Virus record (IMG/VR): IMGVR_UViG_3300012936_000039
Location: 1 to 42,885 of that record
Length of the DNA stretch: 42,885 bases
Strand: one strand, 5' to 3'
DNA from: a virus
Every line of letters begins with the position of its first letter. Within the stretch, counting starts at the first letter, position 1. The notes beneath the pieces were generated by a model. It had not been told where the DNA came from and did not search any database. It was given only the letters and a program-made list of their open reading frames with translations. Shown here piece by piece: positions 1 through 42,885 of the stretch. Both the position numbers and the translations under genes were made by a program.

Positions 1-2070
1 AAACTTATATCAAATAAAAAAGGAAAGCAAACCACATATACCAAAGCCTTTAATGCTGACCAACTAATGCGTATATATGCGCTTAGTCTTAACGATGTTC
101 AAAGAGCTAAGCTTGAGAACCAAGGCATAGGAAAAGAGCAGTTACAGGAGATAAAAAATATTCTCGGACCGGATGTGGTACAGTTTACCGAAGGCATTGT
201 AAACTTCTTAAGTAACGAATACTACGAGCAGGTTAATAGTGTATACGCACAGGTGAACAATGTTAACTTAGGGTTCATAGAAAACTATTTTCCAACACAA
301 ACCATTAGTCCTAAAGTGGACGGAGGTATGTTAACTGAGGGTGACTTCAGCGGTGTATTCAACAGCGAGACAGCACCTGCATTCAAACAGCGTGAAGATT
401 TAAAATCAGACATCAACCTTACAGAAGCTTCGTTTATGGAGACGCTTGAGAACCACACGCAGACAATGGAAAAGTTTATGGCTTATGCTGAGGGTGTACG
501 TGAGATGAATGACTTCTTTAGCATACCGGAAGTAAATCTTTTACTTAAGGAAGCTAAAATTTCGAGGATGTTAAAGCACCTTATTAACCAATCTATAAAC
601 CCTGCTTCTTTAAACGGTGGACCAAGCAACAAGGCACTGAGTGCATTTCAAAGCAAGTTCACCTCGTTTGCATTATCGTTTAAGTTGATACAAATATTAA
701 AGCAGGCATCGTCATTTGTACAAGCTTTTGAAAGCTATAACTATAGGGGTAAAGGAAAAAGATATATCCCCGGAATGGATACGCTTGGGTTTATGTTTGA
801 TGCGGCGACTACAATATTATCACTGCCATTAGATTTATTCGGAATGAACGGACCCATACATCAAGCTATGGAGATGTCAGCGACATTCAAGCGAAGAGTT
901 GAGCAAGGTATTGAGGGTGATGTATACGGATTGGAATCGGGCTCTAAAACTTTTAAGAATGTAAACAAGGAGTCATCAAGATTTAAAAGAGCAAGAGCAT
1001 TAATCAGAACATCAGCCGCAGCACCAACAGTGTTGGGAGATATCTTAGGTGTGATGGGATATATGATTAACTACAAGCGTAATATTAAGAACGGTATGAG
1101 TAAGGCTGAAGCTCTTGAGGCTTTCAATGAGTACAACGCCACACAACAGTCGCGTAGAGGCTCAGACAAAATCTCTCTTCAGTTTTCTGACAAAGCACTT
1201 GTCCGTGCGTTTACAATGTTTGGAAGTGTATTGTTCTTACAAATGAATAGAGTGATGCAGTCGAGTACAAATATGAGAAGAGATGCCGCAAGGTCAGTAG
1301 CACTATCTGCGGAGGCGGCGAAGCTTGCTGCACAGGGCAAGATGAAAGAGGCTAATCAAAAAAGAAAAGAAGCAGCCAAGGCCGCACCAAAGAGAAAGGA
1401 CATCAGAGCATTTGCACTCAATGCTTCACTAGCAAATGGTTTATTCGCAGCGACAGCCAACCTCGCAAAGTTTATACAGGGAGATAGCGACGACAGGGAT
1501 GAGGCTCTTAAGAAAATAAAAGAGGCAATGTTGGGTCTTAATCTTATATATCAGATTCCATTATTAGGTAGTGTTGTAGAGAGACAGATGGGAAATAGGT
1601 TTGCAGGTGATGTTACCAATCCATTTATGAGTATATACTATAAGGTTAATCAAAACTTTGAGAAGTATGGATGGACCGGTGTAGCTAAACCTATTGTTGA
1701 GGTGGTGTTAGGTATGCAGGTGGACCCGTTTATAGGGCTTTACAATATGTTCGGTACTGATGGAGCGGAGTTTGACCAAGCTACCTTAGATGCTTTGGGT
1801 ATCAGCAAATCATACGCGCCGAGTGGAGAGACAGCCGCAGAGAAGAAAGCAAGAGAGTCAGAGGGTAAAAGAACCAAGGCAGAACAGAAACAGTATGAAA
1901 GAGACTTGAAGAAGTATAACCTTAGAGAGTACAACAGAAGATACGGAGCGAGAGATAAACGTCTGAAAGAAATAGAAGACCGAAAGAAAAAAAGAAATAA
2001 AAGTAGAGATAAGCAGAAGAAGAAAAGAGAAGAAGAAATGAAAAGAAGAAAGTTTAGAAGGATTAGATAG
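1..2070 (+). CDS. C-terminal part of a very large virion-associated polyvalent protein (5' end outside the window)
   Basis: The reading frame is open from base 1 and the first ATG (base 67) lies inside it, so this is the 3' part of a longer gene. About 690 residues are visible. The middle (roughly residues 200-420) is a run of amphipathic and hydrophobic helices containing phrases such as FTSFALSFKLIQILKQ and NEYNATQQSRRGSDKISLQF. This resembles the conserved helical domains (LPD38-like) found near the end of giant phage polyvalent or ejected proteins. The last 100 residues are extremely Lys/Arg/Glu rich. Such proteins are usually packaged in the virion and enter the host with the DNA. The rightward strand matches the structural genes. 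The domain name is from memory of the family and is tentative. The gene ends in a palindrome shared with the convergent gene. Confidence 0.6.
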   Translation, partial: KLISNKKGKQTTYTKAFNADQLMRIYALSLNDVQRAKLENQGIGKEQLQEIKNILGPDVVQFTEGIVNFLSNEYYEQVNSVYAQVNNVNLGFIENYFPTQTISPKVDGGMLTEGDFSGVFNSETAPAFKQREDLKSDINLTEASFMETLENHTQTMEKFMAYAEGVREMNDFFSIPEVNLLLKEAKISRMLKHLINQSINPASLNGGPSNKALSAFQSKFTSFALSFKLIQILKQASSFVQAFESYNYRGKGKRYIPGMDTLGFMFDAATTILSLPLDLFGMNGPIHQAMEMSATFKRRVEQGIEGDVYGLESGSKTFKNVNKESSRFKRARALIRTSAAAPTVLGDILGVMGYMINYKRNIKNGMSKAEALEAFNEYNATQQSRRGSDKISLQFSDKALVRAFTMFGSVLFLQMNRVMQSSTNMRRDAARSVALSAEAAKLAAQGKMKEANQKRKEAAKAAPKRKDIRAFALNASLANGLFAATANLAKFIQGDSDDRDEALKKIKEAMLGLNLIYQIPLLGSVVERQMGNRFAGDVTNPFMSIYYKVNQNFEKYGWTGVAKPIVEVVLGMQVDPFIGLYNMFGTDGAEFDQATLDALGISKSYAPSGETAAEKKARESEGKRTKAEQKQYERDLKKYNLREYNRRYGARDKRLKEIEDRKKKRNKSRDKQKKKREEEMKRRKFRRIR

Positions 2071-2086
2071 TGTCCTCAACGACACT
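2069..2086. repeat. GTGTC-N6-GACAC palindrome holding both stop codons of convergent genes
   Basis: The sequence reads AGTGTC-CTCAAC-GACACT. The TAG stop of the rightward gene (2068-2070) overlaps its left arm, and the TAG stop of the leftward gene (2085-2087 on the plus strand) overlaps its right arm. There is no T-tract on either side, so it is not a canonical intrinsic terminator. A transcript from either side would end its coding region in this hairpin. It is one of about 18 related sites in the window. Confidence 0.85.
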
Positions 2087-2504
2087 AATAATACTTTGCG
2101 TACTTGAATGTTTTTTGTTTGGAATAGTATAGCATCAGCTCTTCATCGGAGTAGGCATCTTCACGTGGCTCACGACCTCCCCATCTTACCTTACCCACAA
2201 TCTCTTTCACCTTACCGTAGATAATTCCATCTTCACATGCCCATATCAATACGGGATTCAATCTCTTGGCGCATAGCTTAGTTACTTTGGTTGCAGATAT
2301 AGGAAGAGGATAAGCATTAGACATTTCTCTGAGCCTACCTTTTACCTCCACGTAAGCTATAAGATTTCCTTTGTCGTTATACACCCTATAGTCTACGTCA
2401 AATGGGTCAAGTTTTTTGAACGAGCCATTGAATCTCTCAACAAATTTTGTTATGGCTTTTAGTTCTCTTTCCCTGTCCTTCTCTGTTTCAAAAAGTGGGC
2501 TCAT
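2085..2504 (-). CDS. Small PD-(D/E)XK nuclease-like protein
   Basis: This 139-residue protein contains FDVDYRVYNDKGN followed by YVEVKGR (residues about 39-57), which fits the D...ExK active-site pattern of PD-(D/E)XK nucleases in a short alpha/beta core. It is the last gene of the long leftward operon and overlaps its upstream neighbour by 4 nt, so the two are probably translationally coupled. Small ExK nucleases of this kind in phages act in DNA processing or recombination. The substrate cannot be told from sequence. The C-terminal third (KVRWGGREPRE..., Tyr/Lys-rich tail) is not recognised. Confidence 0.6.
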   Translation of the reverse strand: MSPLFETEKDRERELKAITKFVERFNGSFKKLDPFDVDYRVYNDKGNLIAYVEVKGRLREMSNAYPLPISATKVTKLCAKRLNPVLIWACEDGIIYGKVKEIVGKVRWGGREPREDAYSDEELMLYYSKQKTFKYAKYY

Positions 2505-2767
2505 TCTTCTTCGGGTATGTAGACGTATATAGGAAACCCATCACCTCCTGCACCTGCAATGTTGTAATCGAAATGTTCTATAGCGTCGGTTTCACTCAAC
2601 CCGTCTTCCACTATTATTTTGTTGATGATTTTATTTGAATCCATAACAAGCACGTTGCTTGCGTACATCAATCCCACCACACAGTCTTCAAATCCTGTGG
2701 GGTATAAGAATGTTTCATCCGGAAAGTCTTCTTTTATTTGCTGTAAAATTGTTTTTGATTCTGACAT
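2501..2767 (-). CDS. Hypothetical acidic protein, 88 aa
   Basis: Not recognised. The product is short and acidic, with no membrane segment, and ends in PIYVYIPEEE. Its start overlaps nothing, but its stop overlaps the start of the PD-(D/E)XK gene by 4 nt, and the HNH gene ends 4 nt upstream of its start. This tight packing and the A/T-rich leader support it as a real cistron of the early operon. Confidence 0.6.
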   Translation of the reverse strand: MSESKTILQQIKEDFPDETFLYPTGFEDCVVGLMYASNVLVMDSNKIINKIIVEDGLSETDAIEHFDYNIAGAGGDGFPIYVYIPEEE

Positions 2768-2771
2768 ATAT

Positions 2772-3161
2772 TTAATTTAATTTATCGTGTTCTTCTGCGT
2801 GACACCGAGCGCATAGCACTCTGCACTTTTTTATTTCTTCTACAATTTTCTTTCTTGAATATCCTGTGTTAATTGCATCTCCTACACTGAAACTTTTATC
2901 ATCGTTGTAATGATGAAACTGCAGTGCATGAGGGCTAAAGTCATCGTGAGTTAAATCTGAGTAGCCACATTTCTCACAGTTCAAATTCTTTTTTAGATTA
3001 TTGTACCATTCTTTTTTTCTTTCTTTGTATCCTCTTTTTACTTTTCTATAGCAATCAACACATGTTCTTCTCTTGTGCTTCTTTCCGTTTTTTATTCCCG
3101 CTGACCAATATTCTGATGACGGTTTTTTTTCTTGACACCTAACACATACTTTATACTCCAT
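2772..3161 (-). CDS. HNH homing-type endonuclease
   Basis: The 129-residue protein begins with a zinc finger (CVRCQEKKPSSEYW then CVDC) and continues with a second Cys pair (CEKCGYSDL), the HNH core LQFHHYNDDKSF, and the closing CRVLCARCHAEEH. These are the metal-binding Cys pairs and catalytic His of the HNH/ENDO VII superfamily. It is a free-standing gene, not inside an intron or intein, and overlaps the upstream 62-aa gene by 11 nt. Phage HNH enzymes may act in homing, host DNA breakdown or packaging. The location far from terminase argues against a packaging role. Confidence 0.85.
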   Translation of the reverse strand: MEYKVCVRCQEKKPSSEYWSAGIKNGKKHKRRTCVDCYRKVKRGYKERKKEWYNNLKKNLNCEKCGYSDLTHDDFSPHALQFHHYNDDKSFSVGDAINTGYSRKKIVEEIKKCRVLCARCHAEEHDKLN

Positions 3162-3339
3162 CAGATAATGATTGCCTCAAGTCTTTTAGTTTGGCCAAAC
3201 TTTCATCTACCTCTTTTAAACACTCTGACATTTCTCTGTCTACAAGATACTCATATACGTTGTCCATGTGGTCGTGAAGCTCGTTCATAATTAAGTTAAT
3301 ATGATTAAGTCTTTTGGCATCAATGGACGGGATTGACAT
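3151..3339 (-). CDS. Hypothetical helical protein, 62 aa
   Basis: Not recognised. Nearly the whole protein is predicted by eye to be helical (NHINLIMNELHDHMDNVYEYL..., VDESLAKLKDLRQSLSDG) with heptad-like leucines, suggesting a small coiled-coil dimer. It overlaps the HNH gene by 11 nt and follows the DnaA-like gene closely, so it is a cistron of the leftward operon. Confidence 0.55.
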   Translation of the reverse strand: MSIPSIDAKRLNHINLIMNELHDHMDNVYEYLVDREMSECLKEVDESLAKLKDLRQSLSDGV

Positions 3340-3355
3340 TGCTTATATGTTTATT

Positions 3356-3883
3356 TTATACACCATTTGCAATCATATAAAGTTTTCTTCTAAACGCTTC
3401 AACATTGTTTTTATGTACCCTGTCTTTTATTATTCTAATCAAGGGAGCATATTGTCCAAACTCTCTTATCTCCGAATGTAAAGAATTTATTTCTTTTTTC
3501 AAAGCATCATTCTCAATTTTCAAGGTTACCATTTTGCTTCTAAGTATATCCTCGTGTGTAAGTTTGTTTAACTTGTCGGCGTCATATATTTCTTTTGAAT
3601 GATAATCAAAATCCTCTTTGCACAGATTATACCTTTGCATTAAAAGAGGATTGTTTTTTAAACGATAGTCTACGTCGTTTAAACTATGTATGATAGTTGC
3701 GTGGTGCATGCGAAGACACGCAGCGATATCAGTTTTGCTATACCCAAAGTCATATAGTATTTTAAAGAACACTCGCCTTGCATTTACGACTTCCTCTTTT
3801 CTGTTTCTTTTTTGAATGTCTACATTAAATATAGAGTTGACAATGTTAATCAGCAGGTTTTCTATTTTCAAATTTCTTATCAT
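3356..3883 (-). CDS. DnaA domain IV-like DNA-binding protein with coiled-coil tail
   Basis: Residues about 25-85 resemble the C-terminal DNA-binding domain of DnaA: basic helix with NARRVFFKILYDFGY, then the helix-turn-helix SKTDIAACLRMHHATIIHSLND, where HHATIIH corresponds to the DnaA signature H-S-T-V-x-H that contacts the DnaA box. No AAA+ ATPase is present. Residues 95-150 form a coiled coil (MVTLKIENDALKKEINSLHSEI). A DnaA-IV domain without an ATPase could mark a phage origin, recruit host DnaA or compete for DnaA boxes. A second protein of this kind is encoded at 10937-11218. Confidence 0.65.
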   Translation of the reverse strand: MIRNLKIENLLINIVNSIFNVDIQKRNRKEEVVNARRVFFKILYDFGYSKTDIAACLRMHHATIIHSLNDVDYRLKNNPLLMQRYNLCKEDFDYHSKEIYDADKLNKLTHEDILRSKMVTLKIENDALKKEINSLHSEIREFGQYAPLIRIIKDRVHKNNVEAFRRKLYMIANGV

Positions 3884-4208
3884 GTTTATTAAATTTTAGT
3901 GTTTGATTTTCATTTATATAATCCAAGAAGGTATCCACATCTACCTCCTCTACCCCAAGAAACAAGCATAACTCCTCCTCTTGGTTTAGGTATTCTAGTC
4001 TAAAAAAGAATGGCTTTTCAAGTGCATGTGACACTCCTGCCACATACTGAGTCCATCCATTCTTTACAGGCAAATCATTGACTTGTTCTGTAATCTGTGA
4101 AGCAATATCAAAAGCATAGTCCATTGGTATCTCTCTTATTTGTTCGATAAACCAATCGTCAATATCATATTGGATATCACCCACCTTTGTATATCTCTGT
4201 TCTACCAT
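3846..4208 (-). CDS. Hypothetical acidic protein, 120 aa
   Basis: Not recognised. It is acidic and soluble, with Tyr/Trp-rich N-terminal region (GDIQYDIDDWFIEQI) and a C-terminal half of alternating acidic and aromatic residues. It overlaps the DnaA-like gene by 38 nt at its end and the VRR-NUC gene by 32 nt at its start, which is typical of the compact early operon. The large overlaps make the exact start uncertain. Confidence 0.5.
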   Translation of the reverse strand: MVEQRYTKVGDIQYDIDDWFIEQIREIPMDYAFDIASQITEQVNDLPVKNGWTQYVAGVSHALEKPFFFRLEYLNQEEELCLFLGVEEVDVDTFLDYINENQTLKFNKHDKKFENRKPAD

Positions 4209-4416
4209 AGTCTTTTAGTTCTTTTAGTCTGTATTCCTGCAGTTTGGACAGTTTCCCTCCGGGTTTTTTAACCTCGCTGAATATAACATCAGAGTCGGGA
4301 GGGATAGCAATAAGGTCGGGTATTCCATTCTTATTTGTCTTGATAAGCTTTATAACATAGTATCCTTGCTGCTCAAGTTCCTGTATCCTTTTCGTCTGTA
4401 TTTGCTGTTCCGTCAC
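4177..4416 (-). CDS. VRR-NUC domain nuclease
   Basis: This 79-residue protein is a complete minimal VRR-NUC fold: N-terminal helix, GIPDLIAI (catalytic D), then VIFSEVKKPGGKLSKLQ (catalytic ExK and the Q of the family motif). Stand-alone VRR-NUC proteins in phages are thought to act on branched DNA, such as Holliday junctions, and often neighbour an SF2 helicase, as here. The start overlaps the end of the helicase gene by 44 nt, so the two are probably co-translated. Confidence 0.85.
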   Translation of the reverse strand: MTEQQIQTKRIQELEQQGYYVIKLIKTNKNGIPDLIAIPPDSDVIFSEVKKPGGKLSKLQEYRLKELKDYGRTEIYKGG

Positions 4417-5866
4417 CTACCAAAGATAGCAAATCTCTTTTGAAGTGACGAATCGTATAATCCTTCTTCTTTGATACCGCTTTATATATCTCATGCTCTA
4501 TACCTCCTTTAGAGAACACCCAATACACATCGCTTTTTAATCTATCCTTGGTTGTCATTCTATCTCTGCTCTGCCAATATGAGGTAGCACTAAAGTCTAT
4601 ATTATAGTACACCAAGGCATCGGCATTTCGCAAAGATATCCCCTCTCGTCCCGATACAATTTGTAGCGCGATAGACTTGTCAGTGTCGTTAAAGACACTC
4701 AAGTCTGTGGTCAAATAGTCTGTTCCGTAGACACCCATTAAAACTTTTAATTCTTGTTTAAACTTATAGAATATTCCTATCTTCTTGTCCTTAAATGTAT
4801 CTCTAATATACTCTGCTTTACTATCATCCAACGTCATAGTCTTACCGCTCTCAAACTTTACGGTTCCGGAGTGTATCTGATGTATTTTAGACATTAGTTT
4901 TACAGGTGTATCTGCAAGTATAACCTCATCTTTTCCTTCAACAACAAGATTTTGTTTAAGTTTTTTAGCAATAGTATGAACAATAGGTTTCATCTCTACA
5001 AGCAGTATGTGCTCTTTAGTTTCCACTTTGAAACCTGCCTCAGATTGCGTGTAGTTTATTGTATAAGGATTCACTGCCTGCACTATAGTATCATACCCCT
5101 TGGAGTAATCTCTAATTGTCATAGAATTGATTCTTCTTTCTGTTACATTTACATAGTCATCACAGAATCTGTAGAAGTTCTTGTACTGACTGAACGGATT
5201 TGTTGGTATCCCATACACTTGATGGTACATCTGCGAGTATGACTCCGGCGTTGGTGTACCCGACAATAAGATGACTTTGCTTCTGTTCTTTTGTATCAAT
5301 TCTTTCACAGCCTTGGCCCTGTTGCTTGGCTTTGGGAATGCGCCCATTGAATGTGCCTCGTCACATACAATCACGTCCCATTTCAAATCGGGAATCTTAT
5401 GTATAGACTCGTAGTTAATTGTGAACAAAGCAAAGTTCGTGGGGCACATTTTGGTATAATCATCACTGATAGAGCCTATGGCTTTCTTCTTTGTGAGAAA
5501 CAATACGTTATCAACATTCAGTTGTTGACATATTCCTAGACTCGTGAGCGTCTTACCTGTCCTCACTTCCATAGCAAGATATAAGAATCCCTTCTGTTTT
5601 ACTATCTCAGTTCCTTTGTGTATGATTTCTTTTTGGTAATCTCTAAGTTCTATCACGTCTTGCTTTTTGTAATATTCTAAACTATTTTTAATTCTCTGCT
5701 TGACCTCATCTGAAACTTTATGAAGAGGCACGTCAACCATAACCGCTGACTTGCCTCGTCCTCTTTTTACTTGATGTGTTTTAGATACTACCTTGTCAAT
5801 AATTCTGCAGTATTTCAACATCATCTCATTGCTGTACGAAGGTCTTCTCTTTATGATATCGTTCAT
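4373..5866 (-). CDS. SF2 DEAH-box helicase
   Basis: This 497-residue protein has the helicase motifs in order: Q-like LRDYQKEII (about 75-83), Walker A variant EVRTGKT (100-106), DEAH (169-172), SGTPT (202-206), and the C-terminal motifs VSGREGISL and QSRDRM (about 405-435). The architecture is that of the compact phage SNF2/RAD3-like helicases that commonly sit beside VRR-NUC nucleases and act in replication, recombination or fork remodelling. A GTGTC-N6-GACAC palindrome (4682-4699) lies inside the coding region, read as SVFNDT. Confidence 0.85.
   Translation of the reverse strand: MNDIIKRRPSYSNEMMLKYCRIIDKVVSKTHQVKRGRGKSAVMVDVPLHKVSDEVKQRIKNSLEYYKKQDVIELRDYQKEIIHKGTEIVKQKGFLYLAMEVRTGKTLTSLGICQQLNVDNVLFLTKKKAIGSISDDYTKMCPTNFALFTINYESIHKIPDLKWDVIVCDEAHSMGAFPKPSNRAKAVKELIQKNRSKVILLSGTPTPESYSQMYHQVYGIPTNPFSQYKNFYRFCDDYVNVTERRINSMTIRDYSKGYDTIVQAVNPYTINYTQSEAGFKVETKEHILLVEMKPIVHTIAKKLKQNLVVEGKDEVILADTPVKLMSKIHQIHSGTVKFESGKTMTLDDSKAEYIRDTFKDKKIGIFYKFKQELKVLMGVYGTDYLTTDLSVFNDTDKSIALQIVSGREGISLRNADALVYYNIDFSATSYWQSRDRMTTKDRLKSDVYWVFSKGGIEHEIYKAVSKKKDYTIRHFKRDLLSLVGDGTANTDEKDTGT
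4682..4699. repeat. GTGTC-N6-GACAC palindrome inside the helicase gene
   Basis: The sequence is AGTGTC-GTTAAA-GACACT. On the coding strand it encodes the residues S-V-F-N-D-T. A similar coding copy at 11437-11452 encodes VFNDT and the one in groEL encodes VLDDT, while the TerL copy is read in another frame. Confidence 0.75.
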
Positions 5867-5908
5867 ACTTTTTTGTATATTCTAAACTTATATCCAAAAA
5901 GATTTAGT

Positions 5909-6127
5909 TTAAATATTCTTTTCCACATCTTCTTTGTTTTGGTTTAGTTCTTTTACAATCGAATCAACACCCTCAATGAAGTCTACCTTCCTGCTCTTGA
6001 TAAGCATTACCGTTTCGTTGATTGCCTCTCTGTCTCCAATGACATAGCCGAGCTTTAGTAGAAGCTCTATTGATTCCTTCTCTTTTCTTTTTAGTTCTCT
6101 GTAGTGTTCGAAAATTTGATTATCCAT
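5909..6127 (-). CDS. Hypothetical charged helical protein, 72 aa
   Basis: Not recognised. It has a charged N-terminal helix (YRELKRKEKESIELLLKLGY) and a C-terminal helix, and no catalytic motif. It lies between the primase-helicase and the SF2 helicase, with a 12-nt gap to the former, and is probably an accessory of the replication cluster. Confidence 0.55.
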   Translation of the reverse strand: MDNQIFEHYRELKRKEKESIELLLKLGYVIGDREAINETVMLIKSRKVDFIEGVDSIVKELNQNKEDVEKNI

Positions 6128-6139
6128 TTTATTTTGTTT

Positions 6140-8563
6140 TTAATTGTTTATATTTCTTTGATTGTTTAACTCCTCCGGTCTCTTCATTCTCATCCATCTA
6201 CCCGAAGCATCTCTGCCCTCTTGTGGTGAGCCTCCTGTAGCGTATACCGCGTATGCAACCAACCACTTATTGAATCTTATACGGCTGATTGTCATACGAC
6301 TCTTAGGCCCATAGTCCGGATACTCCTGTATGAAATCGTAGTAACACTCCTGCATTACAATCCTTTCATCTATCACTAAGTTTTCATTTGGCTGTGCTCC
6401 GTTTATCAACCCACACCATTCTATAAAATCATGACTCGTCTCTGCTGAAAGTTGTCGCACCTTTAGGTTTACAAACTGACTTTCAAGTAATCCTGTTTCC
6501 AAGTAAGACTGAAGACATCCCACCATATAGTTGTCAAACTCACACCATTCAGAATCATTCCAATCACCGAACATCAATTTACCAAACTCATCCAATGGTG
6601 TATAGTTCTTGCTATAGTGTTGGTGTAGTTCAAGTTCCCATTTACGTCTCGCAAAACTATTCCCTGCTCCCTTGATTGCGTAGTTGGTAGTTATTGCAAT
6701 CTTAGGAGACTTACTGAATGGTATCTTAATAGCATCTTTGTTTTTCTTTTCTAAGGTCAGTCCCTCTGTAACCACACTAAACAATCTCTCGAAGTCGAAT
6801 TGCTTCTTCACATCATCGAAGACAAGTATCTGTGTGTCTGCACTCACAAGTTGGTATGCGAATGACCTCTCGAATGCAAATGACTTTCCGTCAATGGTTA
6901 CTACCTTCTTCATCTTTGATAGTGCATTCATAAACAACCCCTTGCCTGTACCACCTTCCGGATTGTCTGATATCACCTCATCGTTGAGAATGATTGCAGG
7001 ACAATAAGAAAGATTCTTATATCCGTGCATCATAAATCCTATAGTGGATTCCATTGATGCTATCCTGCTCTCGTTGTTTTTGCATATATTCCCTACAAAC
7101 TTTTTGTAACTAAAGTTCTCTGTTGTTCCACACACGGAGAAGTTCCTGTCTATCACGTGGTCTTTCCAAACGTACCCACCTAAGTCCAAGTAGTCAAGAG
7201 TTGTAATCTCGTTCTTAGTAATCTTGACAGCGCAGTTCCTGTAATACAGATAAGAGGTGTCTTTGGTGTCCTCAATGAAGTAGATATCAATCGTTGACAA
7301 CAGGGTAAGAAACTCCTCTCTAAAGAATCTTGTTTGGTCTGCGAAGTAGTTATATATAGATATGTCGTCAAGTTCTATTAGATAGTTTAATATGAAGTCC
7401 TTGATGCTCTTTTCATCTGTGTGGTCGATGAGGTTATTGGTAACTTTTACAAAGACATAGTTCTTGCCACCCTCCGGACAATACTTGTAGAATCCATTGT
7501 CTTCTAAAAATTGTTTGAAGAGTATGTGTGTAATCTTTATTACTCCCTTGTCGGTCTTTGACCAAAACTGCTGTTCTTTATTCTCCTCATCTACCCTCTG
7601 TAATACTGAGTCTATTGTCTCGGAATCCAAGTCCGACTCTGCTAACTGATTCCGGATTTCTTTTTTTGATGTACCCCTCCTTAACTTTACTTTGATTGAG
7701 GTTAGTCTGTCCTCATCCTCGTAGTATTTCGTTCCGAAGTTTTGAGTATTGGAGTATGCTGATTCAATAGTTCTTATTATTTCACGCTCAGTGAAGTCTG
7801 AAGATATGTATTTGTTTAGTACATACTTAGCAAGACTCCTGTTGATACCGAAGTCATTGAACGCAGCAGCGAGTACATAGCAGTTATGGTTTCTCTGTCC
7901 CTCTGACATAGGGTATTTCTTTTCCCACCATCTTTGCAGTATGTCTACGATTTTATTCTCGTCCGTTATTGGTATCGTGGGCGCATCTCTGTATGTGTTC
8001 TTCTCTTGATATTCTCTTTCGTCAATCTTATCCCACACTGATGAGTTTTCATTCAAATATATGAGTGCATCGTAAGACTCATAGCATACACGAGATAAAT
8101 TCTTGCACGTGATATCGAAGTGAGGATTGTCGAAGTGATTCTTTAGAGAGTTGAAATAGTTCACGTGGTTGTCTGTGTCCTGTGGTATCTTTACAAGAAC
8201 CTTTAGTCCTCTTCCGGACGGAGATATAAACACTGAGTAAACAAAGTTGTCTCTCGTCATCTGCTCCTTGTCCTGTAGCATATCCTTTTTCTTTTCGTAT
8301 CCGTCGAAGTCCAAGCATATGAGTCCGCTGTGTTCCTGTATTGAAGAGTCGCTTCTCTTGGTGAAGATACCGCTGAAACAAATAGCAGGTAACTGCTTCT
8401 TTAATTCATTTCGCTCTGCCTTCCTTGTCTCTTTCCTTATTTTCTTTACAAGTTCTTTGTTGGCCCCATTCTTTATCCTGTCTAGGATTGCTAAGATAGG
8501 TCGGTGAAATGGAGTGTCTGTTTCCCTAATGTTTTTGAAGATTGTAATATTATAGTCTGTCAT
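6140..8563 (-). CDS. Primase-helicase (BT4734/VirE N-like primase domain plus SF3-type helicase)
   Basis: The 807-residue protein begins with a BT4734/VirE N-like region (residues about 15-180) carrying SGLICLDFDGYE and SPSGRGLKVLVKI, the Asp pair and glycine-rich strand of archaeo-eukaryotic-type primase folds. A PriCT-like linker follows (about 220-275). The C-terminal half is an SF3/D5-like helicase with Walker A PEGGTGKGLF (about 534-543), Walker B QILVFDDVKK (about 577-586), KIAITTNYAIKG (sensor/motif C) and an arginine finger FARRKWEL. It would prime and unwind DNA at the phage fork. Bacteroidota phages and mobile elements commonly carry this fusion. The motif block at 8589-8683 lies just upstream. 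Confidence 0.85.
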   Translation of the reverse strand: MTDYNITIFKNIRETDTPFHRPILAILDRIKNGANKELVKKIRKETRKAERNELKKQLPAICFSGIFTKRSDSSIQEHSGLICLDFDGYEKKKDMLQDKEQMTRDNFVYSVFISPSGRGLKVLVKIPQDTDNHVNYFNSLKNHFDNPHFDITCKNLSRVCYESYDALIYLNENSSVWDKIDEREYQEKNTYRDAPTIPITDENKIVDILQRWWEKKYPMSEGQRNHNCYVLAAAFNDFGINRSLAKYVLNKYISSDFTEREIIRTIESAYSNTQNFGTKYYEDEDRLTSIKVKLRRGTSKKEIRNQLAESDLDSETIDSVLQRVDEENKEQQFWSKTDKGVIKITHILFKQFLEDNGFYKYCPEGGKNYVFVKVTNNLIDHTDEKSIKDFILNYLIELDDISIYNYFADQTRFFREEFLTLLSTIDIYFIEDTKDTSYLYYRNCAVKITKNEITTLDYLDLGGYVWKDHVIDRNFSVCGTTENFSYKKFVGNICKNNESRIASMESTIGFMMHGYKNLSYCPAIILNDEVISDNPEGGTGKGLFMNALSKMKKVVTIDGKSFAFERSFAYQLVSADTQILVFDDVKKQFDFERLFSVVTEGLTLEKKNKDAIKIPFSKSPKIAITTNYAIKGAGNSFARRKWELELHQHYSKNYTPLDEFGKLMFGDWNDSEWCEFDNYMVGCLQSYLETGLLESQFVNLKVRQLSAETSHDFIEWCGLINGAQPNENLVIDERIVMQECYYDFIQEYPDYGPKSRMTISRIRFNKWLVAYAVYATGGSPQEGRDASGRWMRMKRPEELNNQRNINN

Positions 8564-8588
8564 TATTATTGTTGTTAGTGTTGAGTTG

Positions 8589-8683
8589 ATGTTGACTTTA
8601 TGTTAAGTTTCTCTCTGATTATCAGTGAGTTGTATACTTTGTTAACTTTTTTCTCTTGTATTAAATAATAATAATAATAAAAG
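8589..8683. repeat. Duplicated motif block, left copy (upstream of primase)
   Basis: In plus-strand order it holds ATGTTGACTTTATGTT (8589-8604), the palindrome CTGATTATCAG (8615-8625), TTTGTTAACTTT (8638-8649) and an ATA-repeat tract ending TAAAAG (8662-8683). The same elements occur in the same order and orientation at 19975-20086, upstream of groEL. The module is noncoding in both places. It could be an origin with iteron-like sites or an operator set. The intergenic gap here (8564-8786) holds nothing else but the terminator at 8734-8768. Confidence 0.6.
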
Positions 8684-8733
8684 AAAAGAAATAATAAAAG
8701 ATATACGGAGAAAAACTTTACATCTTAACGTTG

Positions 8734-8768
8734 AAAAAAAGAGTGTCGCGGACGACACTCCCTTTTTT
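8734..8768 (-). terminator. Intrinsic terminator after the SSB-like gene, built on the GTGTC palindrome
   Basis: On the minus strand GAGTGTCG-TCCG-CGACACTC is followed by seven T residues, the classic hairpin plus U-tract. The other strand also has a hairpin followed by six T (CTCCCTTTTTT), so it could work in both directions. It separates the recombination genes (8787 onward) from the primase transcript. Confidence 0.75.
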
Positions 8769-8786
8769 AAACTAAAATCGACCAAT

Positions 8787-9098
8787 TTAAAACGGTAGGT
8801 CATCCGCAGGTAAGTCCTTTAAAGCAGGTTCTTTTTTGGTTTTCACCACTGACTTATCCGGTTCCCATGTATCTAAATCACAATAGAAGTTTCCTCCTCT
8901 TGACTTTTTGATATTGATACTTACCCAACCTTCTTTGTTGGTATGTTCTTTTAACCAAGATACTGCATCTTCTGTCTTGATGCTTAGTCTTCCTAATACA
9001 AACTTATTAGATTCTGTTGAATCCAATGGTATCAAGGCTGTGTTTTGTTCTTGTCTCTTAAAGACAAAACCGTCTGCAAAAATTTTTTCTTCTGCCAT
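8787..9098 (-). CDS. SSB-like single-stranded DNA-binding protein
   Basis: The start is taken at MAEEKIFADGF (9098), since the 20 residues upstream are unlike coding sequence and the leader AAATAAATCAAATG is typical here. The 103-residue product has a beta-rich core (EGWVSINIKKSRGGNFYCDLD) and a flexible charged tail ending in DDLPF, the acidic D-x-P-F tip with which SSB proteins bind partner enzymes. The position next to an exonuclease/annealase pair fits. The OB fold itself is too divergent to be sure. Confidence 0.6.
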   Translation of the reverse strand: MAEEKIFADGFVFKRQEQNTALIPLDSTESNKFVLGRLSIKTEDAVSWLKEHTNKEGWVSINIKKSRGGNFYCDLDTWEPDKSVVKTKKEPALKDLPADDLPF

Positions 9099-9176
9099 TT
9101 GATTTATTTTTTTTCCGATGATTAGAAAATAAACCCACACACAATACATCGGATACACCGCGTGTGAGTTGTAAAA

Positions 9177-9932
9177 TTATATCTCGTCCTTGACGTAGTA
9201 ATTATTTATGTCAAGAATTTTTTCTTCAGAAAAGAATTTTTGGTACACCTCTATTGCTCTGTGCATTTTTTCTTGTCCTCTTATATAGAAGTCCTCATTA
9301 CCTGTGAACATTCCCATTCTGCCTGTTTGCTTCTCAATGACTAAGAACATCATCGGCTTACCGAACAATCTTCTGTAAATGAATGCTTGACTATCGTAGT
9401 TGTACTTTCTTGCGTTCCACTTGAAATCATCAATGTTCGATGTGGTCTTAAGGTCTATGACATAATCTTTTCCAACGATGTCTGCCTTACCCTTCCACTG
9501 AGTAACTGAATGTTTGTCATCAATCACCGAGGAGTACGTCATAATGTTAGGCATCTCAAAGTTGTTTCCCTTTTCGTATATGAGTTCGAAAAAATCAAGG
9601 TTGCCTGTCATTCTTGAAGCAAGATTCTCAATGTGTTCTGCTTCTTTTTTTAGTAGCAATACCTCAAGGTTCATATCAAGACAGGCTTCTTTGTATCCCT
9701 TAGTGTTACGACTTGCGAAGTCTACGATGTGAGTTTCTTTTGCCTTCTCCGGTTCAAGAATCAGTTGGTGAAAGTATCTGCCTTCAACAAAGTTCTTGTT
9801 GTCGGGACGGGATACCCCGAAGTCTTCGGGATTCTTTAGCAGTGTTCCTATGTCTGAGTTGGATAGGTACTGCTTACCTACCCCTCCGTAATACTCTTGG
9901 TCATCACGGAGTTTTTCTATAACCTTGCTCAT
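9177..9932 (-). CDS. RecE/exonuclease VIII-like PD-(D/E)XK exonuclease
   Basis: The 251-residue protein has YLSNSDIGTLLKNPEDFG with ...EGRYFHQLILEP (conserved N-terminal region of the exodeoxyribonuclease VIII-like PDDEXK family), then WKGKADIVG and YVIDLKTTSNIDDF, giving the D...DxK catalytic centre, and YDSQAFIYRR (QxxxY motif). It would resect double-stranded ends 5' to 3'. Its start overlaps the stop of the Sak annealing protein by 1 nt, forming the usual exonuclease-annealase recombination pair. Confidence 0.85.
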   Translation of the reverse strand: MSKVIEKLRDDQEYYGGVGKQYLSNSDIGTLLKNPEDFGVSRPDNKNFVEGRYFHQLILEPEKAKETHIVDFASRNTKGYKEACLDMNLEVLLLKKEAEHIENLASRMTGNLDFFELIYEKGNNFEMPNIMTYSSVIDDKHSVTQWKGKADIVGKDYVIDLKTTSNIDDFKWNARKYNYDSQAFIYRRLFGKPMMFLVIEKQTGRMGMFTGNEDFYIRGQEKMHRAIEVYQKFFSEEKILDINNYYVKDEI

Positions 9933-10540
9933 TATCCTGTAATCTTTTTGATTTCCTTAAGTTGAGTCTTAGTCATGGTATATTTTGCCTCTATGTTTGC
10001 AACGAGTTGTTCGTAACCCATCTGCTTATTGGCTGTCACGTACATAACAAAGTCCTCCCATTTCCCCTTTGGTATAGAGGGCATCTTCGCTGTTTCTGAC
10101 GGATTTTTGGTCTCTGTGTTGACAGGCTCTTTCTTTTCTGAAGAAGGTATATCTTCCCCTGCATATACGTATAAACCTAGACCGTGACGCGCAAGGGCTT
10201 TTGTTAGGCTACGTTGTATCGCCTTGTTCACATCAGTTGAGTTTAGTTTTTCAAGAGGTATTGAGTTGTTACGGTAGTCCATTACAGGAAGGTACTCGAT
10301 ATGCTCGATACCCTCGATAGACACTCCTGTTTTTACCCACGCTGTGCGGTGGTCTCTGTGATAGAACAATCCATCTGCATCCTCATAGATTGTGTATGTT
10401 GCACCCGGATAGTGCTCTTTCGCTGTTGCCCATGCCCATGCCCACGATAGATACGTGAGTCCGTTCTTTGTTTCTGTACGTCCGTTGACGTTGATTGCGT
10501 TCAGTGTCTCGAACACTGATTTCTTTTTAGCGTTTGCCAT
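9932..10540 (-). CDS. Sak-type single-strand annealing protein (DUF1071)
   Basis: The N-terminal 140 residues carry family phrases of the Sak/DUF1071 group: SVFETLNAINVNGRTE, GLTYLSWAWAWATAKEHYPGA, VKTGVSIEG, YRNNSIP and AIQRSLTKALARHGLGLYVYAGEDIP. The remaining 60 residues are a linker plus a Lys-rich helical tail. Sak proteins are Rad52-like rings that anneal resected strands, and the partner exonuclease is the next gene. The homology call is strong by pattern. Confidence 0.9.
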   Translation of the reverse strand: MANAKKKSVFETLNAINVNGRTETKNGLTYLSWAWAWATAKEHYPGATYTIYEDADGLFYHRDHRTAWVKTGVSIEGIEHIEYLPVMDYRNNSIPLEKLNSTDVNKAIQRSLTKALARHGLGLYVYAGEDIPSSEKKEPVNTETKNPSETAKMPSIPKGKWEDFVMYVTANKQMGYEQLVANIEAKYTMTKTQLKEIKKITG

Positions 10541-10541
10541 T

Positions 10542-10937
10542 TTATTTTAATTTATTTAGTTTAACCATTAATTCTGCGTACTTATTTAGCACACTCTCTC
10601 TTTGAGTTTTGTAAGACTGAATCTGTTTTGGATTTTTTTTACCATTCATTTCAGACTTAATCAATTTTTCTATTCTGTCTAGTCTATCTCTGTAGTTGTC
10701 CAAAGACACTTCATAACATCCATATCTCCAACCGTTATCAAGAAATACATTTACGTTATCTACCTTCTTGTAGTAGTCTCCTCCCTTTCCTGTATTGTAT
10801 ATCTGTATCTCACCTGTAACGTCTTCCCGCACAATCCTGCATCCGTATACAATTCGCGCTTGATATCCTGCTCCGTCAAGATTAGATGCAAATGTGTCTT
10901 CTTTTGCCTGTTTCCATATTTGTTCTATGGTATACAT
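10542..10937 (-). CDS. Hypothetical protein, 131 aa
   Basis: Not recognised. The N-terminal half is beta-rich with many Tyr/Gly (IVYGCRIVREDVTGEIQIYNTGKGGDYYKKV is typical, cited in part), and the C-terminal half is a long basic helix (RLDRIEKLIKSEMNGKKNP). It overlaps the DnaA-like 93-aa gene by 1 nt and precedes the Sak gene, so it belongs to the replication/recombination operon. Confidence 0.55.
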   Translation of the reverse strand: MYTIEQIWKQAKEDTFASNLDGAGYQARIVYGCRIVREDVTGEIQIYNTGKGGDYYKKVDNVNVFLDNGWRYGCYEVSLDNYRDRLDRIEKLIKSEMNGKKNPKQIQSYKTQRESVLNKYAELMVKLNKLK

Positions 10938-11218
10938 TATTTTAAAAAGTTTATAAATTCCTTAAAAGACTCATCTTCCTGCATTCTCTTTTTAGTTTGA
11001 GATATTCCATACTGCACTGACGAGTGTGCTACATCGTACCCATTCTGTTTCATGTGGTCTCTAATGTATGCCATTGTCATAGGCTTTGAGTGACATAGAT
11101 AGTATAGAGATTGTCTTGCATCTGACACTCTCTTGACTTTTGTCTTTGTGAATATTCTTTCCTTTGGCACGTCGAATGCCTCTGATATTTTTTCTGCGTA
11201 GTTGTTAAATGTTGCCAT
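10937..11218 (-). CDS. Second DnaA domain IV-like protein, 93 aa
   Basis: The whole protein aligns by eye with DnaA domain IV: EAFDVPKERIFTKTK (helix and boundary before the basic loop), RVSDARQSLYYLC (the A-R helix), MTMAYIRDHMKQNGYDV then HSSVQYGISQTKKRM, where HSSVQYGI matches the H-S-T-V-x-x-x signature. No ATPase domain is present. It may recognise DnaA-box-like sites in the phage. The resemblance is by pattern only and could be to a related TrpR-like helix-turn-helix. Confidence 0.5.
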   Translation of the reverse strand: MATFNNYAEKISEAFDVPKERIFTKTKVKRVSDARQSLYYLCHSKPMTMAYIRDHMKQNGYDVAHSSVQYGISQTKKRMQEDESFKEFINFLK

Positions 11219-11219
11219 G

Positions 11220-11567
11220 TTATTTTATTTTTGATTTGAAATTGTTCCATAGTTCTTCCTCCACAATCTTGAAGTTTCTGTCCTTAAAAGGTAACCCATC
11301 TATAGTGGTTATCCATTCTCCTGTTTTCAAAGACTCTATGTAGTTTCCATCTAAGTACACCATTACGGTTTGAGAATTATCGTTTATAGTGCCGATGTAG
11401 TTCTTTTTGAAGTAATCAGAAGTCACTAAGTAAGCAGTGTCGTTGAAGACACGACGGTCAATCACCTGCTCTTTATCCTGTAACTGCTGCAGTTTTTGAA
11501 TCAAACTTGCGTTTACATTCTTACGTAACTTTTCTTCAATAATTTGGTTTTCGTATATTGATTTCAT
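11220..11567 (-). CDS. Hypothetical protein, 115 aa
   Basis: Not recognised. A helical N-terminus (IIEEKLRKNVNASLIQKLQQL) is followed by a beta-rich region. A GTGTC-N6-GACAC palindrome (11437-11452) is inside the frame and is read as RVFNDTAY. The gene ends 1 nt before the DnaA-like gene start region and starts 11 nt downstream of the 84-aa gene, so it is co-transcribed. Confidence 0.55.
   Translation of the reverse strand: MKSIYENQIIEEKLRKNVNASLIQKLQQLQDKEQVIDRRVFNDTAYLVTSDYFKKNYIGTINDNSQTVMVYLDGNYIESLKTGEWITTIDGLPFKDRNFKIVEEELWNNFKSKIK
11437..11452. repeat. GTGTC-N6-GACAC palindrome inside a hypothetical gene
   Basis: GTGTC-GTTGAA-GACAC within the coding sequence of the 115-aa protein. 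The hexamer GTTGAA is the same as in the hairpins at 15727 and 18249. Confidence 0.75.
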
Positions 11568-11578
11568 TTGATTTGATT

Positions 11579-11833
11579 TTAGTTTAAAAAATTTTGGTAG
11601 TCTTTTCTATCTAAGCAGATGACATCACCAACGATATCGAAGCCTGCAATCTCTGAAGCCTTGTTGTTTTTCTTCAGACCTTTCATACGCCCCTCCTCGT
11701 TTACGATGAGCACCTTGCCCGTGCGTGTGGCGACCACCTCTATGTATCCACCTACCGCATCTTGTTTTTCTTTTAGTGTGTCTGCTGTAAAGTTGTCAGT
11801 GACATCACCATTTACTTTGATTAGTTGTATCAT
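11579..11833 (-). CDS. Hypothetical protein, 84 aa
   Basis: The start is placed at MIQLIKVNGDVTDNF (11833) because a promoter -7 box lies about 20 nt upstream, which excludes the longer frame beginning near 11878. The product is a small beta-rich protein (GGYIEVVATRTGKVLIVNEEG) ending in DVICLDRKDYQNFLN. This pattern resembles small phage proteins of the DUF3846 type, which is only a suggestion. It is the first gene after its promoter. Confidence 0.55.
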   Translation of the reverse strand: MIQLIKVNGDVTDNFTADTLKEKQDAVGGYIEVVATRTGKVLIVNEEGRMKGLKKNNKASEIAGFDIVGDVICLDRKDYQNFLN

Positions 11834-11853
11834 TGAATTGTGTTTGAATAAAA

Positions 11854-11861
11854 CAAATATA
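11854..11861 (-). promoter_or_regulatory. Bacteroidota-type -7 box (TATATTTG)
   Basis: The minus strand reads TATATTTG, an exact match to TAnnTTTG. It is 20 nt before the start of the 84-aa gene, which decides that start. A well-spaced TTG at -33 is not clear. Confidence 0.55.
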
Positions 11862-11906
11862 AGAAAAGAATTATACAATTCCTAATCTTTTTTGTAATAA
11901 ATTTAT

Positions 11907-11924
11907 AGTGTCTTTGACGACACT
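11907..11924. repeat. GTGTC-N6-GACAC palindrome overlapping a stop codon
   Basis: AGTGTC-TTTGAC-GACACT. The TAG stop of the 31-aa gene (11923-11925) is formed by the right arm, as at 2069-2086. The flank ATAG...CTAT extends the symmetry by a few bases. Confidence 0.8.
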
Positions 11925-12018
11925 ATTTATTCTTTGCCTGTAGTATTTTGATGTACAGCCCATAGTCAAAACTATCCCAATACTCTATCCAATCTGCTAT
12001 GTTAGTTGCCTTAATCAT
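11923..12018 (-). CDS. Hypothetical small protein, 31 aa
   Basis: The frame starts MIKATNIADWIEYWDSF and ends QAKNK. The leader contains the local pattern ATAGAGATG that also precedes other small genes of this operon. It is acidic and aromatic and not recognised. Its stop codon lies inside a GTGTC palindrome, which supports a real gene end here. Confidence 0.5.
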   Translation of the reverse strand: MIKATNIADWIEYWDSFDYGLYIKILQAKNK

Positions 12019-12023
12019 CTCTA

Positions 12024-12215
12024 TTAGTTATTAAATCTATCTTCAAAGAATTTTATAATCCCCTCTATTTCTTTGTCATCAAAATAGTTCACAAATAGTT
12101 CTTCTATTATTGTGTCATCATTTACATCTTTTAGAACCTTGTTTAATTGGTCTATCAATTTTGAATCGTGACCATTGTAATACGTTCCTATTCTTGCCCA
12201 CTTTCTTTTTCTCAT
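12024..12215 (-). CDS. Hypothetical protein, 63 aa
   Basis: Not recognised. The N-terminus is basic (MRKRKWARIGTYYNGHDSK) and the rest acidic and helical (LNKVLKDVNDDTII..., EGIIKFFEDRFNN). The gaps to both neighbours are only 2 to 5 nt, so it is a cistron of the leftward operon. Confidence 0.55.
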   Translation of the reverse strand: MRKRKWARIGTYYNGHDSKLIDQLNKVLKDVNDDTIIEELFVNYFDDKEIEGIIKFFEDRFNN

Positions 12216-12217
12216 AT

Positions 12218-12433
12218 CTATTGGTTTTCGTCTGTTAAAAAATCGTTGTACTCAAACTTACCTGTCTTTATGTATTGGTAAATCTCTTCCTTGTATACGT
12301 GCTCATACTTGAACAGTGTGTCCGGGGTATCGACAGTCAACGTGTAAAGTTTTCTTCCGTCTTCGGTCTGTTCTTCCATTCTTTCGACCTGTCCTTTCAT
12401 CAACAGGCATATAAAAATAATTGTCTTAAACAT
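12218..12433 (-). CDS. Hypothetical small protein with hydrophobic N-terminus, 71 aa
   Basis: The start MFKTIIFICLLMKGQ at 12433 is chosen because the longer frame upstream runs through the 54-bp repeat (12432-12485), where it would encode the same 12 residues as the equally spurious extension of the next gene. The first 12 residues are hydrophobic, like a short signal or membrane anchor. The rest is acidic (YKEEIYQYIKTGKFEYNDF). Not recognised. Confidence 0.5.
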   Translation of the reverse strand: MFKTIIFICLLMKGQVERMEEQTEDGRKLYTLTVDTPDTLFKYEHVYKEEIYQYIKTGKFEYNDFLTDENQ

Positions 12434-12485
12434 TTTATTTGATTTGTGAACGAGTGTCGCGGACGACACCCGTTCTGATTTGTAA
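12432..12485. repeat. 54-bp exact intergenic repeat, copy 1
   Basis: It is identical to 13236-13289. Its centre is a hairpin in which GAACG...CGTTC encloses GTGTCG-CGGA-CGACAC with one mismatch, and it is flanked by GATTTGTGAACG and CGTTCTGATTTGT. It runs from just after one minus-strand stop into the ATG of the next gene. It has no hammerhead core. Confidence 0.85.
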
Positions 12486-12487
12486 TA

Positions 12488-13237
12488 TTAAAGTGTACCT
12501 TCTACACCATCCTCGTCTTCGTATGTGTAGTTGCTGTTCGATAACTTAAGTTCTGATGTGTCAGCGAATGGAGTGCCCTCTAATGTAGGCATGTCCTGTT
12601 GGAAGTCATACACACTTAAGTTGTTTGCAAGATATTCTTTTATGTTCACGTCTCCGGGAATCTCAATAGTTCTGCTCTGCTTTCTTGTGAATGTCTCAAC
12701 AACCGACACCGTAACCTGTTGTGTCTCCGGACGTACGAAGTCAATCATAAACTGCTTGACCTTCTCGTCCATTGACAGACCGTGGTATGTCTTGTATTCG
12801 AATCGTGAAGGAAGTGTTCTGAAGTTGCCCGAATAAACTTTAGCAAACAATTTAGTTGTCTCTGATGTCCATTTAAAGTCAGTTGTATCAGCCGCCTCAT
12901 TGGTTTCTTCTACCTGTGCTTTCCTCTCTGCCTTTCTTTTCACGCTCTCCTTGACATAGGCATTTGCATCCTCAAGAAGTAGCCTCACATGTAGTGGGCT
13001 TATCTCTGATAGGTCTCTAAACTCCAACACCGCAGACCCTCTGCCTCTCTTGTGTGGGTTTTTCTTTACCGGTAATACCCTGCACCATTTTCTGTCGATT
13101 GCAAATCTGTCAAGGCCATTGCGTACCCCAAACTCTTTTGCTAAATCTTTCACCTCAGTTCTTGTGAGGGTTTTCTTTGATAGTTCATTAAAGAACCTTA
13201 CTGCTCTGTCGAGCGCACCATCTCTTTTTTGTGCCAT
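12488..13237 (-). CDS. Hypothetical basic protein, 249 aa
   Basis: The start is placed at MAQKRDGALDRAVRFF (13237); the upstream extension is repeat sequence. The N-terminal 75 residues look like a helix-turn-helix or DNA-binding region (LTRTEVKDLAKEFGVRNGLDRF, KKNPHKRGRGSAVLEF). A charged linker (about 100-125) follows, then a beta-rich C-terminal part. Not recognised. It lies between two identical 54-bp repeats. Confidence 0.6.
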   Translation of the reverse strand: MAQKRDGALDRAVRFFNELSKKTLTRTEVKDLAKEFGVRNGLDRFAIDRKWCRVLPVKKNPHKRGRGSAVLEFRDLSEISPLHVRLLLEDANAYVKESVKRKAERKAQVEETNEAADTTDFKWTSETTKLFAKVYSGNFRTLPSRFEYKTYHGLSMDEKVKQFMIDFVRPETQQVTVSVVETFTRKQSRTIEIPGDVNIKEYLANNLSVYDFQQDMPTLEGTPFADTSELKLSNSNYTYEDEDGVEGTL

Positions 13238-13289
13238 TTTATTTGATTTGTGAACGAGTGTCGCGGACGACACCCGTTCTGATTTGTAA
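13236..13289. repeat. 54-bp exact intergenic repeat, copy 2
   Basis: Identical over 54 bp to 12432-12485. It occupies the gap between the 148-aa and 249-aa genes. The exact identity over noncoding sequence points to recent duplication or conversion. Confidence 0.85.
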
Positions 13290-13294
13290 CTTGT

Positions 13295-13741
13295 TTACTT
13301 TGTTTTCATCTTGAATACTATCCAATCCATTTCAAGGCTATGTTCTTCTATCTCTTTCTCAGATACAGAAGCCTCAATCATCCAAGCATTGTCATAGTCT
13401 GACTCATGGTTTTCAGCCTTTCTAAACTCTATACTGACGTGCCTTTTTAATAGTGTTCTCAAGTCTTCTATAAAACCAAACACTTCTTCTGTACTTCCTC
13501 TAAAGTACGTGCTTATGGATTGGTCATAAATACTATCCTCAAATTTATTCTTAACGAGGTCAAGTAAATTCATGACGTCTCCGATTGCGTACTCTTCCTC
13601 GCATCCCATGTACTCATCTTCGAGATACTTACGTCTTTCCTCTAGCACTTCTTTTAGATAATCAATTCTTTCGATTACATTTTCACTACCTTGAATAGCA
13701 GTTAAGATGCTGTCTTTTGTTAGTGTAATTTGCTCTTGCAT
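13295..13741 (-). CDS. Hypothetical acidic helical protein, 148 aa
   Basis: Not recognised. Strongly acidic and helical (NVIERIDYLKEVLEERRKYL..., YAIGDVMNLLDLVKNKFED) with a C-terminal beta segment ending in MDWIVFKMKTK. It is the gene directly downstream of the hammerhead ribozyme at 13762-13810, whose cleavage would give it a 5' end about 65 nt before its start. Confidence 0.6.
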   Translation of the reverse strand: MQEQITLTKDSILTAIQGSENVIERIDYLKEVLEERRKYLEDEYMGCEEEYAIGDVMNLLDLVKNKFEDSIYDQSISTYFRGSTEEVFGFIEDLRTLLKRHVSIEFRKAENHESDYDNAWMIEASVSEKEIEEHSLEMDWIVFKMKTK

Positions 13742-13761
13742 TTTATTAAGTTTTAAAATTT

Positions 13762-13810
13762 CCGTTTCATCGTTTTCGAATCATCAGTCGGGACACACAT
13801 CCCGATACGG
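13762..13810 (-). ncRNA. Type III hammerhead ribozyme, copy E
   Basis: Minus strand, 5' to 3': stem III CCGU, cleavage after A (GUA triplet, 13806), stem I UCGGGA, loop UGUGUG, UCCCGA, core CUGAUGA, stem II UUCG, loop AAAA, CGAU, core GAAA, stem III CGG (with the last A of GAAA pairing the U). The base of stem II has one U-U mismatch. It lies between the GATase-GGCT gene and the 148-aa gene and is preceded by a hairpin (13813-13834). Confidence 0.9.
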
Positions 13811-13812
13811 GA

Positions 13813-13834
13813 GGAGTGTCGTGCACGACACTCC
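13813..13834 (-). repeat. Hairpin preceding ribozyme E
   Basis: GGAGTGTC-GTGCAC-GACACTCC, in this copy a fully symmetric palindrome. It lies 6 nt before the ribozyme cleavage site on the minus strand, so the 5' cleavage product would end in this hairpin. Confidence 0.85.
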
Positions 13835-13869
13835 CCGTTTGAGTCAGACTAAAACTTACTAAAATCTGA

Positions 13870-14991
13870 CTACGTGTACCATTCTCCACAGGTCTCGCAG
13901 TAGTAGTTACCCCAACCGTCGAATGCGAAGTTGTTGGAATTGCACTTTACATTACTGCACTGCTTCGGGGTACTGAATGCTGTACCTGTGTCGTCTGCGT
14001 TGCAGTCGTCGAACAGGTCTGCAATCTTAGTGACCGCAGGCTTTCTCACAGGCTCTCTGTACTTTTTAGTGTACGTGCTTTTGCTGTTGAATGAATACCC
14101 TGCGTAAGGTCTGTACTCTTGCTTGTAGGTCTTCAGAAACTTGTGATGTGGTTTTAGTTCAATAGTTGGATTGAAGTACAGCCAACATAGGATTTCCTTG
14201 CCCTTAAGCATTATGGTAACCTGCTCGCGCTTGTACCATATCGGGTGACCTTCAAGGCTGTCAACGTTCTCGAAAGTTTGGTCTGATACCTTGAACACAT
14301 CCACCTCAATGTTGTGACCTATGCCGGGCTTGTTTATCACATACGGCAGGCCGTCTTTGATTAGAGGGTATTTGTTTTTGGTCTTACCACCTCCTAGATA
14401 CTTTGAGCCCCTAAGATAAGAGTAGTAGTTGTTGTACCCTTTCTTTAGTGTACCATACACCGCTATGACGTTTGTTTCTAAGACGTTTGCTTTTGAGAAC
14501 CATACACCGTCGTGATACGTAAACAATTCCCTGTTGTAGATTTGGAACGAACGAGTGCGCGTGTTGATTGAAACAAACCTGCAATAGTTGGGCGCGTTCG
14601 CATCTTGTATTTTAAGATGCTCTTTCCAATACTTGCGAGGTATATTCCCAAGTTCATTCGCCAATTCTTGCGAGTCAGTCATCTTGTTGTTTCCATATCC
14701 CCAAGCAGTTCCGTTCATCATTAGAAGTTCATCCGTCTTCGCTCCGCATACGAAGGGGTGCGTGTTCTCTTTGGATATCTTTCCAACCGTTGCGTATCTG
14801 AAGTGCGCTATAAACGGTCGGTGCTTGTTCTCATCTGAGGTCAATACACCATACTCCTTTGAGTCGTGTCGTGTTACCTCGAACGTGTCTAGCCATACTA
14901 TGCCTAGTCCATGAGGGTTTTTCCTCGCGCTTGTTTTAGCCACCTCGCGAGATAGTGGTTTGTCTTTTTGTTTTACGATAATTACACACAT
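13870..14991 (-). CDS. Class II glutamine amidotransferase fused to gamma-glutamylcyclotransferase, with zinc ribbon
   Basis: Residues 1-170 are an Ntn-type GATase II: the nucleophile Cys2 (MCVIIVKQ), GLGIVWLD, HFRYATVGK and NTHPF (Arg and substrate-binding loops), and MMNGTAWGYGNN. Residues about 175-295 are a gamma-glutamylcyclotransferase/AIG2-like domain with VYGTLKKGYNN and the catalytic Glu in VDSLEGHPIWY. The last 30 residues carry CSNVKC and CETCGEWY, a zinc ribbon. The first domain would release ammonia from glutamine (or hydrolyse an amide), and the second cleave a gamma-glutamyl amide. Together with the amidoligase at 17172-18167 this suggests an amide-bond formation/removal pathway. 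The gene has its own promoter and a structured leader. Confidence 0.8.
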   Translation of the reverse strand: MCVIIVKQKDKPLSREVAKTSARKNPHGLGIVWLDTFEVTRHDSKEYGVLTSDENKHRPFIAHFRYATVGKISKENTHPFVCGAKTDELLMMNGTAWGYGNNKMTDSQELANELGNIPRKYWKEHLKIQDANAPNYCRFVSINTRTRSFQIYNRELFTYHDGVWFSKANVLETNVIAVYGTLKKGYNNYYSYLRGSKYLGGGKTKNKYPLIKDGLPYVINKPGIGHNIEVDVFKVSDQTFENVDSLEGHPIWYKREQVTIMLKGKEILCWLYFNPTIELKPHHKFLKTYKQEYRPYAGYSFNSKSTYTKKYREPVRKPAVTKIADLFDDCNADDTGTAFSTPKQCSNVKCNSNNFAFDGWGNYYCETCGEWYT

Positions 14992-14994
14992 AAT

Positions 14995-15086
14995 TATTAA
15001 GTTTTGTGGGCGGTCTCGTTGTCGATACCGAGCCCTGTTGGTGAGCGGTGCTTGTGTAGGTGACCGCTCGTCTACCTGTGTTTTGT
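14995..15086 (-). ncRNA. Structured 5' leader of the GATase-GGCT gene
   Basis: Between the promoter and the start codon the minus strand forms two strong hairpins: GAGCGGU/ACCGCUC with a 13-nt loop, and GGG-CU-CGGU pairing with ACCG-CCC around a 12-nt loop (CUCG/CGAG is an alternative). Part of the first loop (CUAC) could pair with GUAG just upstream, giving a pseudoknot. It is unlike the hammerhead cassettes. It may be a riboswitch, a protein-binding leader or another ribozyme; no known class was recognised. Confidence 0.45.
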
Positions 15087-15098
15087 TTATGATTTATA

Positions 15099-15130
15099 CA
15101 AGTATACGACATAAATTTGACAATTCCAAA
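15099..15130 (-). promoter_or_regulatory. Probable promoter of the GATase-GGCT gene
   Basis: The minus strand has TATACTTG (15106-15099), one mismatch from TAnnTTTG, with TTTG about 20 nt upstream (15130-15127). The predicted transcript start would fall just before the structured leader. Confidence 0.4.
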
Positions 15131-15152
15131 TTTTGCAGTAATTTTTTTTTTA

Positions 15153-15190
15153 GTGTCTTTAAGAAGACACCTAGTGTCCTCGCCGACACT
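15153..15190. repeat. Two adjacent GTGTC palindromes
   Basis: GTGTC-TTTAAGAA-GACAC (15153-15170, spacer of 8 instead of 6) is followed after 2 nt by AGTGTC-CTCGCC-GACACT (15173-15190). They lie just after the stop of the 57-aa gene on the minus strand. A run of ten T lies on the plus strand on the wrong side for a minus-strand terminator. Confidence 0.75.
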
Positions 15191-15197
15191 GCCTGCA

Positions 15198-15371
15198 TTA
15201 ATACCACACCTCATCCAAGTCGCAGTCTTCCTGCTTACATACTTTGTCTATGTACGCGCGCATGTGTTTCTTATCATTGAATGTCTTGGTCACGTACTTG
15301 TCTGTTCCGTTCGGCATTCTGAATTTCATCTGCGCCTGTATTTGATTTGTCTCCTGTTCTTTCGTTGTCAT
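15198..15371 (-). CDS. Hypothetical protein, 57 aa
   Basis: The start is MTTKEQETNQIQAQMKF at 15371, where ATG overlaps the TAA of the upstream gene (TAATG). The product is a small charged alpha/beta protein (GTDKYVTKTFNDKKHMRAYI) ending CDLDEVWY. Not recognised. Translational coupling to the preceding cistron is likely. Confidence 0.6.
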   Translation of the reverse strand: MTTKEQETNQIQAQMKFRMPNGTDKYVTKTFNDKKHMRAYIDKVCKQEDCDLDEVWY

Positions 15372-15547
15372 TACTTTAGTTTTTTTATTGTTAGTTCTTT
15401 TCTCTGCAGTGTAGGATATTCCTGCCGGAGAATTGTAAACGCTTTGTCTATGGCTTCCCACTTGGAGTGACCGGAGAGGGACATCCCTCTCCAATCTCCC
15501 AACCTGCGCTTGCAGGTTATGTAGTAGTAGAATTGTCTTTCTACCAC
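15371..15547 (-). CDS. Hypothetical basic protein with GTG start, 58 aa
   Basis: The frame begins with GTG (15547) inside the end of the preceding membrane-protein gene (7-nt overlap) and ends in a TAATG overlap with the next. It reads VERQFYYYITCKRRLGDWRG, then SGHSKWEAIDKAFTILRQEY and a Lys-rich tail. The start is uncertain: an internal ATG (M-S-L-S-G) would give 37 residues. Not recognised. Confidence 0.5.
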   Translation of the reverse strand: MVERQFYYYITCKRRLGDWRGMSLSGHSKWEAIDKAFTILRQEYPTLQRKELTIKKLK

Positions 15548-15645
15548 GTGCCCAAAATTATTTGAGCAATCGTGTACCCTCCGAATCCTACAACGAGGGG
15601 TGTAATTGCGATGAGCGTTAACTCAATCTTTTTAAGTGTCTTCAT
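15541..15645 (-). CDS. Small membrane protein, 34 aa
   Basis: The frame MKTLKKIELTLIAITPLVV continues into GFGGYTIAQIILGTW. A positively charged N-terminus is followed by one hydrophobic segment, as in small membrane-inserted phage peptides. It is the first cistron after ribozyme D and overlaps the following GTG-start gene. Not recognised. Confidence 0.55.
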   Translation of the reverse strand: MKTLKKIELTLIAITPLVVGFGGYTIAQIILGTW

Positions 15646-15673
15646 GTGTTTGAATTTATGAAGGTTTGTAAAT

Positions 15674-15722
15674 CCGTTTCAACCTTTTGGTATCATCAGT
15701 CAGTGCACACACACTGAAACGG
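15674..15722 (-). ncRNA. Type III hammerhead ribozyme, copy D
   Basis: Minus strand: stem III CCGU, cleavage after U (GUU triplet, 15718), stem I UCAGUG, loop UGUGUG, CACUGA, core CUGAUGA, stem II UACC, loop AAAA, GGUU, core GAAA, stem III CGG. The U-U pair at the base of stem II is a mismatch. GUU is an allowed NUH triplet but is usually cut more slowly than GUC. It lies between the 31-aa and 34-aa membrane-protein genes. Confidence 0.85.
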
Positions 15723-15724
15723 CA

Positions 15725-15746
15725 GGAGTGTCGTTGAAGACACTCC
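15725..15746 (-). repeat. Hairpin preceding ribozyme D
   Basis: GGAGTGTC-GTTGAA-GACACTCC, an 8-bp stem that ends 6 nt before the predicted cleavage site and begins 6 nt after the stop of the 31-aa gene. Confidence 0.85.
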
Positions 15747-15752
15747 CGGTGC

Positions 15753-15848
15753 TTACGTTTTATCCTGCTTGCACATCCATAGGAAAAGACCTATGTTGAT
15801 TGCAAAGAACGATATAACAAACACTATCTTAATGGTTTCTTCGCTCAT
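15753..15848 (-). CDS. Small membrane protein, 31 aa
   Basis: MSEETIKIVFVISFFAINI continues as GLFLWMCKQDKT, one transmembrane segment with a short basic C-terminal tail. The start overlaps nothing and the 50-aa gene ends 1 nt upstream. Not recognised. Confidence 0.55.
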   Translation of the reverse strand: MSEETIKIVFVISFFAINIGLFLWMCKQDKT

Positions 15849-15849
15849 C

Positions 15850-16002
15850 TTAGTGTAGTTTATAGGTTTTTATTATGTTGTCTAATCTTTGTTGGTTTCG
15901 CTTTGCTATCTCATCTGAATGTAAAAACATCGATACAAGACCGAGGCCTATTATAAATATCCATACTGCTAACCCTATCGCTGTGTTTCTTTCGTGTTTC
16001 AT
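15850..16002 (-). CDS. Small membrane protein, 50 aa
   Basis: MKHERNTAIGLAVWIFIIGL continues GLVSMFLHSDE, a single membrane segment (about residues 8-26), followed by a charged cytoplasmic-type helix (IAKRNQQRLDNIIKTYKLH). It is 2 nt from the upstream gene and 1 nt from the downstream one. Not recognised. It could be holin-like, but the strand is that of early genes. Confidence 0.6.
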   Translation of the reverse strand: MKHERNTAIGLAVWIFIIGLGLVSMFLHSDEIAKRNQQRLDNIIKTYKLH

Positions 16003-16004
16003 CT

Positions 16005-16322
16005 CTATTTGTTTTTATTGTATTGGTTTATAAATTGTACTACTGCTTTACACACTTCATCTATACCTACGGTATTTTCGTTAATGCATTCATCTAACAC
16101 TCTTTGCAAATGCAATCTATCTTTACAATAATCATTGTACTCGGATACTTCATTTATCTTGCGTATAACACCCATCAACCAATTCCAATCTTTGTGGTAT
16201 TGTAGTTCGTCAAATGTATTGTTTCGTAGTTGCAATGTTTCTTCATTGTCATACCAACCAATGTCAGTCTGTTGCATCCCCATAAATTCTGCTATTAGTT
16301 TATTGTTCTCTTGTGTTTTCAT
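16005..16322 (-). CDS. Hypothetical protein, 105 aa
   Basis: Not recognised. The product is acidic, helical and Trp/Tyr-rich (MQQTDIGWYDNEETLQLRNN, DWNWLMGVIRKINEV) and ends in VVQFINQYNKNK. The leader before ATG contains CCAATAGAGATG, the same short leader seen before the 50-aa and other genes here. Confidence 0.55.
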   Translation of the reverse strand: MKTQENNKLIAEFMGMQQTDIGWYDNEETLQLRNNTFDELQYHKDWNWLMGVIRKINEVSEYNDYCKDRLHLQRVLDECINENTVGIDEVCKAVVQFINQYNKNK

Positions 16323-16324
16323 CT

Positions 16325-16519
16325 CTATTGGTTTTTATTTTGGTTTCTACTTTGCTGTGATGCTTCAAAGATACAGCCCCACATTATCAACGTTGTTAAT
16401 CCTGCAACAATTAATAGGCCGTTGCAATTTAGGTGTATCGCCTGCTCTATCGACAGGAGAGAAAATACTCCGCATACTACCGCGAACATACATAGTAAAT
16501 CAAATTTTAAGTTTTTCAT
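16325..16519 (-). CDS. Membrane protein with two predicted segments, 64 aa
   Basis: MKNLKFDLLCMFAVVCGVF is the first segment and HLNCNGLLIVAGLTTLIMWG the second, followed by a polar Gln/Asn-rich tail. It is the first gene downstream of ribozyme C. No family is recognised. Small two-segment proteins of this type could be superinfection exclusion or membrane-anchored partners. Confidence 0.6.
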   Translation of the reverse strand: MKNLKFDLLCMFAVVCGVFSLLSIEQAIHLNCNGLLIVAGLTTLIMWGCIFEASQQSRNQNKNQ

Positions 16520-16540
16520 CTTATAAGTTTTATTAAGTTA

Positions 16541-16589
16541 CCGTTTCATCCTTTTGGAATCATCAGCACCAACACACATTGGTGTACGG
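16541..16589 (-). ncRNA. Type III hammerhead ribozyme, copy C
   Basis: Minus strand: stem III CCGU, cleavage after A (GUA triplet, 16585), stem I CACCAA, loop UGUGUG, UUGGUG, core CUGAUGA, stem II UUCC, loop AAAA, GGAU, core GAAA, stem III CGG. The first pair of stem II is a U-U mismatch. It lies between the 148-aa gene and the 64-aa membrane-protein gene. Confidence 0.9.
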
Positions 16590-16611
16590 GCAGTGTCGCG
16601 GACGACACTGC
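16590..16611 (-). repeat. Hairpin preceding ribozyme C
   Basis: GCAGTGTCG-CGGA-CGACACTGC, a 9-bp stem with a 4-nt loop, directly beside stem III of the ribozyme and beginning 7 nt after the stop of the upstream gene. Confidence 0.85.
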
Positions 16612-16618
16612 GTTTCTG

Positions 16619-17065
16619 TTAGGAATTGTATGTCAAGATTCCTGCATCGCCAAAGCAAGTATCCTGCAGGTGGCTGTCATCTGCCTTGAGGCTTATTATG
16701 GTTTTGATTGTGCTGTTGATTTCCTGCTGTGTCATATCAATATCTTGATGGATATCTAGGCATTGAGGAATGACCCTTACCTTAGTTCTAACAAGTTTGA
16801 ATATCTCTCCGTCTATCTCAGTAGTCCCCATTCTTTCTTCAACCAACTGCTCAACTAAAAAGTGAGGTATATTGTTTGAGTCAAGGAAGTCTGATATCAT
16901 ATCAAACGCGGTAACAGGGTTTAGATTTGAAACGTCTTTCAATATTTCCTCAACATTGACATCTGCTGTCGTTATAAATGTTGTGTCCTCGGATGCCTCG
17001 CTGATAATGTCAAACGCTGTCATCTCTAATTCATTCATCTTAAATCCTTTTGCAATCGTGTTCAT
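16619..17065 (-). CDS. Hypothetical acidic protein, 148 aa
   Basis: Not recognised. Acidic, rich in Asp/Glu/Ile/Thr, with phrases FDIISEASEDTTFITT and FKLVRTKVRVIPQCLD. The start may instead be the internal MNELEMTAF, nine residues later. It follows ribozyme B and precedes ribozyme C, so it would be released as a single-gene mRNA. Confidence 0.55.
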   Translation of the reverse strand: MNTIAKGFKMNELEMTAFDIISEASEDTTFITTADVNVEEILKDVSNLNPVTAFDMISDFLDSNNIPHFLVEQLVEERMGTTEIDGEIFKLVRTKVRVIPQCLDIHQDIDMTQQEINSTIKTIISLKADDSHLQDTCFGDAGILTYNS

Positions 17066-17086
17066 TTTATAAGTTTTATTAAGTTA

Positions 17087-17137
17087 CCTGTTTCGACCTT
17101 TTGGTCTCATCAGCGCAGGCACACACCTGCGGACAGG
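17087..17137 (-). ncRNA. Type III hammerhead ribozyme, copy B
   Basis: Minus strand: stem III CCUGU, cleavage after C (GUC triplet, 17132), stem I CGCAGG, loop UGUGUG, CCUGCG, core CUGAUGA, stem II GACC, loop AAAA, GGUC, core GAAA, stem III CAGG. All pairs of the three stems are Watson-Crick and the triplet is the favoured GUC. Stem III differs from the other copies (CCUGU/ACAGG against CCGU/ACGG) and stays paired. It lies between the amidoligase and the 148-aa gene. Confidence 0.95.
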
Positions 17138-17140
17138 AGA

Positions 17141-17162
17141 GGAGTGTCGGCGAAGACACTCC
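17141..17162 (-). repeat. Hairpin preceding ribozyme B
   Basis: GGAGTGTC-GGCGAA-GACACTCC, ending 8 nt before the cleavage site and starting 9 nt after the amidoligase stop codon. Confidence 0.85.
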
Positions 17163-17171
17163 CCTGTCTTG

Positions 17172-18167
17172 TCATTCTAGCCCTGCGTTATCCTCGTTGG
17201 TTCTGTAACGAGTCCCTCGCTCACGCGCTAGTGCTCTCGTGTAAAAACGTTCCATTGAACCCACAGAACGGTGAGAGTATCTAACATTGTCACCCTCGAA
17301 GTATTCACGTGTCACCGAACATACTCGATTGTTGTTTATGGCTTTCTGAAAGGCCTTGGCGAGTGTTAGAATGTTTTCTACCTCTTCAGAGGTGCTGTAC
17401 ATTCTTTTTAGAATTGGAGTAATTCTTTTAAGAAAAGATGCGTGGGTCTTTCCTGCGTGATTAACTCCGTAGTTTACTAACTCAAAGAACAATTCGTATC
17501 TGCGAATCATGCCTTTCACTGAGGTGATACGCGCAGGCAATCTAAACTCGATGCCATGGCCTGTATTCTTCACCACGCAGTATTTAGTGCTGTAAAGAAA
17601 ATCATTAGAACCCCAACCTTCTGATGTGTTAAGGAATGGATTCCCTAAGCAGTAGTAATTGGATAATCTGTATCTAAACAGCGCAAGAACAATACCGGAG
17701 TAAGGTCTTATGGCCTCGAGTAATTCTCTTCCTGTCATCCCATGAACACTTAAATGTGTATGCGTGGAGCATGTGGAGTTAGAAGGGCTGTCGCTGTCTT
17801 CAATGACTCTGCTAGCCTCGTGAAACATATTGAAGACTTTGGACCTCCAATGTGATTTTGGCAATAGCGGTAGTACGTGCGTGATTGCCTCTAGGCCACA
17901 AGTAGAATCTGTTTCGAAACCCTTAAAGAGCGCATACTCCTTAATCGCCGAACGCGATATACTATTCTTTTCGACTTCCATACCGATTCTGAATCTTGCC
18001 TCGTTTGTCGCAGTAACTAGGTCGCTGTTTGGCTGTCTAGTTTTTAGGCCTGCAATATCCGATGGCATTGCACCTGTTTTAAATTCCGGTGATGGGCTTC
18101 TGTGGTAACTTCTTACCGCGCCTCTCTCAGCGTTTCCGTCTGTTGTAAATTCAATTCCTTGTCTCAT
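17172..18167 (-). CDS. Amidoligase (glutamine-synthetase-fold COOH-NH2 ligase)
   Basis: The 331-residue protein has the motif order of the amidoligase families: FRIGMEVEKN (59-68, first metal-binding Glu residues), STCGLEAITH (88-97), CSTHTHLSVHG (133-143, the C-x-x-H-x-H strand) and GHGIEFRLPAR (203-213, the E-x-R signature). Known members are predicted ATP-dependent ligases that join a carboxylate to an amine, for example to tag peptides or build small peptides. The GATase II-GGCT fusion in the same operon fits the gene partners described for phage amidoligases. The acceptor is unknown; cell wall, protein tail or a small metabolite are possible. It is flanked by ribozymes A and B. Confidence 0.8.
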   Translation of the reverse strand: MRQGIEFTTDGNAERGAVRSYHRSPSPEFKTGAMPSDIAGLKTRQPNSDLVTATNEARFRIGMEVEKNSISRSAIKEYALFKGFETDSTCGLEAITHVLPLLPKSHWRSKVFNMFHEASRVIEDSDSPSNSTCSTHTHLSVHGMTGRELLEAIRPYSGIVLALFRYRLSNYYCLGNPFLNTSEGWGSNDFLYSTKYCVVKNTGHGIEFRLPARITSVKGMIRRYELFFELVNYGVNHAGKTHASFLKRITPILKRMYSTSEEVENILTLAKAFQKAINNNRVCSVTREYFEGDNVRYSHRSVGSMERFYTRALARERGTRYRTNEDNAGLE

Positions 18168-18196
18168 TTTGTAAGTTTTACTAAGTTTTAAAATTT

Positions 18197-18245
18197 CCGT
18201 TTCGTCCTTTTGGACTCATCAGCGGGAGCACTCACTCCCGGACGG
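18197..18245 (-). ncRNA. Type III hammerhead ribozyme, copy A
   Basis: Minus strand: stem III CCGU, cleavage after C (GUC triplet, 18241), stem I CGGGAG, loop UGAGUG, CUCCCG, core CUGAUGA, stem II GUCC, loop AAAA, GGAC, core GAAA, stem III CGG. All stems pair perfectly and the cleavage triplet is GUC, so this copy should be active. It lies between the 234-aa gene and the amidoligase gene. Confidence 0.95.
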
Positions 18246-18246
18246 T

Positions 18247-18268
18247 GCAGTGTCGTTGAAGACACTGC
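18247..18268 (-). repeat. Hairpin preceding ribozyme A
   Basis: GCAGTGTC-GTTGAA-GACACTGC, an 8-bp stem ending 5 nt before the cleavage site and beginning 7 nt after the stop of the 234-aa gene. Confidence 0.85.
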
Positions 18269-18275
18269 GTTCCTG

Positions 18276-18980
18276 TTAACCACGAGTACGAGATACCACG
18301 TTGTATCCATGCTGATTTAAGAAGGATACCATGGCCACTCTGATTGCCTCAGTGTTTCCGTCTTCAGCAATAATCACGTAATTCTTATCCATTCGGATAC
18401 ATCCACCATCGTGAATATTTGAGTCTTTGCAAGCGAATGAAAACTGCGTTTCGTCTTCGTTTTCAATCTCACCTTCTTCATGCCCTTCGTCTTCGCTTTC
18501 TTCGTTAAATAATTCCTCGTATACGTCTGCCTCCTGTACTTCTTCGCATACCTCCGGACATCCATTTGATGCCCATTTGTTGAAGTGTTCAACAGATATT
18601 TCGATGTTTGAACCTAGGCCTGCTTCAGTGCTTGCCTTGATGTAGTTGATGAAGTTTTCGAAGGCTTCTTCATTTGCCTCACAGAAAAGAAACGCTTTGC
18701 GTGTCTTGTATACCCATGATTTTCCTTTCCCACAAAGGGCTCTACAAAATTGGTCGACATCATTAAAATGTGCACCGCTTTCGTCCATTTGTGTTTGGCC
18801 TTCTTCGCTGTTGTACCATTCGATGGCCTTTGCGAACTGCTTGCCTAGCGTATTGATGCGCTTCTTGAGTAACCTCTCAGATGCGCCTGCTATCTGTTGC
18901 ATATTGTTGGTGATTGTTGTTACATTGAACGCTGTAACATTTGCGAATAAATCAGCATAAACATTGTTTGAATTTGGCAT
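18276..18980 (-). CDS. Hypothetical acidic protein, 234 aa (first large gene of the leftward operon)
   Basis: Not recognised. The N-terminal half is helical with Asn/Lys/Trp (ERLLKKRINTLGKQFAKAIEW), followed by a very acidic stretch (about 150-180, Glu/Asp-rich), and a small C-terminal alpha/beta part (NYVIIAEDGNTEAIRVAMVS). Being first after the leftward promoter, it would be made early and in quantity. The acidic stretch suggests DNA mimicry or protein binding, which is inference only. Confidence 0.6.
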   Translation of the reverse strand: MPNSNNVYADLFANVTAFNVTTITNNMQQIAGASERLLKKRINTLGKQFAKAIEWYNSEEGQTQMDESGAHFNDVDQFCRALCGKGKSWVYKTRKAFLFCEANEEAFENFINYIKASTEAGLGSNIEISVEHFNKWASNGCPEVCEEVQEADVYEELFNEESEDEGHEEGEIENEDETQFSFACKDSNIHDGGCIRMDKNYVIIAEDGNTEAIRVAMVSFLNQHGYNVVSRTRG

Positions 18981-18990
18981 TTTTTAAGTT

Positions 18991-19074
18991 TTAATTAGTT
19001 AATATTTGATTGCCTGCACTCAGATACAGCGAGAATCGACCTAACTTGCTGATGTTCAGCGTTTTAGGTGTCAT
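18991..19074 (-). CDS. Possible 27-aa leader peptide
   Basis: A frame MTPKTLNISKLGRFSLYLSA continues GNQILTN and ends 10 nt before the start of the 234-aa gene, inside the leader of the leftward transcript. It has no recognised relatives and a modest leader. It could be a real small gene, a regulatory leader peptide or chance. Confidence 0.25.
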   Translation of the reverse strand: MTPKTLNISKLGRFSLYLSAGNQILTN

Positions 19075-19105
19075 TTCGGCGTGTATCGTTGTGTCTTTCA
19101 TATTG

Positions 19106-19135
19106 CTAAGGTACAACAATACTTGAATAAAACAA
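19106..19135 (-). promoter_or_regulatory. Leftward early promoter
   Basis: The minus strand has TTG (19135-19133), a 19-nt spacer, and TACCTTAG (19113-19106), one mismatch from the Bacteroidota -7 element TAnnTTTG. It would start the operon that runs from 18980 leftward, with a leader of about 115 nt. Confidence 0.5.
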
Positions 19136-19335
19136 GCATAAAAGCAAAATAATTTCTATCGGATTCTTTAAACGTAGTAATATCAACAGATACAGGATGA
19201 AAAAAAATCTTGTTCGTTCATTCCTTCGCGCGTGATTCTATACATAAAAGAGCGCGACAAATTCACGTTCTTTTGTTTAGGCAGTATACACAGGGCCCGG
19301 AGGCTTAGCGGATTCTCTCCGCGTCTTGCTTTCTC

Positions 19336-19353
19336 AGTGTCGTTGGGGACACT
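19336..19353. repeat. GTGTC-N6-GACAC palindrome in the divergent region
   Basis: AGTGTC-GTTGGG-GACACT. It is the only copy in the divergent control region and is not linked to a gene end. Confidence 0.75.
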
Positions 19354-19359
19354 TAGACA

Positions 19360-19393
19360 GGGGACAGGGGCAAGGGCAAGGAGGGAACAAGGG
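19360..19393 (+). other. Potential G-quadruplex
   Basis: Five G-tracts with short spacers on the plus strand: GGGG-ACA-GGGG-CAA-GGG-CAAGGA-GGG-AACAA-GGG. This meets the usual G3+N1-7 rule for an intramolecular quadruplex. G-tracts of this density are exceptional in the low-G+C window. Confidence 0.5.
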
Positions 19394-19620
19394 AATGAAC
19401 AGGTAATATACAGGAGAAACAACATAGCGCAAACGTATATGTAGCGGAGTGCAGCAGTTTATTTGTTATTAACAATAACGCGTACAAAAACGCCAAAAAA
19501 ACGAGAGTGCGGATACGGATTCAGCACCCCCCTATGCAGGCACAGGTCGGTTCCGGCGAGGGGGTGGCACGGCGCGCGCGACATAGAACCCAAATACTCC
19601 GGGTATCTAAAAAAAATTTG

Positions 19621-19628
19621 TACCTTTG
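19621..19628 (+). promoter_or_regulatory. Rightward promoter -7 box (TACCTTTG)
   Basis: An exact TAnnTTTG match just upstream of the first rightward gene. It overlaps the ATG at about 19626-19650 region that a longer frame would use, so the gene must start at 19656. Confidence 0.6.
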
Positions 19629-19655
19629 ATATATAAACCTTATATTAGCAGAGCG

Positions 19656-19856
19656 ATGATGATGTACAAAGACTTAATGAATAGTGACTACACGATAAAG
19701 AACGGTAGACTCATTAACAATGCGCCACCACTTGAGACGGGTATCTCTAAGGCGGCAAGACTACGAAGAGACGTTCGTCGTAGTAGAAAGATTGCAAAGA
19801 TTGCTGACGGCATAGAGATGGCTGAGATGCGTAAAAATATTAAAAACATGTTTTAG
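19656..19856 (+). CDS. Hypothetical basic protein, 66 aa
   Basis: The start is at the ATG triplet run 19656-19664 (M-M-M-Y-K-D-L), because the longer frame begins inside the promoter. The product has a Lys/Arg-rich helical C-terminal half (SKAARLRRDVRRSRKIAKI) ending in MRKNIKNMF. It could bind nucleic acid. It forms its own short transcription unit, from promoter 19621 to terminator 19912. Confidence 0.6.
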   Translation: MMMYKDLMNSDYTIKNGRLINNAPPLETGISKAARLRRDVRRSRKIAKIADGIEMAEMRKNIKNMF

Positions 19857-19907
19857 GTAAGTTAGTGTTTGATGATTCGGGTACACACATACCCTTTAAT
19901 TACCTAA
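19853..19907 (+). ncRNA. Structured RNA element in the 3' end of the 66-aa transcript
   Basis: An 8-bp stem UUAGGUAA/UUACCUAA closes the element, and the hairpin GGGUA-CACACA-UACCC (19879-19894) lies inside. The loop CACACA is complementary to the UGUGUG loop I of four of the hammerheads on the other strand, and the flank TTTGATGATTC resembles rearranged core sequence, but no complete ribozyme core is present. Confidence 0.4.
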
Positions 19908-19911
19908 GTTT

Positions 19912-19942
19912 AAAGAGGACTCTCCTACGGTCCTCTTTTTTT
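19912..19942 (+). terminator. Intrinsic terminator after the 66-aa gene
   Basis: AAAGAGGAC-TCTCCTACG-GTCCTCTTT followed by a T-tract. It has the standard hairpin plus U-tract form. Confidence 0.85.
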
Positions 19943-19974
19943 ATGCTATGTATTTTATAATTAGTGTTAATACA

Positions 19975-20086
19975 ATGTTGACTTTATGTTGACTTTAAAA
20001 ACCTAACTAACTGATAATCAATACTAAATGTTAAAATGTTAACTTTCTTTATATACAGACAAGCGTTTAAATAATAATAATAAAAG
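19975..20086. repeat. Duplicated motif block, right copy (upstream of groEL)
   Basis: In the same order and orientation as at 8589-8683: ATGTTGACTTTATGTT (19975-19990), CTGATAATCA (20011-20020), ATGTTAACTTT (20036-20046) and an ATA-repeat tract ending TAAAAG (20068-20086). The 19943-20170 gap contains no gene; this block and the groEL promoter account for it. Confidence 0.6.
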
Positions 20087-20119
20087 AGAGAGAGAGAGTA
20101 TAGAGCAAATAACTCTACA

Positions 20120-20149
20120 TTGTGTATGTAGTTATTATTTATATCTTTG
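20120..20149 (+). promoter_or_regulatory. groEL promoter, textbook Bacteroidota type
   Basis: TTG (20120-20122), a 19-nt spacer, then TATCTTTG (20142-20149). Both elements and the spacing match the consensus for the Bacteroidota housekeeping sigma factor. The transcript start would be about 15 nt before the ATG at 20171. Confidence 0.75.
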
Positions 20150-20170
20150 TTTCAAATTAAATCAAATACA

Positions 20171-21778
20171 ATGAATCAAGGATATTCGCCAAAGGACTTA
20201 GAGTTCGGCAAAGAGGGGAGAGACAAGCTCATCTCCGGCATCACAAAAATTTCTAAAGCAGTAAAGAGTACGTTAGGACCTATGGGTAACACTGTGCTCA
20301 TAGAGTCACCGGACCACACTCATGGCATTACGGTAACGAAAGACGGAGTAACAGTAGCGAAATCAATTAGTCTAATCGACCCTATTGAGAACCTTGCGGT
20401 TCGTATGATGAGGGAGGCGGCAGATAGGACAGCCACCTCAGCGGGTGATGGTACAACGACAGCGATAGTGTTAACAGAGGCACTTGTAAAAGCAGGTACT
20501 GAGATTATGAAGGACTGCAACAGGACAGAGGTTCTTCGTATGCTTGTAGAGAAAACGAAAGAGGTAGTAGAGGGTTTAAAGAAAATGTCAAAGAATGTAG
20601 ATTCTAAAACGCTTAGGGACGTTGCGATTATATCAGCGAACAACGACAAAAGCATCGGGGATACCATAGCAGACGTATACGAAAAAGTTGGCAAGGACGG
20701 TATTGTTACAGTTGAAAGGTCACAGACATCAGACACCTACTATGAGACTACCAATGGTATAAAGGTAGACAGGGGTTACATGACTGAACTGTTTGTAAAT
20801 GACCAACGAAAAGATGAGAGTGTCCTTGACGACACTTACATTATGGTGTCAGATGCAGAGGTTAATAACATCCTACAGATAGAGAATATTTTAAAACCAA
20901 TTATAAGCGAGAGGAAGAAGCTATTGATTATTGCGCCGTGTTCTACTCAAGTAGTTAATACTTTAGCTGCGAATGTAATGAAGAACAATTTAAAGTTATG
21001 TGCTATACAGCCGCCTAACTTCGGATACCGGCAGCATGAGTTGATGCAGGACATTGCTCTTAGTGTTGGTGCGACATACTTCTCTGAGAAGACAGGGGAT
21101 GACTTGAGTCTAATTGAATTTAGCGATTTGGGTCATGCTTCCAAGGTGATAGTTGGAAGGGACTCAACGGTCATCCTCAAGGATGATAACGAAGACAATG
21201 ATGAAACCATAAAGAAACGTGTTGAAGAACTAACTCATGCACATAGTCTTGCTAAGAAAAAAGCAGACAAGGAATTTATACTTTCTCGTATAGCCTCTCT
21301 AACAGGAGGTATAGGCGTCATCTATGTTGGTGGAAATACAGACCTTGAGCAGAAGGAACTGTATGACAGAGTAGATGATGCTGTGTGTGCAGTGCGTTCA
21401 GCATTGGAAGAAGGGATACTACCGGGTGCAGGTGTAGCTCTTTACGATGAGGGTAAGAGAATATTGTCAGATAACGATAGCGATATTTCGAGTTCGAAAA
21501 AAATTGCTTACGCAATTTTAGTTACGGCACTTGCTACTCCTATGATGCAAATACTACATAACGCAGGTCTTAGCAAGGATGATGTAGAAACTGATAAGAT
21601 TGGTGGCTCAATGGGTTACAATATAAAGACCGGTAAATTTGGAGACCTGTATAAGATGGGTGTCATTGACCCGTTGAAGGTAACCCGTAGTGCGTTGCAG
21701 AATGCAGTCAGTGTTGCGGTAACTATATTATCAACAGATGCCATTGTAACTATGGCACGCTCATACGAGAAAGAATGA
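20171..21778 (+). CDS. groEL: Phage GroEL-type chaperonin (Hsp60)
   Basis: The start is the ATG at 20171 (M-N-Q-G-Y-S-P-K), since the frame upstream overlaps the promoter. The 535-residue product has nearly the usual length of GroEL (about 545) and its signatures: STLGPMGNTV, TVTKDGVTVAKSI (ATP-binding), GDGTTTAIVL (catalytic Asp), EGILPGAGVAL and GVIDPLKVTRSAL near the end. The C-terminal Gly/Met-rich tail of host GroEL is absent. It would fold phage virion proteins with the cochaperonin encoded just downstream. Phage GroELs are uncommon but known in marine Bacteroidota phages and some jumbo phages. An internal GTGTC palindrome (20819-20836) lies in the coding sequence. Confidence 0.95.
   Translation: MNQGYSPKDLEFGKEGRDKLISGITKISKAVKSTLGPMGNTVLIESPDHTHGITVTKDGVTVAKSISLIDPIENLAVRMMREAADRTATSAGDGTTTAIVLTEALVKAGTEIMKDCNRTEVLRMLVEKTKEVVEGLKKMSKNVDSKTLRDVAIISANNDKSIGDTIADVYEKVGKDGIVTVERSQTSDTYYETTNGIKVDRGYMTELFVNDQRKDESVLDDTYIMVSDAEVNNILQIENILKPIISERKKLLIIAPCSTQVVNTLAANVMKNNLKLCAIQPPNFGYRQHELMQDIALSVGATYFSEKTGDDLSLIEFSDLGHASKVIVGRDSTVILKDDNEDNDETIKKRVEELTHAHSLAKKKADKEFILSRIASLTGGIGVIYVGGNTDLEQKELYDRVDDAVCAVRSALEEGILPGAGVALYDEGKRILSDNDSDISSSKKIAYAILVTALATPMMQILHNAGLSKDDVETDKIGGSMGYNIKTGKFGDLYKMGVIDPLKVTRSALQNAVSVAVTILSTDAIVTMARSYEKE
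20819..20836. repeat. GTGTC-N6-GACAC palindrome inside groEL
   Basis: AGTGTC-CTTGAC-GACACT, read in frame as S-V-L-D-D-T within the apical domain region. Confidence 0.75.
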
Positions 21779-21972
21779 GGGAAAGTATAATAAAGAAGCT
21801 TATTGATGCGTATCCTAATGATGCAGATTTAGGTAAAAGTATTCGTGAGCTGTATAAGAAGCGGTTGTATAATCGAAGAACAATTATACGCTATGCTTTG
21901 TGGGGTGGCCTGTTCTACCTAGGTGTGGTAGGAGTTATAATATTGTTGGTGTTATTAAAAAGATTTGGATGA
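21775..21972 (+). CDS. Small single-span membrane protein between groEL and groES
   Basis: The ATG overlaps the groEL stop (ATGA), and its stop overlaps the groES start in the same way. A charged N-terminal part (SIIKKLIDAYPNDADLGKSI) is followed by a hydrophobic span, GGLFYLGVVGVIILLVLL, and a basic C-terminus. Not recognised. Its insertion within a chaperonin operon is unusual. Confidence 0.65.
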   Translation: MRESIIKKLIDAYPNDADLGKSIRELYKKRLYNRRTIIRYALWGGLFYLGVVGVIILLVLLKRFG

Positions 21973-22226
21973 AACCTATTGGTAAATATATAATTGTAAG
22001 TTTAATAGAAGAGGAAGTAAAGACTGAATCCGGTTTGTTATTGTCTGCACAGGATGCAAGTGCGTTTAGGTATCACAAAGCTACAGTTGTAGAGTCGGGT
22101 ACTGATGTGTCTATAATAAATGAAGGAGACATAATATATTTTGATAAGCGTCAGTGCTACACAATGATGATTGAAGGTGAGCAGTACACCATCATTCAAG
22201 AGCGCGATGTCGTTGTTGTTTTATAA
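21969..22226 (+). CDS. groES: Phage GroES-type cochaperonin
   Basis: The ATG at 21969 gives 85 residues, about 10 fewer than host GroES. The family pattern is visible: GKYIIVSLIEEEVKTESGLLL (like R-V-L-V-x-x-x-x-E-x-x-x-S-G-L), a mobile-loop region SAQDASAFRYH, KATVVESGT (the G-x-V-x-x-V-G strand), INEGDIIYFDK and MIEGEQYTIIQERDVVVVL. It would cap the phage GroEL. Its last 35 nt overlap the convergent 22192-22629 gene. Confidence 0.85.
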   Translation: MKPIGKYIIVSLIEEEVKTESGLLLSAQDASAFRYHKATVVESGTDVSIINEGDIIYFDKRQCYTMMIEGEQYTIIQERDVVVVL

Positions 22227-22629
22227 ACGCGTTCATTTCCTTTATCATATTCCTGTACACCTTATCTGTGTATGACACTTTAGTCTTGAACATAGGATTC
22301 TTAGATGGTGAGGTTGGTATCTCCTCACCGTTTAACTTTTTGTACACAGAGTTCAACAATCTTTTAGACTTGAATGAAAGCTGATACAATGCTTTTCGTT
22401 TACCATCGTTCTTTCTAAAAACTTCTATCCAACCATCTCTCCTTAGTTTGTCAAAACGATTCACACTCCAACTCAGCAGTTCATCAAATTCATCAAACTT
22501 ATCCTTAGAAAAATAACCTTCTGTTTTTAAGAATAACAACATCTCAAGCTCTCCTTGAGTAATGTTGTATTTGGTTTTTACAAAGTAACGTACTACTCTC
22601 CAATACTTGAGATAATCATCAATAGGCAT
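22192..22629 (-). CDS. Winged-helix DNA-binding protein, MarR-like, 145 aa
   Basis: A leftward gene alone among rightward ones. The N-terminal 95 residues have a MarR/wHTH pattern: YNITQGELEMLLFLKTEGYFS, then RFDKLRRDGWIEVFRKNDGKRKALYQLS (recognition helix and beta-wing), and SFKSKRLLNSVYKKLNG. The rest is basic and helical. It probably regulates transcription. Its start lies 40 nt upstream and divergent from the 183-aa gene, so it may regulate that promoter. It overlaps the groES end by 35 nt. Confidence 0.6.
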   Translation of the reverse strand: MPIDDYLKYWRVVRYFVKTKYNITQGELEMLLFLKTEGYFSKDKFDEFDELLSWSVNRFDKLRRDGWIEVFRKNDGKRKALYQLSFKSKRLLNSVYKKLNGEEIPTSPSKNPMFKTKVSYTDKVYRNMIKEMNAFIKQQRHRALE

Positions 22630-22643
22630 AAATTAAATTTTAC

Positions 22644-22651
22644 TAACTTTG
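22644..22651 (+). promoter_or_regulatory. Rightward promoter -7 box (TAACTTTG)
   Basis: An exact TAnnTTTG match 19 nt before the ATG at 22670 of the 183-aa gene. It also lies just upstream of the divergent regulator. No clear TTG at -33. Confidence 0.55.
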
Positions 22652-22669
22652 TGTAAATATAGAAAAGTT

Positions 22670-23221
22670 ATGGCTAAAGACTATAATAGTTATTCATTTA
22701 GAAACAAAGCAGTTGACAATATTCAATCAAGGAGTAACACTGCTAACGACCCTACGGATAAAAAGAAAAAGAAAAAACGTGTAACGCGTACAACTAATCC
22801 GGACGGTTCTGTTACTAAGAGAAGAACAAAGCGAAGTGGTGATGTAGTTGTAAAAACTATAAGAAAGCCAACGCGTGCCAAGGCTACTCCAAAACCACAA
22901 GTAACTGAGACAAGAACAAAGGAGCAGAGAAAAAAGGAAACTGATATTCAGAATAAGGTTAGCCAAATGGTAGAGGATAAAGGTTTAATTACCGCACCTA
23001 CTGCAAAAGAAAAAAGAAAAATAAAAAGAACAAAAAGGCGCGTAGACAGACAGGTTATAAAAGCCTCAAAAGAAAAGTCTTCTAAACCAAAAACAAAAAA
23101 TAAACCAATAAGAAGAGGTTTTCAAAAAGGAGATGGAGGAACAAGAAGATACAATAATGCGATTCGAGGAGGAACCGGTGTGGGCAACATAAAAGGTGTA
23201 ACTCGAAAAAGAAAACTTTAA
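22670..23221 (+). CDS. Very basic protein, 183 aa
   Basis: The start MAKDYNSYSFRNKAVDN (22670) is dictated by the promoter. The protein is mostly Lys/Arg/Thr with no hydrophobic core: KKKKKRVTRTTNPDGSVTKR (about 30-49), then RRGFQKGDGGTRRYNN. Probably disordered and nucleic-acid-binding, as virion or DNA-condensing proteins of phages can be. The family is unknown. It is the first gene of a run of small basic proteins. Confidence 0.55.
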   Translation: MAKDYNSYSFRNKAVDNIQSRSNTANDPTDKKKKKKRVTRTTNPDGSVTKRRTKRSGDVVVKTIRKPTRAKATPKPQVTETRTKEQRKKETDIQNKVSQMVEDKGLITAPTAKEKRKIKRTKRRVDRQVIKASKEKSSKPKTKNKPIRRGFQKGDGGTRRYNNAIRGGTGVGNIKGVTRKRKL

Positions 23222-23222
23222 G

Positions 23223-23474
23223 ATGGCAGTAGCAAAGATAGAAAAAGAAAAGAAAGAAAAGAAAGAAAAGAAAGATGACAAGGACAAGGTTCCGTTCAAG
23301 AACAAGGTCATTGAGCGTCTTGAGCGTCTTGAGGATATGACTAAGGCTACTCGTGCAGAAAGGTTAGCAGAACGTAAGGCTAAAAAAGAAGCCAACAGGA
23401 AAAAACGTAGAGAAAGAAAGTCTCGTCCAAACATAAAAGGATTAGCAAAGTTTCAAGGATTTATGACTAAATAA
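23223..23474 (+). CDS. Lysine-rich small protein, 83 aa
   Basis: It begins MAVAKIEKEKKEKKEKKDDK, then a charged helix (NKVIERLERLEDMTKATRAER). Ends in a TAATG overlap with the next gene. Not recognised. The repeated Lys-Glu tract is low complexity. Confidence 0.5.
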   Translation: MAVAKIEKEKKEKKEKKDDKDKVPFKNKVIERLERLEDMTKATRAERLAERKAKKEANRKKRRERKSRPNIKGLAKFQGFMTK

Positions 23475-23641
23475 TGGCAAAGAGAGGCAGAGTAAAAAGT
23501 AAAGGCAACAAGATATGTCCTGCAGGCATAGCTTGGGCGAAGAGAACCTTCGACAAGTATCCAAGCGCGTATGCTAATCTTGCTGCAAGTAAATATTGCA
23601 AGGACCCTAATTACGCAAAAAAATCAAAAGGGAAAAAATAA
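23474..23641 (+). CDS. Small basic conserved phage protein, 55 aa
   Basis: MAKRGRVKSKGNKICPAGIA followed by WAKRTFDKYPSAYANLAASKY and CKDPNYAKKSKGKK. The pattern K-I-C-P-x-G...K-x-Y-P-S-A-Y-A-N...A-S-K-Y-C-K recurs in small virion-module proteins of marine phages, so it is likely structural or head-associated. Start and stop overlap the neighbours by TAATG. Confidence 0.6.
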   Translation: MAKRGRVKSKGNKICPAGIAWAKRTFDKYPSAYANLAASKYCKDPNYAKKSKGKK

Positions 23642-23757
23642 TGGATGCTAAAAAGTTAAAACAAATTTCAGCAGAGCTAAAGAAAGCATCTGCAATGCAC
23701 AAAGGTCAAGCTGCAAAAATTGACAAAATGCTTAAGTCATTAAAGAAAAAGAAATGA
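23641..23757 (+). CDS. Small lysine-rich protein, 38 aa
   Basis: MDAKKLKQISAELKKASAMH continues KGQAAKIDKMLKSLKKKK. It is a short amphipathic basic helix. It overlaps both neighbours (TAATG and ATGA) and so is a likely coupled cistron. Confidence 0.5.
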   Translation: MDAKKLKQISAELKKASAMHKGQAAKIDKMLKSLKKKK

Positions 23758-23873
23758 GTAAGTTAAGTAAAAAGCAAAGAAAGATTGCAAGAGCGGCAAT
23801 GCCGTTTAATAAGATTACTGCTCAAGATTTTAAAATTCTAAAACAAAGAAAAAATGCCAACAGTAAGTTATAG
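23754..23873 (+). CDS. Small basic protein, 39 aa
   Basis: MSKLSKKQRKIARAAMPFNK continues ITAQDFKILKQRKNANSKL. It has a conserved-looking RKIARAA...NKIT pattern. It overlaps the preceding stop by ATGA and the next gene by 20 nt. Not recognised. Confidence 0.5.
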   Translation: MSKLSKKQRKIARAAMPFNKITAQDFKILKQRKNANSKL

Positions 23874-24015
23874 TTGTCCGGACACCGGAAAGAAAATGCA
23901 AAAGAAGTTTGCTTACAACGCAGTGGGTAAGGCACAGGCTGCCGAGTTTGCCAAGTTGATGAAAGGGTCGTTGAAGAATAACCCTAACAAAAAAATGACT
24001 GAAACCGGTTATTAA
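23854..24015 (+). CDS. Small basic protein, 53 aa
   Basis: MPTVSYSCPDTGKKMQKKFA continues YNAVGKAQAAEFAKLMKG and ends KKMTETGY. It is in the same gene string as the surrounding small proteins, with a TAATG overlap to the next. Not recognised. Confidence 0.5.
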   Translation: MPTVSYSCPDTGKKMQKKFAYNAVGKAQAAEFAKLMKGSLKNNPNKKMTETGY

Positions 24016-24269
24016 TGGGTGAGCTCAAGAAATGGCTTGACGAAGATTGGGTCCGTATAGGAACTGATGGGTCTATCAAGGGGGCTTGTGGTACAAGCAA
24101 AAATAAAAAGAACCCCGATAGATGCTTACCTCGTAAGAAGGCTATGAGCATGACTAAAGCTGAGCGTGCAAGGACTGCAAGAAAAAAGAAGCGTGGAGGT
24201 AGAAGAGGTAAACAGTTTGTTGCTAATACCAAAGCGGGAAGAGTAACAAGAAAATACACCAAAAGATAA
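24015..24269 (+). CDS. Small basic conserved phage protein (DUF5872-like), 84 aa
   Basis: The N-terminus MGELKKWLDEDWVRIGTDG, then GACGTSKNKKNPDRCLP and a Lys/Arg/Gly-rich tail resemble small conserved proteins of marine phages (DUF5872-type, from memory). It may be a virion component. It overlaps the next gene by TAATG. Confidence 0.55.
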   Translation: MGELKKWLDEDWVRIGTDGSIKGACGTSKNKKNPDRCLPRKKAMSMTKAERARTARKKKRGGRRGKQFVANTKAGRVTRKYTKR

Positions 24270-24559
24270 TGGCTGATAAAAGCAGAATGAAGTGTAACAG
24301 GGTTGTCGCATCAGACAGACCCGGTAAGAAAAGAATGGTGAAAGCCTGTGAGGGTGGCAAGGAGAAGCTGATTCACTTTGGTGCTAAAGGTTATGGCCAC
24401 AACTATTCTGCTGCAGCACGTAAGTCATTCAAGGCACGCCACAAGTGTGGCACTGCAAAGTCAAAGCTCACTGCACGTTATTGGGCTTGTAAGAATCTAT
24501 GGGCAGGAAAAGGTGGAAGCACTAAGTCATCACCAAAAAATCGTCAAGGAAAATATTAG
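24269..24559 (+). CDS. Small basic conserved phage protein, 96 aa
   Basis: It holds KCNRVVASDRPGKKRMVKAC, HFGAKGYGHNYSAAARKSFK and ARHKCGTAKSKLTARYWACK, a Cys/Arg-rich pattern seen in small virion-module proteins of marine phages. The paired cysteines could bind zinc. The last gene of the coupled run, after which a promoter follows. Confidence 0.6.
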   Translation: MADKSRMKCNRVVASDRPGKKRMVKACEGGKEKLIHFGAKGYGHNYSAAARKSFKARHKCGTAKSKLTARYWACKNLWAGKGGSTKSSPKNRQGKY

Positions 24560-24567
24560 TATATTTG
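24560..24567 (+). promoter_or_regulatory. Rightward promoter -7 box (TATATTTG)
   Basis: An exact TAnnTTTG match 18 nt before the ATG at 24585, directly after the stop of the 96-aa gene. Confidence 0.55.
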
Positions 24568-24584
24568 TATAAATAAAAAACATT

Positions 24585-24797
24585 ATGATGTACCGAATAT
24601 CACAACCATTAGCCGCAACTCAATTTCCGGGTGATGACAAAAAAAAGAAGAATAAGAAAAAAAGTGTTAGGAACTACACAATGAAAGATTTGACACCTTC
24701 TCAAAAGAAAAAAATAGAAAGTGTTAATTTATCTAATTCTGCAAAACAAAAAGCTATAAATGCTTTTGTTAAAGAAAATATGAAAAAAAATAACTAA
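24585..24797 (+). CDS. Small basic protein, 70 aa
   Basis: MMYRISQPLAATQFPGDDKK, then poly-basic KKNKKKS and a helical region (MKDLTPSQKKKIESVNLS). First gene of a new transcript. Not recognised. Confidence 0.5.
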   Translation: MMYRISQPLAATQFPGDDKKKKNKKKSVRNYTMKDLTPSQKKKIESVNLSNSAKQKAINAFVKENMKKNN

Positions 24798-24807
24798 ACA
24801 AGTAATC

Positions 24808-25020
24808 ATGCAAGGATACAATTCAAGACTCGATGAGTCATTAGGAGCAAAGAACGGAAAGAAGTCTCAGTCAATGAAGTCTCGTAGAGATGAGTCTAAG
24901 GCAATGTCTAAGAAGTATGACGGTCACGCTTACGGTGGAGACCACTCAATGTCTTATGAGCACAAGTGCATCAAGGACGGAAAGGTTCACGAACACTTAG
25001 GAGCACTAATCCGTAAATAA
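24808..25020 (+). CDS. Small His/Lys-rich protein, 70 aa
   Basis: MQGYNSRLDESLGAKNGKKS, then SRRDESKAMSKKYDGHAYGGDHSMSYEHK. Low hydrophobicity and histidine-rich; the pattern recurs in marine phage head modules. It ends in a TAATG overlap. Likely structural. Confidence 0.5.
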   Translation: MQGYNSRLDESLGAKNGKKSQSMKSRRDESKAMSKKYDGHAYGGDHSMSYEHKCIKDGKVHEHLGALIRK

Positions 25021-25127
25021 TGGGCAAGGCTTTAGTATGGTTGGGGAATAAAATCATTTCCTTTGGCTTGACGTGTAAAAAAACTTGGAATAAGTTCATA
25101 AGCAAGTTAATGTTTAAAAATATATAA
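25020..25127 (+). CDS. Small protein, 35 aa
   Basis: MGKALVWLGNKIISFGLTCK continues KTWNKFISKLMFKNI. It is an amphipathic, basic helix with Trp and Phe. Start overlaps the preceding stop (TAATG). It might be a membrane-active peptide. Confidence 0.45.
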   Translation: MGKALVWLGNKIISFGLTCKKTWNKFISKLMFKNI

Positions 25128-25128
25128 G

Positions 25129-25332
25129 ATGTCATACAAGCAGAGACCAACTTTCAATCAACCTAGCCGAGGTCTTGGAGATAGTGTAGAGAAATTTACA
25201 AAAGCTACAGGCATAAAGACTGTGGTTAACAAAGTTTCTCAAGCATTAGGAGTTGAAGATTGTGGATGTGACGAGCGTAGAGATACTTTGAATAGAGTGT
25301 TCCCTTTTAAAAATAACAATAACAATAAATAA
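25129..25332 (+). CDS. Small protein, 67 aa
   Basis: MSYKQRPTFNQPSRGLGDSV, then FTKATGIKTVVNKVSQALGVED and a Cys pair CGCDERRDTLN. The CGCDERR phrase recurs in small proteins of marine phages. Not recognised further. Confidence 0.5.
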   Translation: MSYKQRPTFNQPSRGLGDSVEKFTKATGIKTVVNKVSQALGVEDCGCDERRDTLNRVFPFKNNNNNK

Positions 25333-25336
25333 AAAA

Positions 25337-25813
25337 ATGGCTTATCAAAAATTACAAGTAAGTAGGGCGTTAGCGGTAATACCAAGTAATACTATAAACA
25401 TTCCAAATCCCGCAGTGCTATCAATCAGTAGTACAACAACAGGTGCTTCTGCAGGAAAACTTATAGATTCTTCTCAAGACTTTATAAGTGAAAAAGTAAA
25501 GATTGGAGACATTGTTTACTCGGGAACAACTGCAGCAACAGTAACTGCAGTGGATAGTGCGACTCAATTAAGTGTCAGTACAGGTATTATTTTAGGAGCA
25601 GATTATAAGCTTTTCAGTAATGACACCCCAAATAATGGATGTGTTTTGTACATAGGAGGAGCTGCTGCAGGAGTAGTAGATGTTGAAGTAGTAACAGCTG
25701 CAGGAGATGAGGTTACGTTTAAAAGTGTATCTATAGGTAGTTTTTTACCTGTTCAAGTGATACGACTTAAAGCCGGAACATCGGGTGGTGCAGACGTATT
25801 AGCATTGTGGTAG
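25337..25813 (+). CDS. Virion structural protein with beta-module, 158 aa
   Basis: Ser/Thr/Gly/Ala/Val-rich beta protein. Residues about 34-93 (GKLIDSSQDFISEKVKIGD, then ATVTAVDSATQLSVSTGI...YKLF) match a module in the connector-like protein at 39987-40934. The C-terminal half (GVVDVEVVTAAGDEVTFKSV) ends in a hydrophobic-aromatic tail (ADVLALW). Likely a virion decoration or neck component. Confidence 0.6.
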   Translation: MAYQKLQVSRALAVIPSNTINIPNPAVLSISSTTTGASAGKLIDSSQDFISEKVKIGDIVYSGTTAATVTAVDSATQLSVSTGIILGADYKLFSNDTPNNGCVLYIGGAAAGVVDVEVVTAAGDEVTFKSVSIGSFLPVQVIRLKAGTSGGADVLALW

Positions 25814-25978
25814 ATGTTAACAGGTCCATCAATAGGAATAGGAATAAGGATATGGGACGGGACTGTAACTGATTCAGTAGCCCCCGTAGAGACGTATTTT
25901 ATATTAAGTGAAGCAGATGAGATTTTAGAAACCGAAGCTGCGACATCTGAAGAAATGGTAACGGAGGAAGCTCCATAA
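25814..25978 (+). CDS. Hypothetical acidic protein, 54 aa
   Basis: MLTGPSIGIGIRIWDGTVTD, then ETYFILSEADEILETE and an acidic tail to EEAP. The gene is contiguous with its neighbours (starting right after the preceding stop). Not recognised; probably structural by context. Confidence 0.5.
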   Translation: MLTGPSIGIGIRIWDGTVTDSVAPVETYFILSEADEILETEAATSEEMVTEEAP

Positions 25979-25988
25979 AAAAACTAAA

Positions 25989-27545
25989 ATGGCAAATAAA
26001 AAGTTTTCAGAATTTGATGAAAAAACAAACCCTTCTGACGTTGAGTACGTCGTTGGTTATGACGGTTCAGATAACGTAAGAATATCTCCATCGGATTTGG
26101 TTCCAACCGTAACAGTTCCGGTAGGAGCTAATCCAACTACTGAAATTGATGGTGCTCAAGTTGATGGTACTGCAACAACATTTATGAGAAGTGATGCTGT
26201 TCCTGCTTTATCGGATACCGGAGTTACAGCAGACACCTATGGTGATAGTAATAAAATACCTCAAATAACTGTAGACTCAAAGGGTAGGATTACGGGCGTT
26301 TCAGATATTAATGTTGAAACTCGTCCAAGCCAATACACTACAAAAGCGGGTGCAGATGTCATTAGTTGGGATTACACAACTGATGGAGAAAACATAATAG
26401 TTAATTTAGGCTCCGGGTTTTCCAATGTACTAACGGTTGCTTCTGCTACAAATTTCCCTAATGGTAGTAGTGGTTTTGTTATCTTAGATACAACTAATTC
26501 TGTTTCTTATAAGTTACCCGATACAGCTTTTGGTAGTGGGACAGGAATTAGTAGTAGGTTAAGTGGTGGTAATTCTACTTTAGGTGGAACAAATCCTGTT
26601 CTTCTTCATTGGACTTACGATGGCTCAACTTTTTATTTTCAAAAAGATATAAATTTTATAGACCCTGTATATCCCCCCGACATTCAGTTTGATTTATCTA
26701 ATCTTGTGGCATATTACACCCCACAAGCTTTTAATCAGTCAACTCAAGGCTTAGTAAGTGCGGGTGCAACAGTTGAAAATTTAACATCAAGCAATGTTAT
26801 TGGAGATTTACAAACTTCAAGCAATGTGACAAACTTTGAGTTTTACCCAAAAACTGCAACGGAACCTGCATATTGGAGCATGGCAGGTTCAGCTAATGCA
26901 ATTTTAAGAGGTTCAGCATTAACAAGTGGTATTACTACTGCTGCCACGTTTAGTGGTTATATGCAGGGGCCATATATAAGCGGGACATTTAAAGGAGTAT
27001 TTGACTTTTTTGGTACTCAATCGGGTGCTGCTTTTGACCAACAAATATATTTAACGAATCGGGTGTTTAGACTATATAGCCCCGATTACTTTTTTAACTT
27101 TCCTGCATTACAAGATTATTCGGCAACGGGTGGTGCAGATTTAGGAAATGAGTGGATATTTATGTCTTTCTCTTTTACACCTTCTACTACATCAACTTCT
27201 AATGATGGCTTTGTTAGAATGGCAATAGGCTGCAAAAGTTCTTATGATTGGGCACAGGCAAATCCTCCTGTTGCTCCTTCAACAACAACGGCTTGGGATT
27301 ATCAAAATGGAGATGGTACAGGTAGCACAGTAGATGTTGATGCTAATGGACTTTATTTTGAAACCTCAAGTCTTTTAGATTTAGATGAAGTGTTTTTTGA
27401 AAACTTTTATTTAGGTAATGCTTCTAATTTGTTAGAACAAAATCAAGCTCATTATGGTGAGTTTGGAATATTTAACGCTGTGATTCCCGATAGTCAAGTA
27501 ATCTCTAATTGGAATAATAGTAGAGAAACTTATGGTATTGTATAA
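25989..27545 (+). CDS. Tail fibre / receptor-binding protein, 518 aa
   Basis: The N-terminal part (KKFSEFDEKTNPSDVEYVVG, then DNVRISPSDL) has the form of phage fibre attachment regions; a region resembling it starts the 364-aa fibre at 29228. Residues about 75-110 (DTGVTADTYGDSNKIPQITV, DSKGRITGVSDINV) are a widespread fibre motif. The rest is a beta-rich Ser/Thr/Asn/Phe C-terminal part (LSNLVAYYTPQAFNQ, then WEYDGSTF-like strands), probably the receptor-binding domain. Carbohydrate binding is possible but not shown. Confidence 0.65.
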   Translation: MANKKFSEFDEKTNPSDVEYVVGYDGSDNVRISPSDLVPTVTVPVGANPTTEIDGAQVDGTATTFMRSDAVPALSDTGVTADTYGDSNKIPQITVDSKGRITGVSDINVETRPSQYTTKAGADVISWDYTTDGENIIVNLGSGFSNVLTVASATNFPNGSSGFVILDTTNSVSYKLPDTAFGSGTGISSRLSGGNSTLGGTNPVLLHWTYDGSTFYFQKDINFIDPVYPPDIQFDLSNLVAYYTPQAFNQSTQGLVSAGATVENLTSSNVIGDLQTSSNVTNFEFYPKTATEPAYWSMAGSANAILRGSALTSGITTAATFSGYMQGPYISGTFKGVFDFFGTQSGAAFDQQIYLTNRVFRLYSPDYFFNFPALQDYSATGGADLGNEWIFMSFSFTPSTTSTSNDGFVRMAIGCKSSYDWAQANPPVAPSTTTAWDYQNGDGTGSTVDVDANGLYFETSSLLDLDEVFFENFYLGNASNLLEQNQAHYGEFGIFNAVIPDSQVISNWNNSRETYGIV

Positions 27546-27627
27546 ATAAAGAACAGAAAACCTAGGTGATAATTTTTTACTCAACATACACACACAAAAT
27601 TGATATTAATTACATAATAAAAAAATA

Positions 27628-27891
27628 ATGTCACAGATAAATGAAAAGACCAAAATTAACTTAACACCTAAGAATTTATTTTTTATTATTGGTCTCGTGA
27701 CAACTTTTGTAAGTATGTATTTTAAGCTTCATGCCGAAGTAGAAGATGCAAAGCGTTTACCCGCAAGAGACGTACAAGTAGATGCGGCAATCATAAAAAC
27801 ATCTAATGAGATAGAGTTTATAAAAGCAGAGATTGTCGAAATGAAAAGTCAGCTTCAGACTATGGAGGAGCGTCTATATCAACTTCAATAA
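27628..27891 (+). CDS. Small membrane protein with coiled coil (spanin- or holin-like), 87 aa
   Basis: One hydrophobic segment (PKNLFFIIGLVTTFVSMYF) near the N-terminus and a long coiled coil (IEFIKAEIVEMKSQLQTME). The position 6 nt before the endolysin gene suggests a lysis role, such as an i-spanin or holin accessory. It has no signal peptide of lipoprotein type. Confidence 0.5.
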   Translation: MSQINEKTKINLTPKNLFFIIGLVTTFVSMYFKLHAEVEDAKRLPARDVQVDAAIIKTSNEIEFIKAEIVEMKSQLQTMEERLYQLQ

Positions 27892-27897
27892 TAAATT

Positions 27898-28572
27898 ATG
27901 GCAAAGGTATGTAGATGCTGTGGTCAAGAAATCAAAAGCGATTCCAAATATCTATGGATTCTTGATAATGGTCACGGTGGAATAATCGACGGAATTTATC
28001 AGACAGCAGGAAAACGAAGTCCTATTTGGGCAGATGGAACTCAGCTATTTGAAGGTGAGTTTAATCGTGCTATTGTAGATAGAATTTCAAAGTATTGTGA
28101 TGATAATAATATTGATTACATAAACTTGGTTAATACCAATGAAGATGTGCCTCTATCTACGAGAGTAAAGATGGCAAACGAGGTTTATCGTGAGTCAGAC
28201 AAGCCTTGTATATATGTAAGCATACACGCAAACGGATTTAGTGATGAGTCTGCAAATGGTTGGGAGGTGTATACATCCCCGGGAGAAACAAAGTCAGACC
28301 ATATAGCCACAGTTCTGTACGAAGAGGTAGAGAAAGAGTTTCCGGATTCTTATAACGAAAGCATTAAGTTGCGAAAAGACACAAGCGATGGTGATGTAGA
28401 CAAGGAGTCGAACTTCTATGTGCTTATACACACTGCTATGCCTGCTATATTATCAGAGAACTTTTTTATGACAAATGAAAAAGAATGTAAGACATATCTC
28501 TTGAGCGAGGAAGGTAGAGACCGTATTGCAAAGGCTCACATTGAAATGATAAATAAAATCGAGAACGAATGA
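27898..28572 (+). CDS. N-acetylmuramoyl-L-alanine amidase (Amidase_3), endolysin
   Basis: The zinc ligands and catalytic residues of the Amidase_3 family are visible: LDNGHGG (His), EGEFNRAIV (Glu), YVSIHANGF (His) and ILSENFFMTN (catalytic Glu). The N-terminus has CRCCGQEI, a short Cys motif (possibly a small zinc finger). It cuts the amide between muramic acid and the stem peptide to lyse the host. It has no signal peptide, so a holin is needed. The next gene supplies one; it overlaps by 4 nt. Confidence 0.9.
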   Translation: MAKVCRCCGQEIKSDSKYLWILDNGHGGIIDGIYQTAGKRSPIWADGTQLFEGEFNRAIVDRISKYCDDNNIDYINLVNTNEDVPLSTRVKMANEVYRESDKPCIYVSIHANGFSDESANGWEVYTSPGETKSDHIATVLYEEVEKEFPDSYNESIKLRKDTSDGDVDKESNFYVLIHTAMPAILSENFFMTNEKECKTYLLSEEGRDRIAKAHIEMINKIENE

Positions 28573-28964
28573 AAGAAATATTGACTAGACTATTTGGAAA
28601 GGGTTCGGGGGTTGTTGAGCAGGTCGGAGGGGTTGTAGACAAATTCATTAGAACTAAAGATGAGAAGGCTCAGTTCGAGAAGGAGATGGCAGAGATACTT
28701 ATCAATGCTGAGGCTGATATGCAAAAGAACGTCACCGAGAGGTGGAGGGCAGATATGACCTCAGACTCTTGGCTGTCAAAGAACGTACGGCCATTGGTTT
28801 TGATGTTCTTGGTTTTGTGCACGATGCTATTGATATTTATTGATGCGGGTCGACTTGATTTTAAGGTTGAAGCAAATTGGGTAGACCTACTACAGATTCT
28901 TTTACTTACTGTTATAGCAGCATATTTTGGTGGAAGAACGGTTGAGAAGACAAGAAAGAAATAA
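28569..28964 (+). CDS. Holin (3TM superfamily), 131 aa
   Basis: The N-terminal half is amphipathic (VVDKFIRTKDEKAQFEKEM), then two strong hydrophobic segments PLVLMFLVLCTMLLIFI and DLLQILLLTVIAAYFGG, with NVRPLV before them, as in phage Holin_3TM proteins. The C-terminus is basic. It would form the pore that lets the amidase reach the wall. The start overlaps the amidase stop (ATGA). Confidence 0.8.
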   Translation: MKEILTRLFGKGSGVVEQVGGVVDKFIRTKDEKAQFEKEMAEILINAEADMQKNVTERWRADMTSDSWLSKNVRPLVLMFLVLCTMLLIFIDAGRLDFKVEANWVDLLQILLLTVIAAYFGGRTVEKTRKK

Positions 28965-28968
28965 TTCC

Positions 28969-28976
28969 TATCTTTG
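28969..28976 (+). promoter_or_regulatory. Rightward promoter -7 box (TATCTTTG)
   Basis: An exact TAnnTTTG match right after the holin stop and 21 nt before the ATG at 28998. Confidence 0.55.
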
Positions 28977-28997
28977 TGAGTAATAAAATTTAATATA

Positions 28998-29225
28998 ATG
29001 AAACTTGATAAAAAAGAACTAGAGACTATCCGAGAAATGCAAGGAGAGTTTCAAAAGGCAAAACTTGCCTTAGCAGATTTAGAGCTTAACAAGTACCAAC
29101 TTCTAAAGACTATTGATGTCTTGAAGCAGGACTTCGGTAAGCACGAACAAAAGCTTATAGATAAATATGGAGCCGACTCCGTTATAAATGTTCAAACGGG
29201 AAAGGTAACTAAAGAAAAAAAATAA
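28998..29225 (+). CDS. Small coiled-coil protein, 75 aa
   Basis: Mostly one coiled coil (LETIREMQGEFQKAKLALAD, LELNKYQLLKTIDVLKQDFG), then a short beta segment ending VNVQ-like and KEKK. Not recognised. It may be a chaperone or fibre-associated protein because the fibre gene begins 3 nt later. Confidence 0.5.
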   Translation: MKLDKKELETIREMQGEFQKAKLALADLELNKYQLLKTIDVLKQDFGKHEQKLIDKYGADSVINVQTGKVTKEKK

Positions 29226-29227
29226 AA

Positions 29228-30322
29228 ATGGGAAAGATAAGTACGTATGGTAATGTAAATCCGGTTAATTTAACGGATAAAGTTATAGGAACAAATGTTA
29301 CGGGAACACCTAACAACGTCACTAAGAATTTTTTAATTAGCGACTTGTTGGCATTGTTTCAAGAAAACATAACTCTTCAAAACGTACTTGATGCAGGAAA
29401 CACAGCCACAGAAGACATTAACCTTACAGGTAATATTTCTCTTGATGGAGGAAACTTTACTTTAGACCCTACCGCTTCTTTATATGTGGGTGGTCTTTTG
29501 ATAGACTCTACAGGAGCAGTAGGAGCCTTGGGGCAAACTCTTACTTCTGACGCAAGTGGTAATCCTGTTTGGGGGTCCGGTGGAGGCGGAAGTCAAAATT
29601 TAGAACAGCTTCTTGCTGTTGGTAATACAGCAACAAACGACATTAATCTTACAGGTGATTTAAACCTTACAGGTAATATTGTAGAAACAGGAAATTTAGA
29701 ACTTACAGGAAACATTACTCAAGCAGGAAGACATGACCTTACAGGAGACTTGATTCAAACGGGAGGAGATTACACGCTAACAGGGGATATGACTCATACG
29801 GGTGATTACGACCTTACGGGTAATATGACTATGGTAGGTGACCCCGATATAACAGGGGATTTAACACATTCGGGAAATTACTTGTTTGAGGTTGGTCAGT
29901 TTACTTTTGAGGGGACATCTACACTTCTTTTGCAAAGTGCAGTTAAAGATTCAACGGATACTTTAGGTTCAGATGGTGAGGTTCTTGTTTCTGATGCAAG
30001 CGGTAACCTTACTTGGCAATCTTTATCTCAGTTGCCAACTACTACTACAGTTAATGCTTTTGATGACCCTTCATCAAATGCAGATATAATATTTTACAGT
30101 GCTAGTTCAGCAGGAGGTACAATTTATTTAGGTTCTGAAGTAGCAGGAAAAAAGGTTGTTCTAGTTAGAACCTCTACTACTAATGCTGCAGACCTATCGG
30201 CTAATGGTGGGGCGTTAATTAATGGTGCTGTCGCAAAAGCATTACCCACAACACTTTATTCCGCAGTCACCTGTATATCTGATGGTACTGATTGGTACTG
30301 CAGTGCCGGACAGCCTTTATAA
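29228..30322 (+). CDS. Tail fibre protein with LTGD/LTGN repeats, 364 aa
   Basis: The N-terminal region (KISTYGNVNPVNLTDKVIGT, then FLISDLLALFQ) resembles the attachment region of the 518-aa fibre. Residues about 138-218 are a row of short repeats of the form (D/N)-x-T-G-(D/N)-(L/I/M), as in the beta-helical shaft of trimeric fibres. The C-terminus (ALPTTLYSAVTCISDGTDWY) is a small beta-rich tip. The repeats make its length prone to change. It would carry or bind the host receptor. Confidence 0.7.
   Translation: MGKISTYGNVNPVNLTDKVIGTNVTGTPNNVTKNFLISDLLALFQENITLQNVLDAGNTATEDINLTGNISLDGGNFTLDPTASLYVGGLLIDSTGAVGALGQTLTSDASGNPVWGSGGGGSQNLEQLLAVGNTATNDINLTGDLNLTGNIVETGNLELTGNITQAGRHDLTGDLIQTGGDYTLTGDMTHTGDYDLTGNMTMVGDPDITGDLTHSGNYLFEVGQFTFEGTSTLLLQSAVKDSTDTLGSDGEVLVSDASGNLTWQSLSQLPTTTTVNAFDDPSSNADIIFYSASSAGGTIYLGSEVAGKKVVLVRTSTTNAADLSANGGALINGAVAKALPTTLYSAVTCISDGTDWYCSAGQPL
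29640..29880 (+). repeat. Coding repeats of the fibre shaft
   Basis: About seven degenerate units of roughly 24-36 nt encoding the phrase L-T-G-(D/N) followed by 5-8 residues (LTGDLNLTGN, LTGNITQAG, LTGDLIQTGG, LTGDMTHTG, LTGNMTMVG, ITGDLTHSG). They are divergent in DNA sequence, so they are old repeats. Confidence 0.6.
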
Positions 30323-30332
30323 ATTTAATTTA

Positions 30333-30560
30333 ATGGACGTTAGAAAAATATCAATAGGGACAGATTTTAAATCTTCAATGAACTACATAGTAGGGCAAGA
30401 AGTTTTAAATGGAAACTATGTGATACACCTAATAAAGTTCAATTCAAAAAATTCTTCATACAAGCTTTATATAGAAGAAGTAAATGGAGACGTAGTTGTT
30501 CTTTGGAAGGAGTTTAACTCTAACCTTCCTATAACAATAGAATACAATATAAACTTTTGA
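30333..30560 (+). CDS. Hypothetical protein, 75 aa
   Basis: The start MDVRKISIGTDFKSSMNYIV (30333) lies 11 nt after the fibre stop, rather than in the longer frame within the fibre gene. The product is beta-rich with charged strands (GNYVIHLIKFNSKNSSYKLY). Not recognised. Probably a virion or assembly protein. Confidence 0.5.
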   Translation: MDVRKISIGTDFKSSMNYIVGQEVLNGNYVIHLIKFNSKNSSYKLYIEEVNGDVVVLWKEFNSNLPITIEYNINF

Positions 30561-31120
30561 AATCACCAACTCAATTTATAGTTACACCATTCAAGGGGAA
30601 ACGCTACGAAAATACCAAAGACATAGGAGGTCTTGATTTAATAATAAGCACATCAGAAGAAGACCACAGGTTCTCAAATAGGTATGCTGAGGTATTATCA
30701 ACGCCACTTTACTACAATGGAGAAATAAAAAAAGGAGATACTCTTTTAGTTCATCACAATGTATTTAAGTTCTACAACGACATGAAGGGTAGAAGGCAAA
30801 GCGGAAAGAGTTTTTTAAAGGATGACATGTTTCTTGTAGACCCGGACCAATTTTATATGTACAAAAATGAAAATGGTTGGAACTCATACGATAGATATTG
30901 TTTTGTAAAGCCTGTTCCTACAAAGGAATCTTACATATTTAAACCTTTTACTGAAGAGCCATTGGTGGGGGAAATGAAATACCCAAATGACTACCTTTTA
31001 AGTAAAGGAGTAAAGGCAGGTGATAGGATTAGTTTTAAGCCGGAAAGCGAGTATGAGTTTACTGTAGATGGAGAAAAACTTTATAGGATGTATGACCATC
31101 AAATAACAATGCTAGTATGA
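30557..31120 (+). CDS. GroES-like structural/cochaperonin protein with TTG start, 187 aa
   Basis: The start is TTG at 30557, overlapping the previous TGA by 3 nt; no nearby in-frame ATG is available. The N-terminal part (FIVTPFKGKRYENTKDIGGL) and the end (YEFTVDGEKLYRMYDHQITMLV) read like GroES strands at the two ends of its barrel (a KxD/EGxEY-like turn and final D-I-x-x-V strand), with LLVHHNVFKFYNDMKG in between. The protein is twice the size of GroES, so two barrels or one with an insert are possible. This would be a second cochaperonin beside 21969-22226. The assignment is by pattern and tentative. Confidence 0.45.
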   Translation: MKSPTQFIVTPFKGKRYENTKDIGGLDLIISTSEEDHRFSNRYAEVLSTPLYYNGEIKKGDTLLVHHNVFKFYNDMKGRRQSGKSFLKDDMFLVDPDQFYMYKNENGWNSYDRYCFVKPVPTKESYIFKPFTEEPLVGEMKYPNDYLLSKGVKAGDRISFKPESEYEFTVDGEKLYRMYDHQITMLV

Positions 31121-31398
31121 CACCTACTGAACTAAAAGAAGATATTATAAAGGCAGGACGTATAGCTGTTCAACAGCTCATCAAGGTTGCCAAGGAGGAA
31201 ATTATCAGACACGACCCCGAAGACGAACTTGCAGCGGACAGATTAAAAAATGCTGCAGCCACAAAGAAGCTTGCTATCTTTGATGCTTTTGAAATCCTAA
31301 ACAGAATAGAGACGGAGAAAGAAGTGTTAGAGCTTAGTAAGAGTGGTAAGAATAATACGGATTCAAAACAAGGGTTTGCAGAAAGACACGCAGGATAA
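31117..31398 (+). CDS. Probable small terminase subunit, 93 aa
   Basis: Short, helical and basic-acidic (KEDIIKAGRIAVQQLIKVAK), directly upstream of and overlapping (56 nt) the large terminase gene, as small terminases do. Sequence similarity to a named family is not visible. It would recognise the packaging site. Confidence 0.5.
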   Translation: MTPTELKEDIIKAGRIAVQQLIKVAKEEIIRHDPEDELAADRLKNAAATKKLAIFDAFEILNRIETEKEVLELSKSGKNNTDSKQGFAERHAG

Positions 31399-33622
31399 TC
31401 TATACAGGGTCTTAGAAGATTATATCCCAAAGACTGTAATCACCAACAAAAACAATAGTGGAAGTTGGAAGTATGGTTATGACTCAAAATACGACGTGGT
31501 AGTAATATCAAAGACGGGTCAGATAGGAGAGGTGGTAAACATACAGGGTCTACCTATTGCTTTACCTAAATCACCTAAAGAGTGTCGTCAGCGACACTCA
31601 AAAAAATCAGAACAATATTGGGAGCGAGTTAATATACCTAAAGAACTGAATAAGATTCAATCTATATTTCAGTGGAATGAGCAACACGCTACCTTTAAGA
31701 ACAGATGGGTTGACTACATAGAAGAAGAGTTCAACAGAAGAGAAGAAGGTCATTGGTTTATGAACAATGGCAAGAAGACATATATAACAGGAGGGCACTA
31801 TATGTATCTTCAATGGACCAAGATTGATGTTGGATATCCGGACTACAGAGAAGCGAATAGAATACTATATATATTTTGGGAAGCATGTAAAGCAGATAGC
31901 CGAAGCTTTGGAATGGACTACCTTAAAATACGTCGTTCCGGTTTTTCTTATATGGGCTCAGAGGAATGTGCAAATATAGGAACAATATCCAAGGATTCAA
32001 GGATAGGTATACTTTCTAAAACAGGAGCAGATGCTAAAAAAATGTTTACGGATAAGGTTGTTCCTGTCGTAAACAACTATCCATTTTTCTTTAAGCCTAT
32101 TCAAGACGGTATGGATAAACCTAAAACAGAATTAGCGTTTAGGATTCCTGCCTCTAAGATTACAAAAAAGAATATGTATGATGTCTCTGATGATGAGATG
32201 CAGGGTCTTGATACGACAATAGATTGGAAGAATACAGATGACAACAGTTATGATGGTGAGAAGTTGTTGTTGTTGATACACGATGAAAGCGGTAAATGGA
32301 TTAAACCAAACAACATACTTAATAATTGGCGTGTAACAAAAACTTGTTTGCGTTTGGGTAGTAAGATTATAGGCAAGTGTATGATGGGCTCCACTTCAAA
32401 TGCTTTAGCGAAAGGTGGTGGCAACTTTAAAAAGCTTTACGAAGACTCAATGCTTACGACACGAAACGCCAATGGTCAGACAAAGAGTGGAATGTATTCT
32501 TTGTTTATTCCTATGGAATGGAATATGGAAGGGTTTATTGACAGATACGGTATGCCGGTATTTAGGAAGCCTCCTGTTCCTGTGTTAGGTGTAGACGGAG
32601 AGATGATTTCAAACGGGGCTATTGATTATTGGGAAGCTGAGGTTGAGTCATTAAAAAATGATGCAGATGCTCTTAACGAGTTTTATCGTCAGTTTCCACG
32701 CACAGAGTCACACGCATTTAGAGACGAGAGTAAAGAGTCTTTGTTTAACTTAACAAAAATATATCAACAAATAGACTATAATGACTCCATGATAAAAGAG
32801 CATCATATAACAAGGGGTTCTTTTCATTGGAGAGACGGCATAAAAGATAGCGATGTAATATTTAGCCCGGATTCGAGAGGAAGATTTAAGGTTTCTTGGA
32901 CACCTCGTAAGGGACTTAATAATCGAGTTGAGGTTAAGAATGGAGTTAAGTATCCGGGAAATGAACATATTGGTGCATTCGGATGTGACTCCTATGACAT
33001 ATCCGGAGTAGTAGGCGGAGGAGGTTCTAATGGTGCTCTTCACGGCCTAACTAAGTTTAGTATGGAAGACGCTCCTTCTAATGAGTTTTTTCTTGAATAC
33101 GTAGCACGACCACAGACTGCAGAAATATTTTATGAAGAAGTTTTAATGGCATGTGTATTTTACGGTATGCCTATACTTATAGAAAATAACAAGCCTAGAC
33201 TTTTATATCATTTTAAAAACAGAGGGTATAGAGGCTTTTGCATGAACAGACCCGACAAAACGTATAACAAGCTGTCTAAGACAGAAAGAGAGCTAGGGGG
33301 TATACCTAACACAAGTGAAGATGTAAAACAAGCACACGCGGCTGCTATTGAATCTTACATAGAAAAATATGTCGGTATGGATATGGATGGAACTTTCAGA
33401 GAAAATGACATAATGGGTACTATGCCGTTTGTTAGAACCCTTGAAGATTGGGCTAAATTTGATATAAACAATAGAACTAAGTATGATGCCTCTATTAGTT
33501 CGGGGCTTGCAATAATGGCGTGTCAGAAACATCTATACACTCCACAGAAAAAAGAGTCAAAAATAAAGATTAACTTTGCAAGGTATAGTAACACAGGAAC
33601 ATTAAGTGAGATAATCAGATGA
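31343..33622 (+). CDS. terL: Large terminase subunit (ATPase-nuclease)
   Basis: The start is GTG at 31343 (V-V-R-I-I-R), within the preceding gene. The 759-residue protein shows a Walker A-like IRRSGFSYMGSEE (about 196-208, variant of the classical form), Walker B LLLIHDESGKW (about 308-318), a GSTSN coupling motif, and an RNase H-like nuclease with Asp in GAFGCDSYDISG (about 549), ILIENNKP (about 611) and NRTKYDASIS (about 713). It cuts concatemers and pumps DNA into the prohead. Length and motifs agree with terminases of marine Bacteroidota phages. The palindrome at 31581-31598 lies inside, read as CRQRHS. Confidence 0.9.
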   Translation: MVRIIRIQNKGLQKDTQDNLYRVLEDYIPKTVITNKNNSGSWKYGYDSKYDVVVISKTGQIGEVVNIQGLPIALPKSPKECRQRHSKKSEQYWERVNIPKELNKIQSIFQWNEQHATFKNRWVDYIEEEFNRREEGHWFMNNGKKTYITGGHYMYLQWTKIDVGYPDYREANRILYIFWEACKADSRSFGMDYLKIRRSGFSYMGSEECANIGTISKDSRIGILSKTGADAKKMFTDKVVPVVNNYPFFFKPIQDGMDKPKTELAFRIPASKITKKNMYDVSDDEMQGLDTTIDWKNTDDNSYDGEKLLLLIHDESGKWIKPNNILNNWRVTKTCLRLGSKIIGKCMMGSTSNALAKGGGNFKKLYEDSMLTTRNANGQTKSGMYSLFIPMEWNMEGFIDRYGMPVFRKPPVPVLGVDGEMISNGAIDYWEAEVESLKNDADALNEFYRQFPRTESHAFRDESKESLFNLTKIYQQIDYNDSMIKEHHITRGSFHWRDGIKDSDVIFSPDSRGRFKVSWTPRKGLNNRVEVKNGVKYPGNEHIGAFGCDSYDISGVVGGGGSNGALHGLTKFSMEDAPSNEFFLEYVARPQTAEIFYEEVLMACVFYGMPILIENNKPRLLYHFKNRGYRGFCMNRPDKTYNKLSKTERELGGIPNTSEDVKQAHAAAIESYIEKYVGMDMDGTFRENDIMGTMPFVRTLEDWAKFDINNRTKYDASISSGLAIMACQKHLYTPQKKESKIKINFARYSNTGTLSEIIR
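31581..31598. repeat. GTGTC-N6-GACAC palindrome inside terL
   Basis: AGTGTC-GTCAGC-GACACT. It is read in a different frame (E-C-R-Q-R-H-S) from the other coding copies, so DNA or RNA sequence, not protein sequence, is what is shared. Confidence 0.75.
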
Positions 33623-36054
33623 GAGACGTAAAAATAAACATTTCATCTGCAGGTTTCCCAAGTCAATTTGTATCGGATGCCGAAAAGGCTACGGACGAAT
33701 TTGGATTACAGATTGGACAGGCCATTCAATATGAATGGTTTAAGAAAGACGGGCAACAGTGCAGATTCTACAGTCAATGGAGAGACTTCAATAAATTAAG
33801 ACTATACGCAAGAGGCGAGCAGTCTGTTGCAAAATACAAAAATGAACTTGCTATAGATGGTGACCTATCTTATCTTAATTTAGATTGGACACCTGTACCT
33901 GTTATACCAAAATTTGTTGACATTGTTGTTAATGGAATGTCAGACAGATTATTCAAGGTAAAGGCTTACGCTCAAGATGCGCTTTCTCAAGCAAAGCGGA
34001 GCAAATATCAAGACATGGTTGAGGGGCAAATGGTGGCTAAAGATACACTTAACATTATAAAGAATAAGACAGGAGCTAATCCTTTTATAATAGACCCCGA
34101 GGAGCTTCCAAACACAGATGAAGAGCTTTCGTTGTACATGCAACTTAACTACAAGCCGGCGATTGAAATAGCTGAAGAAGAAGCCATAAACACTTTGCTC
34201 GAAGAAAATCATTATGAAGACATAAGAAAAAGATGTGATTATGACTTGGCCACTTTGGGTGTAAGCATGGCAAAACACAACTTTCTGAAAGGAGCAGGAG
34301 TAGAAGTAGAGTATGTAGACCCGGCTAATGTCGTTTATAGTTATACAGAAGACCCATATTTTAAAGATTGCTTTTATTGGGGAGAGATTAAAGTATTGCC
34401 TATTGTTGAGCTTTTAAAGATAGACCCTTCATTAACAAGAGAGGATTTAGAGGAGATAGGTAAATACAGTCAAAGTTGGTACAACTATTACAATGTTGCT
34501 CAGTATTATGAGAACGATATTTTTTATAGAGACACAGTTACTGTTATGTACTTCAACTACAAGACCACAAAGAAAATGGTCTACAAGAAGAAAATTCTTG
34601 AGACAGGTGGTTCTAAAGTTGTAGAAAAGGATGATACTTTCAATCCTCCACAAGAGATGATGGATGAAGGTAGGTTTGAAAGATTTGAAAAAACTATTGA
34701 TGTTTGGTACGATGGAGTTATGGTTATGGGAACTAACATTTTGCTAAAATGGGAGTTGGCTCATAACATGGTTCGTCCAAAATCATCAAGTCAACACGCG
34801 TTGCCAAACTATGTAGCAGTTGCTCCAAGAATGTACAAAGGTGTTATTGAATCATTGGTTAGAAGAATGATTCCTTTTGCTGATTTGATTCAAATAACTC
34901 ACTTAAAACTTCAGCAAGTAATATCTAAAGTTGTCCCCGATGGTGTGTATATAGATGCTGATGGATTAAACGAAGTGGATTTAGGAACAGGACAAGCATA
35001 TAACCCCGAAGACGCTTTACGTATGTACTTTCAAACGGGTAGTGTTATTGGAAGGAGTTACACTCAAGACGGTGACTTTAATCAAGGGAAGGTTCCTATT
35101 AAAGAGCTTCAGTCTTCGTCCGGAGCAAGTAAAACTCAGATGCTTTTAACAAACTACAATCATTATCTAAATATGATTAGAACTGTTACAGGTCTTAATG
35201 AGGCTCGTGACGCATCTACACCGGACCCTAATTCATTAGTTGGTCTTCAAAAACTTGCAGCATTAAATTCAAACACTGCAACTCGACATATACTTGACGG
35301 CAGTCTTTATATATTCAGAAGCCTGTCTGAAGCATTAACATACCGAGTAGCGGATATATTAGAATATTCAGACTTCAAGGATGACTTTGTAAATAAAATA
35401 GGTAAGTACAATGTGAGTATACTTGGTGATATATCTGACCTGTATATATATGATTTCGGAATATTTATTGAAGTTAGTCCGGATGAAGAAGAGCAAGCAC
35501 AGCTTGAACAAAATATTCAGATGGCTTTACAGAAGCAAGACATAAATCTTGAGGATGCTATTGATATTAGAGAGCTTAAAAATATAAAGCTTGCAAATCA
35601 ATTACTCAAAGTAAAGCGAGTTCAAAAGGAAGAAAAAGAACTAAAAAAGCAAAAAGAGTTACAACAAAACCAAGCACAACTCAATATGCAGTCACAGCAA
35701 ATGGCGGCTCAAACTGCTATGGAAAAACAGCAAGTAGAGATTCAAGGCAAAATGCAGCTTAAACAAGCTGAAGTGGCATTTGAGATTGAGAAGCTTAAGA
35801 ACGAAGCACAGCTCAAAAGAGAGCTTATGCAGACTGAGTTTGATTTCAATATGCAGCTTAGAGATATAAGTGAGAATGCTTTACAGAGCAGAGAGACCCA
35901 AAGAGAGGAAGCAAAGTCACAACGTATAAGTCAACAAAATACTCAGCAGTCAAAACTAATAGACCAAAGAAAAAACAACTTACCTCCAATGAAGTTTGAA
36001 TCTAACGAGGACAGTCTTGACGGATTTGATATGGCAGAATTTGAGCCTAGATAG
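33619..36054 (+). CDS. Portal protein
   Basis: 811 residues, starting 4 nt before the terL stop. The N-terminal 600 residues have the long, alternating charged/hydrophobic character of portals: FYSQWRDFNKLRLYARGEQS, VIPKFVDIVVNGMSDRLF and RRMIPFADLIQITHLKLQQ. The last 150 residues (about 655-780) are a Gln/Lys-rich coiled coil (KQQVEIQGKMQLKQAEVAFE) that would form the barrel inside the head. It forms the dodecameric vertex for DNA entry. The order TerL-portal-scaffold-capsid supports the call. Confidence 0.8.
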   Translation: MRDVKINISSAGFPSQFVSDAEKATDEFGLQIGQAIQYEWFKKDGQQCRFYSQWRDFNKLRLYARGEQSVAKYKNELAIDGDLSYLNLDWTPVPVIPKFVDIVVNGMSDRLFKVKAYAQDALSQAKRSKYQDMVEGQMVAKDTLNIIKNKTGANPFIIDPEELPNTDEELSLYMQLNYKPAIEIAEEEAINTLLEENHYEDIRKRCDYDLATLGVSMAKHNFLKGAGVEVEYVDPANVVYSYTEDPYFKDCFYWGEIKVLPIVELLKIDPSLTREDLEEIGKYSQSWYNYYNVAQYYENDIFYRDTVTVMYFNYKTTKKMVYKKKILETGGSKVVEKDDTFNPPQEMMDEGRFERFEKTIDVWYDGVMVMGTNILLKWELAHNMVRPKSSSQHALPNYVAVAPRMYKGVIESLVRRMIPFADLIQITHLKLQQVISKVVPDGVYIDADGLNEVDLGTGQAYNPEDALRMYFQTGSVIGRSYTQDGDFNQGKVPIKELQSSSGASKTQMLLTNYNHYLNMIRTVTGLNEARDASTPDPNSLVGLQKLAALNSNTATRHILDGSLYIFRSLSEALTYRVADILEYSDFKDDFVNKIGKYNVSILGDISDLYIYDFGIFIEVSPDEEEQAQLEQNIQMALQKQDINLEDAIDIRELKNIKLANQLLKVKRVQKEEKELKKQKELQQNQAQLNMQSQQMAAQTAMEKQQVEIQGKMQLKQAEVAFEIEKLKNEAQLKRELMQTEFDFNMQLRDISENALQSRETQREEAKSQRISQQNTQQSKLIDQRKNNLPPMKFESNEDSLDGFDMAEFEPR

Positions 36055-36082
36055 TTAAATAAATTAGAAAAAAAATTATTAC

Positions 36083-36090
36083 TAAATTTG
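36083..36090 (+). promoter_or_regulatory. Rightward promoter -7 box (TAAATTTG)
   Basis: An exact TAnnTTTG match 15 nt before the ATG at 36106. It would give the scaffold and capsid genes extra transcription. Confidence 0.55.
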
Positions 36091-36105
36091 TAAAAATTAA
36101 ATTAA

Positions 36106-37242
36106 ATGGAAATTAAAGTAAGAGAAGTTGGTGGTTCTGAAGAGAAATCACGAGCTGAAGTTGAGCAAGAATTATTAGACAAGGCTGAAAAAAATAATTT
36201 TGGAGAAGACAACGCTAACACTGATGGAGTGGAAACAAGCACTGAGAGTGCCACCGCCACGGAAGAGCAAGAAGACTTACAGCCGAAAGAAGAAACACAA
36301 ACTCAATCCTCAGAGTTAAATGAGGAGGACGTTCTTTTATATATTAAAAATAGGTACGATAAGCAGATAGACTCTGTGGGGCAGTTGTTTGATGAGAAAG
36401 AATCAAACCAAGAACTCCCCGAAGATGTTGCTGCTTATTTTGAGTACAAGAAAAAAACAGGACGTGGAATTGAAGACTATGTTAAATTGAACCAAGACTT
36501 CGATTCTATGGACGAAAACACTTTGCTAAAGAACTACCTTCTATCTACGGAGGAAGGTTTAGATTCTGATGATGTTGATGTTTTGTTGGATGACTACACG
36601 TATGACGAAGAAGTTGATGACGAAACGGATATTAAGAAAATAAAGTTAGCAAAGAAAAAAGCGATTGGAAGAGCCAAGAAGTATTTCAATGAGCAAAAAG
36701 AGATGTATAAACAACCCCTTGAGTCAAGCACGGTTGATGTCTCTGAAGCTGAAAAGGAAGAACGCGAGGCATATAACCAATATTTAGAACAGGCAAAGAG
36801 CTTTGAAGAGGAACAAAAACGGAGACGTGATTGGTTCGTGGAAAAGACAAACGAGGTATTCTCAGATTTCAAAGGTTTTGATTTCAAAGTAGGAGAAGAC
36901 CGAGTTTTGACTTACATCCCCACAAACGCAGAAGAGCTGAAAAAACGAAACTTAGACACGAACAATTTTATGAAAAAGTTCGTTGACGAGAATGGTTTGA
37001 TTAGTGATGCTGCAGGATTTCACAGAGCTTTAGCTATAGCATCAAATCCCGAAAGATATGCCAAGTTCTTTTATGAACAAGGTTTATCAGCAGGTACTGA
37101 GGATGTTACGAGAAAGATGAAAAACATAAATATGTCTGAACGTAAAGCACCCGAAGTTAGCACAAAGGGAGGCGTGCAAGTAAGGTCTTTGAACCCCGAC
37201 AGTGGTCGAGGCTTGAAGATAAAGAAAATAAAAAGAGTATAA
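36106..37242 (+). CDS. Scaffold-like protein, 378 aa
   Basis: Very acidic and helical, with charged low-complexity N-terminal part (SRAEVEQELLDKAEKNNFGE), long helices (AEKEEREAYNQYLEQAKSFE) and a basic C-terminus (SGRGLKIKKIKRV). This is the usual make-up of phage scaffolding proteins, whose C-terminal basic helix binds the capsid. The position between portal and capsid agrees. Confidence 0.65.
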   Translation: MEIKVREVGGSEEKSRAEVEQELLDKAEKNNFGEDNANTDGVETSTESATATEEQEDLQPKEETQTQSSELNEEDVLLYIKNRYDKQIDSVGQLFDEKESNQELPEDVAAYFEYKKKTGRGIEDYVKLNQDFDSMDENTLLKNYLLSTEEGLDSDDVDVLLDDYTYDEEVDDETDIKKIKLAKKKAIGRAKKYFNEQKEMYKQPLESSTVDVSEAEKEEREAYNQYLEQAKSFEEEQKRRRDWFVEKTNEVFSDFKGFDFKVGEDRVLTYIPTNAEELKKRNLDTNNFMKKFVDENGLISDAAGFHRALAIASNPERYAKFFYEQGLSAGTEDVTRKMKNINMSERKAPEVSTKGGVQVRSLNPDSGRGLKIKKIKRV

Positions 37243-37264
37243 ACAATTTTAAAAATTAGAAAAT

Positions 37265-38704
37265 ATGGCAGTAGATGCTACTCCCGGTTTTGATTTGCAG
37301 CCGTCGGCACAACAAGTACCAACGTCAACAAATTATATAACGAATTTTGATTTCTTGAATCAGTATCTTCCGGATACTTACGAGAAAGAATTTGAGCGAT
37401 ATGGGAATCGCACAATTAGTTCATTCCTAAGATTAGTTGGAGCAGAGATGCCTTCTAACTCTGACTTAGTAAAATGGGCAGAACAAGGAAGACTTCATAC
37501 TAAGTATGTAGATTGTCAATCAGATGGTGCAGCAGCAGCCTCTACGGCAACTATCACTGTTAACGATACAGGTGTGCCCGGATTTACGGCTACTAACGGT
37601 ATCGCAGTTCGTGTAGGACAAACAGTTATGATTACAGATAATGCAGGTGGTGGATTCAATAAAGCCATCGTTACAGATGTTGACCTTGCAAATGACGAAT
37701 TTGATGTTGCTTACTATGAGCAAGCAGGTCAAGCGTTTGCAGGTGGTGGTACAACAAAGTGTACCGTATTCATCTATGGTTCTGAGTTCAAGAAAGGAAC
37801 AGAGGGAATGGTTGGTTCTTTAGAGGCTGACGATATCTTCTTTGAGAACTCTCCAATTATCTTAAAAGATAAGTATGCAGTATCGGGTTCTGATATGGCA
37901 CAGATTGGATGGGTTGAAGTAACAACTGAGAACGGTGCGACAGGATACCTATGGTACTTGAAGTCTGAGCACGAAACTCGTTTACGTTTCGATGACTACT
38001 TGGAAACTTCAATGATTGAAGCAGTTCCTGCTGAGCCTGCACCTGCAGGTGGTGGTGCGGCATCCGGTGCTCAAGCAGCAGGTTTTAAAGGTTCTGAAGG
38101 TATCTTCTATTCAGTTCAAACTCGTGGTAACGTATGGTCCGGTGGTAACCCTGTTGCTCTTGCTGACTTTGATGCTGTTATCTCAAGATTGGACAAGCAA
38201 GGAGCTATTGAGGAGAATGTTATTTTCCTTGACAGAGACTTTGGATTTGATGTTGACGATATGTTAGCGGCTCAAAACTCTTACGGAGCAGGTGGTACAT
38301 CTTACGGATTGTTTGACAATGACGAAGAGATGGCACTTAATCTTGGATTCACAGGATTCCGTAGAGGTTATGACTTCTACAAGTCTGATTGGAAATACCT
38401 AAACGACCCAACAATGCGAGGTGGTTTGCCTACAGGCGCAGGTTCGGGACAGATAAATGGATTAATGGTTCCTGCAGGTTCTACATCTGTATATGACCAA
38501 ATCCTTGGAAAGAACGCAAAGCGTCCATTCCTTCACGTTCGTTACCGAGCTTCAGAAACTGAAGACCGTAGATACAAAACGTGGATTACAGGTTCAGCCG
38601 GCGGTGCAATGACATCTTCTTTAGATGCAATGGAAGTTCACTTCCTTTCTGAAAGATGCGTATGTACTATGGGTGCAAACAACTTCTTCATTTTTGAGGA
38701 CTAA
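37265..38704 (+). CDS. Major capsid protein
   Basis: 479 residues. The position after the scaffold and the strong terminator behind it fit a highly expressed capsid gene. Phrases such as TISSFLRLVGAEMPSNSDLVKW, YLNDPTMRGGLPTGAG and GLMVPAGSTSVYDQILGKNA occur in HK97-fold capsid proteins of crAss-like and marine Bacteroidota podophages, by pattern. Residues about 85-170 hold an inserted beta-region (VRVGQTVMITDNAGG...) of possible I-domain type. Confidence 0.75.
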   Translation: MAVDATPGFDLQPSAQQVPTSTNYITNFDFLNQYLPDTYEKEFERYGNRTISSFLRLVGAEMPSNSDLVKWAEQGRLHTKYVDCQSDGAAAASTATITVNDTGVPGFTATNGIAVRVGQTVMITDNAGGGFNKAIVTDVDLANDEFDVAYYEQAGQAFAGGGTTKCTVFIYGSEFKKGTEGMVGSLEADDIFFENSPIILKDKYAVSGSDMAQIGWVEVTTENGATGYLWYLKSEHETRLRFDDYLETSMIEAVPAEPAPAGGGAASGAQAAGFKGSEGIFYSVQTRGNVWSGGNPVALADFDAVISRLDKQGAIEENVIFLDRDFGFDVDDMLAAQNSYGAGGTSYGLFDNDEEMALNLGFTGFRRGYDFYKSDWKYLNDPTMRGGLPTGAGSGQINGLMVPAGSTSVYDQILGKNAKRPFLHVRYRASETEDRRYKTWITGSAGGAMTSSLDAMEVHFLSERCVCTMGANNFFIFED

Positions 38705-38720
38705 GAGTTGATACAACACA

Positions 38721-38752
38721 AGGGAGTGTCTTTGACGACACTCCCTTTTTTT
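38721..38752 (+). terminator. Intrinsic terminator after the capsid gene, built on the GTGTC palindrome
   Basis: AGGGAGTGTC-TTTGAC-GACACTCCCT followed by seven T. The GTGTC-N6-GACAC palindrome is at 38725-38742. This shows that the same family of palindromes can serve as terminator stems. Confidence 0.85.
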
Positions 38753-38775
38753 AAGATTAAATTAAATTCACTACA

Positions 38776-39525
38776 ATGAAAAAAGAAAAACAATACGTTG
38801 ATAAGACGTACAGACTAATGAGGGATGAAGCACCCCTATCTTTTATGCTTCCCGTCCGAAACTCAAGAAGAAGTCCGCTTCTACATTTTGACGAGGACAA
38901 AGGAATTAACAGAGCACTTCGATACGCAGTAAACCAAAAGTCACCTTTTGAAGATGAGCAAGATGGCAATGCTATTGTGGAGCCTATAATTTTCGAAGAT
39001 GGGTTCCTATCAGTTCCAAGAACTAACCAAGTTTTGCAAGAGTTTTTACATTATCATCCTTTAAATGGAAAAAGATTTGAAGAGGTAAATGATGAGAAAG
39101 ATGCTCAAGAGCAAGTTGATAATCTTAATGCGGAAGTCGATGCTTTAGTTGAGGCAAGAAAACTTACCGTAGAGCAACTTGAAACTATGGGGAGAGTTAT
39201 GATTGGTTCGGGAGCGGCAAACATGACTACTTCTGAGCTTCGTAGAGACATGTTAATCTATGCAAAACGAGACCCAAGGGGATTTATCAGCGCAGTATCA
39301 GACCCGCAAATAAAATTGCAATCTAATGTTCAGAGATTTTTTGATGAAAGCTTATTGGGCTTTAGAAATCAAAAGAAAGAAGTATACTTTAATCTTCCCG
39401 GAAATAAAAAAAGAATGATGACAATTCCTTTTGGAGAAGACCCGATGTATGTGGTTACATCTTATTTTCAAACCGATGAAGGTGTAGAAATACTTGAGTA
39501 TCTTGAGAAACATTTGGAAGAATAG
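38776..39525 (+). CDS. Virion-module protein, 249 aa
   Basis: Not recognised by family. Charged, helical (NDEKDAQEQVDNLNAEVDAL, VEARKLTVEQLETMGRV) with a Lys/Arg-rich N-terminal part. It is located after the capsid and before the connectors, as head or neck proteins are. It ends just before a terminator. Confidence 0.55.
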   Translation: MKKEKQYVDKTYRLMRDEAPLSFMLPVRNSRRSPLLHFDEDKGINRALRYAVNQKSPFEDEQDGNAIVEPIIFEDGFLSVPRTNQVLQEFLHYHPLNGKRFEEVNDEKDAQEQVDNLNAEVDALVEARKLTVEQLETMGRVMIGSGAANMTTSELRRDMLIYAKRDPRGFISAVSDPQIKLQSNVQRFFDESLLGFRNQKKEVYFNLPGNKKRMMTIPFGEDPMYVVTSYFQTDEGVEILEYLEKHLEE

Positions 39526-39542
39526 TTTTTATATCTTTATTG

Positions 39543-39575
39543 AAAGAGGGCTTTTAAGGAGCCCTCTTTTTTTTT
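39543..39575 (+). terminator. Intrinsic terminator, first copy of duplicated terminator-promoter
   Basis: AAAGAGGGC-TTTTAAGGA-GCCCTCTTT with a long T-tract. The sequence is nearly identical to 39926-39958. Confidence 0.85.
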
Positions 39576-39578
39576 GAT

Positions 39579-39586
39579 TATCTTTG
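39579..39586 (+). promoter_or_regulatory. Promoter -7 box (TATCTTTG), first copy
   Basis: The exact TAnnTTTG lies directly behind the terminator and 41 nt before the ATG at 39628. A similar one lies at 39962. Confidence 0.6.
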
Positions 39587-39627
39587 TAACGATAATTATT
39601 TTTTATAACCCATTCAATTTTTTACAA

Positions 39628-39906
39628 ATGGAAAAATTTTTAAAAGTTAAAAACGCACCCAATACGGGTCAGCTTATTGCGATTAGCGGAATTAAATCAG
39701 TAGGTACATCGGGTGCCACAGCAACTACTGTTGTTATTGATTATTCTGACGGAACTACAACCACAGTTACAACATCAGCTCAAGTAGATTCAGATGTGTA
39801 TACTGAAATTTTAAATTCGATTGAAACAGCTCTTGCCACATCTTGGCAAAAAGCTTACTTCGAAGTTACTCTTCCAAAATCAGTTACAAGTATTGTTAAT
39901 GCTTAA
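39628..39906 (+). CDS. Small beta-rich protein, 92 aa, own transcription unit
   Basis: The start MEKFLKVKNAPNTGQLIAIS (39628) is favoured since the longer frame would run through the terminator-promoter. The Thr/Val/Ser/Ala-rich sequence (TATTVVIDYSDGTTTTVTT) looks like a small beta-sandwich or decoration protein. It stands between two terminator-promoter copies, so it is probably expressed strongly on its own. Not recognised. Confidence 0.55.
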   Translation: MEKFLKVKNAPNTGQLIAISGIKSVGTSGATATTVVIDYSDGTTTTVTTSAQVDSDVYTEILNSIETALATSWQKAYFEVTLPKSVTSIVNA

Positions 39907-39925
39907 GATTTAATTAAATCTTTGG

Positions 39926-39958
39926 AAAGAGGGCTTTTAAGAGGCCCTCTTTTTTTTT
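39926..39958 (+). terminator. Intrinsic terminator, second copy
   Basis: AAAGAGGGC-TTTTAAGAG-GCCCTCTTT with a long T-tract, following the 92-aa gene. Confidence 0.85.
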
Positions 39959-39961
39959 GAT

Positions 39962-39969
39962 TATCTTTG
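39962..39969 (+). promoter_or_regulatory. Promoter -7 box (TATCTTTG), second copy
   Basis: An exact TAnnTTTG match 18 nt before the ATG at 39987. The context TGATTATCTTTGT is identical to that of the copy at 39579. Confidence 0.6.
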
Positions 39970-39986
39970 TGTAAAGAAGATAACGA

Positions 39987-40934
39987 ATGATTAACTCAGT
40001 AAGAAATACAGTTCTATCTATACTGAACAAGAACAATTACGGATACATATCTCCATCAGATTTTAATCTATTTGCCAAACAAGCGCAGATGGATATATTT
40101 GAGGACTACTTTTATCAGTACAACTATCAAATACAAAAGGAAAACGCTAGACAATCCGGTACAGGGTACGCGGACATCAAGAAAGGATACGAAGAGGTTA
40201 TTGAAATGTTTTCAGAAACAAAATATCTTACATCAAATTCCAACAATATATTCTTTTTGCCTGCTCCCCTATATACAGGAGACGATTATTATTTAATAAA
40301 CAAGGTTTTAGGTTTTGAGACAGAGGTTGCAACAGGTGCTGCAACATTGGTATCAGCAGGACAGCTTGTAGATGCTGCTGCTTCTTTTTTATCTGAAGTT
40401 CAAATTGGCGATGTGGTTGTAAACTCAAGACCTACGCCACCTATTTCTGCCACGGTTACATCTATAGTAGACAATACTACTTTAAATTTATCTGCAGGTA
40501 TATTCGACGATGTTTTAGACCTTGGAGCCGAGTACAGCATATTTAAACCAAAGCAAAACGAACTTGAAAAAGTTACGTTAAGTAAGATAACAATGCTAAA
40601 CAATTCTATGTTGACTGCACCATCTAAAATGTTTCCCGCATATACACAAGAGATAGACAAGCTTACAGCCTATCCATCTGCGATAAAATCGGGTGTTCTG
40701 TGTCAATATTTTAGATACCCCAAAGACCCTAAATGGACATTTGTTCAGCTTACCGATGGTGAACCGTCATTCGACTCAAGTCAACCGGACTTTCAAGATT
40801 TTGAACTTCCTAATGACGATGAACCTTCTTTAATTATGAAGATACTTCAATACGCAGGTATGTCCATAAGAGAGATTCAAGCAGTACAATTTGGACAAGC
40901 ACAAGACCAAGAGGATTCACAAGAAGAAAGATAA
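39987..40934 (+). CDS. Head-tail connector-like protein, 315 aa
   Basis: MINSVRNTVLSILNKNNYGY, then a helical N-terminal part. Residues about 111-187 carry the beta-module also seen in the 158-aa protein at 25337 (GQLVDAAASFLSEVQIGDVV, then TVTSIVDNTTLNLSAGIFD...YSIF). The rest is helical, ending in a Gln/Asp/Glu-rich tail. The place just after the capsid genes and before the 307-aa gene suggests a neck or ring protein. The family is not certain. Confidence 0.6.
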   Translation: MINSVRNTVLSILNKNNYGYISPSDFNLFAKQAQMDIFEDYFYQYNYQIQKENARQSGTGYADIKKGYEEVIEMFSETKYLTSNSNNIFFLPAPLYTGDDYYLINKVLGFETEVATGAATLVSAGQLVDAAASFLSEVQIGDVVVNSRPTPPISATVTSIVDNTTLNLSAGIFDDVLDLGAEYSIFKPKQNELEKVTLSKITMLNNSMLTAPSKMFPAYTQEIDKLTAYPSAIKSGVLCQYFRYPKDPKWTFVQLTDGEPSFDSSQPDFQDFELPNDDEPSLIMKILQYAGMSIREIQAVQFGQAQDQEDSQEER

Positions 40935-40937
40935 ACT

Positions 40938-41861
40938 ATGGCATATATTACAGCATATCAATACTACGAGAACAACGGAAACAATCCGGAAAATGCAAAT
41001 TGGGGCTCCTATCAGTACGTTAGTCTATATGACATTGTAAACAATTTTATGTTGATGTATAGTGGTAACCATAGCCTCGTGAATAATGAAGAAAGATACA
41101 AGGTTTTGTTTCACGCTAAGCGAGGCATACAAGAACTTAACTACGATGCTTTCAAAGAAATAAAAATATTAGAGCTTGACGTGTGTGATAATTTGAGATT
41201 TGTTTTGCCTCCCGACTTTGTTAATTGGGTAAGAATATCTATATATCAAAATGGAGTTCTTAGACCATTGACGGAAAACATTCAGACTAACTACAGTGAT
41301 GCTTATCTTCAAGATAACAACTGTAGAATTTTGTTTGACGAAGATGGAAATATCCTCAAGCCGGAAAATTCTAATTTAGATTTCGATAGAATAATGGGTA
41401 GCAAAAGGTCAATCTATCTAAATCAAAACAGTGTATACAACAACTATGAAGGTTGGAATATTGATGGGACTTGGTATTTTGACTACAGCATTGGAGCAAG
41501 GTTTGGATTAAACACGGAAACGGCAAATATAAATCCCACATTTAAAATAGATAAAAAGGGCGGTGTGATTAATTTCAGCTCTGATATGGCTAATCAACAA
41601 TGTGTACTTGAGTATGTCTCTGATGGCATGGAAGGTGGTGATGATACATTGGTTAGTGTTAATAAGTTGTTTGAAGACTACATATATGCCTACATTGAGT
41701 ACAATATTCTTAGCTCAAAAATTGGCACACCCGAATATATCATTGCAAGGCTTAGAAAAAAATCTACAGCTTTGTTGAGAAATGCTAAAATTAGAATAAG
41801 CAACATCCATCCCGGAAGACTATTAATGAATCTTCGAGGAAGAGACAAGATGATTAAATAG
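40938..41861 (+). CDS. Neck/tail connector-like protein, 307 aa
   Basis: Tyr/Asn-rich and mixed alpha-beta (YKVLFHAKRGIQELNYDAFK, ILELDVCDNLRFVLPPDFVN, WVRISIYQNGVLRPL), a pattern common to the adaptor/ring proteins of short-tailed marine phages. It lies between the connector and the muzzle-like gene. The exact role is inferred from position. Confidence 0.55.
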   Translation: MAYITAYQYYENNGNNPENANWGSYQYVSLYDIVNNFMLMYSGNHSLVNNEERYKVLFHAKRGIQELNYDAFKEIKILELDVCDNLRFVLPPDFVNWVRISIYQNGVLRPLTENIQTNYSDAYLQDNNCRILFDEDGNILKPENSNLDFDRIMGSKRSIYLNQNSVYNNYEGWNIDGTWYFDYSIGARFGLNTETANINPTFKIDKKGGVINFSSDMANQQCVLEYVSDGMEGGDDTLVSVNKLFEDYIYAYIEYNILSSKIGTPEYIIARLRKKSTALLRNAKIRISNIHPGRLLMNLRGRDKMIK

Positions 41862-41864
41862 AAT

Positions 41865-42885
41865 ATGGCAAATTTAAAAAGGAACTTTATAGCAGGCAGA
41901 ATGAATAAGGCTGTCGATGAAAGGCTTGTGCCTAACGGACAGTATATTGATGCAATGAATGTTAGGCTTGGCTCTACGGAGGCATCAGAAATAGGTTCAG
42001 TTGAAAACTCAAAGGGAAACACTCAGATTACAGAACTTAAATACAACGGCACAGCTTTAAGCTCTGATGCAAAATGTATAGGAGCGTATGAAGATAGTGC
42101 CAACGAAACTATATATTGGTTTGTACATGACTCTTCTTTTACAGGGGCAGGTGCGGGAGCCACGGGCAAACTTGACATGATTGTATCCATGAATGTAAAC
42201 ACAGAGGTAATTACCTATCACGTCATTAGTGTAAAAAATGGTTCAACAAACAACACTACCTTAAATTTTAACCCTGCATATTTAGTTAATGGCGTTAATA
42301 TGGCAGGTCAAGATTTGTTAATTTTTACTGACAATATAAATCCACCAAGGATGATTAATGTTAGAAAAAATTATGAAGACCCTACGGGAGCACCTTTAAT
42401 AGACCAATTTACTGAAGAGGAAATACTTGTAATAAAAAAACCACCTGTCACATCACCTTCTATTCAAACGAATGTAATACCCGGTAATGATGATTTTATA
42501 AAAGAAAGGTTTCTTTGCTTTGCCTATAGATACAGATATGCTGACAATCAATATTCAGCTACTTCTCAGTTCAGTGAGCCCGCTTTTGTACCCGATGTAT
42601 TTAATGTAACTATAGCCACTTTTCTAAACGAAGGGATGCAGAATGAAGATAACAATGTAATCATCACTATGGACACCGGTGGCCCGTTAGTCGTTGGTTT
42701 TGACTTGTTATATAAAGAGTCTACCAACTCTGTTGTTAGAGTAGTTCAAAAGTTTAACAAACTTGTAGATGGTATAGCTGACAATACAACGTTTACCTAT
42801 GACTTTAGTAATTACAAAGTGTTTACGGTTCTACCGGATTCTGAAATCCTAAGAACCTATGACAACGTTCCATTACTAGCAAGGG
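41865..42885 (+). CDS. Muzzle/tail-tube-like (stabilization) protein, 5' part
   Basis: The frame is open to the window end, giving at least 340 residues. It starts MANLKRNFIAGRMNKAVDER, then LVPNGQYIDAMNVRLGSTEA, a signature of the stabilization/muzzle family of crAss-like and marine podophages. The rest is beta-rich (PRMINVRKNYEDPTG, FAYRYRYADNQYSATS), like tail-tubular protein B type propellers. It would close the tail knob of a short-tailed virion. The window ends inside it. Confidence 0.7.
   Translation, partial: MANLKRNFIAGRMNKAVDERLVPNGQYIDAMNVRLGSTEASEIGSVENSKGNTQITELKYNGTALSSDAKCIGAYEDSANETIYWFVHDSSFTGAGAGATGKLDMIVSMNVNTEVITYHVISVKNGSTNNTTLNFNPAYLVNGVNMAGQDLLIFTDNINPPRMINVRKNYEDPTGAPLIDQFTEEEILVIKKPPVTSPSIQTNVIPGNDDFIKERFLCFAYRYRYADNQYSATSQFSEPAFVPDVFNVTIATFLNEGMQNEDNNVIITMDTGGPLVVGFDLLYKESTNSVVRVVQKFNKLVDGIADNTTFTYDFSNYKVFTVLPDSEILRTYDNVPLLAR

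Follow-up and report, generated by a model that had tools for sequence, protein, structure and literature searches.

The locus described here raises the question of whether a small membrane-protein gene placed between phage groEL and groES is a working part of the chaperonin, and whether that chaperonin belongs to the phage or was borrowed from a host. The window, by which we mean the whole stretch of DNA analysed, comes from IMG/VR as a viral contig 42,885 bases long; in it, groEL is followed by a gene that we call M and then by groES (Table 1). An ATGA is common to the groEL stop and the M start, and likewise to the M stop and the groES start; the order groEL-M-groES is reversed relative to the bacterial groES-groEL. 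A preliminary description of this DNA had proposed an overlapping operon of these genes, a nearly full-length groEL with intact motifs and an inverted order compared with the host, and our analysis bears out all three: the three open reading frames (ORFs) and both ATGA junctions were confirmed, GroEL matches PF00118 with its ATP-site residues kept, and groEL precedes groES. The same three-gene arrangement is repeated in an independent contig (L024), with protein identities to the window of 99% for groEL, 98% for M and 100% for groES, and is thus not an assembly error. The L024 slot also holds an extra 22-aa membrane-like ORF ahead of M that is absent from the window. We conclude that the operon is real and old, and, judged from sequence, that groEL and groES are probably functional.

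Table 1. Coordinates of the chaperonin genes and associated elements in the window.
Feature	Position	Strand	Description
Intrinsic-terminator-like hairpin	19912..19938	+	Upstream of the operon; 10 pairs followed by a T run; consensus match only
-7 promoter element, Bacteroidota-type	20142..20149	+	TATCTTTG; starts 29 nt ahead of the groEL start codon
groEL	20171..21778	+	535 aa; ATG start at 20171; group I chaperonin, phage lineage
M	21775..21972	+	65 aa; one predicted C-terminal membrane helix; N-terminal YPND-LG-IR module and basic stretch
groES	21969..22226	+	85-aa co-chaperonin; ATG at 21969
Second co-chaperonin, tandem Cpn10 (PHROG_13932)	30557..31120	+	187 aa

The GroEL protein matches the chaperonin groEL family PHROG_5725 over residues 8-530 (E 2.7e-134) and Pfam PF00118 with 192.7 bits against a cut-off of 34.3, indicating full-length Cpn60 homology. 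The preliminary description had proposed checking its origin by phylogeny with host chaperonins. In our quick maximum-likelihood tree of 109 GroELs, 58 representatives of the phage family (a set in which L020-L022 and L024-L026 were exempt from thinning) make up one side of a branch with an SH-aLRT of 100 and a length of 1.74. Because the outgroup phage branches are long, the point at which this GroEL family joins the others is unsure. The closest bacterial GroEL is 41% identical, among the best 80 of at least 593 stretches found. This single deep phage branch contradicts a recent host origin, and the sequence comparisons indicate that groEL is an old phage lineage. One contig recorded as ‘Acinetobacter phage MD-2021a’ (L110, CAKLQF020000019.1) carries groES-groEL beside dgkA, ytnP and glpQ; on the tree its GroEL groups with bacterial sequences, and it seems to be a piece of host DNA.

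Residues were compared over 85 phage GroELs, that of the window included, leaving out the short rows L018, L029, L043 and L062. Positions are given in the E. coli GroEL numbering and were carried over through an Acinetobacter GroEL reference with motifs at 30, 52, 87, 398 and 495. The ATP-site residues T30, L31, G32, P33, D52, D87, G88, T89-T91, D398 and D495, which cover the LGP loop and the GDGTTT motif, are intact in 85/85 phage proteins. At the apical sites, L234 is replaced by Glu and V264 by Ala in every one of the 85, V263 has become Ala in 82 and Ser in three, and Y203 is Leu or Met in 85/85; F204 and L237 are kept throughout, and Y199 in 72/85. The GroELs from 40 of the 80 bacterial loci have Leu, Ile or Val at 234, Val or Leu at 264, Val or Ile at 263 and Tyr or His at 203. 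The GGM tail is found in 0/85 phage GroELs (last 12 residues) versus 70 of all 80 bacterial rows (last 20 residues). PMC7289027 describes the role of the apical sites in contact with substrate and GroES; L234 is a GroES contact in E. coli. The apical changes and the lost GGM tail suggest an altered specificity for clients or for the lid. The replacement of L234 by Glu could reflect a weakened interaction with GroES or substrate, so that a working GroEL-GroES cycle is not certain.

The full length of groEL and its intact ATP site would also suit a gene recently taken from a host and able to replace host GroEL. This explanation has to contend with the deep phage branch, the low identity to the best bacterial match, and an apical face that is rebuilt and a GGM tail that is missing in all 85 proteins, and we consider it exceedingly improbable.

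Upstream of the operon, a conserved promoter element points to the likely host. The promoter count began from the 76 loci that have a recognised start preceded by 100 nt or more of sequence; L003 and L004, two other phages without the motif TAnnTTTG, were set aside. In 73 of the remaining 74 family loci this motif occurs within 80 nt upstream of groEL (L014 is the only miss), and across the family it starts 24-64 nt before the gene; in seven control windows, placed both ahead of groEL and within it, only 0 to 6 of 69-75 loci have it. The stricter TAHHTTTG is found upstream of groEL in 74/75, a count that adds one locus with less upstream sequence. An element of the TAnnTTTG type is the -7 consensus of sigma-ABfr, as given in PMC6847099, and its conservation indicates that the host is probably a member of the Bacteroidota. 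The ‘textbook host promoter’ of the preliminary description therefore holds in so far as a promoter is likely; the E. coli-type site is not clearly above chance expectation, and the conserved site is the Bacteroidota -7 element. That sigma-70-like candidate, TTGACT-18-GATAAT at 19989-20018, has 10/12 consensus matches, and was rejected because the window contains 16 such sites versus 10.7 +/- 3.3 in shuffles, not clearly more than chance. No exact match to the consensus of the CIRCE element was found anywhere in the window.

We sampled relatives as 104 sequences (L001-L103 and the window), of which 98 were left after removal of six repeated contigs. Our search finds both genes in 91, near-identical contigs being counted separately; L003 and L004 have groEL only, and L068, L072, L090, L095 and L098 groES only. 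L003 is scored in this way, yet an annotated groES precedes its groEL. The two genes share a strand, with groEL first, in 91/91 sequences that have both. Conservation of the three-gene order, which had been proposed as a check, thus holds for groEL followed by groES; the middle gene is not general, as M's family occupies 10/91 loci. Chaperonin genes in marine Bacteroidota phages, either GroEL or GroEL with GroES, are a kind of system already known (PMC5332604 and PMC11590407). A gene between phage groEL and groES was not found as a topic in titles and abstract openings, a search that covers subscription journals little.

The space between the two genes is highly variable. Of the 91 loci, 17 have a spacing of at most 4 nt (exactly -4 in 14), another 20 have one of 30-130 nt, and in the other 54 it exceeds 130 nt. 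A simple script found 93 ORFs in this slot, which fall into 25 families unlinked at E 1e-3, M's included. On the tree of 58, slot content changes at least 35 times and emptiness at least 10 times. By eye, the slot proteins include zinc-ribbon-like, PhoH-like, GIY-YIG-like and HNH-like proteins and short membrane-like peptides, and one occupant is an amphipathic peptide of ~30 aa running into groES. A strong PHROG match was obtained for two of the seven slot proteins scanned (PHROG_13182 and PHROG_8676, both of function unknown); families missing from these scans or from the structure comparison below, each made with a single library, are not evidence of a new family or fold. Membrane-like proteins account for 7/25 slot families (M's included) versus 11 of 60 small annotated genes from five phage records (Fisher p 0.39), a share that neither shows nor excludes a mild bias in the slot. 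Two further observations concern slot occupants. L020, L021, L024 and L025 have an extra membrane-like ORF of 22-26 aa before M, with an ATGA overlap with the groEL stop, and a 218-aa protein that is PhoH-like by eye lies in the slot of L052, L053, L054, L066, L080, L085, L092, L094 and L097.

M itself has one strong hydrophobic stretch at about residues 42-61. We found no Pfam or PHROG match at E <=1 and no homologues in named phages at E <=10; the version of M in L051 has three weak Aeromonas phage matches (E ~1). Pairwise dN/dS is 0.05-0.34 in 27/28 pairs (one was not computable), and M is thus a real, constrained protein under purifying selection. The structural model (mean pLDDT 75.6, pTM 0.38) consists of a short helix at residues 2-12, a turn at PND and a long helix at 17-64 that ends in the hydrophobic stretch. 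In membrane proteins, topology follows the positive-inside rule, and the net charge of +6 over the first 41 residues of M makes a cytosolic N-terminus likely, with M predicted to insert into the membrane.

M's family comprises eight loci with a membrane helix (the window, L018, L020, L021, L022, L024, L025 and L026) and two without it (L007 and L051), and L032 carries a related motif. The direct groEL-M overlap is kept in 4/8 of the helix loci, and so is the M-groES overlap in 4/8. The helix-bearing form requires two changes on the tree, which fits a single gain together with loss in L007. The N-terminal YPND..LG..IR module was found in viral contigs at 23 loci. Ten of these lie between groEL and groES, namely seven known M loci and L287-L289, in which the module is at the groEL stop without a helix. 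The other 13 (L290-L302) are different small phage proteins, with the module around locus position 2500 (~435 in L293), and no Pfam or PHROG assignment of known function covers the module in them. For 11 of the 13, neither groEL nor groES is matched within the sequence examined, which reached at most 2.5 kb to each side; L291 and L292 each show a partial groEL-like ORF ~1.8 kb upstream and lack a groES match. The module therefore does not mark chaperonin loci as such, although the groEL-groES slot often contains it.

These distributions bear on the proposal that M acts as a tether holding the phage chaperonin at the inner membrane, so that membrane-bound phage proteins could be folded or inserted there. 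In its favour, M overlaps tightly with both neighbours in the window, is under purifying selection, and joins a basic N-terminal part to one C-terminal hydrophobic helix; the preliminary description had likewise suggested that the membrane protein may localise chaperonin activity. We find no support for this. The slot has no gap in 17/91 loci and turns over fast, M's family is confined to 10/91 loci and lacks the helix in two of them, the module has no nearby groEL or groES match in 11/23 module loci, and each overlap persists in only half of the helix loci. The distribution of M leads us to reject it as a partner of phage chaperonins in general, and we consider a tether improbable. Two findings had been named beforehand as counting against the earlier proposal: relatives that lack the middle gene do exist, whereas the tree contradicts recent acquisition of groEL from a host. 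M is real, but local and exchangeable; given the purifying selection and both overlaps, it may still serve some purpose alongside the chaperonin within this sublineage.

Small single-span phage membrane proteins can also suggest lysis, and M was considered as a holin-like protein. The window encodes an endolysin at 27898-28572 (PHROG_435, E 2.2e-32) followed by a holin at 28569-28964 (PHROG_3427, E 1.2e-26), and M's family is missing from 81/91 loci. With its lysis genes at 27898-28964 and no Pfam or PHROG match for M, we rejected M as a holin, and a lysis function is very improbable. Alternatively, M may be a host-takeover or exclusion protein that acts on the host envelope and is merely co-expressed with the chaperonin, which is a specific form of the passenger reading. 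M behaves as an exchangeable accessory gene, and unlinked membrane-like families occur in the same slot (the 7/25 above), as such a protein would predict; no homologue of known function was found, and we regard this version as tentative and on the unlikely side.

The lid side of the system includes more than one candidate. GroES matches PF00166 over residues 2-84 (43.7 bits, cut-off 21.1) and Thermus Cpn10 (E 4.1e-10). The second co-chaperonin lies one small gene (31117-31398) upstream of the terminase large subunit (31343-33622). It matches PHROG_13932 ‘co-chaperonin GroES’ over residues 1-180 (E 7.7e-23); with Pfam Cpn10 it reaches 14.9 bits, below the 21.1 cut-off, and its best PDB sequence match has E 0.26. 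Its structural model (pLDDT 74.7, pTM 0.73, with residues 75-85 and 130-132 under 50) has Cpn20 chain 7ekq_R as best structural match (Foldseek E 5.9e-4; Z 9.9 over residues 1-187, VIA), and single-Cpn10 structures match just its C-terminal half. The protein is thus predicted to have the fold of two Cpn10 units. Cpn20, a chloroplast tandem co-chaperonin, is 12% identical to it, with an rmsd of 4.6. A 158-aa protein at 25337-25813 was considered as a third GroES and rejected (Pfam E 0.056, PHROG E 0.025); by eye it is surface- or structural-like.

Relatives of the tandem Cpn10 are 69-99% identical in the best 80 of at least 595, and the gene is present in 30/30 long groEL-bearing records, which were chosen by the analyst. 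Approached from the other side, 14 records from the 80 reached through the tandem Cpn10 include six that also have groEL; above 53 kb, records reached in this way have groEL in 6/7, two of the seven being already in the groEL set. The records with a tandem Cpn10 and no groEL may be fragments. In one 62-kb record (G016, the record of L077), tandem Cpn10 matches lie near opposite ends, at 2432-2989 (67%) and 61739-62293 (66%), which could mean two separate genes or reflect an end effect. Elemovirus, Calle and Maribacter phage Panino have related genes that carry the annotation cpn10 or GroES, and PMC8776804 gives chaperonin cpn10 as a Pervagoviridae core protein, which of the two cpn10 not being said there. 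The tandem Cpn10 gene itself is thus known; the interest lies in its pairing with a rebuilt GroEL.

Named phages share much of this organisation. The nearest by groEL is MW202828.1, Podoviridae sp. ctfjg026 (Manatee Spring, 60.8 kb), whose groEL is 61% identical and is followed by groES on the same strand. Like the window, it has a tandem Cpn10 upstream of the terminase; unlike the window, it has no middle gene, and the gap is 4 nt. Elemovirus (the isolated Flavobacterium phages elemo, ~60 kb, with Flavobacterium sp. BAL314 as host) also has groEL then groES on one strand, and its long Cpn10, annotated ‘chaperonin cpn10’, is 35.7% identical to the tandem Cpn10 of the window; its groEL, however, is just 35.7% identical, and its groEL and groES overlap by 1 nt without a middle gene. 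Callevirus (Cellulophaga phage Calle_1, Pervagoviridae) has a phage groEL and two cpn10 genes, a small one and another next to the terminase, but in a different order (cpn10, a 90-aa gene, groEL), and the Calle middle protein is unlike M by eye. The more distant phage immuto has groES then groEL, opposite to the window. Among the marine Bacteroidetes ‘group 2’ viral genomes described in PMC5332604, 36 carry GroEL, related to Cellulophaga phage homologues; the likeness to the window is the presence of GroEL.

The operon is flanked by other small genes. A gene on the minus strand at 22192-22629 converges on groES and overlaps its 3' end by 35 nt; it matches PHROG_17028 (function unknown, E 8.1e-15) and, weakly, PHROG_12817 (phage transcriptional regulator, E 8.7e-05). 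At the equivalent place in MW202828.1 lies a gene for a ‘repressor protein’, which likewise converges on groES. Between the groEL operon and the virion genes, a run of small, mostly very basic proteins is encoded at 22649-24559. Their Pfam matches are weak; the protein at 24015-24269 matches PHROG_23735 (function unknown, E 9.1e-24), and for that at 24269-24559 the matching family is PHROG_220 ‘minor head protein and DNA pilot’ (E 4e-17).

Given the analyses presented above, we favour, with a probability of about 0.62, a phage-dedicated chaperonin with M as a co-transcribed passenger. The phage, a marine one, would be podovirus-like and probably infects Bacteroidota. A host-type (sigma-ABfr) promoter would give one transcript, on which translation of groEL, M and groES would be coupled. 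GroEL would hydrolyse ATP and, with the phage GroES as lid, fold phage proteins, probably virion proteins. Its apical face, rebuilt with Glu at 234 and Ala-Ala at 263-264, is probably tuned to phage clients and lids and not a host copy, and the tandem Cpn10 near the terminase is probably a second lid for the assembly phase. M would be made alongside the chaperonin and would be no part of it, with no tie to GroEL, as the current occupant of a slot in which small genes are gained and lost. A bolder possibility, which we hold to be doubtful, is a private chaperonin that has left the E. coli binding rule and is closed by either the small GroES or the tandem Cpn10 of the virion genes; if so, the choice of lid would set whether the chamber serves early clients or those of the assembly phase.

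Because the slot that holds the middle gene changes fast, the locus is a caution that function is unsafe to read from a neighbouring gene. In this large marine phage family the ATP site is intact, yet a residue that contacts GroES and substrate in E. coli has been replaced in 85/85 GroELs, and two separate co-chaperonins are kept in the long genomes checked. The clients and the lid of a phage chaperonin are thereby a question that can be tested directly on a few soluble proteins, and experiments would be best directed at the apical change and at the two lids.
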